Source: a virus. From it: a stretch of DNA of 44,918 bases. Numbering within the stretch: the stretch's first letter is position 1; the number at the start of each line of letters is the position of its first letter. The notes beneath the pieces are model-generated. The model was not told where the DNA came from, made no database searches, and worked only from the letters and a program-made list of their open reading frames with translations. Where the stretch lies: positions 1 to 44,918 of the IMG/VR virus record IMGVR_UViG_3300042503_000397; one strand, given 5' to 3'. A program made the translations under genes and the position numbers. Positions 1 through 44,918 of this stretch are shown here, in pieces.

Positions 1-61
1 ATCTGGAATTTCCGGAAGGTTCGTTGTCGGGAAGTTGTTCAAGGGCGCGAGAGTCAGTCAT
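1..61 (-). CDS. Partial small ORF fused to a RALEQLPD module, cut by the left end
   Basis: Begins with ATG at 61 and runs off the left edge after 20 codons. The start overlaps the stop of the upstream gene (ATGACTGA), as in most genes of this leftward block. Residues 5-11 read RALEQLPD, the motif that normally closes larger members of this window's modular ORF family (ends of 232-804, 1406-1882 and 44112-44456). A terminal module so close to a start codon suggests an internal deletion or module shuffling. Function unknown. Confidence 0.5.
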   Translation of the reverse strand, partial: MTDSRALEQLPDNEPSGNSR

Positions 62-239
62 CAATCGGCTCCATATAGACGCGAACATTGCGGCCGAAGC
101 CACATGTGCCCCATCGGATGCACCACTTGCTGACCCAAGGCCAGACATTCCCCATCCAGAGGCGTTCAACGTTATTGGAGTTGAACCACCAGAACTGACC
201 AATGCGGCCGGTCTCTGAGTCGATATGGAAGTCAGTCAT
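54..239 (-). CDS. Hypothetical 61-aa Trp-rich protein
   Basis: Small leftward ORF coupled at both ends: it overlaps the stop of the upstream gene (232) and the start of the next (61). It is unusually rich in tryptophan and contains cysteines. It starts MTDFHIDSETG and may be a compact beta-sheet protein, with the central GQFWWFNSNN and GNVWPW stretches as likely strands. No family recognised. The tight translational coupling is the main evidence that it is real. Confidence 0.55.
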   Translation of the reverse strand: MTDFHIDSETGRIGQFWWFNSNNVERLWMGNVWPWVSKWCIRWGTCGFGRNVRVYMEPIDD

Positions 240-804
240 CGAGCTGCTCCAGTGCGCGGCGGATGGTGTCGGTGATCTCTGGAATCACAACGTCCATCTT
301 TTCGATCGTGCCCAGCATCTCCAGGGCGATGCTGTTAATCGACTGCGGCTTGGGGCGGCGGGCGGCGCGGAGTAGCTCAATCAGTAGCTCGGGATGCTCT
401 AGTCCGTGCCAGACAGAGATCCATTCACAACACGCTTCCAGCTCTTGGTCTGCGCCCCATTGGGCACCACGCTTGGCGAGAAAATCAAGTTCATCAACGC
501 CATGTGGCACTTTATAAATCCACTCATTGCGCCACTGCTCTATCAGTTCGGGCGTCACTGCAATGCCACTGCGGCGTTCGATCCCGGACGATGATTCGGG
601 CTGTGCCGCCGCCCTACTTACCTCAGCGCTGGCATCACAAAGGTCGTCCATCGCTGTTTCTTGGAAAGCCCAGTCGATGCAGAGCTGGGCAAAGGTCTTG
701 CAGTAGCCGGGATGACCGCGCTTTTGGCTGTCCTCTCGCGCTTGCTCGGAGAACTTTTTGAGCAGGTGCGGCGGTGGCACCTTGGAATAGTCTTCGTTGG
801 TCAT
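232..804 (-). CDS. Modular early protein (two PPxL/ITPEL modules plus RRPKP/RALEQL module)
   Basis: A 190-aa protein built from recognisable blocks. An N-terminal VPPPHLLKKF block (residues 9-60) is followed by a related ITPEL...WGADQELEACCEW block (about 80-130) and a C-terminal RAARRPKPQS...TIRRALEQLDD block. The second and third blocks recur in the gene at 44112-44456, and the third also in 1406-1882. The ATG at 804 follows the leader CACTAATCACCC, shared with the 44456 start. Function unknown. This ORF type resembles ones I associate with picocyanobacterial phages. I infer duplication and fusion of domains. Confidence 0.7.
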   Translation of the reverse strand: MTNEDYSKVPPPHLLKKFSEQAREDSQKRGHPGYCKTFAQLCIDWAFQETAMDDLCDASAEVSRAAAQPESSSGIERRSGIAVTPELIEQWRNEWIYKVPHGVDELDFLAKRGAQWGADQELEACCEWISVWHGLEHPELLIELLRAARRPKPQSINSIALEMLGTIEKMDVVIPEITDTIRRALEQLDD

Positions 805-823
805 GGGTGATTAGTGGTAATGT

Positions 824-1156
824 CTAGTCGTTCAGGCCTAAGTGATTCCGGTAAGTTCCGAGTAGATCATGTAGTTTTTGCACCTGCTCTGGCGTCCACT
901 GCGGTAAGTCGCTAAGGTCTAAAACTTTTGCCGCTGCCATGCCGGAGCTGGTTTGCATGATGTGTTTATGCAGCGCGGACTCCAGCGTTTCGACCCTGGC
1001 ACGGAGATCGCTCAGTTCTTGCGGCTCGGGTTGAGCAAGGGCGGCGCGGGCTTCAGTGGCCAAAGCATGTGTTTCGCGTCGGTCATCCATCAGGAGCTGC
1101 CGGTAATGATCCAGCTCATCAGCCATGCGGGCGCAAAGCTCTCGGAAGTCAGTCAT
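824..1156 (-). CDS. Modular early protein with coiled-coil (LCAxxxxEL / ALAQPEP / LRARVE)
   Basis: A 110-aa protein. The N-terminal block (MTDFRELCARMADELDHY) and ARAALAQPEP linker resemble the start of 43514-44119. A probable coiled coil (LSDLRARVETLESALHKHI) and a QWTPEQVQKLHDLLGTYR tail follow. The last 60 or so codons are nearly duplicated at the right end of the window (44742-44918), with 110 bp completely identical. Function unknown. It is a member of the shuffled small-ORF family that borders the genome. Confidence 0.65.
   Translation of the reverse strand: MTDFRELCARMADELDHYRQLLMDDRRETHALATEARAALAQPEPQELSDLRARVETLESALHKHIMQTSSGMAAAKVLDLSDLPQWTPEQVQKLHDLLGTYRNHLGLND
891..1000. repeat. 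110-bp repeat, copy 1 (identical to 44809-44918)
   Basis: Bases 891-1000 are identical to the last 110 bases of the window. The 50 bases on the left side (841-890 versus 44759-44808) differ at six positions. Identity therefore jumps abruptly, as after recent gene conversion, or because the assembler ended the contig in a shared repeat. Confidence 0.9.
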
Positions 1157-1196
1157 TCAAGCCAGCTCAGGTGGTGGGGTGATGGGGTGTTGTTGA

Positions 1197-1409
1197 TTAG
1201 TCATCGAGTTGCTCCGCCTTGATGCCGTGCTTGAGAATCCACTCTGTTATCTCACCTATCTCGTCAGTAGCAACCAGCCGCTCTACTTGAACGCGAACGA
1301 GTTGATCGGGTTCAACAAGCAAGCGAACTCCTGTAACGGCTTTGTGCGAAATGCCCAAAGCATCAAGCAGCCCTCGTATTTCTTGGCTGTGGCCTGAAAC
1401 GTAAGTCAT
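1197..1409 (-). CDS. Hypothetical 70-aa protein
   Basis: Starts at ATG 1409, four bases into the end of the upstream gene (stop at 1406). The sequence suggests an alpha/beta fold: a helical LLDALGISHKAV segment, then a beta-like VTGVRLLVEPDQLVRVQVERLV stretch and a C-terminal helix ending IKAEQLDD. The final QLDD echoes the ends of the modular ORFs. No known family recognised, and function unknown. Confidence 0.55.
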   Translation of the reverse strand: MTYVSGHSQEIRGLLDALGISHKAVTGVRLLVEPDQLVRVQVERLVATDEIGEITEWILKHGIKAEQLDD

Positions 1410-1882
1410 TCGGGAAGCTGTTCGAGAGCGCGGCGGATGATGTCTATGCCCTTGTCGCTAAGGAAAGGCTGGTTTGCCGGATCGTGATTGAGCAACGCCA
1501 GCGCCTGCTCCTTCAAACTCGGCGGCTTGGGGCGGCGGGCTGCACGCATAGCACCACTGGAACAGGGCTGACTGTTTTCTATTGGCAACCAAGCGGCGTC
1601 ACCGCCGGTGTTCTCGTCCAACCACGCCGCCACTTCGCGGATCGCGGCGCGGGCATCGTCACGCCACAGCTCTTTCGGGCCATCGAGATCGGCGATCACC
1701 GCCACCACCCGCTCCACCAGCGAGCCGGCAGGGTCTGAACTATCTGGTTTTTCCAGACGGTTCGCCTCCAGCGCTTCGACCCTGGCGCGGAGTTCTAAAG
1801 CAGCGCAAACCAGATCATTGCCGCCAAGTTGACGGCGCTCAAGATTGACCCATTGCTCTGGCGTTGCTTTGTAGTCGCTCAC
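1406..1882 (-). CDS. Modular early protein (ATPEQW / LRARVE / RRPKPPSLKEQA / RRALEQLPE)
   Basis: A 158-aa protein. I choose the GTG start at 1882 because GTGA overlaps the stop of the DUF3310 gene, the coupling pattern used throughout this block. Blocks in order: SDYKATPEQW, a coiled-coil LELRARVEALEA (shared with 824-1156), a central helical region with an AAWLP turn, then RAARRPKPPSLKEQALALL and RRALEQLPE (shared with 232-804 and 44112-44456). No catalytic motif is visible. Function unknown. Confidence 0.65.
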   Translation of the reverse strand: MSDYKATPEQWVNLERRQLGGNDLVCAALELRARVEALEANRLEKPDSSDPAGSLVERVVAVIADLDGPKELWRDDARAAIREVAAWLDENTGGDAAWLPIENSQPCSSGAMRAARRPKPPSLKEQALALLNHDPANQPFLSDKGIDIIRRALEQLPE

Positions 1883-2097
1883 GATTCCGCCTCCAGCAGC
1901 AGCCGGCGCATGTACCAATCGGCTTTACCAAGATCTTCTACGGCATTGCCCTTGTGCTCAGCGCGCCATAGGTACTTAAACACTTGGCCCTTGCAGTAAG
2001 CCTTGAAGCCTTCGGTACCAAGTGCTGCCTTAATGGCCTGGATGCACTCAATGTCGCCTTGCTTGTAATGCGGTGGATGGTTTACTGGGTCAGTCAT
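1879..2097 (-). CDS. DUF3310 family protein
   Basis: A 72-aa protein with the DUF3310 signature: VNHPPHYKQG at the start, ECIQAI, FKAYCKGQVFKYLWR in the middle and KADWYMRRL near the end. DUF3310 proteins are widespread in phages, often near nucleotide or DNA metabolism genes, and a relation to the T7 gp1.7 nucleotide kinase has been proposed. Length is normal for the family. A hairpin lies just upstream of its start. The family call is firm, the biochemical role is not. Confidence 0.85.
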   Translation of the reverse strand: MTDPVNHPPHYKQGDIECIQAIKAALGTEGFKAYCKGQVFKYLWRAEHKGNAVEDLGKADWYMRRLLLEAES

Positions 2098-2100
2098 TGT

Positions 2101-2123
2101 GGAAAGGTGGCCGTTAGGCCACC
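2101..2123 (-). terminator. Hairpin, probable terminator or attenuator before the DUF3310 gene
   Basis: On the minus strand, GGTGGCC-TAAC-GGCCACC is a perfect 7-bp stem with a 4-base loop (2106-2123), followed by TTTCC. It lies 8 bases past the stop of the 50-aa gene (2132) and only 8 bases before the ATG at 2097. It could end or attenuate transcription. The short T run makes this tentative. Confidence 0.55.
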
Positions 2124-2131
2124 GGTGCGCG

Positions 2132-2284
2132 TTAGTTGTCGGTCAAGTTAGGCAGCGCTTCGCTGCGCAGCAGCCATGCAGCAAATGCGACGTGGCTAGC
2201 AACAGCTTGCTTATTGACTGGTGCCATTGGGTAGGACTCTGCCCACCAACGGCGGAACAGCGCTTCAAGATCTGCTTCGCTCAT
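2132..2284 (-). CDS. Hypothetical 50-aa protein downstream of SSB
   Basis: ATG at 2284 overlaps the SSB stop, and TAA is at 2132. The translation starts MSEADLEALFRRWWAESYP and ends LPNLTDN. It is a small, largely helical, mostly acidic protein with a WW pair and a central AFAAWLL segment. Translational coupling with SSB and the hairpin after its stop support a real gene. No family recognised. Confidence 0.65.
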   Translation of the reverse strand: MSEADLEALFRRWWAESYPMAPVNKQAVASHVAFAAWLLRSEALPNLTDN

Positions 2285-2628
2285 CAGAAGGCAACCTCCT
2301 CAACTTGCGTGGCGCGAGGCAGAAACTCAAACCGTTGCACATTGAGCACATGCTTGCTGCGCTTACCGCCTGTTTCTTTGTCGTTCCATTCTTGGCGGCG
2401 AACATTGCCCGTCACCATGATGGAATCACCTTTCTTGCAACGGTCTACGACAAGTTCTGCAGACTTGCCCCACATTTCAATGTCAATTACATTATTGATG
2501 TAATTGCCATCCTTGTCCTTGCCCTCTTGAATGCCACCTGCAAAGTTGGCAACCATGCTGCCACTTTCAAAAGCACGCAGTTGAGGATCAGAAATGATAC
2601 GAACGATGCCGGATGCGTAAAGACTCAT
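2284..2628 (-). CDS. ssb: Single-stranded DNA-binding protein
   Basis: A 114-aa protein with an SSB-type OB fold: VRIISDPQLRAF at the N terminus, NFAGGIQEGKDKDG, IDIEMWGKSAELV and GDSIMVTGNVRRQEW in the usual order. It lacks the long Gly/Pro-rich tail of bacterial SSB but ends in acidic/hydrophobic VEEVAF, which may serve as the partner-binding tip. It binds ssDNA during replication and recombination. It sits with RecT and the RecE-like exonuclease, a typical phage recombination module. Confidence 0.85.
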   Translation of the reverse strand: MSLYASGIVRIISDPQLRAFESGSMVANFAGGIQEGKDKDGNYINNVIDIEMWGKSAELVVDRCKKGDSIMVTGNVRRQEWNDKETGGKRSKHVLNVQRFEFLPRATQVEEVAF

Positions 2629-2834
2629 GGCAGTGGTGTGATGTTATTGGCCTCTTCAAAGGCCAGGATTTGGGATAGTGGATACCGCACCCGTGGCGTA
2701 CCAGCAGGAAAGCCGATACGTGGCATGGTGTAGTACCCAGGACCGATGTTGCGCGCGCGTTGGTTTTTGATGGCTGATGGCTTCAGCCCCCATCGCGTGG
2801 CCAATTGATCATTGGTCAGATACGGTTCAGTCAT
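2625..2834 (-). CDS. Small HTH DNA-binding protein (excisionase/MerR-like)
   Basis: A 69-aa protein. The ATG at 2834 is chosen because it overlaps the RecT stop (ATGACTGA) and gives the motif at the N terminus. Residues 5-25 (YLTNDQLATRWGLKPSAIKN) fit a helix-turn-helix of the helix_turn_helix_17 type, followed by a wing-like YTMPRIGFPAGTPRVRYPL. Such proteins act as excisionases or local regulators. No integrase is visible, so regulation is likelier. Confidence 0.65.
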   Translation of the reverse strand: MTEPYLTNDQLATRWGLKPSAIKNQRARNIGPGYYTMPRIGFPAGTPRVRYPLSQILAFEEANNITPLP

Positions 2835-3585
2835 CAAATGGATCCTCGTCTGCGGTAGCAAAACTGGCTTCCTTTTCCAGCGCAAGCGCAAGGAGTGTTT
2901 CTTGCTGCTCAATGGATAGGTCCGCCTTGCGTTCCTCCATGCGTTCGGTCACCTTGGCAAGATCAGCAACGCTGTTGGCCTTGGCAATAGCAGCCTTGCC
3001 GGCAGCAAAGATCTTGGCATCACCAGCAGGCAATGCCGGCGCAGGCGCTGCGGTAACCGTGACAGGCTGCACCTCGGCCTGCTCCATCTCGTCGGTGCTG
3101 TAGACGCCTGAGAGGTCAGCGGGAAATGCCTTGCGCAGTGCCAACGCCTCAGAGCACTTGGCAATCATCGTGGCACCCATCTTGGACCACAACCCTTGGC
3201 CAGCGTTGTAATCCGCGAACCGTGCCACACCGGTGAATGGATGGCTGGACCCTTTGCGCCAGATGGTGGTCTTGGCCGCGGCAGGTGGCTTGCTGCCAAG
3301 CCATACATCAGTCCATTGGCCGTCGTCACCGCACCAAAGCGTCTCAGAGCCGTCGAGCTGGCCGGTGCGTTCAGCGATGCTGCGCAGGCCGTCAATGCCG
3401 GCCTGAATTTGCATTTTTCCCCCACGCTTGATGGCGTAGATCTGCTTGCTGAACGGATCCAAGCCCGTCCGCTGGCAGGCATAGGCAAATAGGCGAAGCT
3501 CGTCACCGCTGCAGCCAGGTGCAATGGTGGTGCTAATCAGCTGCGTCTGCTCTGGGGTCCAGAGTGCTAGTGAGCTAGAAGTCAT
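2827..3585 (-). CDS. RecT/Bet-family ssDNA annealing protein
   Basis: A 252-aa protein of the phage Bet/RecT recombinase superfamily. It has CSGDELRLFAYACQRTGLDPF near residue 25, KQIYAIKRGGKMQIQAGIDG, RSIAERTGQLDG, then WSKMGATMIAKCSEALALRKAFP before an Ala/Pro-rich linker. The C-terminal tail ends in acidic DEDPFDD. It anneals complementary single strands made by the partner exonuclease encoded immediately upstream. It overlaps both neighbours, so the three recombination genes are coupled. Confidence 0.88.
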   Translation of the reverse strand: MTSSSLALWTPEQTQLISTTIAPGCSGDELRLFAYACQRTGLDPFSKQIYAIKRGGKMQIQAGIDGLRSIAERTGQLDGSETLWCGDDGQWTDVWLGSKPPAAAKTTIWRKGSSHPFTGVARFADYNAGQGLWSKMGATMIAKCSEALALRKAFPADLSGVYSTDEMEQAEVQPVTVTAAPAPALPAGDAKIFAAGKAAIAKANSVADLAKVTERMEERKADLSIEQQETLLALALEKEASFATADEDPFDD

Positions 3586-4363
3586 CGGATGTCATGGTTG
3601 GGGTAGTGCCAAGTGCCCAGCTGGGCAAGCTCAGCGTTTCGCAGATGGTGCTATAGCCAGGCCACTCATCAATGGCACGGCAGTCGGCAATGGTCTGCAG
3701 GTTTTGGCGCCGTAGCGCTTCACCTGCCTTCATGGCCTCCGCATCCAGCTCGTAGACGGCGACACAGAACGGATAGGTCTTCTCCACTGCGATGAAGAGA
3801 AACCGATCTGCGGGAACACCGGCTAAGTAGTGGTCGGCTTGGACATGGTAGCGGAAGGATGCAACGGACCGCGCAAAGGCTGCCGGGCTGGCATCTGTGG
3901 TGGTTTTTAGGTCAACTATGGTTGAGCCATAAAACCAGTCCGGGCGGCATTTGCAGCGCAGGCCGGATTGCGCATCATCAAACCAGAAAGACTGCTCAGC
4001 TTTGCCATGGGACAGCAGTGCTGCGGCGTAAGGGTGCTGACGCACCGCAAACGCCATGGCCATGGCCTGTTCCATGTCGGTGCTGGTGACGGCCTCGATG
4101 CCGGATGCTTCCATCTCGGCAGCCATCTCCTTGCCAGCTTTGGTATTACGCGGCAGGCAAACGGCATAGCGCTTGGCTAGCTCGTCTGGCTCGAGTACAG
4201 CGCAATGCACCAGGCTGCCTAGCTTCATCGCTGCGGTCTGCACCGATGGCGGCCGCTGCGGGTTGAGATACCGAGCCCAGTAGTGGTATGGACTGGCGGC
4301 AACGGCGTGCAGGTGGCTGGCGCTGACAGCTGGATCAGCGTGGTATTCAGCGTTGCTGGTCAT
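3575..4363 (-). CDS. RecE-like PD-(D/E)XK exonuclease
   Basis: A 262-aa protein matching the exodeoxyribonuclease VIII (RecE) C-terminal/DUF3799 PD-(D/E)XK family. Visible elements are VSASHLHAVAASPYHYWARY, KLGSLVHCAVLEPDE, the catalytic core CRPDWFYGSTIVDLKTT (D...DxK), and the YHVQADHYLAGV Q/Y motif. It would resect double-stranded ends for the RecT protein encoded next. The ATG at 4363 overlaps the stop of the preceding gene, so I prefer it to start codons further upstream. Confidence 0.85.
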   Translation of the reverse strand: MTSNAEYHADPAVSASHLHAVAASPYHYWARYLNPQRPPSVQTAAMKLGSLVHCAVLEPDELAKRYAVCLPRNTKAGKEMAAEMEASGIEAVTSTDMEQAMAMAFAVRQHPYAAALLSHGKAEQSFWFDDAQSGLRCKCRPDWFYGSTIVDLKTTTDASPAAFARSVASFRYHVQADHYLAGVPADRFLFIAVEKTYPFCVAVYELDAEAMKAGEALRRQNLQTIADCRAIDEWPGYSTICETLSLPSWALGTTPTMTSDDF

Positions 4364-4551
4364 GCTGCCCTCAGCTGGCGGTGCAGGTGCGTTTGCGGGC
4401 CGTAGCACTGCTGCAGTTCTGGGAATGCAAGCAGCACACGCTGCTTGTTTTCTGGATCGGCGTGCAGTGTCGCCTCAGCCAAGCGGCGGGTAAAGCCGCC
4501 GCCGTGGTGGATAGCTGTCTGCAGCGTCCAGTAGGTGTCGTTGGTGGTCAT
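4360..4551 (-). CDS. Hypothetical 63-aa protein
   Basis: ATG at 4551 overlaps the stop of the small membrane protein gene (4548), and its own stop overlaps the exonuclease start (4360-4363). The translation begins MTTNDTYWTLQTAIHHGG and contains helical FTRRLAEATLHADPENKQ and VLLAFPELQQCYG. No recognised family. Its position directly before the exonuclease suggests it belongs to the recombination operon, but no function can be assigned. Confidence 0.6.
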   Translation of the reverse strand: MTTNDTYWTLQTAIHHGGGFTRRLAEATLHADPENKQRVLLAFPELQQCYGPQTHLHRQLRAA

Positions 4552-4673
4552 GGCTTCAGCTGCTGCTGGCAAGCGTGGTGAGCCTGTACCTGCTGCTTGC
4601 CGGTGTCATATGCCATGGCAGCAATGCCAAAGATGATGGCCAGCATTGCGAGTCGATCGATGGTCTTAATCAT
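4548..4673 (-). CDS. Small single-pass membrane protein (41 aa)
   Basis: A 41-aa ORF starting MIKTIDRLAMLAIIFGIAAM. Residues 7-21 form a hydrophobic segment after a short basic N terminus, and the tail (YDTGKQQVQAHHACQQQ) is polar and glutamine-rich. It would span the inner membrane once. Its start follows the CGAGAACC leader motif found before several genes here. Function unknown. Confidence 0.6.
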   Translation of the reverse strand: MIKTIDRLAMLAIIFGIAAMAYDTGKQQVQAHHACQQQLKP

Positions 4674-4734
4674 GGTTCTCGAGTTGGGTTGATGCCGGAT
4701 TGGGTGCGGCTCCGGCGGGGCCGCGTGGGGGTCA
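4671..4734 (-). repeat. Repeated intergenic leader cassette, copy A
   Basis: The whole spacer between two small genes is nearly repeated at 4903-4965. Read on the minus strand it carries a GC-rich hairpin (arms around GCGGC...GCCGC), then AATCCGGCATC, then a CGAGAACC leader ending at the ATG of the next gene. Copy A has AACCCAACTCGAGAACC where most leaders read CCCCAAACCGAGAACC. Confidence 0.75.
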
Positions 4735-4905
4735 GCTTGCTAGGCGTTTGGCGCGGGCTGCCATTGCGCCGGCCATGATGTAGGTGTCGTATTCGCGCTG
4801 GTAGCGGTCGTAATCGGCCATGCTCGGCCACCGCAGTGAAGTGCCGAATTGCTCTTTGCGAAGCCGGGCGCAGCGGAGAATGTTGTGCCAGTCAGAAGCG
4901 TTCAT
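4732..4905 (-). CDS. Hypothetical 57-aa protein
   Basis: ATG at 4905 directly follows the conserved leader CCCCAAACCGAGAACC, and TGA is at 4732. The translation starts MNASDWHNILRCARLRKEQ, contains the aromatic, charged MADYDRYQREYDTYIM and ends basic (ARAKRLAS). It is probably all helical. It is flanked on both sides by the repeated leader cassette, so it sits in its own transcription/translation unit. Function unknown. Confidence 0.6.
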   Translation of the reverse strand: MNASDWHNILRCARLRKEQFGTSLRWPSMADYDRYQREYDTYIMAGAMAARAKRLAS

Positions 4906-4965
4906 GGTTCTCGGTTTGGGGTGATGCCGGATTGAGTGCGGCTCCGGCTGGCCGCGTGGGGGTCA
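4903..4965 (-). repeat. Repeated intergenic leader cassette, copy B
   Basis: Near-copy of 4671-4734. On the minus strand it runs from the stop of the 76-aa gene through GCGGCCAGCCGGAGCCGC (a 5-bp GC stem) and AATCCGGCATCA to the leader CCCCAAACCGAGAACCATG. Duplication of an entire spacer, rather than only a ribosome-binding site, points to a regulatory unit. Confidence 0.75.
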
Positions 4966-5193
4966 AGCGGCGGTAAATCCGCGGCTCAGCAAGCTTGCGT
5001 AAAACTCTTTGGCTTGCTTGACGGTGTAAGTGCCGTCACCGCGCCCCATGGTGCCGCCCCATCCCTGCGATGTGAGATGCAGCATGGTGACATCTACCCA
5101 TTTCTTGCCTGACTTTGAGACGCGCTGCTGAAATGTGCAGCGAGCGGCAGGGAGGTGCTGGGTTTCGGTGCGCTCAAGGGTGTAAACAGTCAT
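4963..5193 (-). CDS. Hypothetical 76-aa protein
   Basis: ATG at 5193 is preceded by the leader CCCCAAACCGAGAGAC, a close variant of the block's conserved leader. The protein starts MTVYTLERTETQHLPAARC and has a basic VSKSGKKWVDVTML strand region, a Gly-rich turn (QGWGGTMGRGDGTY) and a C-terminal helix (VKQAKEFYASLLSRGF). It is probably a small alpha/beta protein. No family recognised. Confidence 0.65.
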   Translation of the reverse strand: MTVYTLERTETQHLPAARCTFQQRVSKSGKKWVDVTMLHLTSQGWGGTMGRGDGTYTVKQAKEFYASLLSRGFTAA

Positions 5194-5270
5194 GTCTCTC
5201 GGTTTGGGGTGGAAGCTCTCGCCTCCTGTCCCCGTATCCTACACCATGCGCAGCCCCGCTCAGCCGTGGG
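5194..5270 (-). promoter_or_regulatory. Candidate early promoter and leader for the 76-aa gene
   Basis: On the minus strand the element reads ACGGCTGAGC, then GCGCATGGTG, then TAGGAT (a -10-like hexamer at 5236-5241), with the CCCCAAACCGAGA leader at the start codon. Related arrangements occur upstream of 5448 and 6525. It overlaps the end of the upstream membrane-HTH gene. The promoter call rests on recurrence and on the -10-like hexamer. No good -35 is evident here. Confidence 0.4.
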
Positions 5271-5448
5271 CAGTCACAATGCGTTGCACGCGGCTGCGGC
5301 TGATGCCTAGGTGGTCGGCAATGCGGCGTTGCGTCCAGCCGTAGCTGCGCAGCCGCTTGGCGCGTTGCTCAGTGGACTCAGTGGCCCACAGGATGATGAT
5401 GATTGGCAGGAGCAGCAGCGCTGCGATCAGTGCGAGTGTGGTGTTCAT
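5260..5448 (-). CDS. Membrane-anchored helix-turn-helix protein
   Basis: A 62-aa protein. I choose the ATG at 5448 because it directly follows the leader CCCCAAACCGAGAATC. Residues 3-20 (TTLALIAALLLLPIIIILW) are a strongly hydrophobic membrane segment. Residues 30-58 (LRSYGWTQRRIADHLGISRSRVQRI) form a clear helix-turn-helix of the homeodomain-like/MarR-sigma4 type. It would hold a DNA-binding head at the cytoplasmic face of the membrane. Possible roles are regulation or tethering of phage DNA. Both domains are clear, the role is speculative. Confidence 0.7.
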   Translation of the reverse strand: MNTTLALIAALLLLPIIIILWATESTEQRAKRLRSYGWTQRRIADHLGISRSRVQRIVTAHG

Positions 5449-5609
5449 GATTCTCGGTTTGGGGTGTTGCCGGGCCAACCGGCGGTGCAGGCTTACTTAG
5501 GCCGTGTTGGGCTCGTGGTGACGCGTCGTGTACCCGGTTCCGCGGCGGTTGAGTTTTGCGAACGGTCCGCCCCGCTCGTGATGCCACTGTACACCATGCG
5601 CCGCCGTGA
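5446..5609 (-). promoter_or_regulatory. Upstream region of the membrane-HTH gene with repeated promoter element
   Basis: About 160 bases without a gene. On the minus strand, from the stop of the nuclease gene, it has AGGGCTGATC, then GCGCATGGTG and TACAGT (5586-5591), matching the layout of the 5194-5270 element. The conserved leader CCCCAAACCGAGAATC precedes the ATG at 5448. The middle is GC-rich and I see no ORF in it. Confidence 0.4.
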
Positions 5610-5963
5610 TCAGCCCTGTGCAACATCTCTTAACAATGCCTCTGCATCGCTGACCGAGCGCGCCACGCCGGCAATGCCGCCAGCCGCCTGGACTGCATCC
5701 AGCCACTGCTGCTGCTCAGGGCGCAGCCTGCCGGCTGCGGTCTTGACCTCTATAGAGGCGAACACCGCCACCTGGGTGCCGACCATCTCTGGCGTAACAG
5801 TCACCGTGCGCCAGCCGATCAGGTCAGCGCTGCCCTTGCACAGGCCAAAACTCACCGGGCGGCCATGCTGGTCCTTGAGCGTGCCGGTGTTGTTGCGGAA
5901 GAGCCTGGTAGCGCCGGTGCTGCAAGTCAGGCGGATGTTTTGCTGGATCTGTTGTTCGGTCAC
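5610..5963 (-). CDS. VRR-NUC domain nuclease
   Basis: A 117-aa protein starting at GTG 5963 that is essentially one VRR-NUC domain. Key elements are LFRNNTGTLKDQHGRPVSFGL, GSADLIGW (catalytic D), VAVFASIEVKTAAGRLRPEQ (E-x-K), and QQWLDAVQAAGGIAGVARS. VRR-NUC is a PD-(D/E)XK-type nuclease domain found alone in phages and fused in FAN1. It cuts branched or flapped DNA and is often near phage helicases, as here with the genes at 6598 and 7941. It probably processes replication or recombination intermediates. Confidence 0.85.
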   Translation of the reverse strand: MTEQQIQQNIRLTCSTGATRLFRNNTGTLKDQHGRPVSFGLCKGSADLIGWRTVTVTPEMVGTQVAVFASIEVKTAAGRLRPEQQQWLDAVQAAGGIAGVARSVSDAEALLRDVAQG

Positions 5964-5987
5964 TGCCGCGTTACTGCTGGCGGCAGG

Positions 5988-6218
5988 CTAAGGCAATGGT
6001 TGGATCGACAGCTCAGATACAGGCACCCACCAAAGGCGCACAGTCCACACGCCGCCGGTTGCCATGCAATGCTGCTCCCATGCAACAAACTGATCAAGCG
6101 TGTCGTCTGGTTGCCACATGTCACCAGCCCTTATAGGGGATGAGCTTGAAATGTAGACAGCTCTAGGGCAAGGCGGGAAAAGACCCTGCGCTTGGTATTG
6201 ATCGTGAGTGAAACGCAT
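5988..6218 (-). CDS. Hypothetical 76-aa protein
   Basis: I choose the ATG at 6218 because the upstream sequence holds a terminator-like hairpin and the preceding gene's stop. The protein starts MRFTHDQYQAQGLFPPCPRA and includes SSPIRAGDMWQPDDTLDQFV and a Trp-rich tail (VWTVRLWWVPVSE). It could be a small beta protein. No family recognised. It lies immediately upstream of the VRR-NUC gene. Confidence 0.6.
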   Translation of the reverse strand: MRFTHDQYQAQGLFPPCPRAVYISSSSPIRAGDMWQPDDTLDQFVAWEQHCMATGGVWTVRLWWVPVSELSIQPLP

Positions 6219-6221
6219 CAC

Positions 6222-6244
6222 AAAAAGGGGCGTTGTAGCGCCCC
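6222..6244 (-). terminator. Rho-independent terminator after the 90-aa gene
   Basis: On the minus strand, GGGGCG-CTACAA-CGCCCC is a perfect 6-bp GC stem with a 6-base loop, followed directly by TTTTTG. It lies 8 bases past the TGA at 6253 and ends 3 bases before the ATG at 6218, so it may also act as an attenuator of the downstream gene. Confidence 0.75.
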
Positions 6245-6252
6245 GGTTCAGT

Positions 6253-6525
6253 TCAGTTGATGCAGGCGTTAGCCAGCATTTCGTTGGCGGCGTTGAGGCG
6301 CTGGAAGAGCTGCGGCAGGATGTGGAAGTGGCGCTCGCGCTTGGCGGCTTCAATCATGCCCAGAGTCTCGTTGCGGAACTCTTGCCATTCTTGACGCTGT
6401 GACTTGCGTGCAGGATTACGGCGTGCAGTGATCACAACCTGGATGCTGGATTGCTTGCGGTTGTTTGCCTTCCATGCAGCCAGTTCAGCGGCGGTCATAT
6501 TGGCGGTGATGGAGGCGCGGGTCAT
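6253..6525 (-). CDS. Hypothetical 90-aa basic helical protein
   Basis: ATG at 6525 directly follows the leader CCCCAAACCGAGAACC. The sequence is helical: ITANMTAAELAAWKANNRKQ, a basic VVITARRNPARKSQRQEWQ stretch, and a long C-terminal helix (LPQLFQRLNAANEMLANA). The basic region could bind nucleic acid. It forms a complete unit, with a good promoter upstream (6567-6595) and a terminator downstream (6222-6244), which suggests strong independent early expression. Function unknown. Confidence 0.65.
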   Translation of the reverse strand: MTRASITANMTAAELAAWKANNRKQSSIQVVITARRNPARKSQRQEWQEFRNETLGMIEAAKRERHFHILPQLFQRLNAANEMLANACIN

Positions 6526-6595
6526 GGTTCTCGGTTTGGGGTGCAGGTGTTGCCTGCTGTTTCCAAATCATACCGCCATGCTCGGCCGTGCGCAA
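6526..6595 (-). promoter_or_regulatory. Strong sigma-70-type early promoter plus conserved leader
   Basis: On the minus strand, TTGCGC (6590-6595), a 17-base spacer and TATGAT (6567-6572) make a good vegetative promoter. The ACGGCCGAGC of the spacer recurs near two other early genes. The leader CCCCAAACCGAGAACC lies just before the ATG at 6525. This is the best promoter I see on this strand. Confidence 0.65.
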
Positions 6596-6597
6596 CC

Positions 6598-7944
6598 TCA
6601 CCCGCCGTAACGCTTCGCCAGTCTGGCCTGGTAGACACGTTCCGCCCATCCGCGCTTGTAGCCGCGTTGCTGCGCTAGCTCGCGCAGGTCGTCGAGGGAC
6701 TGAGCCGTGCCTTGCTCGCGGCGCTTGGCCCGCATGGCCACTTCCACCAACTCCCCATCAACCTGCTGCAGCTCGCGTGCCTCTGGTGCAAAGCGATGCC
6801 CGCACTCGCCGCATTGCTTGGCCTGGCTGGCCATGGCGGCAAAGCAGCTGGGGCATACCTTGACGCTGGGTGCTGCCTCGCGGTCGCGCTTTTTAAGGCC
6901 ATCTAGGGTCCACTCACGCGGCTCTAGGTGATGGCCAAGCCGGAGCGTATTGCCGACGTGGTCAAGCACCACTGCAGCAGTCTTGCCCGGTGATGGCCGC
7001 AGGCACCGACCGATCATCTGCAAATGCAGGCTGGTGGATGCAGTAGGCCTGAGCAGGATGCAGCCGCCGACTGACGGGACATCGACGCCCTCACCAATTA
7101 GTGCGCAGCTGGTAAGCACCTTGATCCGGCCTATTGCCAGGTCAGCCAATAGCTGCCTTCTATTGGCCGCATCCATGCTGCCGTCAATACTTGCGGCTGG
7201 GATGCCGTTGCATTGGAACAGGGATGCCACTGCCTCCGCGTGGGCCACGCTGCAGCAAAACGCGATCGCGGTCTGTCCGTCTAGATGCTTGCGGTAGTGG
7301 CCTAGGCAGTCGCCCATGATCGTGCCGACACGGTGCTCGGCCTCTTTGGTGTCGAAATCACCCATCCGCTTGCGTAGGCCGGTGGTATCAAAGCCCGGTG
7401 GCGCCAGCACCTTGGCCGCGGCGAGGTAGCCGTTATCCGTCAACCATTGCGCGCTGGGGCCTTCCACCATGGACTGGTAGTGCTCGCCAAGGCCACGGCC
7501 GTCGAGGCGGATCGGAGTTGCAGTGACGCCCAGCAGGTGGGCTGACTGGAAGTGCTCAAGCACCTTGGCCCAGGTGCCGGCATTGCTGTGGTGCGCCTCG
7601 TCAATGATGACAAGCTGAAAGAAATCACGCGGCAGCTTGTGCAGCCTGCGAGCAAGCGTCTGCACACTGGCAACCTGCACTGCTGCACTCAGGTCCATGG
7701 CGCGGTTGGCAGCAATCACACCATGCGGCATGGGCAAACTGCGGCACGATTGGTCCAGTAGCTCCTGCCGGTGAACGGCGATCAGCACGCGATTGCCCTT
7801 GCGTGCAGCGGATTGGGCAATGTGGCTGAAAATCACCGTCTTGCCGCCACCAGTAGGCAGCACTGCCATCACCTTGCGGTGGCCTAGTTGGTATTGCAGG
7901 CGGATGGCGGTGATCAGCTGTTGCTGGTATGGGCGCAGGTTCAC
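6598..7944 (-). CDS. RadD-like superfamily 2 DNA helicase with C-terminal zinc ribbon
   Basis: A 448-aa protein starting at GTG 7944, which overlaps the stop of the methyltransferase fusion. Helicase motifs in order: RPYQQQLI (Q-like), PTGGGKT (Walker A, residues 30-36), IIDEAHHS (DEAH, 115-118), GVTATP, then the second RecA domain with SCALIGEGVDVP and LQMIGRCLRP (motif VI). The tail has CPSC...CGEC, a zinc ribbon. This matches RadD/YejH-like helicases, which help resolve recombination intermediates. It is shorter than E. coli RadD. It probably works with RecT, SSB and VRR-NUC. Confidence 0.85.
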   Translation of the reverse strand: MNLRPYQQQLITAIRLQYQLGHRKVMAVLPTGGGKTVIFSHIAQSAARKGNRVLIAVHRQELLDQSCRSLPMPHGVIAANRAMDLSAAVQVASVQTLARRLHKLPRDFFQLVIIDEAHHSNAGTWAKVLEHFQSAHLLGVTATPIRLDGRGLGEHYQSMVEGPSAQWLTDNGYLAAAKVLAPPGFDTTGLRKRMGDFDTKEAEHRVGTIMGDCLGHYRKHLDGQTAIAFCCSVAHAEAVASLFQCNGIPAASIDGSMDAANRRQLLADLAIGRIKVLTSCALIGEGVDVPSVGGCILLRPTASTSLHLQMIGRCLRPSPGKTAAVVLDHVGNTLRLGHHLEPREWTLDGLKKRDREAAPSVKVCPSCFAAMASQAKQCGECGHRFAPEARELQQVDGELVEVAMRAKRREQGTAQSLDDLRELAQQRGYKRGWAERVYQARLAKRYGG

Positions 7945-10199
7945 ACCAGTTCCCCCTGCTTATGTGACTCGACCATGGCAAGGTTTTTGGCTGCGCAGTT
8001 GAAATACGAAGGCTTCAGCTCAAAGCCAACAAACCGGCGCTGCATCTGCAGGCTGACGTAGCCCTCGCTGCCGATGCCGGCGAATGGGCTAAGCACCAGA
8101 TCGCCAGGGTTGCTCCATAGTTGCAAGCCGCGGCGGATCACCTCCAGTTGCAGCGGGCAGATGTGACGCTCATCCTCATTGGCGCGGGCGCTGCGGTATT
8201 GCAGCGTGTCCGATGGGTTGATATCCATCCACACCGGGCTGGCGTAACGCTGCCAAATGTTGATGCTGTCTTTGATCGCATCGCCCGTTTTGGCCGGTGC
8301 ATTCTCGCCGGCAAACTCAGTGAATGGCCCCGCGCATGGCTCAGGGTTGTCGCCCAGCTTGCGCACTGTTACAAGGTAGTCAGGAATGCCTTGGCGGCTG
8401 AGCGCTGAATCCTTGCGCACTTGCTTATGCAGCAGGCCAATTGCCTTGGTGCGCTGCATTGCGGTGACCGGATCCTTCCAGATGCACACCTCGCTATGGA
8501 AGACAAAACCAGCAGCCTGGAAGATGCGCAGCATGTCACCGCGAAAGTCCTTCACGCCGATGAAACCATCGCGTTCCTTGCTGCTGGGCAGATTCATGCA
8601 ATGGAAGCTGATTAACCGGCCCGGCATCAGCACGCGATGCAGCTCCTTGGCTAGGTAGACGAAGTGATCGAAGAACTCCTGGTCGTTGCGACTGTTGCCC
8701 ATATCACGGTCGCTATTGCTGTAGGTGTACAGCGACGCGAATGGCGGGCTAAAGATGCTGTAATGGATGGAGTCGCTGTCGAGCTGTTTGATGCTCTCAA
8801 CGCAGTCGCCCATGTACAAATCCCAGTTGTCGCCGGTCTTGTGCTCAGTGATGTGCGGCGCCACTTGACGTTGGATCTTTTTGAGTTGTTCCATTGTTTG
8901 TTGCTTCATGATTTCAACCATTGATTGGGCCATCTGGATGCTGTCCGCCTCTTTGCGGCGGATGTTGTCGATCACGCGGCCTTCCGCCACGTCGTAGATG
9001 ATGTGAGCGTTGACGGGCTGCTCTTGGCCAAATCGCCAGCAACGGCGGATGGCTTGATAGAACGCCTCATAGCTGTGGGATAGGCCAACAAATGCGACGT
9101 TGTGGCACCGCTGGAAGTTGAGGCCAAAGCCAAAGATGCTCGGCTTGCTGACCAGTACGCGAATCTTGCCATCCTGAAAGTCGATGGCAGCTTGCCGCTT
9201 ATGGTCGTCGCTGTCGCTGCCTGACACCTCAACCGCTCCATCGATGGCGGCAGTCAGCGCCTTGGACTCATCGTTCAGATCGCACCACACCAGCCATTGC
9301 TCGGTGTTGCTGTTGGCAAGCTTGGCGGCAGCGGCCACACGGAGGGCGAGGGACGCCTTGCGCACTTGCCGTTGATCGCTCAGCGTACGAGCCTCCATGG
9401 CAAACAGCGCCATCTGGCCGTCATCCCCTGCAGTTGCCTCGCGTGGCGTCTCAACCGTGCAGTCACTGATCTGCAGCGCCGGCAGGATGAAGCTGCCATC
9501 GTCGTAGCCAAGGTCTGATGGCTTGCGGATCGTTACCGCCCAGCTGCAAACCCATTCCCAGAACTTGCTCTTGGCGTGTCCCTTGAGCCGCCACTTGGCA
9601 GTGTCGCCGCCGTCATGCACGAAGAACATGGCCAGCATCTCAGTGCGGGTCATGACGCCGATGAACTCAGCATGGTTGCCGAGCTCCATATGGTCGTTCG
9701 GTGCTGGCGTGGCGGAGCAGGCCAGCCGGTATGGAGTGAGGCTGAACGACTCGATGATCTGGTTGCGGATCTTGCCGGTGTATGCCTTGAGGATGCTGCT
9801 CTCATCAAGCACCACGCCATCGAAGGCGGATGGGTCGAAATGGCCGAGTTTTTCGTAGTTGGTGATCGTGATGCCGGGCTTGACCTCGGCTTGCGTTGCG
9901 GCAAAGCTGCAGGCAATGCCGAATTTGCCGCCCTCGCGCACGGTCTGGTGCGCAACCGCCAACGGCGCTAACACCAGCACATTGCCGCCGGTGTGCTGAT
10001 GCACTTGATGCGCCCATTCAAGCTGCATGGCGGTTTTACCCATGCCGCAATCGGCCCAGATGCAGAACCTGCCGACACGGCAGGCCATGGTCACAATGTC
10101 CCGCTGAAACGGAAATAGCGGTGCCGTGAACTGGTTAGGGTCAAAGCCTGCAGGAGCGCAGGCTGTGGATTTGGAGGCTAGGAAGTCTTTGTAGGTCAT
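7941..10199 (-). CDS. SNF2-like helicase fused to N4/N6 DNA methyltransferase
   Basis: A 752-aa two-domain protein. The first ~450 residues are an SF2/SNF2 ATPase: LFPFQRDIV, CGMGKTA (Walker A, 52-56), LDESS (DExx box, 132-135), ACSATPAPND, VLVSKPSIFGFGLNFQ and QAIRRCWRFGQEQ. Residues ~465-750 are a beta-class amino-methyltransferase: GDCVESI, SPPF (catalytic motif IV, about 484), a target-recognition region, then LSPFAGIGSEG (SAM motif I, about 705) and GFELKPSY. Motif IV before motif I marks class beta (N6-adenine or N4-cytosine). It likely methylates phage DNA, giving protection from host restriction. No restriction endonuclease motif is seen. Confidence 0.85.
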   Translation of the reverse strand: MTYKDFLASKSTACAPAGFDPNQFTAPLFPFQRDIVTMACRVGRFCIWADCGMGKTAMQLEWAHQVHQHTGGNVLVLAPLAVAHQTVREGGKFGIACSFAATQAEVKPGITITNYEKLGHFDPSAFDGVVLDESSILKAYTGKIRNQIIESFSLTPYRLACSATPAPNDHMELGNHAEFIGVMTRTEMLAMFFVHDGGDTAKWRLKGHAKSKFWEWVCSWAVTIRKPSDLGYDDGSFILPALQISDCTVETPREATAGDDGQMALFAMEARTLSDQRQVRKASLALRVAAAAKLANSNTEQWLVWCDLNDESKALTAAIDGAVEVSGSDSDDHKRQAAIDFQDGKIRVLVSKPSIFGFGLNFQRCHNVAFVGLSHSYEAFYQAIRRCWRFGQEQPVNAHIIYDVAEGRVIDNIRRKEADSIQMAQSMVEIMKQQTMEQLKKIQRQVAPHITEHKTGDNWDLYMGDCVESIKQLDSDSIHYSIFSPPFASLYTYSNSDRDMGNSRNDQEFFDHFVYLAKELHRVLMPGRLISFHCMNLPSSKERDGFIGVKDFRGDMLRIFQAAGFVFHSEVCIWKDPVTAMQRTKAIGLLHKQVRKDSALSRQGIPDYLVTVRKLGDNPEPCAGPFTEFAGENAPAKTGDAIKDSINIWQRYASPVWMDINPSDTLQYRSARANEDERHICPLQLEVIRRGLQLWSNPGDLVLSPFAGIGSEGYVSLQMQRRFVGFELKPSYFNCAAKNLAMVESHKQGELV

Positions 10200-10360
10200 T
10201 GGACATCGTTAAAAGGTGAACCGGCGCAAACCCAAATCCAGCCCTCTCTTGTCCACTGCAAATCCCATACGTCACCATCGCTATCAAGTGCATAAAGGCA
10301 CGTTTTGCCCTCATCGCTGCTGTTGGCTGAAATCTGAATGATTTTGGGGATGCGATCCAT
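10196..10360 (-). CDS. Hypothetical 54-aa protein, first gene of the leftward arm
   Basis: ATG at 10360, or GTG at 10384 for eight more residues. The stop overlaps the ATG of the helicase-methyltransferase gene. The translation (MDRIPKIIQISANSSDEGKT... LYALDSDGDVWDLQWTREGW) has beta-strand periodicity like a single blade of a repeat protein. No family assigned. As the first gene after the divergent promoter it should be expressed early. Confidence 0.6.
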   Translation of the reverse strand: MDRIPKIIQISANSSDEGKTCLYALDSDGDVWDLQWTREGWIWVCAGSPFNDVQ

Positions 10361-10376
10361 GGCAGTGCCGTGTGGC

Positions 10377-10412
10377 TTGCACACCGTAGACTAACCGTAT
10401 ACGCTCTGTCAA
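10377..10412. promoter_or_regulatory. Divergent promoter and operator region
   Basis: This is the only divergent gene pair start near the left arm. Leftward: TTGACA (+ strand tgtcaa, 10407-10412), an 18-base spacer, then TACGGT (10383-10388). Rightward: TTGCAC (10377-10382) then TATACG (10398-10403, 15-base spacer) or TACGCT at 17. The palindrome CGTATACG (10396-10403) lies inside both and is a plausible operator for the RHH protein encoded next door. Confidence 0.55.
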
Positions 10413-10430
10413 GCATCCAGCCGGAACCCG

Positions 10431-10583
10431 ATGCCCCTAGCCCGACCCATCCCGATCCGTCTAGCGCCAGACCAGTTGCAATGGCTGGATTCTTGGCGTG
10501 GCGACACCATCTCACGCAGTGCCGCCATCCGACTGCTGCTGGAGCAGGCAATCAAGCTGCACCGTGACGCAGCCAGCCGATGA
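10431..10583 (+). CDS. Ribbon-helix-helix regulator (50 aa)
   Basis: The ATG at 10431 opens a 50-aa ORF whose TGA overlaps the primase start (ATGA). RPIPIRLAPDQLQWLD gives the beta strand and first helix, and ISRSAAIRLLLEQAIKLH the second helix of an Arc/CopG-type ribbon-helix-helix fold. Such dimers bind short palindromes. Encoded beside the divergent promoter, it probably autoregulates and controls the switch between the two arms. The fold is well supported, the role inferred. Confidence 0.75.
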   Translation: MPLARPIPIRLAPDQLQWLDSWRGDTISRSAAIRLLLEQAIKLHRDAASR

Positions 10584-12943
10584 AGGAAATTGACTTTGAC
10601 GAGGCCCGTCGGTTTATTGCCCTCTTGGGCAAGCCGGCAGGTGCGATCAGGCTGCGTGCTTTTCTCCATGCTGACCACCCAAGCAAGCCCACCGATAAAG
10701 GCCGCAAGGGTGGCAGCAGTAAGCGGCTGATCACCGAATGGCAGTCCGAAGGTCGCGGCGTTTATGTCGTCGTCAACGATGGCGGTGACACCAACGCAGA
10801 GATCACCACATGTCGCGCGTTCTTCGCCGAATGGGACGACCGCCCTAAGGAGTGGCAGCTCACTGCATGGCAGGACCTCAATCTGCCAGAGCCGACGATG
10901 CAGATTGACACCGGCGGCAAATCCATCCATAACTATTGGGTGTTGTCCGATCCGATCACGCCTGCCCATTGGGAGCTGGTGCAAGCTCGGTTACTCGACT
11001 ACTGCGATGCAGACCGCAGCATCAAAAATGCTGCCCGCGTCATGCGCCTGCCAGGGACCTACCACGCTGGTGCCGACGGCGGTCTTGGTGAGCAGTGCCG
11101 CATGGTGGCCTGTAGCGGCGTCCACTACGCCGTATCTGACATCGAATCGGTGCTGCCATCTGAGACCTACTACCAGCACGAGAAGCCAGCCCGCACCTAC
11201 ACAGAGCAGGCAGAGCGCAGCATTGATGACATCCGCGAGGCGCTAGCCGCCATTCCACCGCGCTCGCCCGGCACCGGCACCTACCACATTTATCGCAACA
11301 TTTTCTGGGGGCTGATCCAAGCCGTCGGCGATGCCGCCACTGCTATTGCATTGATGCAGCAGCACAGCCCGCAATGGCAAGGCCTTGAGCAGATTGCCGC
11401 TTCTGGTGGTGATCGCATCAACGCCGGCACCTTTTGGTACTGGGCGCGACATTACGGCTGGCAGCCGCCAATGCCCACACGCAGGCAAGTGCGCTCATCA
11501 GAGCCGGCCACTGCCGAGGCCATTAACTGCCAGCTGTACAGCAAGACGGATACCGAATGGCTTGATATGACCGTTCAATACGTTTTTGAGTACCCAGCCG
11601 TCCGGTGGATTTGCGTTGATGGCATCCTCCACCGCTGGTGCGGCACCCATTACCAGCCCACAACTGATGACGAACTAGCGCCCAGCATCGCTCGGCTTTT
11701 GTCCATGCTGCATGTCGTAGATGGCAAAACCGGCGAGCAATCGCACCCATGGAAGCGACCAAAGTACGTCGATGAAGCCCTCGCATGGATGCGACGGCTG
11801 CTAGAGCCGGTCCCGGTCAACCCATCCAATGCCATCAATTGCGCCAATGGCGTGGTGTCCTGGTCGTGGAGCGGCAAAAAGCTTGATGTCACCTTTGAGC
11901 CGCACAGCCCAGACCGCGCATTTACCTACATCACCACTTACGACTACGACCCTGAAGCCAGTGCTCAGCACCTATGGCGGCTGCTGGAAGCAGTAGAGCC
12001 CGGTGACCGCGACACGCTGCAGCGCATCCTTGGCAGCGGCCTTGACCTGTCCAAGTACCGCGCCACACGTGGCAGGCCACGGGCGGTTTTGATGATCGGT
12101 GCCGGCTCCAACGGCAAAGACACCATCCGCACCGCGCTGCGCGACACCCTAGGCAGCCGTAATTTCACCTCCTGCACGCTCGCTGATTTTCGCCAATACG
12201 ACCAAGGCCGCAAATTTCCTATTGCGCCGTTACGCGGCGCATCGGTTAACTGGTCCAGTGAAAATAGCCAATTTGTGCATATTGACAACCTTCAGTCACT
12301 AAAGGCTGCAATTAGCGGCGAAGAGTTGTCGTATGAGCTGAAGGGTGTACAAGAATCGCAGTTTGTGCCATCTGCGCTTTTTGTGTTCAACCTCAACAAA
12401 GACCCCTCCTTGTCTGGTGATCAGATTGCTATTGAGACACGGTTCCATGTCTTCCAATTTCGCAAGACATTCATGGCCACACCTACTGATGCCAACCACA
12501 TACAGGCCGACCCGCGGTTAAAGGATGATCCGTCTTTTATTCAGCAACAGATATGCCCTGCATTCCTCAATTGGTTGCTAGAAGGCATGTCACTCAGCAT
12601 GAGCGATGGCATTGACTACAGCTCTGGTAGGCAGGCCATGGAAGATGTCCGCCGCGCCAGCTGCCACTTATGGGAATTCTGCGATGCGGTTGGCTTGACT
12701 TATGAGGATGGCGCTCAGGTATCGGTCAAGCGGGTATGGGACACGCTGCACGCTTGGTACCGAGAAGAGGGTTACTTGGATGACCGTGATCGGTGGTTGG
12801 TGGACCCGCCGGCTGATCGCACGGTCAAGGCGGCACGGCTTTTGGTGCCGGCGCTACGGCAGATCTTCCCAAAACTTGCGTCCGCCAGAGCCGGCAAGAG
12901 TCGCGATCGTCTTATCACCGGGCTCAAGCTGGACTCATGGTGA
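10580..12943 (+). CDS. Primase-helicase (PrimPol/RepB-like primase plus D5-type SF3 helicase)
   Basis: A 787-aa replication protein. The N-terminal third is an archaeo-eukaryotic-type primase: FFAEWDD (metal-binding acidic motif, residues 81-87), GGKSIHNYW (sxH motif, 113-120) and NAARVMRLPGT. The C-terminal half is a D5/SF3 helicase: MIGAGSNGKDT (Walker A, about 505-515), PLRGASVNWSSEN (Walker B region), SALFVFNLNKDPSLSG, and ETRFHVFQF with the arginine finger. It would open and prime the origin. The repeat-rich region directly downstream is a candidate target. Coupled to the RHH gene by ATGA. Confidence 0.88.
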   Translation: MKEIDFDEARRFIALLGKPAGAIRLRAFLHADHPSKPTDKGRKGGSSKRLITEWQSEGRGVYVVVNDGGDTNAEITTCRAFFAEWDDRPKEWQLTAWQDLNLPEPTMQIDTGGKSIHNYWVLSDPITPAHWELVQARLLDYCDADRSIKNAARVMRLPGTYHAGADGGLGEQCRMVACSGVHYAVSDIESVLPSETYYQHEKPARTYTEQAERSIDDIREALAAIPPRSPGTGTYHIYRNIFWGLIQAVGDAATAIALMQQHSPQWQGLEQIAASGGDRINAGTFWYWARHYGWQPPMPTRRQVRSSEPATAEAINCQLYSKTDTEWLDMTVQYVFEYPAVRWICVDGILHRWCGTHYQPTTDDELAPSIARLLSMLHVVDGKTGEQSHPWKRPKYVDEALAWMRRLLEPVPVNPSNAINCANGVVSWSWSGKKLDVTFEPHSPDRAFTYITTYDYDPEASAQHLWRLLEAVEPGDRDTLQRILGSGLDLSKYRATRGRPRAVLMIGAGSNGKDTIRTALRDTLGSRNFTSCTLADFRQYDQGRKFPIAPLRGASVNWSSENSQFVHIDNLQSLKAAISGEELSYELKGVQESQFVPSALFVFNLNKDPSLSGDQIAIETRFHVFQFRKTFMATPTDANHIQADPRLKDDPSFIQQQICPAFLNWLLEGMSLSMSDGIDYSSGRQAMEDVRRASCHLWEFCDAVGLTYEDGAQVSVKRVWDTLHAWYREEGYLDDRDRWLVDPPADRTVKAARLLVPALRQIFPKLASARAGKSRDRLITGLKLDSW

Positions 12944-12950
12944 CGCTGTT

Positions 12951-13240
12951 GGCGGACGCAACTTGCGTCCGCTGCCACCCTTGGCGGACGCAAAGGCGGA
13001 CGCAAAACCCCTTGCTATTACTACCTTTTTCTTAGGCGGACGCAAATAGGGGTATATAAACGCCTATAGAAAAAGGAGACGCTATGTAGTGGGGTGAACA
13101 TATGACGCATATAGGGGGAGGTAGGGAAAGCCCGATTTTGCGTCCGCCTAGTGTTTGCAAGGGTTTTGGCGTCCGCCTAAGTGCGATTTGCGTCCGCCTT
13201 CGCTGAAAACCCAGTCACAGCCTGCCTTTTTGCGTCCGCG
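12951..13240. repeat. Iteron-like cluster of GGCGGACGCAA in opposed orientation; candidate origin or partition site
   Basis: This is the largest gene-poor stretch (12944-13268). Forward copies of GGCGGACGCAA lie at 12951, 12983, 12995 and 13035. Reverse copies (TTGCGTCCGCC) lie at 13138 and 13188, with variants at 12963, 13168 and 13230. The 12951/12963 pair forms a near-perfect hairpin, 10 bp on each side of one C. The arms flank an AT-rich core with TATATAAA (13053-13060). The layout fits a replication origin for the upstream primase-helicase, or a centromere/operator for the RHH protein downstream. Confidence 0.8.
13055..13089 (+). promoter_or_regulatory. TATAAA element and strong Shine-Dalgarno before a start-stop codon pair
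   Basis: Inside the AT-rich core, TATAAA (13055-13060) resembles a -10 box. It is followed by AAGGAG (13073-13078), a five-base spacer and ATG immediately followed by TAG (13084-13089). This is an ideal ribosome site with no coding sequence. It may be a regulatory start-stop element or the relic of a lost gene. Confidence 0.4.
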
Positions 13241-13268
13241 TTACGCTCAGCACTCATCCGACCACCAA

Positions 13269-13553
13269 ATGCAAGAAATCAAAGTCCGCTTCCAGCCCGA
13301 AGACCTCACCGCCTTGGACCAGCAGGCCGCATCGCTCGGCACTAGCCGCGCGCAGTTGATCCGTGACCGTTCCCTAAGCAGTGGGGTTGCAGGGTTGACC
13401 ACAGCCGACTACCATCGCCTCGTGTCCGGTGCTGCTGCCCACATGCGTGGTGATCTGTCGCACCGACACGTTGAGCATCTCGTTGCGTATGTCATTACAA
13501 GACTCGATCATCATTCCCGCCAAGCAGTCGCCGGTGATCAACCGGCTTCATGA
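13269..13553 (+). CDS. Ribbon-helix-helix DNA-binding protein (94 aa)
   Basis: ATG at 13269 is chosen because the RHH motif begins there; upstream in-frame sequence is the repeat region. MQEIKVRFQPEDLTALDQQ forms the beta strand and first helix, and LGTSRAQLIRDRSL the second helix. A C-terminal helical part (YHRLVSGAAAHMR...HLVAYVIT) may mediate oligomerisation. Lying just after the opposed GGCGGACGCAA repeats, it is the obvious candidate to bind them, as a ParG-like centromere binder or replication repressor. It overlaps the next gene by 65 bases. Confidence 0.7.
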   Translation: MQEIKVRFQPEDLTALDQQAASLGTSRAQLIRDRSLSSGVAGLTTADYHRLVSGAAAHMRGDLSHRHVEHLVAYVITRLDHHSRQAVAGDQPAS

Positions 13554-13701
13554 CTGCATGACCCAGGCATTGGCTTACGCCCATGCCATCCGCGACAACG
13601 CACAGGACGACAGCCAGCCGATCCCTCTCGAGCTCGTCGGTTCGTTTCAAGTTGATTGCGACGCCATCATCAACGCCTTATCCGAAGCTGCTGCACAATG
13701 A
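13489..13701 (+). CDS. Hypothetical 70-aa protein upstream of the clamp gene
   Basis: ATG at 13489 gives MSLQDSIIIPAKQSPVINRL and a 70-aa helical protein ending INALSEAAAQ, whose TGA overlaps the DnaN start (ATGA). It overlaps the RHH gene in another reading frame. The coupling with dnaN suggests a replication-linked role. No family recognised. Confidence 0.55.
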   Translation: MSLQDSIIIPAKQSPVINRLHDCMTQALAYAHAIRDNAQDDSQPIPLELVGSFQVDCDAIINALSEAAAQ

Positions 13702-14744
13702 AATTCACCTGCTCACAGGCCGACCTGTCCCATGCCCTCCGCGCCGTATCCCGCGCTGTCGGCACCGGACGCTCTGGTCATCCGATTCTTGCTGGCGTGC
13801 TCCTTGCTGCTGATGCCGGCGCCGTACGCATCACCGCATACGACCTTGACCTTGGCATCAGCACCGCCATCACTGCTGCCGTAGACACCGTTGGCGCTTG
13901 CGTGGTGCCCCATCGGCTGCTAGCGGACATCACAGGCCGACTGGACGCCTCTGAGGCGCTGTCGCTGGCCGCGGACGGTACGCGCGTCACGCTGACCGCT
14001 GCAGGCGGCTCCTACAGCCTCTCCGTGGCCTCTGCGGAGGATTTCCCTGCATTGCCGGTGGTGGATGCTGCTGCAGGCGCTGCTGTGGACCTCACAGCGC
14101 CATTGGCAGCCGTATTGCCTGCTGCTGCCACCGATGCGTCCAAGCAGCTGCTGACCGGCGTGCATGTCACCATCGCAAGCGGCGCCCTGCGTCTTGAGGC
14201 CACAGACGGTCATCGCCTTGCCGTGCGTACCGCCGACACCGATGCCGCAGATCTTGACCTCGTGCTACCCGCTCGCACCCTGCAGCAGATCCGCCAGCCG
14301 GCCACCATCACCGCAGACAAGCATCAAGCCGCTATCGCCCTTGTTGATGGCACCATGATCGTCTCGCGGTTGCTGGATGGCACCTACCCCAACGTGCAAG
14401 CGCTGGTGCCCGCCAGCTACGAGCACACGGCTACCGTTAGCCGCCTTGCCATGCTGGCTGCACTTGAGCGCATAGCCGTCATCGCCGACAGCCACAACAG
14501 CGTCGTCAAGCTCACCGCCAAGGCCAAGCGCCTCACCATCGCCGCCGAAGCCGAAGCCAACAGCGGCTCAGAGTCCATTGCCATGGATGGCACGCTGCCC
14601 ACGCTTGCCTTCAACGTGCATTACCTCATCGATGCCTTTAAGCATCTAGACGGTGATACTGCTACCATCAGCGGCAACACCTCAACTACTCCTGTAGTAT
14701 TTGAGCCTGGCCTTACACTGGTAATGCCAGTTCAGGTACGCTGA
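13698..14744 (+). CDS. dnaN: DNA polymerase III beta subunit-like sliding clamp
   Basis: A 348-aa protein. I choose the ATG at 13698 (MKFTCSQADLSHALRAVSRAV) because it overlaps the upstream stop and gives the normal DnaN start. It shows the bacterial clamp pattern in three similar domains: HPILAGVLLAADAGAVRITAYD in domain I, LLTGVHVTIASGALRLEATDGHRLAVR in domain II, and DGTYPNVQALVP followed by VFEPGLTLVMPVQVR at the C-terminal end. Length is close to bacterial DnaN (about 366). It should encircle DNA and tether the polymerase. No polymerase gene is visible, so it probably engages the host replicase. Confidence 0.9.
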   Translation: MKFTCSQADLSHALRAVSRAVGTGRSGHPILAGVLLAADAGAVRITAYDLDLGISTAITAAVDTVGACVVPHRLLADITGRLDASEALSLAADGTRVTLTAAGGSYSLSVASAEDFPALPVVDAAAGAAVDLTAPLAAVLPAAATDASKQLLTGVHVTIASGALRLEATDGHRLAVRTADTDAADLDLVLPARTLQQIRQPATITADKHQAAIALVDGTMIVSRLLDGTYPNVQALVPASYEHTATVSRLAMLAALERIAVIADSHNSVVKLTAKAKRLTIAAEAEANSGSESIAMDGTLPTLAFNVHYLIDAFKHLDGDTATISGNTSTTPVVFEPGLTLVMPVQVR

Positions 14745-14748
14745 TCAC

Positions 14749-15096
14749 ATGGCACGGTCAAAGACCAAAGAGAAAACCCACTACACTCACGAAGAGCTGT
14801 TGTGCATTTGGTCTGAATTGGCCGAGATAGTAGCTGCTGGCTCGAACGGCATATCAATCCCAAAGCTCATTATTGAAAAATGGGGGGTGTGCCGTCCAAC
14901 CGCAGATAAGTGGTACGACTGCGCCAAACAGTTGTTGTATCAAACGTGGGACAAGTCAACGCTGGCCGAAATGAAGGCAAAGCGACTGCAAACGCTAGAG
15001 ATGACAATTGAACGCGGAATGAGAACCAACCAGCTTGGTTCCGTTATCGGCGCAGTACGACTGCAAGCTGAAATGCTTGGTCTTGTTGGCAAGTGA
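14749..15096 (+). CDS. Terminase small subunit (putative)
   Basis: A 115-aa protein directly before, and overlapping by four bases, the terminase large subunit. After a basic N terminus (MARSKTKEKTHYTHEE), residues 40-60 (GISIPKLIIEKWGVCRPTADKWY) look like a helix-turn-helix. A helical C-terminal region (MKAKRLQTLEMTIERGMRTN) could form the oligomer. It would recognise the packaging site and hand DNA to TerL. The call rests on position and architecture. Confidence 0.75.
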   Translation: MARSKTKEKTHYTHEELLCIWSELAEIVAAGSNGISIPKLIIEKWGVCRPTADKWYDCAKQLLYQTWDKSTLAEMKAKRLQTLEMTIERGMRTNQLGSVIGAVRLQAEMLGLVGK

Positions 15097-16439
15097 GCTG
15101 CATTGAAGCTGATCTGCTTTTGCGATCAGCATTGCAATTGGATGAATCCAACGAGCTGGATTTAGCCGAGCGCCTAGCCACCATCCGCGCAGACCTGCAC
15201 CCTGGGCAGCTTGCGTTTGTGGATGACACCGCAACGCAGATTCTTGGTATCTCTGCCGGGTATGGCGCCGGCAAGACCAGGGCGCTATGCGCCAAGGCGG
15301 TGATGCTGGCCGCGGCCAATCAAGGCTTTATCGGCGCCGTGATGGAGCCCACAGGCCCACTGATCCGTGACATCTGGCAGAACGACTTTGATGATTTCCT
15401 GGAGGCGTATGACATCCCGTACACCTTCAGAGCATCACCGCTGCCGGAGTACACGCTGCATTTACCGCAGGGTGACACCAAGATCCTTTGCCGGTCGTTT
15501 GAAAACTGGTCACGGATTATCGGCCTGAACCTTGCATGGGTGCTAGCTGACGAGATCGATACGGTGACGCCAAGTATTGCCAACAAGGCATTCCCAAAGA
15601 TCCTTGGTCGCTTGCGCTCGGGCAATGTCCGGCAGTTTGCCGCGGCCAGCACACCAGAGGGTTTCCGTTGGATGTGGAACACGTTTGGCAGTGATGATGC
15701 CAAGGCGCGCGCAGACCGGCATCTGATCAAGATGCGCACCGTGGACAACCCACACTTGCCGCCGGATTTCATCGAGCGGCTGCAGGCCAACTACGACCCA
15801 AGCCTGCTCAAGGCGTATCTAGACGGCGAATTCGTCAACCTCACCACTGGCCAGGTGTATGACCGCTTTGACCGCAGCAAGCATGTCTTGGCAACCATGC
15901 CAGGCATCAGCGAAGAGCCGCTCAGGGTTGGCGTTGACTTTAACGTCGGCAACATGTCAGCCGTTATTGCTATCCGGCAGGGCAGCAGCCTGCTAGTGGT
16001 AGATGAGATCTCAGGTGCGCATGACACCGACGCCCTAGCGCAGTCGATTAAATCCAGATACCCAGCGCATCGCATCTATGTTTACCCTGATGCCAGCGGC
16101 GGCAACCGCAGCACCAATGCTGCACAAACAGACATCCAGATCCTTGAGTCGTATGGCATGTCAAACCAATCTCCGCGCAGCAATCCTCCCGTCCGTGATC
16201 GCGTGGCTGCTGTTCAAGCTTTGCTGGAAAACGGCAAAGGCCAAGTCCGGCTGCAAATAGCAAGCGGCTGCCGCAAGGTGATCGAGTGCCTTGAGTTGCA
16301 GTCCTACAACGAAAAAGGCGAACCTGACAAGGATGCAGGCTACGACCACATGAACGATGCGCTTGGGTACATCATCTGGCGTGAGTTCAACCCATTGCAC
16401 GCAGGTGCTGGCCGCAGCACTGGCATCAGGCTATATTAA
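15093..16439 (+). CDS. Terminase large subunit (ATPase and nuclease)
   Basis: A 448-aa protein starting at GTG 15093. The ATPase domain has GYGAGKT (Walker A, residues 56-62), LNLAWVLADEID (Walker B with catalytic Glu) and FAAASTPEGFRWMW (coupling motif). The nuclease domain (Terminase_6C type, RNase H fold) has GVDFNVGNMS, LLVVDEISG and DHMNDALGYIIW with the expected acidic residues. It drives DNA into the prohead and cuts it. Length is typical. Confidence 0.92.
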   Translation: MSCIEADLLLRSALQLDESNELDLAERLATIRADLHPGQLAFVDDTATQILGISAGYGAGKTRALCAKAVMLAAANQGFIGAVMEPTGPLIRDIWQNDFDDFLEAYDIPYTFRASPLPEYTLHLPQGDTKILCRSFENWSRIIGLNLAWVLADEIDTVTPSIANKAFPKILGRLRSGNVRQFAAASTPEGFRWMWNTFGSDDAKARADRHLIKMRTVDNPHLPPDFIERLQANYDPSLLKAYLDGEFVNLTTGQVYDRFDRSKHVLATMPGISEEPLRVGVDFNVGNMSAVIAIRQGSSLLVVDEISGAHDTDALAQSIKSRYPAHRIYVYPDASGGNRSTNAAQTDIQILESYGMSNQSPRSNPPVRDRVAAVQALLENGKGQVRLQIASGCRKVIECLELQSYNEKGEPDKDAGYDHMNDALGYIIWREFNPLHAGAGRSTGIRLY

Positions 16440-16463
16440 ATCCGCCATCCATTTACTGCACTC

Positions 16464-16784
16464 ATGCTGACCGGCGCTGAACTACTGTCGAAAGTCAAAA
16501 AATTTGGGCACCTGAACAAGACCGAGCTGGTCCGTGAATGCGGCTACGTCATCAAGGATCGCGTGGCATTCACGCAGTTCTATGAAGCGCTGCTGGAAGC
16601 CAAAGGCGTTGACCTAGGCAGCAAGACAGCAAAGCGCGGCCGCGGCCTGACCTACAAGGCAAAGGTGCAATTCAACGGCAAGCTGCAGATTGGTGACGGC
16701 TACCTGCGCGAGATGGGTTACGAGCCCGGCGCTGAGTTTGACATCAAGATTGGCCGCAATAGCATCACGCTGATTGCCGCTTAA
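16464..16784 (+). CDS. Cyanobacterial AbrB-type (cyAbrB) transcription regulator
   Basis: A 106-aa protein matching my recollection of cyAbrB proteins: LTGAELLSKVKKFGHLNKTE, LVRECGYV, FTQFYEALLEAKGVDLG, a basic KRGRGLTYKAKVQFNG linker, then the beta-rich domain QIGDGYLREMGYEPGAEFDIKIG. In cyanobacteria cyAbrB proteins are abundant DNA-binding regulators of carbon/nitrogen and other genes. Here the gene sits between terminase and portal, which is unusual for a regulator. It was probably acquired from the host and may mimic host cyAbrB or control phage late genes. Confidence 0.85.
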   Translation: MLTGAELLSKVKKFGHLNKTELVRECGYVIKDRVAFTQFYEALLEAKGVDLGSKTAKRGRGLTYKAKVQFNGKLQIGDGYLREMGYEPGAEFDIKIGRNSITLIAA

Positions 16785-16810
16785 ACTGTATTCATGACTG
16801 CGCCGCTGTA

Positions 16811-18259
16811 ATGGTCTATTCCGGCTTTAACCACTACGACCGGCCTACGGCAGAGCGTAAGGTCACCCGTGTGCAGGATGCAAACTCTGCGTGGTACGCG
16901 CAAGAGCCACATTGGGTGCTGATTGAAGACTTGCTGGGCGGGACTTATGGGATGCGGCGGGAGCACCGTCGCTACCTGCCGCAAGAGCCACGCGAGCAGG
17001 ATGAGTCTTACGACAACCGCCTTGCCCGCAGTGTGGTGCCGCCGTACTACCAACGCCTTGAGCGCTTGCTGGCTGGGATGCTGACCCGCAAGCCGGTGCG
17101 GTTGATCGATACATCAGACACCATCCGTGAGCAGCTGTTTGACGTAGACCTCAACGGCAACGACCTCAACGTGTGGACCTATGAGACCGCACGCAAAATG
17201 GTGCGTTACGGCCACATCGGCACGCTGGTAGATGCACCTGCTGACGGCGGCAGGCCGTATTGGGTGACCTACACTCCACGCGACATCCTCGGTTGGCGCA
17301 CTGAGGCCAAGGAAGGCAAGCAGCAGCTGACCATGCTGCGCCTGCAGGAGCTGGCCAGCGTGCCTGATGGTGAGTACGGCGAGAAGGTGGTGCAGCAGGT
17401 GCGTGTATTAACGCCTGGCGAGTATCAGATCCACCAGAAGGATGACAAGGGCGACTTTCGCATCGTGGACGAAGGTCGCACCAGCCTGAGTGAGATCCCG
17501 TTCAGCGTTGCCTACGCCAACCGCGTGGGATTTATGGAATCACGGCCGCCGCTGGAGGATATTGCCGAGCTGAATCTGAAGACCTATCAGATCCAGTCTG
17601 ATTTAGATAACCAGTTGCACATCTCAGCGGTGCCGATGCTGGCGTTTTATGGATTCCCAAGCAGCGCCGAAGAGGTATCAGCTGGGCCTGGGGAAGCCAT
17701 TGCATTCCCTGCAGAAGGCCGCGCTGAGTACATCGAACCCGGCGGTACCAGCTTTCAGTATCAATTCCAGCGGCTAGAGCAACTTGCATTGCAGATCAAC
17801 GAGCTTGGCCTGTCAGCAGTGCTAGGCCAGAAGTTGACCGCTGAAACCGCTGAAGCAAAGCGCATCAATCGCAGTCAAGGTGACAGCACCATGATGGTGA
17901 TTGCTCAAAATATGCAGGATATGATCGACAATTGTTTGCAGTTCCATGCGCAGTACCTCGGCCAGAATGAAGCCGCCGGCAGCTGCCATGTGAACCGCGA
18001 CTTTATGGGTATCCGGCTTGACACGCAGGAAATCACCAGTCTGCGGGAGCTTTACACTGCTGGCACCATCACCCAAGAAACCCTGCTGCAGCAACTGGCT
18101 GATGGCGAGGTCTTGGGCGATGATTTCGACGTTGAACAAGAACTGGAGGCCACGGCTAATGCGGGAATGGACCTACAACCTGCTGGACAGGCTGACCGAC
18201 TGGCTAGTGGATCTAATGATAATGATGGAACCGAAGAGGCCACGCCGCCAGGAGCTTGA
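16811..18259 (+). CDS. Portal protein (DUF4055-like)
   Basis: A 482-aa protein between terminase and head genes. It has VTRVQDANSAWYAQEPHW, VVPPYYQRLERLLAGMLTRKPV, YGHIGTLVDAP, PFSVAYANRVG, PPLEDIAELNLKTYQIQSDL and a C-terminal helical part (LGQKLTAETAEAKRINRSQG) typical of portal proteins of the DUF4055 type. It would form the dodecameric channel at one capsid vertex. Its C terminus overlaps the next gene in another frame. Confidence 0.85.
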   Translation: MVYSGFNHYDRPTAERKVTRVQDANSAWYAQEPHWVLIEDLLGGTYGMRREHRRYLPQEPREQDESYDNRLARSVVPPYYQRLERLLAGMLTRKPVRLIDTSDTIREQLFDVDLNGNDLNVWTYETARKMVRYGHIGTLVDAPADGGRPYWVTYTPRDILGWRTEAKEGKQQLTMLRLQELASVPDGEYGEKVVQQVRVLTPGEYQIHQKDDKGDFRIVDEGRTSLSEIPFSVAYANRVGFMESRPPLEDIAELNLKTYQIQSDLDNQLHISAVPMLAFYGFPSSAEEVSAGPGEAIAFPAEGRAEYIEPGGTSFQYQFQRLEQLALQINELGLSAVLGQKLTAETAEAKRINRSQGDSTMMVIAQNMQDMIDNCLQFHAQYLGQNEAAGSCHVNRDFMGIRLDTQEITSLRELYTAGTITQETLLQQLADGEVLGDDFDVEQELEATANAGMDLQPAGQADRLASGSNDNDGTEEATPPGA

Positions 18260-18479
18260 TTATCACGTCAGTGTGCTGCCAGATGAGATCTTGGCCATCA
18301 TCCGCATTAGCTGGTACAAGGATGGCAAGCCCGATGCAGTGGACGAGGTGGTGCTAATGGAAGACGGCCAAAATGGATATGACGCATTTGCGGAAGTCGT
18401 GACTAGTGCGCTGCATCGCGGCGCCAATTTAAGCATTCGCTCTGGCTATAGAGCAGCAGACTTGGGCATCATGCAATGA
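18159..18479 (+). CDS. Hypothetical 106-aa protein between portal and head protein
   Basis: ATG 18159 follows GGAGG at a ten-base spacing. The first 100 bases overlap the portal gene in another frame, and a later start at 18222 would nearly avoid this. The body has DYHVSVLPDEILAIIRISWY and beta-rich KPDAVDEVVLMEDGQNGYD, ending GYRAADLGIMQ. The stop overlaps the next start (ATGA). Probably a head accessory protein, from position only. Confidence 0.6.
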   Translation: MREWTYNLLDRLTDWLVDLMIMMEPKRPRRQELDYHVSVLPDEILAIIRISWYKDGKPDAVDEVVLMEDGQNGYDAFAEVVTSALHRGANLSIRSGYRAADLGIMQ

Positions 18480-19666
18480 CGACACCAGCCAGGCTATACC
18501 GCAACGCGATTGACCTGAATCGCTACAGCAATAGCGTGGCTCGGCGTGTCATCAATGCATATAACGACATCATCATCGACGCAGTTAATCAACTGCGTAC
18601 CATTGATGATTTGGCAGCGCCGGTCAAAGCTGCTAGGTTGCGCGCCATCTTGGCGCAACTCAAGGATTCACTGGCCGGCTGGGCTGGTGATGCAACAGAG
18701 CTAACAGCCACAGAGCTGCAAGGATTGGCCGAGCTGCAGTCTGAATTTGTAGCCGAAGAGCTACGCAAGGCGCTGCCAGCTGGTGCGCGCACGGCGGTCA
18801 ATACCGTGGAAATCAGCCCGCAGTTTGCGCAGTCAGTCGTAACTACTGATCCGACGCAGCTCAATGTAGTCGCGTTATCGGACGATTTATTCGCAGCAGT
18901 GCAAGGCGCACCGCAGACATTCAGCCTCACTGCTGCACAGGGTGCAACCATCACGCTGCCTAATGGCGAGGTAGTCAGCAAAGCATTCCGTGGCATTGCC
19001 GTTGATCAGGCTGAGCGTTTTTCGCAGGTGGTGCGGCAAGGATTGCTAACGGGTGAAACCACGCCAGATATTGCCAAGCGGTTAATCGGCAGCCTGCAAT
19101 TTGGCGAGCAAGCTAAAACTGTTGGGCAGCTTGTGGCAGCAGGTGGCCAGGCGACTGCCGTGGCAGACAACCAAGTAATGGCCCTAGTGCGCACCAGCAT
19201 CAATCAAGTGGCCAACAGCGCAAGCCAGCAGGTGTACGAGGCCAATCAAGACATTACCAAGAAATATCGCTATGTCGCCACGCTTGATACCCGCACCAGC
19301 GCCATCTGCCGTGCATTAGATGGCCGTGAGTTTGAATACGGCGAAGGGCCAATGCCGCCACAGCATTTCAACTGCCGCTCGACGACTGTACCCATCATCG
19401 ATTCCGACATCCTACCGCCGTCTACTACCGCAACCCGCGCTAGCAAGGATGGCCAGGTGCCGGTCAATCAAAGCTATGGCGAGTGGCTAGCCAAGCAGCC
19501 ACGCAGCGTGCAGGCTGAGGCGCTGGGGCCAGAGAAGGTGCCGTACTTCAACCGGCTTGCCAATAAGTACGGCCCACGCGATGCAATTGCAAAGCTAGTG
19601 CGTGACGATGGCTCAGAGGTAACCTTAGAGCAGCTCCGCAAACGATATGGACCTGCCAAGCCTTAG
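18476..19666 (+). CDS. Mu gpF-like minor head (head morphogenesis) protein
   Basis: A 396-aa protein with a helical N-terminal half and the Mu F-like domain at residues ~190-305: LLTGETTPDIAKRLIG, LVRTSINQVANSASQQVYE, YVATLDTRTSAICRALDGRE and PMPPQHFNCRSTTVPI. The Cys/His set at CRALDG and HFNCRS is a hallmark. Such proteins attach at the portal or enter the head during prohead assembly. The order portal, gpF-like, scaffold, capsid is standard. Confidence 0.88.
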   Translation: MTTPARLYRNAIDLNRYSNSVARRVINAYNDIIIDAVNQLRTIDDLAAPVKAARLRAILAQLKDSLAGWAGDATELTATELQGLAELQSEFVAEELRKALPAGARTAVNTVEISPQFAQSVVTTDPTQLNVVALSDDLFAAVQGAPQTFSLTAAQGATITLPNGEVVSKAFRGIAVDQAERFSQVVRQGLLTGETTPDIAKRLIGSLQFGEQAKTVGQLVAAGGQATAVADNQVMALVRTSINQVANSASQQVYEANQDITKKYRYVATLDTRTSAICRALDGREFEYGEGPMPPQHFNCRSTTVPIIDSDILPPSTTATRASKDGQVPVNQSYGEWLAKQPRSVQAEALGPEKVPYFNRLANKYGPRDAIAKLVRDDGSEVTLEQLRKRYGPAKP

Positions 19667-19949
19667 GCATTTTCAAAATGGCTTGATCGTCAGTGATCCT
19701 GTCGAAGCCCTTATTGACGGCAATTGGATTGCTGCAGTGCTATGCCAGCGTGATGACGGCAGCCAGTACTGGGCAACGCTTGACATGGCTAAACTTGCAT
19801 CAGTAACTGAGTGGCGCGATGCCGTTAAAGAAGGGCAAGTCACAGGCTGCAGTATCAGCCAACATCAAGACCGAGATGAAAAAGGGCAAACCGCAAAAGC
19901 AAGCCGTGGCAATCGCGCTGTCAAAAGCCGGAAAAGCAAGGAAGCGTAA
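19647..19949 (+). CDS. Hypothetical protein with C-terminal part overprinting the next gene
   Basis: A 100-aa ORF beginning [20 protein letters not shown]. Residues ~20-60 ([28 protein letters not shown]) look like a real folded domain. From residue ~58 the frame overlaps, in another phase, a gene (19819-19953) with much more recognisable sequence. The tail, rich in Ser, Lys and Arg, is probably the by-product of that overlap. This is either real overprinting or a former, shorter gene extended by a frameshift. Confidence 0.5.
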
Positions 19950-19953
19950 GTGA
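19819..19953 (+). CDS. Small basic protein of the DUF6496 type
   Basis: A 44-aa ORF starting [20 protein letters not shown] and continuing [20 protein letters not shown]. This pattern (PLKKGxS... [16 protein letters not shown]) is a well-known small phage protein type, DUF6496. It is very basic and may bind nucleic acid in the head. It is nested in a different frame in the end of the 100-aa ORF, and its TGA overlaps the next ATG. Confidence 0.75.
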
Positions 19954-20123
19954 TGGCGAAGAAACCTGGGCTTTACGCCAACATCAATGCCAAGCGCGAG
20001 CGCATTGAGCGTGGCAGCAACGAACGCATGGCACGCAAGGGTGAAGAGGGCAGGCCATCTGCTGCTGCATTCAAGGCTGCGGCCAAGACTGCCAAGAAAC
20101 GCAAGCGCAAAGGCGTAAAGTAG
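19953..20123 (+). CDS. Small basic protein upstream of the scaffold gene
   Basis: A 56-aa ORF with start overlapping the upstream stop (TGATG). [21 protein letters not shown] is followed by NERMARKGEEGRPSAAAFKA and a Lys-rich end (KTAKKRKRKGVK). The GLYANIxAKRxRI start is recurrent among phage structural operons. It is strongly basic, like its neighbour, and may pair with packaged DNA or scaffold. Function not established. Confidence 0.7.
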   Translation: MAKKPGLYANINAKRERIERGSNERMARKGEEGRPSAAAFKAAAKTAKKRKRKGVK

Positions 20124-20151
20124 GAGCGCACTCTATCCCTGCGGGATACGC

Positions 20152-20823
20152 ATGTCCGACGAAAACCAGATCCAGGAGCCTGCGGCAACTGGTGACACTG
20201 AAGCGCTGCAACGTAGCGTTGAAGCCCTAGAACGCAAGAATCAAGAGTTGATCGCCGAGCTGCGATCAGCAAAGAAATCACCGAAGCTACCCGATGGCGT
20301 CAACATCGACGAGCTGCTTGATTTCAAGCGTAAAGCTGAACAAACCGAACTTGAGCAGCAAGGAAAATACTCCGAAGCAAGACAAGCTTTGGAGCAGCAG
20401 TACCGTGAGGCGACGGCGCAAAAGGACCAGCGCATCGCAGAACTCGAGTCCCGTGTGCGTGAGTTGGAGCTGGTCACACCAGCCGTGACCGCATTGGCGG
20501 ACATCGTGCACGACCCCGACTTGGTGCTCAAAACCAAGCTGAGCAGTGATCAGATTGAGCGTGACCCTGATGGCACGGTGGTAGTCGTCGATGGCTACCA
20601 ACGTACACCCGTTGGCGAATGGGCCAAGACGCTACCCGCTTGGATGCAAAAGCAACCCAAGCCACAGGGTAGTGGCGCACCATCTGGCCGCAGTAACGGT
20701 GACGCCACTTTTGGCATCAAAAACCCGTTCCTGCAAGAGTCATTCAATTTGACCGAGCAATCACGTCTGTTTCGTGCCGACCGTGATATGTACAACCGAT
20801 TGAAAGCTGCAGCGGGGCGTTAA
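20152..20823 (+). CDS. Capsid scaffolding protein
   Basis: A 223-aa, highly charged helical protein immediately before the major capsid gene. A long coiled coil spans about residues 20-110 (ALERKNQELIAELRSAKK, FKRKAEQTELEQQGKYSEAR, RIAELESRVRELEL), followed by a Pro/Gly-rich linker (KPQGSGAPSGRSNGD) and a basic C terminus. Such proteins guide prohead assembly and leave or are cleaved before packaging. No protease motif is visible. Confidence 0.8.
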   Translation: MSDENQIQEPAATGDTEALQRSVEALERKNQELIAELRSAKKSPKLPDGVNIDELLDFKRKAEQTELEQQGKYSEARQALEQQYREATAQKDQRIAELESRVRELELVTPAVTALADIVHDPDLVLKTKLSSDQIERDPDGTVVVVDGYQRTPVGEWAKTLPAWMQKQPKPQGSGAPSGRSNGDATFGIKNPFLQESFNLTEQSRLFRADRDMYNRLKAAAGR

Positions 20824-20895
20824 TATATTTGCAACCGGCTGCGCTGGGCATCCAAGGGCTGCGCCCGCAATCAACCAATCCCCTGAGGTTTCATC

Positions 20896-21918
20896 ATGGC
20901 GACTCTTCGCTCTGATGTCATCATCCCCGAGATTTTCACGCCTTACGTCATTGAGCAAACCACCCTGCGTGATGCCTTCCTGGCATCCGGCGTGGTGCAG
21001 CCCATGGCTGAGCTGAACGCTACTGAGGGTGGTGACTACATCAACGTCCCCTTCTGGAAAGCCAACCTGTCCGGCGACTTTGAAGTGCTGACTGACAGCA
21101 CCTCGCTGACGCCTGGCAAGATCACCGCTGACAAGCAAGTTGGCGTGATCCTGCACCGCGGTCGCGCCTTTGAGGCCCGTGACCTTGCAGCCCTTGCTGC
21201 TGGCGCTGACCCCATGGCTGCCATCGGCGCCAAGGTTGCTTCCTATGTGGCTAACCAGCGCCAGAAGGACCTGATCAAAACGCTGGAAGGCGTGTTTGGC
21301 GGTCTGACCTCCAACACCGGCGCTGCTTTTGCTCCGCTGTCGTTTGACCTGAGCGGCATGACCGCCCTCGGCCCCCGCCAAGTGGCCAAGGCTCGTGCGC
21401 TGCTGGGTGATCAAGGCGACAAGCTCACCGCTGTTGCCATGCACTCTGCGGTCTATTACGACCTTGTGGAGCGCAAGGCCATTGACTACGTGACCAATAC
21501 CGAAGCACGCGGTGGCGGCACCGTGGCTACCACCGGCATCGCTCCTGTGTTTGCAGGCAGCATCGCTGGTGCTTACGGTGGCGATAACGCTGTGCCCACT
21601 TACATGGGCCTGCGCGTGATCGTCTCCGACGACCTGGCGCCTACCAGCACCAACTACCCCGTCTATTTCTTCACCCAAGGCGCTATCGCCAGCGGTGAGC
21701 AAATGGCGATGCAGACCGAAACCGATCGTGACATCCTCGCCAAGAGCGATGCCATGTCCATCGACCTGCACTACTGCTACCACCCCGTGGGCGCTAAGTG
21801 GGCCGTCACGACCCCCAACCCGACCCAAGCTCAGCTTGCCACCATCGGCAACTGGACCAAGGTGTACGAAACCAAGAACCTTGGTATCGTCCGTGGCACC
21901 GTCACTTCTAACTTCTGA
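20896..21918 (+). CDS. Major capsid protein
   Basis: A 340-aa protein after the scaffold gene, with a good ribosome site (CCTGAGG, 7 bases before ATG). MATLRSDVIIPEIFTPYV, EGGDYINVPFWKANL, LTPGKITADKQVGVILHRGR, FEARDLAALAAGADPM, then AVAMHSAVYYDLVERKAIDY and YMGLRVIVSDDL follow the order of HK97-fold coat proteins of the P22/cyanophage siphovirus type. Clean, GC-regular codon use suggests high expression. Confidence 0.88.
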   Translation: MATLRSDVIIPEIFTPYVIEQTTLRDAFLASGVVQPMAELNATEGGDYINVPFWKANLSGDFEVLTDSTSLTPGKITADKQVGVILHRGRAFEARDLAALAAGADPMAAIGAKVASYVANQRQKDLIKTLEGVFGGLTSNTGAAFAPLSFDLSGMTALGPRQVAKARALLGDQGDKLTAVAMHSAVYYDLVERKAIDYVTNTEARGGGTVATTGIAPVFAGSIAGAYGGDNAVPTYMGLRVIVSDDLAPTSTNYPVYFFTQGAIASGEQMAMQTETDRDILAKSDAMSIDLHYCYHPVGAKWAVTTPNPTQAQLATIGNWTKVYETKNLGIVRGTVTSNF

Positions 21919-21929
21919 GGTAACTAACC

Positions 21930-22331
21930 ATGGCACAACCCTCCCAGTTTGAAATCAGCACTGAGCAGTACATCACTGCCAGTCATTTCATCGCCTCTTC
22001 TGTGGCTGACGTGCAGTTCTTCACCGCTCCGGTGAAGTGCGAGGTGGTTGCAGTGCGCGAGATCCACACTGTTGCTGGCACCGATGGCAGTGCCGTCACC
22101 GGTACCATCCGCCGGTGCCAAGGCACTGAAGCTGCTACCGCCGGCGATGACCTCCTCGGCGATACCAAGCTCGACCTCAAGGGCACTGCCCTGACCGAGC
22201 AGGCTCCTGCGCTGACCGCCACCAATGGCAACTTGGTGCTGGAAGTCGGCAATCGCTTGGCACTTGACGTGACAGGCACTACCACCGCCTTGGCTGGTGT
22301 GATCCTGACCGTGCTGCTCAAGCGCGTCTGA
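21930..22331 (+). CDS. Putative head decoration protein
   Basis: A 133-aa protein directly behind the major capsid gene. It is rich in small residues and beta strands (VKCEVVAVREIHTVAGTDGS, TGTIRRCQGTEAAT, NGNLVLEVGNRLALDVTG). Position and composition fit a capsid decoration or stabilising protein. No specific family recognised. Confidence 0.6.
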   Translation: MAQPSQFEISTEQYITASHFIASSVADVQFFTAPVKCEVVAVREIHTVAGTDGSAVTGTIRRCQGTEAATAGDDLLGDTKLDLKGTALTEQAPALTATNGNLVLEVGNRLALDVTGTTTALAGVILTVLLKRV

Positions 22332-22507
22332 TGGGGCTGTTCGCTTTCCGGCGACTGCGTGATCAAGAGGCTGCCTCTTCGGAGGTGGCCTCATTTTCTA
22401 TTGCAGAGCCAATGCCTACACTAGATGTAACGGAGCCTGACGATGGCAATCACGATCATCGCAACGCCAAACGCGGCAGACGCAAACTCATATCTGACGT
22501 TGGCTGA
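22331..22507 (+). CDS. Small basic/acidic protein after the decoration gene
   Basis: A 58-aa ORF starting MGLFAFRRLRDQEAASSEVA and ending with a basic HRNAKRGRRKLISDVG. ATG overlaps the previous stop (TGATG). The last 65 bases overlap the next gene in a different frame. The FAFRRLR...EAAS start is typical of small late-operon proteins of unknown role. The layout supports translation. Confidence 0.6.
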   Translation: MGLFAFRRLRDQEAASSEVASFSIAEPMPTLDVTEPDDGNHDHRNAKRGRRKLISDVG

Positions 22508-23006
22508 TGCGCAGGCCATCATTGATGGCATGGTGCTAGATGCTGACGTGACAGCATGGGCTGCCGCAACCACGGACAACAAAAACCGTGCGTTGTATTC
22601 CGCTGCGCAAAGGCTAGATCGTGAACGCTTTCTTGGTGCTCGCTCTACTGATACCCAGTCAATGCAATGGCCGCGAACTGGTGTTCGCAAGCCCGATACC
22701 TATATCAATACCTACGCGGTTGGATTTCCGTTTCGCATTACCACCGACTACTTTGCCGACAACGAAATCCCAGATCAAATCAAACGCGCGCAGGTGGTGC
22801 TGGCCGTTTACCTTAACAACAACCCAGACGGCCTTGGCCTTAGCGGGCTGGAAGACTACAAAAATGTCAAGATCGGCAGTCTAGATGTGACGCCTAACCT
22901 TGGCTATGGCGCCGTCGGCGTTGACAAGGTACCGCCGATCATGGAGCGCTATTTAACAGGGCTTAGAATCAGTGGACCGGGTAACGTTGCGATCAAACGG
23001 AGCTGA
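22443..23006 (+). CDS. Head-tail connector (DnaT-like/gp6-like adaptor)
   Basis: A 187-aa protein. It begins ITIIATPNAADANSYLTLAD, typical of the phage DnaT-like family used as head-tail adaptor, then AALYSAAQRLDRERF-like helices, WPRTGVRK, IPDQIKRAQVVLAVYL and PNLGYGAVGVDKVPPIME. It would sit below the portal and complete the channel. Position between capsid and tail genes agrees. Confidence 0.75.
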   Translation: MAITIIATPNAADANSYLTLADAQAIIDGMVLDADVTAWAAATTDNKNRALYSAAQRLDRERFLGARSTDTQSMQWPRTGVRKPDTYINTYAVGFPFRITTDYFADNEIPDQIKRAQVVLAVYLNNNPDGLGLSGLEDYKNVKIGSLDVTPNLGYGAVGVDKVPPIMERYLTGLRISGPGNVAIKRS

Positions 23007-23008
23007 CC

Positions 23009-23239
23009 ATGGATCGGTCTTACAGCATCGGCTTTGAGTACATCGACGATACCGCTGCGCATGCCGGCCGCTTCTGGCAGATCTACGCCGTGGCTGATGC
23101 CGTGATCGCCAGCGCAGTGATTGAAAACCAAACTGGCAATACGTTTGCATCAGTGCCGCTCAAAGCAGGCGATTCGGTCTCTGGTGTGTTCACCAGCGTT
23201 ACCCTTGCTTCCGGCAAAGTCGTTGCATACAAGGTATGA
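23009..23239 (+). CDS. Small structural protein, tandem paralogue 1
   Basis: A 76-aa protein with GRFWQIYAVADAVIASAVIE, a middle TGNTFASVPLKAGDSVSGVF and the end TSVTLASGKVVAYKV. The next gene has the same plan (GRWCAIHF... YGVFTSIKLQNGHCVAYKL). It looks like a compact beta-sandwich and may decorate head or tail. Phages often carry such small proteins in the connector cluster. Role unknown. Confidence 0.65.
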   Translation: MDRSYSIGFEYIDDTAAHAGRFWQIYAVADAVIASAVIENQTGNTFASVPLKAGDSVSGVFTSVTLASGKVVAYKV

Positions 23240-23241
23240 AC

Positions 23242-23490
23242 ATGAGCGACTCCAACGTCTTAGGCATTGACTATGGCAAAGGCGGAACGTTTATTGGCGA
23301 CACGACAACGCGAACCGGCCGTTGGTGCGCAATCCACTTTACGACTAACACGCACATCGACACTATTGTCTCGGCGAACTACGACGGCAGTACGTTGTCA
23401 GGGCAAAGCTTCAGCGCCGCAACTACGCTATATGGCGTGTTTACCAGTATTAAGCTACAAAACGGCCACTGCGTTGCATACAAGCTCTGA
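23242..23490 (+). CDS. Small structural protein, tandem paralogue 2
   Basis: About 82 aa, starting at ATG 23242 (MSDSNVLGIDYGKGGTFIGD), or at 23236 which overlaps the previous stop. It shares with the upstream gene the pattern TGRWxxIxF...V...G.T..G.S......L.GVFTSIKLxNGxCVAYKL. The cysteines in CAIHF and HCVAY are absent from paralogue 1. Tandem duplication followed by divergence is the simplest explanation. Confidence 0.65.
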   Translation: MSDSNVLGIDYGKGGTFIGDTTTRTGRWCAIHFTTNTHIDTIVSANYDGSTLSGQSFSAATTLYGVFTSIKLQNGHCVAYKL

Positions 23491-23846
23491 TGTCCTTAGC
23501 CAACCCGCTACGCAAGGTTGCTGGAAAACTGATGGCACGGTTTGGCGGTGAGGCGACCATCCGCCGTGTCACGATGGGTAGCTACAACCCAACAACTGGC
23601 ACTGCTGCTGAAACCATTGCAGACACCACAGTGCGTGGCGTGCTGGAAGATGTCAGCCTGCGTGAAATAAACGACCTCATCCAAGCTGGCGACAAACGGT
23701 TAATGATTGCGGCGGTTGATTTGGCCAGCGCACCGACTACAGCTGATCGCGTCATCATTGCGGGTCGTGCGCTGCAGGTGATTGAGGTGCGGACCATTGA
23801 GCAGGACAACACCGCCATCACGTACGAGTTGATCTTGAGGGACTGA
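23490..23846 (+). CDS. Head-tail joining / head completion protein
   Basis: A 118-aa protein overlapping the genes on both sides by one base (TGATG). FGGEATIRRVTMGSYNPTTG, VRGVLEDVSLREINDLIQAG, IAAVDLASAPTTADRVIIAG and ALQVIEVRTIEQDNTAITYEL form the beta-rich plan of phage head-tail stopper proteins. It precedes the gp10-like gene, the usual order. Family assigned from pattern and context. Confidence 0.7.
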   Translation: MSLANPLRKVAGKLMARFGGEATIRRVTMGSYNPTTGTAAETIADTTVRGVLEDVSLREINDLIQAGDKRLMIAAVDLASAPTTADRVIIAGRALQVIEVRTIEQDNTAITYELILRD

Positions 23847-24292
23847 TGACACGCGCCATTCGCGTTGGTGATATTGGCGATTACGCCAGTCAGCAGATGG
23901 AGAAGTTGCTGCGTGCAGCGGTGCTGGATACCGACTCATTGCTTAAAGCCGCCAGCCCAGTAGATACCGGCAGATTCCGCGTTAGCTGGCAGGTGGGCGA
24001 AAACTCTGCATCAGGTGGCCGTAAGCCAGACGGCGACTACGACAAAAGCGAAGTCAGCGAGCGCACCGTGCAGGGCGTTATTCCAATCGACCGCATCGGT
24101 TATGGCGAAGAGAAGCTAGGCAACATCTACTCAGTCCACAACAACTTGCCGTATGCCGAGTCGTTGGCCAATGGCAGCAGCAGGCAAACCAGCGGAGCGC
24201 CTGGCGGGCAGGCCGGCTGGATCCAAGGCATTGCCAAGGACGTGCAAGGCCGGGTCAGAATTGCGGCAGCACGCATCGGCAGGGAATCATGA
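23846..24292 (+). CDS. HK97 gp10-like tail component
   Basis: A 148-aa protein with the gp10 plan: an N-terminal helix (QQMEKLLRAAVLDTDSLLK), SPVDTGRFRVSWQVG near residue 40, VHNNLPYAESLANGSS with the Y-x-x-LxxG motif, and APGGQAGWIQGIAKDVQG at the end. These proteins help terminate or join the tail. The SPVDTGxxRxSW motif is diagnostic. Confidence 0.82.
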   Translation: MTRAIRVGDIGDYASQQMEKLLRAAVLDTDSLLKAASPVDTGRFRVSWQVGENSASGGRKPDGDYDKSEVSERTVQGVIPIDRIGYGEEKLGNIYSVHNNLPYAESLANGSSRQTSGAPGGQAGWIQGIAKDVQGRVRIAAARIGRES

Positions 24293-24711
24293 GTAGCACC
24301 ATCAATGATGTCCGCGCTGCCATTGAAGGGCGCATTGCTACGCAGATGGCAATTGCGCCGGCGTATCCGGTGAGCTATCAGAACGTGCCATTTACGCCAC
24401 CAAACAATGCACCGTGGCTGCAGGCATTCATCCGCTTTGGCGACAATGCCTATGCCACGCTGCTACCTACAGGTAACGCAGGGTTTAACCGGCATAATGG
24501 CGTGTTGACCGTGAACATCTTCACCCCCGTTGGCGCTGGCACTGCCGCTAACTTCACCATTGCCGAGAGGATCAAGAATCTGTTTGACCGTGTGACTGTA
24601 TCAGGCATCATCTTTGATCCGGTATCGGGCCCGGCGCAGGTAACGCCTGCTGCGCCACAGCCGTATTACCAAACGCAGTTAACCGCAACGTTTGAAGCCT
24701 ATTTAGACTGA
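24289..24711 (+). CDS. Tail terminator (DUF4128-like)
   Basis: A 140-aa protein between the gp10-like and tail tube genes. INDVRAAIEGRIATQMAIAP, YPVSYQNVPFTPPNNAPWLQ, TVNIFTPVGAGTAANFTIAE and the end QTQLTATFEAYLD are typical of tail-terminator proteins of the DUF4128 type, which cap the tail tube at the head end. It overlaps the upstream gene (ATGAG). Fold inferred. Confidence 0.75.
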   Translation: MSSTINDVRAAIEGRIATQMAIAPAYPVSYQNVPFTPPNNAPWLQAFIRFGDNAYATLLPTGNAGFNRHNGVLTVNIFTPVGAGTAANFTIAERIKNLFDRVTVSGIIFDPVSGPAQVTPAAPQPYYQTQLTATFEAYLD

Positions 24712-24734
24712 GCGCAGCCACTACCGTTCACAAC

Positions 24735-25493
24735 ATGGCTGTTACTGTTCTGTCCGGTACGTCCGGCGCCCTCTACTACAAACCCGCCGGCACCAACGGC
24801 AACTTCCCCGAGTCCGGCGTTAATGCCAGCACGGATGTTATCACCGTTCAGCCGTACCTGAATTTCAAGGCCGGCGATCCAGTGAAGTTCCGCATCATCA
24901 ACAGCCAGACCGGCGGCTCCGGCACTGGCACGCTGCCCTCGCCCATTGATGCAGCCACCACTTACTACGTCCTCAGCTACACAGCTGCGACTGGTGCGCT
25001 GACCGTCTCCACGTCCGCTGGTGGCACCATCCTTGCCATCACTGACGACGGTACGGCAGTGGCACCCAACGAGTTTGAGGTGTACTACGCCGATTTTGCT
25101 GCCGTTGGGCAAGTGCAGTCTTGGTCATTTGAAATCAGCCGCGCTGAGATTGACGTGACCACCATCGGCCAAGCCGCTGGGCAGTATGCACCCTTCCGTG
25201 CCTACATCCCTGGCTTTGCCGACGGCAATGGCACCGCCACCGTCTACGTGACCAACGAAGACGCCGCACTGTCTAACCGCATGGTGGAAGACGTGCTGCA
25301 GCGCCAGCAGGTGGGCTGCGCCTTCAAGCTGTACACCGACAAGCAGGGAACTGAAGCGCTGAGCCGCAGTATTGCCATGGATGCAGTGCTGACCTCAGCC
25401 AGCCTGAACGTCAATCCTGACGATGCCCAACAGGTGGAAATTGCCTTCCGTCCAGCTGGCGTGCCGACGTTTGATTTCAGTACCAGCGCCTGA
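24735..25493 (+). CDS. Major tail tube protein
   Basis: A 252-aa beta-rich protein. It begins MAVTVLSGTSGALYYKPAGT, contains a middle Ig-like or insertion region (PSPIDAATTYYVLSYTAATG), and the tube core VGQVQSWSFEISRAEIDVTTIG, NRMVEDVLQRQQVGCAFKLY and AVLTSASLNVNPDDAQQVEIAFRPAG. It polymerises around the tape measure to form the tail. A strong terminator follows, consistent with high-level expression of head and tube genes. Confidence 0.85.
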   Translation: MAVTVLSGTSGALYYKPAGTNGNFPESGVNASTDVITVQPYLNFKAGDPVKFRIINSQTGGSGTGTLPSPIDAATTYYVLSYTAATGALTVSTSAGGTILAITDDGTAVAPNEFEVYYADFAAVGQVQSWSFEISRAEIDVTTIGQAAGQYAPFRAYIPGFADGNGTATVYVTNEDAALSNRMVEDVLQRQQVGCAFKLYTDKQGTEALSRSIAMDAVLTSASLNVNPDDAQQVEIAFRPAGVPTFDFSTSA

Positions 25494-25502
25494 TAGCAAA
25501 TT

Positions 25503-25528
25503 GCCCCGGCTTGCGCTGGGGCTTTTTT
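25503..25528 (+). terminator. Rho-independent terminator after the tail tube gene
   Basis: GCCCCGGC-TTGC-GCTGGGGC forms an 8-bp stem (one G-T pair) with a tetraloop at 25503-25522, followed by six T. It lies ten bases past the tail tube stop. It probably lowers transcription into the tail chaperone and tape measure genes, matching their lower copy number. Confidence 0.85.
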
Positions 25529-25560
25529 GTGTTTAGAGTACATCTAACTCACCAATTTTT

Positions 25561-25917
25561 ATGGGATCCGCGCTCGCTCGCCTCAAAAAAGCAGCCAACC
25601 TGACGCCAACCAAGCGGGTTGTAACGCTAACCGATGGCAGTGTGTTTGAATTTTACTCCGCGCCACTCACAATGGCCGAGCGCGAACGCGCAGAGAGCAT
25701 GCCTGGCGGCAACAATACCAATGGCTTTGCATTGAACTTGCTGGTTACCAAGGCTATGGACGATACCGGTAAGCGCTTGTTTGCGGCCGGTGAAATTGCC
25801 GAACTCAAGGAAGAGGTGCTAGATGCTGACCTGCAAGGCATGATGCTGGCGATCATCACTAATCCAGAGGATGCCGAGCAGCTGGACATGAAAAGCATTA
25901 AAGAAGGAGCTAAGTAA
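25561..25917 (+). CDS. Tail assembly chaperone, upstream (G-like) product
   Basis: A 118-aa protein between tube and tape measure, where tail chaperones always lie. MGSALARLKKAANLTPTKRV, VFEFYSAPLTMAERERAESM, FALNLLVTKAMDDTGKRLFA and EVLDADLQGMMLAIITNPED follow the usual plan. It stops at TAA 25915. A +1-frame extension continues to 26077, so a longer G-T-like product is likely made. It would bind tape measure and tube protein during tail assembly. Confidence 0.82.
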   Translation: MGSALARLKKAANLTPTKRVVTLTDGSVFEFYSAPLTMAERERAESMPGGNNTNGFALNLLVTKAMDDTGKRLFAAGEIAELKEEVLDADLQGMMLAIITNPEDAEQLDMKSIKEGAK

Positions 25918-26077
25918 AGACAATCTGCTGTTGCTGCAGCTTGGCGTTGCAAAGGAGCTTGGCTATAGCTTGGCTAGGCTCAATCAAGAGGTGACGCTAG
26001 AGGAGCTGCTCATCTGGAGCAGCTACTTTGAGCTTCAAAACGAGGAGCAGCAGCGTAGAATGAAGCAAAGGCGGTAG
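25901..26077 (+). CDS. Tail chaperone frameshift extension (T-like)
   Basis: This frame has no ATG but reads without stops as KKELSKDNLLLLQLGVAKEL, GYSLARLNQEVTLEELLIWS, SYFELQNEEQQRRMKQRR, then TAG. The content (LxxLNxEVTxEELxxWSAYFEL) is typical of tail-chaperone C-terminal parts just before the tape measure. The most plausible entry is a +1 slip at AAA-G (25900-25903), where Lys-tRNA can re-pair on AAG. The fused product would be about 172 residues. Drawn here as the extension only. Confidence 0.65.
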   Translation, partial: KKELSKDNLLLLQLGVAKELGYSLARLNQEVTLEELLIWSSYFELQNEEQQRRMKQRR

Positions 26078-26086
26078 GGTTGCGCT

Positions 26087-28315
26087 GTGTCTGTCGTCGC
26101 TAATGTCGCGATTAACGTCGACAGCCGCAATGCTGTTAGCAAGCTGCGCGAAGTGCAGGCGCAGGCAGGCGCGACAGAAAAGGCGTTCAATGGCATTGCG
26201 GCAGCTGCTGGCAAACTCGCTATTGCTTTTGGCGCGCTACAGGCATTCAAATTTGTATTTGCCAAAACGGCTGAACTAGAAAGCCAAACGCGCAGCCTTG
26301 AAGTATTGACCGGCAGCGCAGAAAAAGCTGGGCAGATCATCAAAGAGCTGCAGCAGCTTGGTGCTGTAACGCCATTTACAAGCGCTGAGCTGATTGACTC
26401 GGCCAAGCGGCTACAGGCGTTTGGCATTCAGGCCGACAAGGTAGTCGAAACCACCAAACGGCTGGCTGATGTCAGCGGCGCCACTGGCGCTGAGTTGCAA
26501 GGCCTAGTCACCGCTTATGGCCAAGTGCAGGCCAAAGGCAGGCTGCAAGGCGAGGAGCTGCTGCAGTTCCAAGAGCGCGGCATTGCGCTACAGGAAGAGT
26601 TGCGCAAGATGTATGGGCTGTCTGGAGAGGAATTCCAGAAAGCGCTGAGCAAAGGCCGCATCGGAGCCGAGGCGGTTGAGGTTGCGGTTATTAGGCTGAC
26701 CAATGCAGGCGGCAAATATGCCAATGGCGCTATTGCGCAGAGTGATACGTTGCAAGGCAAGTTCAGCACCTTGCAAGATTCCATCGACGGCCTCGCTCGC
26801 GAAATTGGCAAAACCCTCTCGCCCGTAATTTCCCAAGTTATTACAGACCTGACAGAGCTAGCCAACAGCTTTGCCAGCAACTTGCAGTTCATGAAGCAGC
26901 AGTATAAAAGCTTTTTAACCGACCTACGAGGACAGGACACAGGAACACTACAGCAGCAGATCGGCGATCTTGACAAAATGATTGCCGCTAATCAGTCGCA
27001 ACTCAAAAACGCATCTCCGTACGCAGAAAAGCTAATACAAGGAAAGATCGTTGAATTGCGCAAGCTTCGAGCCAGCTTACAAAAAGACCTTGACAAAAAA
27101 CTAGACCTTGTGGCACCAACTGGGCGTAGCACTCTGCTGCCACCCCGACAGGCCACGCCTGCGACCCCAGCACTGCTGCCAGGAACTGAAAAAGAGAAGC
27201 GCGGCAAAGCGCTCAACATTGATGACCTAATTGGCGGCAATATTGGACGCAGACTGCAAGAGCAGCAAGCAAGGTTGTCTGCGGCCACTGCAAAGATGAT
27301 GAACACCGCAGCCGCAAGTGAGAATCCAAAGCAGGCGCAGCGGATGGTTGAATACTCGTCAAAGCTGCTAAATATCAAGTATCAGATTGGCGCTATCGAT
27401 GAAACATTAACCAAGCGGGCAGGAGTGCGGGCAGAGATTATCGCATCTCAGAATGATAAGACTCGGGCCGCCATGGCCTTTGATGAAACCACCAATGATC
27501 TCAAGACAAAAAGACTCGAGCTTGAGCTAGAGACCAATACGCTGCTTGCCGAGCAAACAGGCAAAGCGGAAGAACAATACCGCCAGCAACAACAAGCAAT
27601 TGCCGAAGCGATTGTCAACCTTGACATGCAAAAGATCAAGATATCTGCTGTGACGGAAGCTCAGCAGCAAGCATTGCAATTGCTGGAAATTGAGAACACA
27701 CTTAAGAAGGCTGGCATCGTTCTAACCGATGCAGACAGGCAAGCGCTTGGCCTGAAAATTGCCGAGATTCAAAAGCTCACCAAAGAGCAAGAAGCGGCCA
27801 AGACTGCCGCCCAACAGCTGAAAGATATATACACTGACATTGGCATGTCTATCAAGTCGGGCATTGTCGATGCAATACAAGGCGCCGTCGATGGTACCAA
27901 GACGCTGGGCGAAGTGGCTAGTGGCGTATTGAAAAACATTGCCAATAAGCTTTTGGACGTAGCCATTAATATGGCGTTGTTTGGTGCAATTTCCGGCACC
28001 GGCACTGGAGGCGGATTGCTTGGCGCCTTGTTTAAGCCTAAGCCACGCGCCAATGGCGGCCCCGTCACCGGCGGTTCGCCTTACATCGTGGGCGAGCGTG
28101 GTCCAGAACTGTTTGTGCCTGGCCGCAGCGGGTCCATCGTGCCTAACAACCAACTGGCTGGAGGCGGCGACACCAATGTCGTAGTGAACGTCGATGCCAG
28201 CGGCAGTAAAGTAGAAGGCGACGATCAGCAAGGCAAGCAATTGGGTCGAGTCATCGCCGCCGCCGTCCAGCAGGAACTCATCAAGCAAAAACGTCCTGGA
28301 GGCTTGCTGGTGTAA
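26087..28315 (+). CDS. Tape measure protein
   Basis: A 742-aa protein starting at GTG 26087. The N-terminal part (NVAINVDSRNAVSKLREVQA, AAAAGKLAIAFGALQAFKF, LEVLTGSAEKAGQIIKELQQ, TPFTSAELIDSAKRLQAFGI) is the Tape_meas_TIGR02675-type core. Long helical regions follow with many Gln and Lys, then a membrane-active segment (AINMALFGAISGTGTGGGLL) and the common C-terminal GGPVTGGSPYIVGERGPELF. It sets tail length, and 742 residues suggest a tail near 110 nm if the usual 0.15 nm per residue holds. The terminator upstream keeps expression low. Confidence 0.9.
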   Translation: MSVVANVAINVDSRNAVSKLREVQAQAGATEKAFNGIAAAAGKLAIAFGALQAFKFVFAKTAELESQTRSLEVLTGSAEKAGQIIKELQQLGAVTPFTSAELIDSAKRLQAFGIQADKVVETTKRLADVSGATGAELQGLVTAYGQVQAKGRLQGEELLQFQERGIALQEELRKMYGLSGEEFQKALSKGRIGAEAVEVAVIRLTNAGGKYANGAIAQSDTLQGKFSTLQDSIDGLAREIGKTLSPVISQVITDLTELANSFASNLQFMKQQYKSFLTDLRGQDTGTLQQQIGDLDKMIAANQSQLKNASPYAEKLIQGKIVELRKLRASLQKDLDKKLDLVAPTGRSTLLPPRQATPATPALLPGTEKEKRGKALNIDDLIGGNIGRRLQEQQARLSAATAKMMNTAAASENPKQAQRMVEYSSKLLNIKYQIGAIDETLTKRAGVRAEIIASQNDKTRAAMAFDETTNDLKTKRLELELETNTLLAEQTGKAEEQYRQQQQAIAEAIVNLDMQKIKISAVTEAQQQALQLLEIENTLKKAGIVLTDADRQALGLKIAEIQKLTKEQEAAKTAAQQLKDIYTDIGMSIKSGIVDAIQGAVDGTKTLGEVASGVLKNIANKLLDVAINMALFGAISGTGTGGGLLGALFKPKPRANGGPVTGGSPYIVGERGPELFVPGRSGSIVPNNQLAGGGDTNVVVNVDASGSKVEGDDQQGKQLGRVIAAAVQQELIKQKRPGGLLV

Positions 28316-28656
28316 TGGCTACCTTCCCCAACTACAAGCCGACATATTCGGCCACCAAAAGCAGCCAGCCAAAGATTCGCACCACGCAATTTGGCGACGG
28401 TTACCAGCAGCGCATCACTTTTGGCCTCAATCAAAACCCGAAAGAATGGCGGCTTACATTTAGCGTCAGTGACGACGACGCCAACATCATCGAAGCGTTC
28501 CTAGATGCACGGGCTGCAGATGCGGCATCGTTTGACTGGACGCCACCAGGCGAAGCCACAAGCTACAAATGGATTTGCCCTAACTGGACCCGCGAGTTAT
28601 TTGAATTTGAGCGCAGCAAAATTGACGTGACCTTCATGCAGGTATTTGAACCGTGA
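28315..28656 (+). CDS. Minor tail protein M-like
   Basis: A 113-aa protein of the phage minor tail protein (lambda M) family. KIRTTQFGDGYQQRITFGLN at residues 18-37 is the diagnostic motif, followed by WRLTFSVSDDDANIIEAFLD, FDWTPPGEATSYKWICPNWT and [12 protein letters not shown]. It is the first gene of the lambda-like tail tip set M-L-K-I-J and overlaps the tape measure stop. Confidence 0.85.
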   Translation: MATFPNYKPTYSATKSSQPKIRTTQFGDGYQQRITFGLNQNPKEWRLTFSVSDDDANIIEAFLDARAADAASFDWTPPGEATSYKWICPNWTRELFEFERSKIDVTFMQVFEP

Positions 28657-29333
28657 CCGTACCTGTTTCCGCGCTGCAAGAAATTGCCCCCGGCGCGGTC
28701 ATCGAGTTATTCGAGCTGGAGCTGAACGTGACGCAGCACGGCGTAGCGGACATTTACCGCTTCCACGCTGGCACCAGCCTGAACAACAACGGCGCGCTGA
28801 GATGGGCCGGTAATGAGTACCTGCGCTTCCCGATCGAGGCCGAGGGCTTCGAGTACAGCGGCAACGGCCAACTGCCACGGCCGAAGGTGCGGGTGAGCAA
28901 CATCATGGGCACCATCACAGCGCTGTTGCTCAGCCTGCCGGATGGACTGGAGGGCGCGAAGCTGACGCGGATCCGCACGCTGGCCCGCTACATCGACGGC
29001 GCCAATTTCCCCGGCGGCACCAACCCCTACGGCACGCCAGACCCGACCGCGGAGTTTCCGCGTGAGATCTACTACGTGGACCGGAAGGTGGCAGAGACGC
29101 GGGACGTGGTGGAGTTCGAGCTCGCGGCATCGTTCGACCTGGCCGGCGTGCGGGCACCCAAGCGGCAGTGCATCGCGAACATCTGCCAGTGGGTCTACAA
29201 GTCGGCGGAGTGCGGTTACACCGGTGGGCTACCCACCTGCGAGAAGACGCTCGATGCCTGCAAGGCCCACTTCGGCGCGACCGCTGAGCTGCCGTACGGA
29301 AGCTACCCCGGTGTGGGTACCTATTTCGCATGA
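28653..29333 (+). CDS. Minor tail protein L-like (cysteine-rich tail tip)
   Basis: A 226-aa protein starting at GTG 28653 and resembling lambda gp[81 protein letters not shown], and a C-terminal region with spaced Cys residues ([20 protein letters not shown] then CEKTLDAC). Lambda gpL-type proteins bind an iron-sulfur cluster through such cysteines. From this gene on, base composition is visibly more GC-rich than upstream. Confidence 0.85.
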
Positions 29334-30055
29334 CCATGACCTGGCGCACCGCAGCACTCGATCACGCCAAGGCCGAGGATCCCCGCGAGGCCTGTGGCCT
29401 GCTGGTGGTGGTCAAGGGCCGCGAGCGGTACTGGCCGTGCCAGAACCTCTCCACCGGCACCGATCAGTTCATCCTCAACCCGGATGACTACGCCGCGGCA
29501 GAAGACGCAGGTGAGATTGTGGCCGTGGTGCATAGCCACCCGGTCACCCCGCCACAGCCCAGCGGGCCGGATCTGGTCGCGTGTGAGAAGAGCGGGCTGC
29601 CCTGGCACATCGTCAACCCGAAGACCGAAGCATGGGGCAGCTGCGAGCCTTCGGGGTACAAAGCGCCGCTGATCGGCCGTGAATGGGCGTGGGGCGTCAC
29701 CGACTGCTGGACGCTGGCGCGAGACTGGTGGCAGGCGCAGGGCCTGCAGCTGCCCGACTGGGAGCGTCCGCTGACCCCGCAGGATTTTGAGGCGGCGCCG
29801 ATGTTCGATGGCTGCTGGAAGGCCGCAGGCTTCCGCGAGCTGGACGATGAGGATGAGCTGCAGGTGGGTGATGCGCTGCTGATGAGCATCAGCGGGCCGG
29901 GCTTGAATCATGTCGGTGTCTACATCGGCGACGGCCTGGTGCTGCATCACATCCGCGGCAGGCTGAGCAGCCGCGACCTCTATGGCGGGTGGCTGCAGAA
30001 GTGCACGGGCCGGCGGTTACGCCATCCCGAGTTCACTACGATGGGTGGAGGCTGA
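29330..30055 (+). CDS. Tail tip peptidase K-like (JAMM plus NlpC/P60)
   Basis: A 241-aa two-domain protein. The N-terminal JAB/MPN domain has [11 protein letters not shown] and an intact zinc motif [14 protein letters not shown]. The C-terminal NlpC/P60 domain begins near residue 120 with the catalytic Cys in [13 protein letters not shown] and the His in [13 protein letters not shown]. In lambda, K-type proteins help build the tail tip and may open cell-wall peptide bonds on entry. Both domains look active. Confidence 0.88.
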
Positions 30056-30063
30056 GCGAGGCC

Positions 30064-30675
30064 ATGCTGCGCAAGATCCGGGTCTATGGGCGGCTGGCAA
30101 AGTTCCTCGGCCGGCGCGTGTTCCGCGCGGAGGTGGCAACCGCTGCTGAGGCGGTGCGATTCCTGCTGGCCAACTTCCCGCAGCTGGAGCGCCACATGGT
30201 TGACCAGCACTATCGGGTAAGCGTCGGCGGTTATGACCTCGAGGAGAGCGAGCTGCAGGATCCAGCAGGCCAGCAGCAGATCAAGATCGTGCCGGTGCTT
30301 GCCGGTGCTGGCAGTGCCGCAGGTCGAATCATTCTGGGTGTGGGCTTAATTGCCGCTGCTTTTCTTACAGGTGGCGCAACTATTGGCCTGCTAGGCCTTG
30401 CGGCTCCTGTTGCTGTTAGCACTGTGCTTGCCGGTATCGGCGCCACTTTGGTGCTCGGCGGCGTAGCGCAGCTGCTCACGCCTGTGCCGAAGATCGGCCC
30501 CACACCAAACGCCACTGGGTCCAACACCGACCAAGACCCGCGCAAGTCCTACAGCTTCTCCGGCATCCAGCAGACCAGCCGCCAGGGCGTGCCCGTGCCC
30601 GTCGTCTACGGCGAGACGCTGGTGGGCTCGGTGATCATCTCGGCCGGCGTTGACACCGTGCAGGTGGCGGGATGA
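30064..30675 (+). CDS. Tail assembly protein I-like
   Basis: A 203-aa protein. ATG at 30064 (MLRKIRVYGRLAKFLGRRVF) fits the lambda I family. AEAVRFLLANFPQLERHMVD and YRVSVGGYDL follow, then a glycine-rich hydrophobic centre (IILGVGLIAAAFLTGGATIG, GLAAPVAVSTVLAGIGATLV) and the end GVPVPVVYGETLVGSVIISA. The central stretch, about 30325-30450, looks less GC-rich than its surroundings, hinting at a recombination junction. It may act as a chaperone for tip assembly. Confidence 0.83.
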   Translation: MLRKIRVYGRLAKFLGRRVFRAEVATAAEAVRFLLANFPQLERHMVDQHYRVSVGGYDLEESELQDPAGQQQIKIVPVLAGAGSAAGRIILGVGLIAAAFLTGGATIGLLGLAAPVAVSTVLAGIGATLVLGGVAQLLTPVPKIGPTPNATGSNTDQDPRKSYSFSGIQQTSRQGVPVPVVYGETLVGSVIISAGVDTVQVAG

Positions 30676-33600
30676 GCAGGATCTTCGGCGCAGGCGGTGG
30701 CGGCGGTGGCGGTTGCTTCCTGGGGCACACGCTGATCCGAGTGCCCGATGGGCAGCGACGCATTGATGAGCTGCAGCCGGGTGATGTGGTGCTCAGCTTC
30801 GATGATCAGGGTTCGGTCCATCAAGCCAAGATCCTCAAGGTTCACGTCCACGAAAACGAGCGGGTCAACCGCTACCGCCTGTGGGGCGGCGCCGTGCTGG
30901 ACGCCACGCCAAACCACTGGGTACTCAACCAGTTCAACGCCTTCGTTGAAATCGACACCCTGGGCGTAGACGATTGCCTGGTGGATGAGAACGGCCATCT
31001 GCGGCCGATTGTGGACCGTGCCCAGCTCTGCCATGGCACTGTCTACAACCTGACCGTTGAAGGGCATCACACCTTCATCGCTGGCGGGATTCGCGTTCAC
31101 AACGCCGGTCTCGGCCTAGGCGCAATTGCAGGTGCTGGCGGCTTTGGAGCAGGGGGAGAGCGAGCAGTTGCCAAAGGTGTTGGCGGGGGGCAGCGCACCC
31201 CGACAGAAGCGGGCGACAACCTCAACAGCTCGCAGTATGCGCAGGTTTTGGACCTGATCAGCGAAGGCGAGATCGCGGGCCTGAAAAACGGCCTGCAATC
31301 AATCTTCCTGAACAACACGCCGCTGCAGAACGCCAACGGCTCGCTCAACTTTCAGAACGTCACCGTCTACACCCGCAACGGCACGCAGGATCAGTCCTAC
31401 ATCCCCGGATCGGCTGAAATCGAGGACGAGAAGCCGGTGGGCGTGCAGGTGTCGCAAGGCACGCCGATCATCCGCACGATCACCGACGCGAATGTGGACG
31501 CGGCGCGGATCACCATCACAGTGCCGCAGCTGCAAGAGTTCACGAACGAAGGCGACATCAATGGCGCAAGCGTGCAGCTGCAGATTGCCGTGCAGTACGG
31601 CGGCGGCGGCTACACCACGGTGATCGATGACACGATCGCCGGCCGCACCGCTGACGCCTATCAGCGCGACTACCTGGTGGGGCTGAGCAGCACCCCGGCA
31701 GACATCCGCGTGACCAGGATCACGGCCGACAGCGGCAGCGCCAAGCTGGCCAACGCTTTCACCTGGTCCACCTACACCGAGATCACCTACGCGAAGCTTC
31801 GCTACCCCAACAGCGCACTGGTCAGCCTGCGGGTGGACGCTGAGCAGTTCTCGAGCATCCCATCACGGTCGTATCTGATTCGTGGCATCAAGGTGCGAAT
31901 CCCGTCCAATGCGACGGTGGACACGACCAACGGCCGGCTGATCTACTCAGGCATCTGGAACGGCAGTTTCGGCGCGGCGCAGTGGTGCTCCGATCCGGCG
32001 TGGATCCTGTGGGACCTGCTGACCTCCACGCGCTACGGCTTCGGCGATCACGTCAAGGCAGCGCAGCTCGACAAGTGGGCGTTCTATGCCGCGAGCCAGT
32101 ACGCCTCCGCGCTGGTGCCTGACGGCTTCGGCGGCCAAGAGCCGCGCTTCTCCTGCAACATCAACATCCAGACGGCGGAAGAGGCTTACAAGCTGATCAA
32201 CGACATGTGCTCGGTATTCCGGGCCATGCCGTACTGGAGCACCGGCGCGCTGACGATCAGCCAAGACCGGCCGGCCGATTCGGCCTACCTGTTCACCCTG
32301 GCGAACGTGTCCGAGGAGGGCTTCAGCTACCAGGGCAGCAGCCGCAAGACCCGCCCGACCGTGGCTGTCGTGTCTTACTTGGACATTGGCAGATTTGATC
32401 AGGCCACTAGTAAGTGGATCGAAGGCAGTCGTGACATTGCCTACGAAGTGGTGGAGGACCAGTCCGCGATCGCGAAGCACGGCGCGGTGACCACGCAGAT
32501 CAGCGCCTTCGCCTGCACCTCCCGCGGCCAGGCCAGCAGGATCGGGGAGTGGCTTCTGTACTCGGAGCAGTATGAAGGCGTGGTGGTCAGCTTCACCGCA
32601 TCGATCGATGCCGGCGTGGTGGTGCGGCCTGGGCAGATCATCGAGATCAGCGACCCGGTAAAGGCCGGCTCACGGCGCGGCGGCCGAATCACCACGGCCA
32701 CCACCACTGCAATCACGGTGGATGATGCCAGCGGGCTAGCAGCTGGTGCAGCCGCCACCCTCTCAGTGATCCTGCCCAATGGCACGGTGCAGAGCAGTGC
32801 GGTGACGGCAATCGCCGGCAACGTGGTCAGCCTGGCCACGCCGCTGGCCGCAGCGCCCAACGCAAACAGCGTGTGGCTCTACCAGACCTCGAACATCCAA
32901 ACCTCGACCTGGCGCGTTCTCAGCGTGCAGGAGCAGGACGGCGCGAAGTACGCGATCAGCGCACTGGCCTACAACGCCAGCAAGTACGACTACATCGAGC
33001 GTGGCGCGGCGCTGCAGCCGCGGGACATCACCGACCTCAACATCATTCCGGCGGCGCCCACCAACCTGCAGGCCGTCGAGACGCTCTATGAGCTGAACGG
33101 CCGCGCACTGGCCAAGCTAATCATCAGCTGGCAGCCGGTGGTTGGCGTCAATGAGTATCGGGTGCGCTGGCGGCCGCAAAACGGCAACTGGACCAGCACC
33201 ACACAGGCGCGGCCGGACTACGAGATTCTTGACACCGCGGCCGGCATTTATGAGGTGCAGGTCTACAGCCTGAACGCTGGCCTGCGGCAGTCAGTGGAGC
33301 CGGCCAAGCTGACGGTACAAGCCTTCGGCAAGACCGCACCACCCGAGAGCGTCACCGGCGTGTCTCTGATCCCGATCGACGGCGCCAGCGCCATCCTCAG
33401 CTGGGATCGCTCCCCCGAGCTCGACGTGGTGCTCGGCGGCAAGGTGCTGATCCGCCACAACGTGGCACTCACCGGTGCTGTCTGGGAGGAGAGTCAAGAG
33501 ATCGTGGCCGCTGCAGCCGGCAGCCAGACCCAGAAGCAGGTGCCGCTGCTTGAGGGCACCTATCTGGTGAAGTTCGAGGATGACGGCGGCCGCCGGTCAC

Positions 33601-34448
33601 TGGTGGCCACCAGCGTGATCGTGGACCTGCCGACGCCACAGCCGCGGCAGCTGGTGCAGACCTACGCGGAGGAGCTGGAGAGCCCGCCCTTCAACGGCAA
33701 CTACACCGACATGTTCTATGTCACCAGCCTGGCCGAAGCGGGCGGGGCTGGCGGCATCATGCTCAGCAGCGGGCTCGCGGTGGATGAGATGGCCACTGAT
33801 GGCAACTGGGACGCGCTGGCCTCGATCGACAGTGTGGGCGGCGTGCTGCCGGCCGGCGAATACGAGTTCGGATCTACCTATGCCTTCCCCGGCGTCTTTG
33901 ACTGCAACATGCGCCGGCGGCTGGTCACCCTGCCCTACATCCCCGGCGACTTCTGGGATGACCATTTCGAAGACATCGACACCTGGGACTTGATCGACGG
34001 CACCGGTGGCGATCGCGTGAACGCGCTCACCTATGTGCGCACCACGCAGGACGACCCCAGCGGCACCCCGACCTGGAGCGCCTGGCGCGAGTTCGCCAAT
34101 GCGATCGTGCGGGGCCGTGGCTTCCAGTTCAAGACGGTGGCCACCAGCACTGACCCGACCCAGAACATCCTCATCGAGGAGCTGGGCGCCGAGCTCGAGC
34201 TGCAACAGCGCACCGAGCAATCAGCGACGCTGACAAGCGGCGCGGGTGCGTATACGGTCACCTTCGCTAATGCCTTCTTTGATGCGCCCAGTGTCGGCGT
34301 GACGGGTTTCAACATGGCCACCGGCGACTACTTCGAAATCTCCTCTGTTACACGGACAGGGTTTGCAGTAACCTTTAAGAACAGCGCCGGCAGTGCCGTG
34401 AGCCGCCAGTTCACCTACACAGCCATCGGGTTCGGGAGGCAGATCTAA
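30672..34448 (+). CDS. Tail tip attachment protein J-like with N-terminal Hint domain
   Basis: A 1258-aa protein. After residue 14 (MSRIFGAGGGGGGG) lies a Hint/intein-like domain (15-144), then a Gly-rich linker (GAIAGAGGFGAGG) and the normal J start (TPTEAGDNLNSSQYAQVLDL, ISEGEIAGLKNGLQSIFLNN). The J body follows: ITVPQLQEFTNEGDINGASV, LVSLRVDAEQFSSIPSRSYL, VRPGQIIEISDPVKAG and Fn3-like domains (TNLQAVETLYELNGRALAKL). The last ~250 residues are beta-rich and likely bind the receptor. J forms the tip of the tail and determines host range. Confidence 0.9.
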   Translation: MSRIFGAGGGGGGGCFLGHTLIRVPDGQRRIDELQPGDVVLSFDDQGSVHQAKILKVHVHENERVNRYRLWGGAVLDATPNHWVLNQFNAFVEIDTLGVDDCLVDENGHLRPIVDRAQLCHGTVYNLTVEGHHTFIAGGIRVHNAGLGLGAIAGAGGFGAGGERAVAKGVGGGQRTPTEAGDNLNSSQYAQVLDLISEGEIAGLKNGLQSIFLNNTPLQNANGSLNFQNVTVYTRNGTQDQSYIPGSAEIEDEKPVGVQVSQGTPIIRTITDANVDAARITITVPQLQEFTNEGDINGASVQLQIAVQYGGGGYTTVIDDTIAGRTADAYQRDYLVGLSSTPADIRVTRITADSGSAKLANAFTWSTYTEITYAKLRYPNSALVSLRVDAEQFSSIPSRSYLIRGIKVRIPSNATVDTTNGRLIYSGIWNGSFGAAQWCSDPAWILWDLLTSTRYGFGDHVKAAQLDKWAFYAASQYASALVPDGFGGQEPRFSCNINIQTAEEAYKLINDMCSVFRAMPYWSTGALTISQDRPADSAYLFTLANVSEEGFSYQGSSRKTRPTVAVVSYLDIGRFDQATSKWIEGSRDIAYEVVEDQSAIAKHGAVTTQISAFACTSRGQASRIGEWLLYSEQYEGVVVSFTASIDAGVVVRPGQIIEISDPVKAGSRRGGRITTATTTAITVDDASGLAAGAAATLSVILPNGTVQSSAVTAIAGNVVSLATPLAAAPNANSVWLYQTSNIQTSTWRVLSVQEQDGAKYAISALAYNASKYDYIERGAALQPRDITDLNIIPAAPTNLQAVETLYELNGRALAKLIISWQPVVGVNEYRVRWRPQNGNWTSTTQARPDYEILDTAAGIYEVQVYSLNAGLRQSVEPAKLTVQAFGKTAPPESVTGVSLIPIDGASAILSWDRSPELDVVLGGKVLIRHNVALTGAVWEESQEIVAAAAGSQTQKQVPLLEGTYLVKFEDDGGRRSLVATSVIVDLPTPQPRQLVQTYAEELESPPFNGNYTDMFYVTSLAEAGGAGGIMLSSGLAVDEMATDGNWDALASIDSVGGVLPAGEYEFGSTYAFPGVFDCNMRRRLVTLPYIPGDFWDDHFEDIDTWDLIDGTGGDRVNALTYVRTTQDDPSGTPTWSAWREFANAIVRGRGFQFKTVATSTDPTQNILIEELGAELELQQRTEQSATLTSGAGAYTVTFANAFFDAPSVGVTGFNMATGDYFEISSVTRTGFAVTFKNSAGSAVSRQFTYTAIGFGRQI
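30714..31103 (+). other. Hint (intein-like) domain inside the J protein
   Basis: Residues 15-144 of J form a complete Hint module. It begins with Cys15 (CFLGHTLIRVPDG), has block A PGDVVLSFDD, block B TPNHWV with the T-x-x-H motif (79-82), and ends with the block F/G signature YNLTVEGHHTFIAGGIRVHN, His143-Asn144. The next residue is Ala145, not the Cys/Ser/Thr needed for canonical splicing. There is no homing endonuclease. This fits a bacterial intein-like (BIL) domain that may cleave itself or splice atypically. Confidence 0.88.
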
Positions 34449-34451
34449 GGA

Positions 34452-35051
34452 ATGGCTCAGCACGACTACAACCTGGCTAACCAGTCCGGCCTCGCCTTCC
34501 GGCAGGACCTGAACAATGCGCTGGCGGCGATCGTCAGCCAGAACAGCGGCGCATCAGAGCCCAGCACCACATACGCCTATCAGTGGTGGGCCGACACCAC
34601 CACGGGCCTGCTGAAGCTGCGCAATGCAGCAAACAGCGCATGGATCACGATCGGCACGCTGGCCAGCGCTAACCTTGGCCTGGCACCAACTGCAAGCCCG
34701 ACCTTTAGCGGCACGGCCACATTTACTGGCAACGTGCTGCTGAGCGGCACCGGTGTGCTGGACTTGCCGGTTGGCACAACAGCCGAGCGCCCCGGATCGC
34801 CCACTTCGGGCATGATCCGATTCAACACCACGCTCAGCCAGTTCGAGGGTTACAACGGCAGCGCTTGGTCTTCGGTGGGCGGCGGGGCCACGGGCGGAGG
34901 TGCTGACACGGTGTTCCTCGAGAACAGCAACACAGTCACCACCAGCTACACGCTGACCACGAACAAGAATGCAGTGTCAGCCGGCCCCGTTACGATCAAC
35001 GCAGGCATCACGGTCACCGTGCCGCCTGGCGCCAGCTGGGTGATCGTCTAA
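34452..35051 (+). CDS. Tail fibre / tip accessory protein
   Basis: A 199-aa protein starting MAQHDYNLANQSGLAFRQDL, typical of fibre proteins that attach below J. ASEPSTTYAYQWWADTTTGL and LKLRNAANSAWITIGTLAS form a repeated receptor-module pattern. TASPTFSGTATFTGNV and the end (VTINAGITVTVPPGASWVIV) are beta-rich. It starts four bases after the J stop and is probably trimeric. Confidence 0.75.
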   Translation: MAQHDYNLANQSGLAFRQDLNNALAAIVSQNSGASEPSTTYAYQWWADTTTGLLKLRNAANSAWITIGTLASANLGLAPTASPTFSGTATFTGNVLLSGTGVLDLPVGTTAERPGSPTSGMIRFNTTLSQFEGYNGSAWSSVGGGATGGGADTVFLENSNTVTTSYTLTTNKNAVSAGPVTINAGITVTVPPGASWVIV

Positions 35052-35067
35052 ATCACCGGACACCGCG

Positions 35068-35697
35068 ATGACCCTCAGACTCAACGGCTCCACCTCCGGC
35101 TACACCGAGATCGACGCTCCGGCGGTGGCGGGCAGCAACACGCTCAGACTGCCGACGGGCAACGGCAGCGACGGCAACATCCTCGGCACCGATGGCGCGG
35201 GGAATCTGAGTTGGGTGAATGGCCGCATGGTGCTGGAGACTGCCAAGGCCACCACCAGTGGCACCTCGATCGACTTCACCGGGATTCCGAGTTGGGTGAA
35301 GCGGATCACGGTGATGCTGAACGAGGTGAGCTCGAATGGCTCGTCTGCATTACAGGTACAGCTTGGTACAAGCTCCGGGTTTTCCAACTCTGGATATACT
35401 TGCAATGTCGGCGTCATCAGCTACGGTGGCGGGACAGTATTAAACACCGCTACGTCCGGCTTCTTTATCCCTGGCGGCGACGCAGCAACAATCAAAAGCG
35501 GACTGCTTCAGCTCAACCTTATTTCAGGCAACACATGGCTCTGTAATGGCAATGTGCTTATTCGCTCCTGGACCTATTCAGATTTCATTTATGGAAGCGC
35601 AACCCTCTCCGGCACCCTCGACCGCCTGCGCCTGACCACCGTCAACGGCACGGACACCTTTGACGCGGGGTCGATCAACATTCTCTACGAGGGCTGA
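35068..35697 (+). CDS. Putative receptor-binding tail fibre protein
   Basis: A 209-aa beta-rich protein. It begins MTLRLNGSTSGYTEIDAPAV, AGSNTLRLPTGNGSDG, then has a folded C-terminal domain (SIDFTGIPSWVKRITVMLNE, VISYGGGTVLNTATSGFFIP, LDRLRLTTVNGTDTFDAGSI). The pattern IDFTGIPSxVKRITVMLxxVS...GxINxxYEG is common at fibre ends in marine and freshwater phages. The inner part (35340-35600) is less GC-rich, compatible with swapped receptor modules. Confidence 0.72.
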   Translation: MTLRLNGSTSGYTEIDAPAVAGSNTLRLPTGNGSDGNILGTDGAGNLSWVNGRMVLETAKATTSGTSIDFTGIPSWVKRITVMLNEVSSNGSSALQVQLGTSSGFSNSGYTCNVGVISYGGGTVLNTATSGFFIPGGDAATIKSGLLQLNLISGNTWLCNGNVLIRSWTYSDFIYGSATLSGTLDRLRLTTVNGTDTFDAGSINILYEG

Positions 35698-35699
35698 TC

Positions 35700-36152
35700 A
35701 TGAGCACACTCAGCACCACCAACCTCAAAAACCCGAGCGCCGGCAGCAACAACATCGTGCTCGGCACCGATGGCAGCACGCGGGTCACCACGCTGGCCGA
35801 CAGCGCCGGCGCTAACACCAGCACGCCAGCCGAGATCGCATCAGGCCGCGCCAAAGCTTGGGTGAACTTCAACGGCACCGGCACAGTTGCTATCCGTGCC
35901 AGCTACAACGTGAGCAGTATTACGGATAACGGGGTGGGAGACTATACGGTGAACTTCACGACGGCGATGCCAGATGTCAATTACCTAGTATGTGGGTCAT
36001 CGGCTGACAACAATGGAGGCACAACCCCGACCTTTGTTTGGCTAAGAAGTCAGGCCGTTGCGCCAACAACAAGCGCAGTACGAATTGGCACAAGAACAGT
36101 GCTTAACTCAGACACTGACACTGCCTACGCCAACGTCGCCATCTTCCGCTAA
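35700..36152 (+). CDS. Putative tail fibre tip protein
   Basis: A 150-aa protein. MSTLSTTNLKNPSAGSNNIV leads to a C-terminal module (AKAWVNFNGTGTVAIRASYN, VSSITDNGVGDYTVNFTTAM) that occurs widely in fibre proteins of aquatic phages. The module probably folds as a trimeric beta-structure. It begins three bases after the previous stop, and the 3' half is less GC-rich than the 5' half. Confidence 0.75.
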   Translation: MSTLSTTNLKNPSAGSNNIVLGTDGSTRVTTLADSAGANTSTPAEIASGRAKAWVNFNGTGTVAIRASYNVSSITDNGVGDYTVNFTTAMPDVNYLVCGSSADNNGGTTPTFVWLRSQAVAPTTSAVRIGTRTVLNSDTDTAYANVAIFR

Positions 36153-36156
36153 CGCT

Positions 36157-36621
36157 ATGAACCGCATTATCTACACAACCCCTGAAGGCGGCGTCGCGGT
36201 GATCATCCCCACCGAGTCCGTTGAACTAGCCCTGAAGGACGTGCCCGAGGGCGTGACCTACGAGATCGTGGACGCCGCCGAGGTCCCGGCCGATCGCACC
36301 TTCCGCGGTGCGTGGGTGATGGGCGACTGCTGCATCGACCACGACCTTGAGCGCTGCCGCCAGATCGGTCACGACAAGCGCCGCGCGGCTCGCGCTGAGG
36401 AGTTCGCGCCGCACGATGAGCTGATCGCCAAGCAGATCCCCGGCGCCGATGCAGCAGCTGCTGAAGCGGCTCGCCAGGAAATCCGCGACCGCTACGCCTT
36501 GGTGCAGGATGCGATCGACGCAGCGACAGATCCCTTCGAGATTAAGGTGGCGCTCGGCCTAGAGCAGCCCGCACCGGCCCCCGAGCCCGAGCCTGAGCCC
36601 GAGCCCGCACCCGAGAGCTGA
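36157..36621 (+). CDS. Tail fibre-associated protein (assembly factor-like)
   Basis: A 154-aa protein. ATG at 36157 (MNRIIYTTPEGGVAVIIPTE) fits the start of similar proteins that accompany fibres. VTYEIVDAAEVPADRTFRGA, WVMGDCCIDHDLERCRQIGH and a long helix (AAAAEAARQEIRDRYALVQD) follow. The tail is a Pro/Glu repeat (PAPEPEPEPEPAPE). Role as fibre chaperone inferred from context. Confidence 0.65.
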   Translation: MNRIIYTTPEGGVAVIIPTESVELALKDVPEGVTYEIVDAAEVPADRTFRGAWVMGDCCIDHDLERCRQIGHDKRRAARAEEFAPHDELIAKQIPGADAAAAEAARQEIRDRYALVQDAIDAATDPFEIKVALGLEQPAPAPEPEPEPEPAPES

Positions 36622-36758
36622 TGGCCGTCCGCAGCAAACAAGGCACCGCACGCCTCGAGCATCAGCCCGGCCCGCCCAAGACCACCCGCCAAGGCTTCGG
36701 CCAGCGCTCGCGCCCTCGCCGCCGAGGCAAGAAGCCCCTCAGAGGTCAAGGACGCTAA
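36621..36758 (+). CDS. Small, very basic 45-aa protein
   Basis: ATG overlaps the previous stop (TGATG). MAVRSKQGTARLEHQPGPPK continues with TTRQGFGQRSRPRRRGKKPL and ends RGQGR. Nearly a third of its residues are Arg or Lys. The pattern (SKQGTxRLxxxPGPPKxTxQG...RGQGR) recurs in aquatic phages, often beside fibre genes. Function unknown. Confidence 0.65.
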   Translation: MAVRSKQGTARLEHQPGPPKTTRQGFGQRSRPRRRGKKPLRGQGR

Positions 36759-36767
36759 GCTGAACTT

Positions 36768-37106
36768 ATGGCTATCTCGCCCGGCACTTACAACATCAGC
36801 CTGCAGCGCCGGGCGGACTACAGCATCACGCTGCAGTTCAAAGACAGCACCGACGCAGCAATCAACCTGACCGGCTGGGCCGTCGCCGCCCAAGCCTGGA
36901 ACCAGGCCCGCACCAGTAAATACGCCGACTTCACGGTCACCTACACCAACCGCTTGACAGGCACCGTCGCCATCGCCCTGACCGACGACCAAACAGCTAT
37001 CTTCCCTGACGAGGCGTACTACGACGTACTACTAACCAACCCCTCCGGCCTCAAAGAGTATTACCTCGAGGGCATCATCTACGTCAGCGAGGGCTACACA
37101 GCATGA
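36768..37106 (+). CDS. Putative fibre/baseplate small protein (BppU-like fold)
   Basis: A 112-aa beta-rich protein: [60 protein letters not shown] and [20 protein letters not shown]. This follows the plan of N-terminal BppU-type baseplate domains, which link fibres to the tail tip. It overlaps the collagen-like fibre gene by four bases, so they probably act together. Confidence 0.68.
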
Positions 37107-38782
37107 CGACCGTAAACGTCAGCGCCGTAACCAATACCGTCACCGTTACCGAGAACGGCAGCAGCACTGTCGTCACAGCCACGACCGCTGGGCCACAGGG
37201 GCCATCGGGCGCGACAGGTGCCACTGGTGCGACAGGCCCGGCCGGCCCTGCTGGCGCGACAGGTGCCACCGGCCCACAGGGACCGCAAGGGTTGAAGGGT
37301 GACACGGGCAACACAGGGCCTGCTGGACCAACTGGTGCGCCAGGATTAACTGGTCCGCAAGGTGATCCTGGCCCAATCGGAGCAACCGGCCCGCAAGGTC
37401 TGAAAGGCGACACCGGCGCCACGGGTGCCACAGGTCCGCAAGGGCCTGCAGGTGCCACAGGCGCAGCCGGCCCGCAAGGACCGCAAGGTATTCAGGGTGA
37501 TCCCGGCGCAACCGGGGCAGCTGGCGCAACAGGCGCAACAGGCCCTGCTGGCGTGGTCGCAGCAACGGCACCGATTGCCTACGACAGCGGCACGCAAACG
37601 GTCAGCACCAGCATGGCCACCAACCGCCTGTTGGGGCGGACATCGGCTGGCGCTGGCGTGGCTGAAGAGATCAGCGTGGGCAGCGGCCTGTCGCTAGCTG
37701 CTGGCACCCTGAGCGCAACTGGCGGCGTTGGTGGCCTCACGCACTTTGCTGAATCCGAAAGCACCGCAGCACCAAACGCCACGGTGCCCGTCGATGCGTT
37801 CACAGCGACTGACGCTGCCTACACAAACATCGATGTTGCTTTAGTTGCAAAAGGCACTGGAGCAACGCTCGCGCAGGTGCCGGATGGGACGGTGGTGGGT
37901 GGAAATAAGCGGGGCGCTGGAGCCACGGATTGGCAGAAGTCACGCAACAGTTCCAACCAAGTAGCAAGCGCACCATCGTCAACCATTGGCGGCGGTGAGC
38001 GAAACCGCGCTAGTGGCAGCTGGGGCACCGTTGGAGGAGGTTTTTTAAATATCGCTTCTAGCGATTACTCTGGAGTTGCTACAGGCAGAGACAATTCTGC
38101 CACTAGCAACTACGGCTTCGTAGGCGGCGGCCAAACCAACAGCGCCCAAGTTGGTACTCACGCAACGGTGTGTGGGGGTAATAGCAATGGGGCAAATGGG
38201 CAGTATTCGTTCATTGGAGGAGGTGATAGCAACGCCGCCAGTGGCCAATTCAGCTGGATTGGAGGAGGTTTCGGAAATCAAGCAAATGGTACTGCCAGCT
38301 TTGTTTCAGGCATACGCGGCAACGCACGATCAGTTGTTGGCAATCATGTTTGGGCAGCTTGCTCCAATCCAATCGAGGCAAATGTAGGCAGAACTCAAAA
38401 AGCCCTACTCCTACTAGGCCGTCAAACCACTGATGCCACTGCGACAGTTCTCGCCAGCAACAGCAGCGCAGCCAGCTTCAGCAACCAAGTCACCCTCCCC
38501 AACAACAGCGCATACAGCTTCTCTGGTGAAGTGATCGCTGGCGTGACTGGCGCAGGCGATACCGCCCGCTGGACCATCAGCGGCGCTATCAAGCGTGGTG
38601 CTAACGCCGCATCGACGGTGATGGTCGGCACGCCCACAGTCACGATGACCCACAACGATGCCGGCGCTTCTGCCTGGGTTGTTGCCGTGACCGCCAACAC
38701 TACCCTTGGCTGCATCACTGGTGCAGCACTCGCCACGATCAGGTGGGTGGCCAAAATTGAAACCACGGAGATGACCTTCTGA
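37103..38782 (+). CDS. Collagen-like trimeric tail fibre with YadA-like head
   Basis: A 559-aa fibre. Residues 1-29 are a short beta domain. Residues 30-149 are 40 uninterrupted Gly-X-Y triplets (GPQ, GAT, GDT and so on), a collagen-like triple-helix stalk. Residues ~293-403 carry repeats such as [25 protein letters not shown] and [14 protein letters not shown], resembling YadA/Hia trimeric autotransporter heads. A C-terminal beta domain (residues 430-559) ends [14 protein letters not shown]-like. It likely forms a long flexible trimer that reaches host surface glycans. Confidence 0.85.
37190..37549 (+). repeat. Collagen-like Gly-X-Y repeat, 40 triplets
   Basis: A nine-base periodic coding repeat in which every third codon is Gly. 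No break is seen over 40 triplets. The sequence is low in complexity and prone to expansion or contraction, so length may vary between isolates. Confidence 0.9.
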
Positions 38783-39057
38783 TGGCCCTATTGATCACGC
38801 TCAACGAAACCAACATCGGCATCCCGCTGCCCGATACCTACGCCTGCATCACCCTGCTGCGGTGTGACAAGGAGCATATGCTCATGCAGGTGTCGCATTA
38901 CGCCAGCGCTGACGCACGGCACGCCAATGCTCAGCCGGTCTATGACCGCACCTTCATGGCGCCCACCGCTGAACTGCAGCCCGGCACCAATCCCTTGGCC
39001 ATCGCCTACGTCTGGCTCAAGGCGCAGCCCGAATACGCCAACGCGGTGGATAGCTAG
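38782..39057 (+). CDS. Hypothetical 91-aa protein after the fibre gene
   Basis: ATG overlaps the fibre stop (TGATGG). [40 protein letters not shown] and LAIAYVWLKAQPEYANAVDS. It is a compact alpha/beta protein. The position directly after a large fibre gene suggests a fibre accessory or chaperone. No family certain. Confidence 0.62.
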   Translation: MALLITLNETNIGIPLPDTYACITLLRCDKEHMLMQVSHYASADARHANAQPVYDRTFMAPTAELQPGTNPLAIAYVWLKAQPEYANAVDS

Positions 39058-39083
39058 GCTGCTACTGAGGCGCACGTATCCCC

Positions 39084-39350
39084 ATGCCACCAGTCGATGA
39101 TGTCTCGCATGGGGACATTTACCACAAACTTGGCTCCCTCGAAGGCAAGCTTGAGACTGTGCTGATCCAGCTCGGAGAAAAACGCAGCGACATGGCTGCC
39201 GTCTTCTCCCGCCTACGCGAAATCGAAACCCGCGTAGCCATCGGCGTCGGCATCGCCATCGGCTTGAGCTTCCTGATCCCCTTCGCCATCAACGCCGCTT
39301 CACCCAGGCTGCATTTTGAGCACAGCCCATCTGCTCAGCTTGGCAAGTAG
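39084..39350 (+). CDS. Putative holin or spanin-like membrane protein
   Basis: An 88-aa protein. The N-terminal 45 residues form a coiled coil (GDIYHKLGSLEGKLETVLIQ, VFSRLREIETRVAIG), followed by one transmembrane segment (VGIAIGLSFLIPFAINAA) at residues 54-71 and a short polar tail. Coiled-coil plus single TM near an endolysin gene fits a haemolysin XhlA-type holin or an i-spanin. The choice between these is open. Confidence 0.68.
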   Translation: MPPVDDVSHGDIYHKLGSLEGKLETVLIQLGEKRSDMAAVFSRLREIETRVAIGVGIAIGLSFLIPFAINAASPRLHFEHSPSAQLGK

Positions 39351-39374
39351 TCTTAAGACCCCGACCTGAGCACA

Positions 39375-39515
39375 ATGAGCCCCGAGACTGCCGCCATCAT
39401 CGCCATCGTCATCGCTGCCGGTAGCGAGATCATCGCGATCAGCCCGCTCAAGTCAAACAGCTGGATCCAGCTGCTGCTGCAGGCCGGCCGGCTGGTGTTC
39501 CCCAAGCGCCGTTGA
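39375..39515 (+). CDS. Putative small holin (46 aa)
   Basis: A 46-aa ORF whose TGA ends four bases before the endolysin ATG. MSPETAAIIAIVIAAGSEII and AISPLKSNSWIQLLLQAGRL give one clear transmembrane helix at residues 6-23 and an amphipathic second part, ending basic (PKRR). Together with the gene at 39084 it probably forms the holin/antiholin set. It was identified from the raw sequence by its coding pattern and position. Confidence 0.65.
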   Translation: MSPETAAIIAIVIAAGSEIIAISPLKSNSWIQLLLQAGRLVFPKRR

Positions 39516-39518
39516 GCA

Positions 39519-40565
39519 ATGAGCAACTTCCTCACTGCCGCCAAGTGGACCGATAAACAGGCACCGCAACCGCATCAAATTGCGGCATGGAATACAGCAT
39601 GGCAATGGCTAAGGGCCGAGCAGCAGGCGGAATTCCTGGAGCTGTTCCGTGCTGCACCTGCAACACCTGCGGCACCATGGCTTGAGCCAGCGCTCAAGAT
39701 TATCCGTCAATTTGAAGGTTTACGGCTTGAGGCATACCGATGCCCAGCTGGTGTGCCAACCATCGGCTATGGCGCCACGCGGCTGATTGATGCACCAGTG
39801 CGCATGGGCGACAAGATCACGCAGCAGATGGCTGAGGACTTGTTGCGCAATCAAGTTGAAAACTTATTTGCTCCTGGTTTATTTGTATTGTTGCCTTTGA
39901 TGAAAACATGGAAGCCCAATCAGCAAGCTGCGTTGGTGTCTTGGGCTTTCAATGTAGGACTTGGTGCCGTAGAAGAGTCCACGTTGCGCAAGCGGATGGC
40001 GGATGGCGAGTCGCCCATCGTAGTCGTGCCAGAGGAGCTGCCCAAGTGGAACAAGGCTGATGGCAAGACGCTAGAAGGGCTCGCAAGGCGTCGTGCTGCT
40101 GAGGTGCGGTTATTTACTGGCAATCTTGAGCAGCAGCAACCGGCCAAGCTGACGCCATCTAGCTCGTTTGCCTCGCATATCACGCCGCATATCACGCTAG
40201 GTGAGTTTGCATTGAACCAAGAGGTGCGTCGCTTTGATGCGCAGCATCAAGTAAACACAGCGGCCGAGCTTGCTGCATTCATGGAACGGGCACGGTCTGC
40301 ATTTGGTGGCAAGCCTGTGATCATTACCAGCGGCTACCGGCCAGCAGCGATTAACCGTTCAGTAGGAGGCGCCAGCAGCTCAGAGCACCTGTATAACGCG
40401 CCTAACGTGGGTGCCGTAGACTTTTACATCCAAGGCGTTGACATTCACAAGCTGCAGGCATGGTGCGACAGGGAATGGCCGTATAGTCTTGGCTACGGCG
40501 CACCCAAGGGCTTTGTGCATCTTGGCATTCGCGCTGGCCGCCCTAAAGTCCGCTGGGATTATTGA
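39519..40565 (+). CDS. Two-domain endolysin (GH24 lysozyme plus M15 peptidase)
   Basis: A 348-aa protein. The GH24 muramidase lies at ~50-200: IIRQFEGLRLEAYRCPAGVP, TIGYGATRLI (Glu in FEG, then the C/T pair), NQQAALVSWAFNVGLGAVEE and LEGLARRRAAEVRLF. A linker leads to a peptidase M15A domain at ~225-348: FGGKPVIITSGYRPAAINRS, GGASSSEHLYNAPNVGAVDF with the zinc ligands H and D, then GFVHLGIRAG. It should cut both the glycan strand and the stem peptide of the cell wall. No signal peptide is visible, so it probably relies on the holins. Confidence 0.9.
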   Translation: MSNFLTAAKWTDKQAPQPHQIAAWNTAWQWLRAEQQAEFLELFRAAPATPAAPWLEPALKIIRQFEGLRLEAYRCPAGVPTIGYGATRLIDAPVRMGDKITQQMAEDLLRNQVENLFAPGLFVLLPLMKTWKPNQQAALVSWAFNVGLGAVEESTLRKRMADGESPIVVVPEELPKWNKADGKTLEGLARRRAAEVRLFTGNLEQQQPAKLTPSSSFASHITPHITLGEFALNQEVRRFDAQHQVNTAAELAAFMERARSAFGGKPVIITSGYRPAAINRSVGGASSSEHLYNAPNVGAVDFYIQGVDIHKLQAWCDREWPYSLGYGAPKGFVHLGIRAGRPKVRWDY

Positions 40566-41080
40566 TGATCATTCCTGACCACGAAATATGCCGCCTGTGC
40601 AAGCAACATGCAATGGTGGTGCCGTATAACGCAGAACTGCAAAACCCAGCATCCCTTGATGTGATGCTCGGCGACAACCTAATGGTTGAAGTGGAGCACA
40701 CTGCAGACCTGCAGTTGCTAAGCATCGCGCACCACACAGAAGCAAATCCTTATTGGCTGGCGCCTAGTGAGTTTGCGCTAGCTGAGACACAGGAGTTTTT
40801 TAACCTGCCAGATCACATCGCCGCGCAGTTTGTACTGAAGTCCAGCCGCGCAAGGTCTGGCCTAGAACACCTGCTTGCTGGATATTGTGACCCAGGCTGG
40901 CACGGCAGTCGGCTCACATTGGAATTACACAACAGCCGCCGCTATCACAGCATTGCATTGTGGCCCGGCATGAAGATTGGCCAGATGGTATTTCACGTCA
41001 TTGCGGGCACGCCAGAACGCACCTATGCAGTGACTGGACGGTATAACAACGATTCAATCGTCACCGCTTCGCGCGGATAG
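40565..41080 (+). CDS. dCTP deaminase
   Basis: A 171-aa protein. ATG at 40565 overlaps the endolysin stop. The family core is clear: LQNPASLDVMLGDNLMVE, WLAPSEFALAETQEFFNLPD, FVLKSSRARSGLEHLLAGYC and DPGWHGSRLTLELHN, with the catalytic Glu in the last segment. It makes dUTP (or dUMP in bifunctional forms) from dCTP for thymidine nucleotide supply. It is slightly shorter than E. coli Dcd. A metabolic gene at the end of the lysis cluster is unusual. Confidence 0.87.
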   Translation: MIIPDHEICRLCKQHAMVVPYNAELQNPASLDVMLGDNLMVEVEHTADLQLLSIAHHTEANPYWLAPSEFALAETQEFFNLPDHIAAQFVLKSSRARSGLEHLLAGYCDPGWHGSRLTLELHNSRRYHSIALWPGMKIGQMVFHVIAGTPERTYAVTGRYNNDSIVTASRG

Positions 41081-41218
41081 GTACATGTCACAAGCCTGCT
41101 GGTAGTGCCACTGCGCCTGCCAGCATTGCTTGTGCTCCTTTACCATTCCTGCATAAGTTACGCGCCATATATCGCCAACTTGCTCTAGTGTTGGCGGTAG
41201 CAGGTTGTTGTTAGTCAT
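41054..41218 (-). CDS. Hypothetical 54-aa protein, antisense to the end of the dCTP deaminase gene
   Basis: ATG 41218, TGA 41054. MTNNNLLPPTLEQVGDIWRV continues with TYAGMVKEHKQCWQAQWHYQ and a Cys/Tyr-rich end (QACDMYLSARS). Composition and codon use look genuine. It overlaps the dCTP deaminase end by 27 bases on the opposite strand and starts head-to-head with the plus-strand gene at 41235. It may belong to the leftward early block. Function unknown. Confidence 0.55.
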   Translation of the reverse strand: MTNNNLLPPTLEQVGDIWRVTYAGMVKEHKQCWQAQWHYQQACDMYLSARSGDD

Positions 41219-41234
41219 GTCTTGGGGTCAGTGG

Positions 41235-41471
41235 ATGATTGTGGAGCTATCAGTAGAGGATCAACTACGGATAGAGGGGCAGGCACGAGCTGCCCTTGCA
41301 CATGATGACCCTAGCCAAGTGGCACATTTATGCGCGTCGCTGATTCGTCAAAATGCGTATCAATCCAAGCTAATCCAGCAAGCAACTGGTCATATTGCCA
41401 AACTAGAAATGGAGCAGTTTTTAGGCTGCTCCAAACCAAAGCGATGGTGGCAGCGATTACTGCGTCGCTAG
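41235..41471 (+). CDS. Hypothetical 78-aa helical protein
   Basis: Starts at ATG 41235 (MIVELSVEDQLRIEGQARAA), or at 41217 for six more residues, which would overlap the antisense start. It is helical (LAHDDPSQVAHLCASLIRQN, KLIQQATGHIAKLEMEQFLG) and ends basic (KPKRWWQRLLRR). It is the last rightward gene and overlaps the sigma factor gene tail to tail by 15 bases. Function unknown. Confidence 0.62.
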   Translation: MIVELSVEDQLRIEGQARAALAHDDPSQVAHLCASLIRQNAYQSKLIQQATGHIAKLEMEQFLGCSKPKRWWQRLLRR

Positions 41472-42347
41472 CGATGGCCGCAAAATTAAACTGAGTTTGC
41501 GTTGCGCGCGTTGCGCGCGTTGCCTGACGCGCTCTCTGCATACACCAAGATTGCGGCCAATTTCGGCATAGCTTTCTGGTGTTTCGCAGCCAATGCCATA
41601 GTTTCTACGTACAACATCCCTATCAAAGGGATCTAGGCGAAAAAAAGCCAGCTGCAGCTGCTCAACGCGCTCACAAATCTCTTCAGGGTTGTGGTCTTCA
41701 TCAATGCCGTACTCGTCGGCAATCATGTCTAGTATTGTGCTGCCATCTTCGGTGATCAGTGCATCTAGGCTTCGGTGTGGCCTGTTGCGCTCCATCAGCA
41801 TCAATAGCTGATCTGTGTCGATGTTAAGAATGTCTGCCACTTCGCGGGCGGTAGGAGTGCGGCCATTGGCTTGCGCAAACTCACGTTGCGCCTTGGCAGC
41901 GGCGTAGGTTTTCTCTAGTGCATGTTGCGGCATTCGAATCAACCGCTCCTTCGTATCAATGGCGCGGGTGATCGCTTGACGAATCCACCAATAGGCATAG
42001 GTAGAAAACTTGTAACCTTTGGTGCCGTCAAACATCTCCGCAGCACGATGCAGGCCCAACGCCCCTTCTTGGATCAAGTCCATTAGGTCCATGTTGTTGG
42101 ACTGCAGCCGGGTGACGTACCGCTTGGAGATATGGACCACCAACCGCAGGTTGCAATTGATGATCATGTCACGCGCGCGCATACCAACGCGGATCTCGCG
42201 CTGTTCTTGCTTGGTGCGCTCGCCTTTGGCGTCACGCAGCTCAAGGTATCTCCGCACTTGACGCGACAGTTGAATTTCTTGCTCAGCCGACAGCAATGGA
42301 TATCGGCCGATGGCGGTGAGGTACTGCTTGAACGAGTCGGGTGTCAT
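41457..42347 (-). CDS. Sigma-70 family RNA polymerase sigma factor, cyanobacterial type
   Basis: A 296-aa protein with all core regions. Region 1.2: DSFKQYLTAIGRYPLLSAEQ. Region 2: NCNLRLVVHISKRYVTRLQ and MDLIQEGALGLHRAAEMF, with 2.4 YKFSTYAYWWIRQAITRAID. Region 3: RPHRSLDA, with GRTPTAREVADIL. Region 4.2: SYAEIGRNLGVCRERVRQ. Region 1.1 is missing, as in group 2/3 factors. The sequence resembles cyanobacterial group 2 sigma factors. It could direct host polymerase to phage promoters. Its place at the end of the leftward block suggests middle or late expression. Confidence 0.92.
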   Translation of the reverse strand: MTPDSFKQYLTAIGRYPLLSAEQEIQLSRQVRRYLELRDAKGERTKQEQREIRVGMRARDMIINCNLRLVVHISKRYVTRLQSNNMDLMDLIQEGALGLHRAAEMFDGTKGYKFSTYAYWWIRQAITRAIDTKERLIRMPQHALEKTYAAAKAQREFAQANGRTPTAREVADILNIDTDQLLMLMERNRPHRSLDALITEDGSTILDMIADEYGIDEDHNPEEICERVEQLQLAFFRLDPFDRDVVRRNYGIGCETPESYAEIGRNLGVCRERVRQRAQRAQRKLSLILRPSLATQ

Positions 42348-42457
42348 TTCGGGGTGTTATGCTGTTGATCCAATGACTTTCGGAGTCACTGGGCATTCCG
42401 TAGTTGGGAGAGGCTGCGGTGAGGCCGGCACCTCGTGAGGACCGGCCACCTTTCCCC
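42348..42457 (-). promoter_or_regulatory. Leader of the sigma factor gene with palindrome and hairpin
   Basis: 110 bases without a gene. On the minus strand a GC-rich hairpin (GGTGGCCGG and CCGGCCTCACC arms, 42414-42450) follows the zinc-ribbon gene, with no T run. Nearer the sigma start lies TGACT-CCGAA-AGTCA (42374-42388), a possible operator, then TTGGATCAACAGCATAAC, which could hold a weak promoter. The arrangement suggests separate control of the sigma gene. Confidence 0.4.
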
Positions 42458-42691
42458 CTAATTAGTGGCGTCGCAGTGGTCAAAGTAAAACCCCTGCAAC
42501 CGTTGAACAATATCATGCGCAGCCGTTAGCTGCTGGAAAAAGTCATCGTTCACAAGGTAGCTAGTGCTGCGCTCTTGGCAGTCGTAGCACTCATGCCGTC
42601 TGCGCTTGGCGCGGTTGTTGTAGGTGCGCTCTTGCAATACCAGCCGCATCCGGCCATTGCATTTAGGGCACCGCTGCTCGCCAATGTTCAT
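42458..42691 (-). CDS. Zinc-ribbon protein, possible transcription activator
   Basis: A 77-aa protein. ATG at 42691 is chosen by the overlap with the upstream stop (ATGA). QRCPKCNGRMRLVLQERTYN and RAKRRRHECYDCQERSTSYL give a CxxC...CxxC zinc ribbon with a very basic linker, ending with helical DDFFQQLTAAHDIVQRLQGF. The layout recalls NrdR and the P2 Ogr/Delta activators, but the family is uncertain. Encoded directly before the sigma factor, it may help control transcription. Confidence 0.68.
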   Translation of the reverse strand: MNIGEQRCPKCNGRMRLVLQERTYNNRAKRRRHECYDCQERSTSYLVNDDFFQQLTAAHDIVQRLQGFYFDHCDATN

Positions 42692-42777
42692 GGCAGCAGT
42701 TTCGACGCCAGCCACAGCGCCAGGCAGCACGCCACGACGTAGACGATCAGCAGCTCGAACAGAAGGGGGACAGTCAC
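42688..42777 (-). CDS. Tiny membrane protein (29 aa)
   Basis: GTG at 42777 overlaps the upstream stop, and TGA overlaps the zinc-ribbon start. The translation (TVPLLFELLIVYVVACCLAL then WLASKLLP) is almost entirely one transmembrane helix with a Cys pair. Coupling at both ends argues for translation. Function unknown. Confidence 0.5.
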   Translation of the reverse strand: MTVPLLFELLIVYVVACCLALWLASKLLP

Positions 42778-42929
42778 TGGCCCTCCAGCTCGGCGGCAAC
42801 AGCCTTAAGCTCCCGCAGCTCGCGATAGATGAAGTAATCCTCGGGGTCGTCGTAGTTCAGGTCCAGTGCCTGGTCTACAGCCGTCTGAGCCAAGAACAGC
42901 AAGCGGTCTATCAGTTGGCGGTCAGTCAT
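42774..42929 (-). CDS. Hypothetical 51-aa protein with AAELEG tail
   Basis: ATG 42929 overlaps the stop of the upstream gene. MTDRQLIDRLLFLAQTAVDQ is followed by acidic ALDLNYDDPEDYFIYRELRE and LKAVAAELEGQ. The last block (AxAAELEGx) matches the tails of 42922-43170 and 44476-44742. It is helical and acidic. This is a further member of the modular small-ORF family. Confidence 0.6.
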   Translation of the reverse strand: MTDRQLIDRLLFLAQTAVDQALDLNYDDPEDYFIYRELRELKAVAAELEGQ

Positions 42930-43170
42930 TGCCACCCTCCAGCTCGGCGGCGATGGCGAGGAGTTCGCCGCGCACGTCATCGCGTGCGTCCCAAACACCA
43001 AGCTCATACTCAAGTTGATTGCGCGGTTCTTCGGTTTCTGGCACCACCTGATCCACAGCAGCGCGAAGGGCGGCGGCAAATCGAGGCAATATAAGATGCA
43101 CTCCATGGACGGTGTCGTTGCCCATGAACGCATCCAGCACCGCCTGTGCGGCGGGGGAAAGGTCAGTCAT
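42922..43170 (-). CDS. Modular early protein (LSPAAxAVxxAF / ALRAAVDQVVP / LLAIAAELE)
   Basis: An 82-aa protein from ATG 43170. MTDLSPAAQAVLDAFMGNDT, RFAAALRAAVDQVVPETEEP, RNQLEYELGVWDARDDVRGE and LLAIAAELEGGND. The three blocks occur in the same order in 44476-44742, with different linkers. It is small and acidic. Function unknown; I associate the family with picocyanobacterial phages from memory. Confidence 0.7.
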   Translation of the reverse strand: MTDLSPAAQAVLDAFMGNDTVHGVHLILPRFAAALRAAVDQVVPETEEPRNQLEYELGVWDARDDVRGELLAIAAELEGGND

Positions 43171-43205
43171 CACTCAGTCTGCACTTGTTGGAAAAAGTCA
43201 GTCAT
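43170..43205 (-). CDS. 11-codon minicistron before the modular ORF
   Basis: ATG 43205 begins MTDFFQQVQTE and its TGA overlaps the ATG of the next gene (TGATG). It could be a leader peptide for coupling, or the remains of a gene like those at 239 and 1156, which also start MTDF. Weak evidence. Confidence 0.25.
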   Translation of the reverse strand: MTDFFQQVQTE

Positions 43206-43223
43206 GGATTGTGTGGTGATGGG

Positions 43224-43490
43224 TCAAGCAAACGGAATGTGATCTTCGACATAGGGTTCATCTTGAGTTTCTAGGTCGCGCCACTCGCGGCCGAACTCTT
43301 CACCCTGCTGCCAAGTGAACATACCCTGCAGCACAGGAATCATGTTCCCGTTGCCGTCGCCCCGGCGGATCAGCCGATAGGCGACAGGGAGGATGGATCC
43401 AACGCGGGCGGAGACAACCTGCGCGTGTTGAACGACTCCTCGCAAAAGAGGCTCGTTGAAAAGAGGTTTGTTGCTCGTTGATTCAGTCAT
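43224..43490 (-). CDS. Hypothetical 88-aa protein
   Basis: ATG 43490. MTESTSNKPLFNEPLLRGVV, then beta-like VVSARVGSILPVAYRLIRRG, NMIPVLQGMFTWQQGEEFGR, and an acidic end (EPYVEDHIPFA). A degenerate AGAACTGCC lies before the start, possibly related to the early leader. No family recognised. It lies within the modular ORF array but does not share its blocks. Confidence 0.6.
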   Translation of the reverse strand: MTESTSNKPLFNEPLLRGVVQHAQVVSARVGSILPVAYRLIRRGDGNGNMIPVLQGMFTWQQGEEFGREWRDLETQDEPYVEDHIPFA

Positions 43491-43513
43491 GGCAGTTCTC
43501 GTAGTTGAAATTT

Positions 43514-44119
43514 CTAGGGTGTTTGCTGCGGCACCGGCAGCGCCCAGTGGGGGAGCCAGTGGGTGATGGTTTCGTTAGCCCATCCAGGGTTTCCGACCAT
43601 CCACCAATAGTCACCGTCCCAGCCATAACACCTCCCTTTCGCATCACACCACCCCTCGCGCTTCCAAGGCCGCTCGCTGGTAGGCACCGGCTCGATGGCG
43701 GGGCGGCCCCAGCGGGCTAAGACGGCGCGGGCGAAGGACAAAACATCATCACGCATGTCACAACTTTGTTGCATCGGATAAACGACCTCTCCGCTGCTCA
43801 TGGTGTAAGAGACGCCGTGGTGGGCTGACAGCTCCAGCAGCTCCTCATCCGTCGGCCCTTGCGGCTCGGGTTGGGGCTCAAGTTCACCTTTGATTTCTCC
43901 GCAGTCGCAATACTGTGGTCCCTGCTCGCATGGGCCCCCACACTCTGCAATGGTGACCGGGCTGTATCGATAGACCATCTTGGGCTCGGGCTGGGCCAGG
44001 GCGGTTGCGGTGCGACTACGGAGTTCAGTTAAACAAGACGTACCGCTATACTCGTCTTCCACTATTGCAAAAAGCTCAGCACACAGCGCTCGCCAGTCGG
44101 TGGTGGTGGGGTTAGTCAT
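43514..44119 (-). CDS. Modular early protein with DUF551-like C-terminal domain
   Basis: A 201-aa protein. Blocks: DWRALCAELFAIVEDEY and ATALAQPEP (as in 824-1156), a Cys-rich stretch (CGGPCEQGPQYCDCGEIKGE) that may bind metal, GPTDEELLELSAHHG, FARAVLARWGRPAIEPVPTS, and the end CYGWDGDYWWMVGN...ETITHWLPHWALPVPQQ. The W...ITHWLP end matches DUF551, common in phages. The Cys-rich part is unusual. Function unknown. Confidence 0.72.
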   Translation of the reverse strand: MTNPTTTDWRALCAELFAIVEDEYSGTSCLTELRSRTATALAQPEPKMVYRYSPVTIAECGGPCEQGPQYCDCGEIKGELEPQPEPQGPTDEELLELSAHHGVSYTMSSGEVVYPMQQSCDMRDDVLSFARAVLARWGRPAIEPVPTSERPWKREGWCDAKGRCYGWDGDYWWMVGNPGWANETITHWLPHWALPVPQQTP

Positions 44120-44456
44120 CGGGCAGGGCCTCCAGGGCGCGGCGGATGGGTTCGGCCATTGCTATCGCTCCTTCCGTGGAAATAAGAGCAATCAAGCGGT
44201 CAAGTTCGGCTCGAGCCTGCTCTTTCAAGCTTGGCGGCTTGGGGCGGCGGTTTTCACGCAAGGTGATAAACCTGGAATAACCACGGTTGCGGTGCCATTC
44301 ACAGCACGCCTCCAGCTCCTGATCGGCGCCCCATTGGGCGGCGCGGGTCATCAGCCAGTCTTCGCGGGCAATGCCACCGTCGCGGCAACGCGGGGCCTGC
44401 TCTCGCCACTGCTGCACCAGCTCCGGCGGCGGAGTGATGGGATGTTGTTGTGTCAT
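44112..44456 (-). CDS. Modular early protein (ITPPPELVQQW / WGADQELEACCEW / RRPKPPSLKEQA)
   Basis: A 114-aa protein that contains the basic version of the family: HPITPPPELVQQWREQ, LMTRAAQWGADQELEACCEW, RRPKPPSLKEQARAELDRL and IRRALEALPDD. The larger protein at 232-804 carries the same blocks plus an additional N-terminal unit. The start follows CACTAATCACCC, shared with that gene, which shows the regulatory leader was duplicated together with the coding block. Function unknown. Confidence 0.75.
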   Translation of the reverse strand: MTQQHPITPPPELVQQWREQAPRCRDGGIAREDWLMTRAAQWGADQELEACCEWHRNRGYSRFITLRENRRPKPPSLKEQARAELDRLIALISTEGAIAMAEPIRRALEALPDD

Positions 44457-44475
44457 GGGTGATTAGTGGGTCTGA

Positions 44476-44742
44476 CTACTGGGCTTCAAGCTCGGTAGCG
44501 ATGGCGAGGAGTTGGGTGCGGATAGTCTGAGATTGGCGCCACTGCACATTGGTGATGAAATTGCCCATGTGCGGTGAGCTGGCCGGCTCTTGTTGATCTG
44601 GCACCACCTGATTCACAGCAGCTCGCAAAGCAGCGGCAAGGCAGTTGCCGTAGTCAACAAAGACGCCAGCCTCGTCTTCGTTGAAGGCTTCCCAAACAGC
44701 AAGAGCAGCGGGTGAAAGTTCAGGCATAGAAAGGGATTCCAT
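44476..44742 (-). CDS. Modular early protein, paralogue of 42922-43170
   Basis: About 88 aa from ATG 44742, which overlaps the upstream stop (TAATG); ATG 44727 is the alternative. MPELSPAALAVWEAFNEDEA, CLAAALRAAVNQVVPDQQEP and RTQLLAIATELEAQ parallel 42922-43170 block by block, with a different middle. Function unknown. Confidence 0.68.
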   Translation of the reverse strand: MESLSMPELSPAALAVWEAFNEDEAGVFVDYGNCLAAALRAAVNQVVPDQQEPASSPHMGNFITNVQWRQSQTIRTQLLAIATELEAQ

Positions 44743-44918
44743 TAGTTGTTCAGGCCTAAGTGATTCCGATAGGTTCCGAGTAAATCTTGTAGATTTTGCA
44801 CCTGCTCCGGCGTCCACTGCGGTAAGTCGCTAAGGTCTAAAACTTTTGCCGCTGCCATGCCGGAGCTGGTTTGCATGATGTGTTTATGCAGCGCGGACTC
44901 CAGCGTTTCGACCCTGGC
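44742..44918 (-). CDS. Partial modular protein, paralogue of 824-1156, cut by the right end
   Basis: Only the C-terminal 58 codons are present. They read ARVETLESALHKHIMQTSSG, then MAAAKVLDLSDLPQWTPEQV, then LQDLLGTYRNHLGLNN, almost identical to the end of 824-1156. The missing N terminus lies beyond the window. The final 110 bases are identical between the two genes. Confidence 0.7.
   Translation of the reverse strand, partial: ARVETLESALHKHIMQTSSGMAAAKVLDLSDLPQWTPEQVQNLQDLLGTYRNHLGLNN
44809..44918. repeat. 110-bp repeat, copy 2 (identical to 891-1000)
   Basis: The last 110 bases of the window repeat 891-1000 exactly in the same orientation. Divergence begins abruptly to the left. The contig ends exactly in this repeat, which suggests the assembler could not resolve it. 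Confidence 0.9.

Follow-up and report, generated by a model that had tools for sequence, protein, structure and literature searches.

Why should a phage tail-tip protein begin with an intein-like Hint domain that lacks a splicing nucleophile, and what would such a domain do there? The question is raised by IMG/VR virus record IMGVR_UViG_3300042503_000397, whose whole analysed stretch of 44,918 nucleotides is referred to here as the window. The gene concerned (30672-34448, plus strand) encodes a 1258-residue tail-tip or host specificity protein of the lambda gpJ type with an N-terminal Hint cassette, as identified from its open reading frame and from HMM matches to phrog_31 (E = 5e-248), FNIII-A_GpJ and Phage-tail_3, while the match to lambda_TipJ (NF049904, E = 3.8e-141) falls under that model's strict lambda-specific cut-off. 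J proper, as delimited by lambda_TipJ, phrog_31 and FNIII-A_GpJ, begins at about residue 168, and from there the protein is an ordinary lambda-type J. Comparison with relatives places the J core that is common to Hint-less relatives at 31173-34445 (plus strand), and the nearest to this core is that of cyanophage MED4-117. Upstream, on the same strand, lie gene L (minor tail protein, 28653-29333; PF05100, 1.2e-47; TIGR01600, 7e-57), gene K (29330-30055, with JAB and NlpC/P60 domain matches) and gene I (tail assembly protein I or plug, 29989-30675; phrog_32, E = 3.7e-48), the 3′ end of which overlaps the J start codon (ATGA). This L-K-I-J gene order, together with the J homology, identifies the product as tail tip J of the lambda gpJ kind. 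The N terminus of J also lies at a break point: the hub, one chain in T5, is divided there into L, I and J in lambda (PMC10721106).

The Hint or BIL-type (bacterial intein-like) autoprocessing domain spans 130 residues, from Cys15 to Asn144 (30714-31103, plus strand). It is preceded by a 14-residue N-extein, MSRIFGAGGGGGGG (30672-30713, plus strand), and opens with Cys1 of the Hint (Cys15 in CFLGHT, 30714-30716, plus strand), which would form the N-terminal thioester. Block B, TPNH (Thr79-His82, 30906-30917, plus strand), stands within DATPNHW, and blocks F and G, VYNLTVEGHHTFIAGGIRVHN (residues 124-144, 31041-31103, plus strand), end in the His143-Asn144 pair that would cyclise and cut the C-terminal junction. 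The C-terminal end of the domain reads HHTFIAGGIRVHN and is followed at +1 by Ala145, instead of Cys, Ser or Thr, and then by GLGLGAIAGAGG. These 130 residues contain no homing endonuclease.

Profile matches to the region come from Hint (PF01079, E = 2.9e-7), from PT-HINT (PF07591, E = 1.5e-7 and 32.2 bits against the N-terminal fragment and 27.5 bits against the full protein, with a cut-off of 27.7) and from intein_Cterm (TIGR01443, 25.5 bits, over its cut-off of 15.6), and intein_Nterm (TIGR01445) matches weakly, under its cut-off. The AF2 model is a Hint fold in which 126 residues have a pLDDT of at least 90, with disordered flanks. By sequence, the PDB entry closest to the Hint is 2LWY, a BIL domain of C. 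thermocellum (E = 3.9e-14), which aligns structurally with Z = 20.2 and an rmsd of 1.5 across 132 residues; the top Foldseek match of the model is Tetrahymena BIL2 (6Y75, Z = 20.5). Ordinary inteins reach Z = 21.8 and Hedgehog 19.4, against about 20 for the two BIL structures; the fold alone does not separate BIL, intein and Hedgehog for the J Hint, and it is the residues that do. The HMMs, the AF2 model and hundreds of relatives rule out chance or artefact as the source of the signal. The preliminary description had proposed an intein-like, BIL-type domain without a +1 nucleophile on J, and the same lines of evidence, with 117 copies, bear this out; its boundaries were exact, with Cys15 starting at 30714 and Asn144 ending at 31103. 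Additional conserved histidines occur at positions 58, 60, 109 and 133 (J numbering), with His60 invariant in 41 diverse Hints, and Tetrahymena BIL2 is zinc-controlled through histidines (PMC8616854).

Conservation of the junctions is complete among 117 unique complete copies, all of which have Cys1 and the terminal His-Asn. The +1 residue is Ala in 95, Gly in 21 and Gln in 1, and Cys, Ser or Thr occurs there in none (0/117), which rules out a standard (class 1) intein. Length is held at 130-132 residues throughout, and Thr79, His82, Asn126, His143, Asn144 and the +2 Gly are invariant across the 41 diverse members. A median dN/dS of 0.13 between close copies (NG86) points to strong purifying selection on the Hint. 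No degenerate Hint-J copies were found, the partial matches being contig-end truncations or Hints of other proteins; a degraded relic is ruled out by the lack of any decayed copy, and the conservation of the junctions is no ascertainment artefact. In a single Hint-J contig (L144:4490-4540), the G-run just 5′ of Cys1 carries a frame change of one base, a sequencing error or slippage, which leaves the start ATG and the Hint in different frames.

The domain is widespread. A scan with the J Hint found at least 467 IMG/VR stretches encoding close relatives, and a profile scan of IMG/VR gave at least 582 confirmed matches. The N terminus of J is the site of the Hint in every complete J-type copy or locus inspected, proteobacterial-type phages included. 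Two large types of Hint-J can be told apart, a window-like type, in which +1 is Ala (AGLG), and a proteobacterial type, in which it is Gly (mostly GGHRxRxP). The Hints of the two types are about 50% identical; the single copy with +1 Gln is L205. The proteobacterial type also occurs in contigs of betaproteobacterial, Oxalobacter and Chloroflexi assemblies, and a close Hint-J copy lies in one cyanobacterial MAG contig. The relatives are metagenomic contigs; the domain is carried by many phages known only without cultivation, which are related both to phages that infect aquatic cyanobacteria and to prophages of proteobacteria. Among cultivated phages, Hint-J was not found in 50,697 GenBank records (tblastn, E 0.01), where the only matches were distant Hints belonging to helicases, a terminase and hypothetical proteins. 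Plasmid matches to the Hint fall mostly in calcium-binding and polymorphic-toxin-type proteins. Among 294 genomes of the Oxalobacter family, a strong match is confined to the Oxalobacter genome, and 20 others have much weaker ones, of which the best reaches E = 1e-14 and many fall within very large frames.

Within the window's own group the Hint is optional. When the nearest 80 J cores are taken with a query that excluded the Hint, near-duplicate contigs being kept in, 39 have the Hint, 39 are without it and 2 are cut, and J cores 90-94% identical to that of the window exist without a Hint. On a quick tree (LG+G4) of 143 J cores, the Hint has to change between presence and absence 13 times, and supported branches force at least 6 of these changes; gains and losses are indistinguishable. 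A cassette swap is visible between L138 and L042, where the flanks are mostly 88-97% identical in nucleotides and the Hint 75-86%. Genes I and K occur in all Hint-bearing and Hint-less loci with sufficient upstream DNA, and among K, I and L there is no partner gene peculiar to Hint-bearing phages, all three being found in both groups. Because it is an optional, recombining cassette, the Hint cannot be essential to J in this group.

Hint-less J begins with the motif [IV]xG[AS]G and has a Lys inside a Gly-rich stretch in 30 of 30 cases, and versions of the motif are also found in J of cultivated Halomonas, Burkholderia and Moraxella phages. One Hint-less relative (L083) begins MSRIVGAGGGGGGGKGGGGGG; in another (L089) the N terminus is longer and unusual (MSIHGGRIAGGPLVTGAGGGG) and may represent a scar or an extension of separate origin. 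In the window protein the motif stands on both sides of the Hint, first as I4-F-G-A-G8 in the N-extein (30681-30695, plus strand) and again as I152-A-G-A-G-G157 (31125-31142, plus strand), where it starts the Gly/Lys-rich segment found in Hint-less J. Across Hint-J the motif is present in 114 of the 117 unique N-exteins and behind the Hint in 115. The N-extein ends in Gly in 115 copies, and Lys is present in every C-flank (117/117), against only 4 of the final Gly runs of the N-extein; judged from these sequences, the full Lys-bearing J motif regularly sits only behind the Hint. The C-flank AGLGLG (+1 to +6, with +1 Ala and +2 Gly; 31104-31121, plus strand) is missing from Hint-less J and travels with the Hint, and among the 117 copies this flank is of the AGLG type in 86, AGIG in 8 and GGHR, the proteobacterial type, in 15. 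The two motif copies tend to co-vary, as in IQGASTGGG and IQGASTGGGG of L064 or KVKGSKG and RVKGSKG of L205, and their pairwise similarity was reached by 0 of 300 shuffles in a permutation test that leaves relatedness uncorrected. Three proteobacterial-type Hint-less relatives (L247, L249 and L250) have one motif copy each; Hint-less relatives of the +1 Gly type came from a separate search, in which few were found. The glycine tracts had been taken for exposed linkers, and a comparison with J proteins lacking the Hint had been proposed; that comparison reveals an optional cassette with a single motif in Hint-less J, and the tracts turn out to be more than linkers, namely J's own N-terminal motif, duplicated around the Hint.

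Self-processing of the J N terminus is the likeliest reading of this arrangement, because both junctions are fully conserved in the 117 copies and purifying selection is strong. In its specific form, to which we give a probability of roughly 0.6, the J Hint would be an A-type BIL-like domain that removes itself from the J N terminus after translation. Asn144 would cyclise and cut before Ala145, and the freed J would begin AGLGLGAIAGAGG, in effect Hint-less J plus a six-residue scar. Cys15 and Gly14 would form a thioester; hydrolysis would then release the N-extein peptide or, less often, the freed amine of Ala145 would rejoin it. Everything found at the N terminus of Hint-less J (IxGAGGGG-Lys-GGGG) sits downstream of Asn144 in Hint-J, and since the full motif lies behind the Hint, C-terminal cleavage would give J back the kind of N terminus seen in relatives without the Hint. 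True splicing would thus be unneeded, which would explain why the +1 nucleophile is missing throughout. Cleavage without ligation has been reported for the A type of BIL domain (PMC7765530). Maturation of J, during tail-tip assembly or on host contact, had been suggested earlier; the maturation itself is upheld as the likeliest reading by the junctions and the dN/dS, and nothing was found in favour of a host-contact trigger over processing after translation.

The cassette is exchanged by recombination between phages with and without the Hint, and a catalytically dead Hint would leave J blocked and then be lost, which would explain why no dead copy is seen. As phages can do without the cassette, the lack of dead copies suggests that a Hint left uncut is harmful to J. 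The invariance of Cys1 and the block B histidine further suggests that the N-terminal thioester is used as well, for hydrolysis, for rejoining or, least likely, for transfer to an amine. Two observations fit the self-removal model less well. Conservation of Cys1 and the block B histidine exceeds what C-terminal cleavage alone needs, and the N-extein keeps the J motif in nearly every copy, yet the model discards it. The N-terminal thioester probably matters in a way that the model does not fully explain, and part of the Hint conservation could be due to stability of the fold or shared ancestry.

Why the cassette is retained is a separate matter. One tentative answer, compatible with the self-removal model, is that this mini-intein-like element is a passenger, neutral or selfish, which persists by removing itself and brings the phage no benefit. 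The patchy presence and absence and the cassette swaps would fit such an element, and cleavage would leave a near-normal J N terminus. Without an endonuclease and with a fixed length, however, it has no known means of homing, and a homing element is ruled out on the same grounds. Distances between Hints correlate with those between J cores (r = 0.85), which indicates that Hint and J usually travel together and have long resided jointly, and in the window-like type the Hint is more conserved than the adjoining J core (mean distance 0.23 against 0.36); both speak against a passenger.

Splicing by a nucleophile-free route is doubtful, although several features would suit it. Here the freed Ala145 amine (Gly in other phages) would attack the Gly14-Cys15 thioester, and mature J would read MSRIFGAGGGGGGG-AGLGLGAIAGAGG..., with two motif copies. 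Cys1 in every copy, the block B Thr and His in all 41 diverse members, a small +1 residue (Ala or Gly) in 116 of 117 and the motif retained by the N-extein would all be expected, and some A-type BILs can splice by a different route (PMC5874633). However, cleaved products predominate for BIL domains without a +1 nucleophile (PMC7664689), and Hint-less J has one motif copy, so that ligation is not needed.

It is very unlikely that the Hint fold simply remains on J, uncleaved, as a globular ornament at its N terminus. Hypervariability of gpJ at the site of its N-terminal extensions is known (PMC13243795), but a mere ornament would not be expected to keep all catalytic residues at both junctions in 117 of 117 copies or to have the J motif repeated behind it. 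Equally speculative, by analogy with the isopeptide chemistry of Tetrahymena BIL2, is the idea that the Hint is kept for its thioester, with the Gly-ended N-extein passed to an amine that may belong to J itself, to a second J of the trimer or to a different tail protein, so that part of the phage population would have its tail tip covalently tagged or cross-linked. Least probable is a peptide ligase proper, in which the Gly14 thioester would go to a Lys or other amine (of J, another J protomer of the trimer or another tail protein) and so attach the N-extein or cross-link the tail tip: BIL2, first among the Foldseek matches, reportedly moves its N-extein to Lys and so makes Gly-Lys isopeptide bonds (PMC8616854), and the Gly-ended N-exteins and the Lys in every C-flank would fit, but Lys is equally constant in Hint-less J and so was not put there for the Hint, no Hint-specific partner exists among K, I and L, and the structural similarity to 6Y75 is no greater than that to ordinary inteins.

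Among characterized systems, the J Hint most resembles A-type BILs such as that of C. thermocellum (2LWY), with which it shares the Hint fold, Cys1, TxxH, the terminal His-Asn and a non-nucleophilic +1 residue, self-cleavage being predicted for the J domain. BIL domains are usually found in variable regions of non-conserved bacterial proteins. In contrast, the J Hint is fixed at the N terminus of a tail-tip protein that is conserved among phages, is present or absent as a cassette and has a motif of the host protein duplicated around it; for this fixed site in a conserved structural protein, a matter of context and not of chemistry, we call it BIL-like rather than a plain BIL member. Phage inteins of terminase, ribonucleotide reductase (RNR), helicase and dCTP deaminase likewise place a Hint fold in phage proteins. 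Those inteins excise themselves from enzymes; they usually have a +1 nucleophile and in many cases an endonuclease. The J Hint has neither, and it sits in the N-terminal Gly-rich segment of a structural protein, not at the conserved functional site typical of class 1 inteins. Hedgehog Hog-Hints have a sterol-recognition region after the Hint and lack C-terminal Asn cleavage. In J, His-Asn is present and no other domain lies between the Hint and J.

Pretoxin HINT (PF07591) is the best Pfam match, and its C-terminal cleavage releases the part downstream. In polymorphic toxins the HINT comes late, directly before the C-terminal toxin domain (PMC3482391), whereas the J Hint is N-terminal and would release the whole J protein; a polymorphic toxin is ruled out, with nothing toxin-like downstream of the Hint, only the tail-tip protein. 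BIL2 of Tetrahymena BUBL1 (6Y75, 6TMM) has ubiquitin-like exteins, unlike the 14-residue Gly-rich N-extein of J. The S74 domains of phage tail fibres and spikes also remove themselves from a phage tail protein (PMC7824862), but are unrelated, use Ser/Lys chemistry and form hexamers that aid folding.

The Hint/BIL type itself is already known, and its use as an optional, recombining tail-tip cassette is undescribed in the open-access literature searched, where we found no description of Hint or intein-like domains in J, an absence that is weak evidence. A study of cryoconite phages with 36 variable tail genes has no intein among those (PMC7468147). Provided that cleavage is confirmed, closely related phages that differ in the cassette would be a natural experiment on why J should process itself, with assembly timing, protection of the N terminus and ligation as candidate reasons. 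The arrangement also bears on how BIL domains without a splicing nucleophile persist: where the host protein's motif is doubled, cutting would suffice. As a practical matter, the family is a source of predicted self-cleaving tags of about 130 residues with Ala or Gly at +1.

Elsewhere the window encodes a sigma-70 factor with regions 1.2, 2, 3 and 4 (41457-42347, minus strand) and a homologue of the DNA polymerase III beta-clamp, DnaN, with all three clamp domains (13656-14744, plus strand). A helicase (ResIII/Helicase_C) and an N6/N4 DNA methylase are fused in one frame at 7941-10199 (minus strand), and a second helicase, at 6598-7944, adjoins this fusion.
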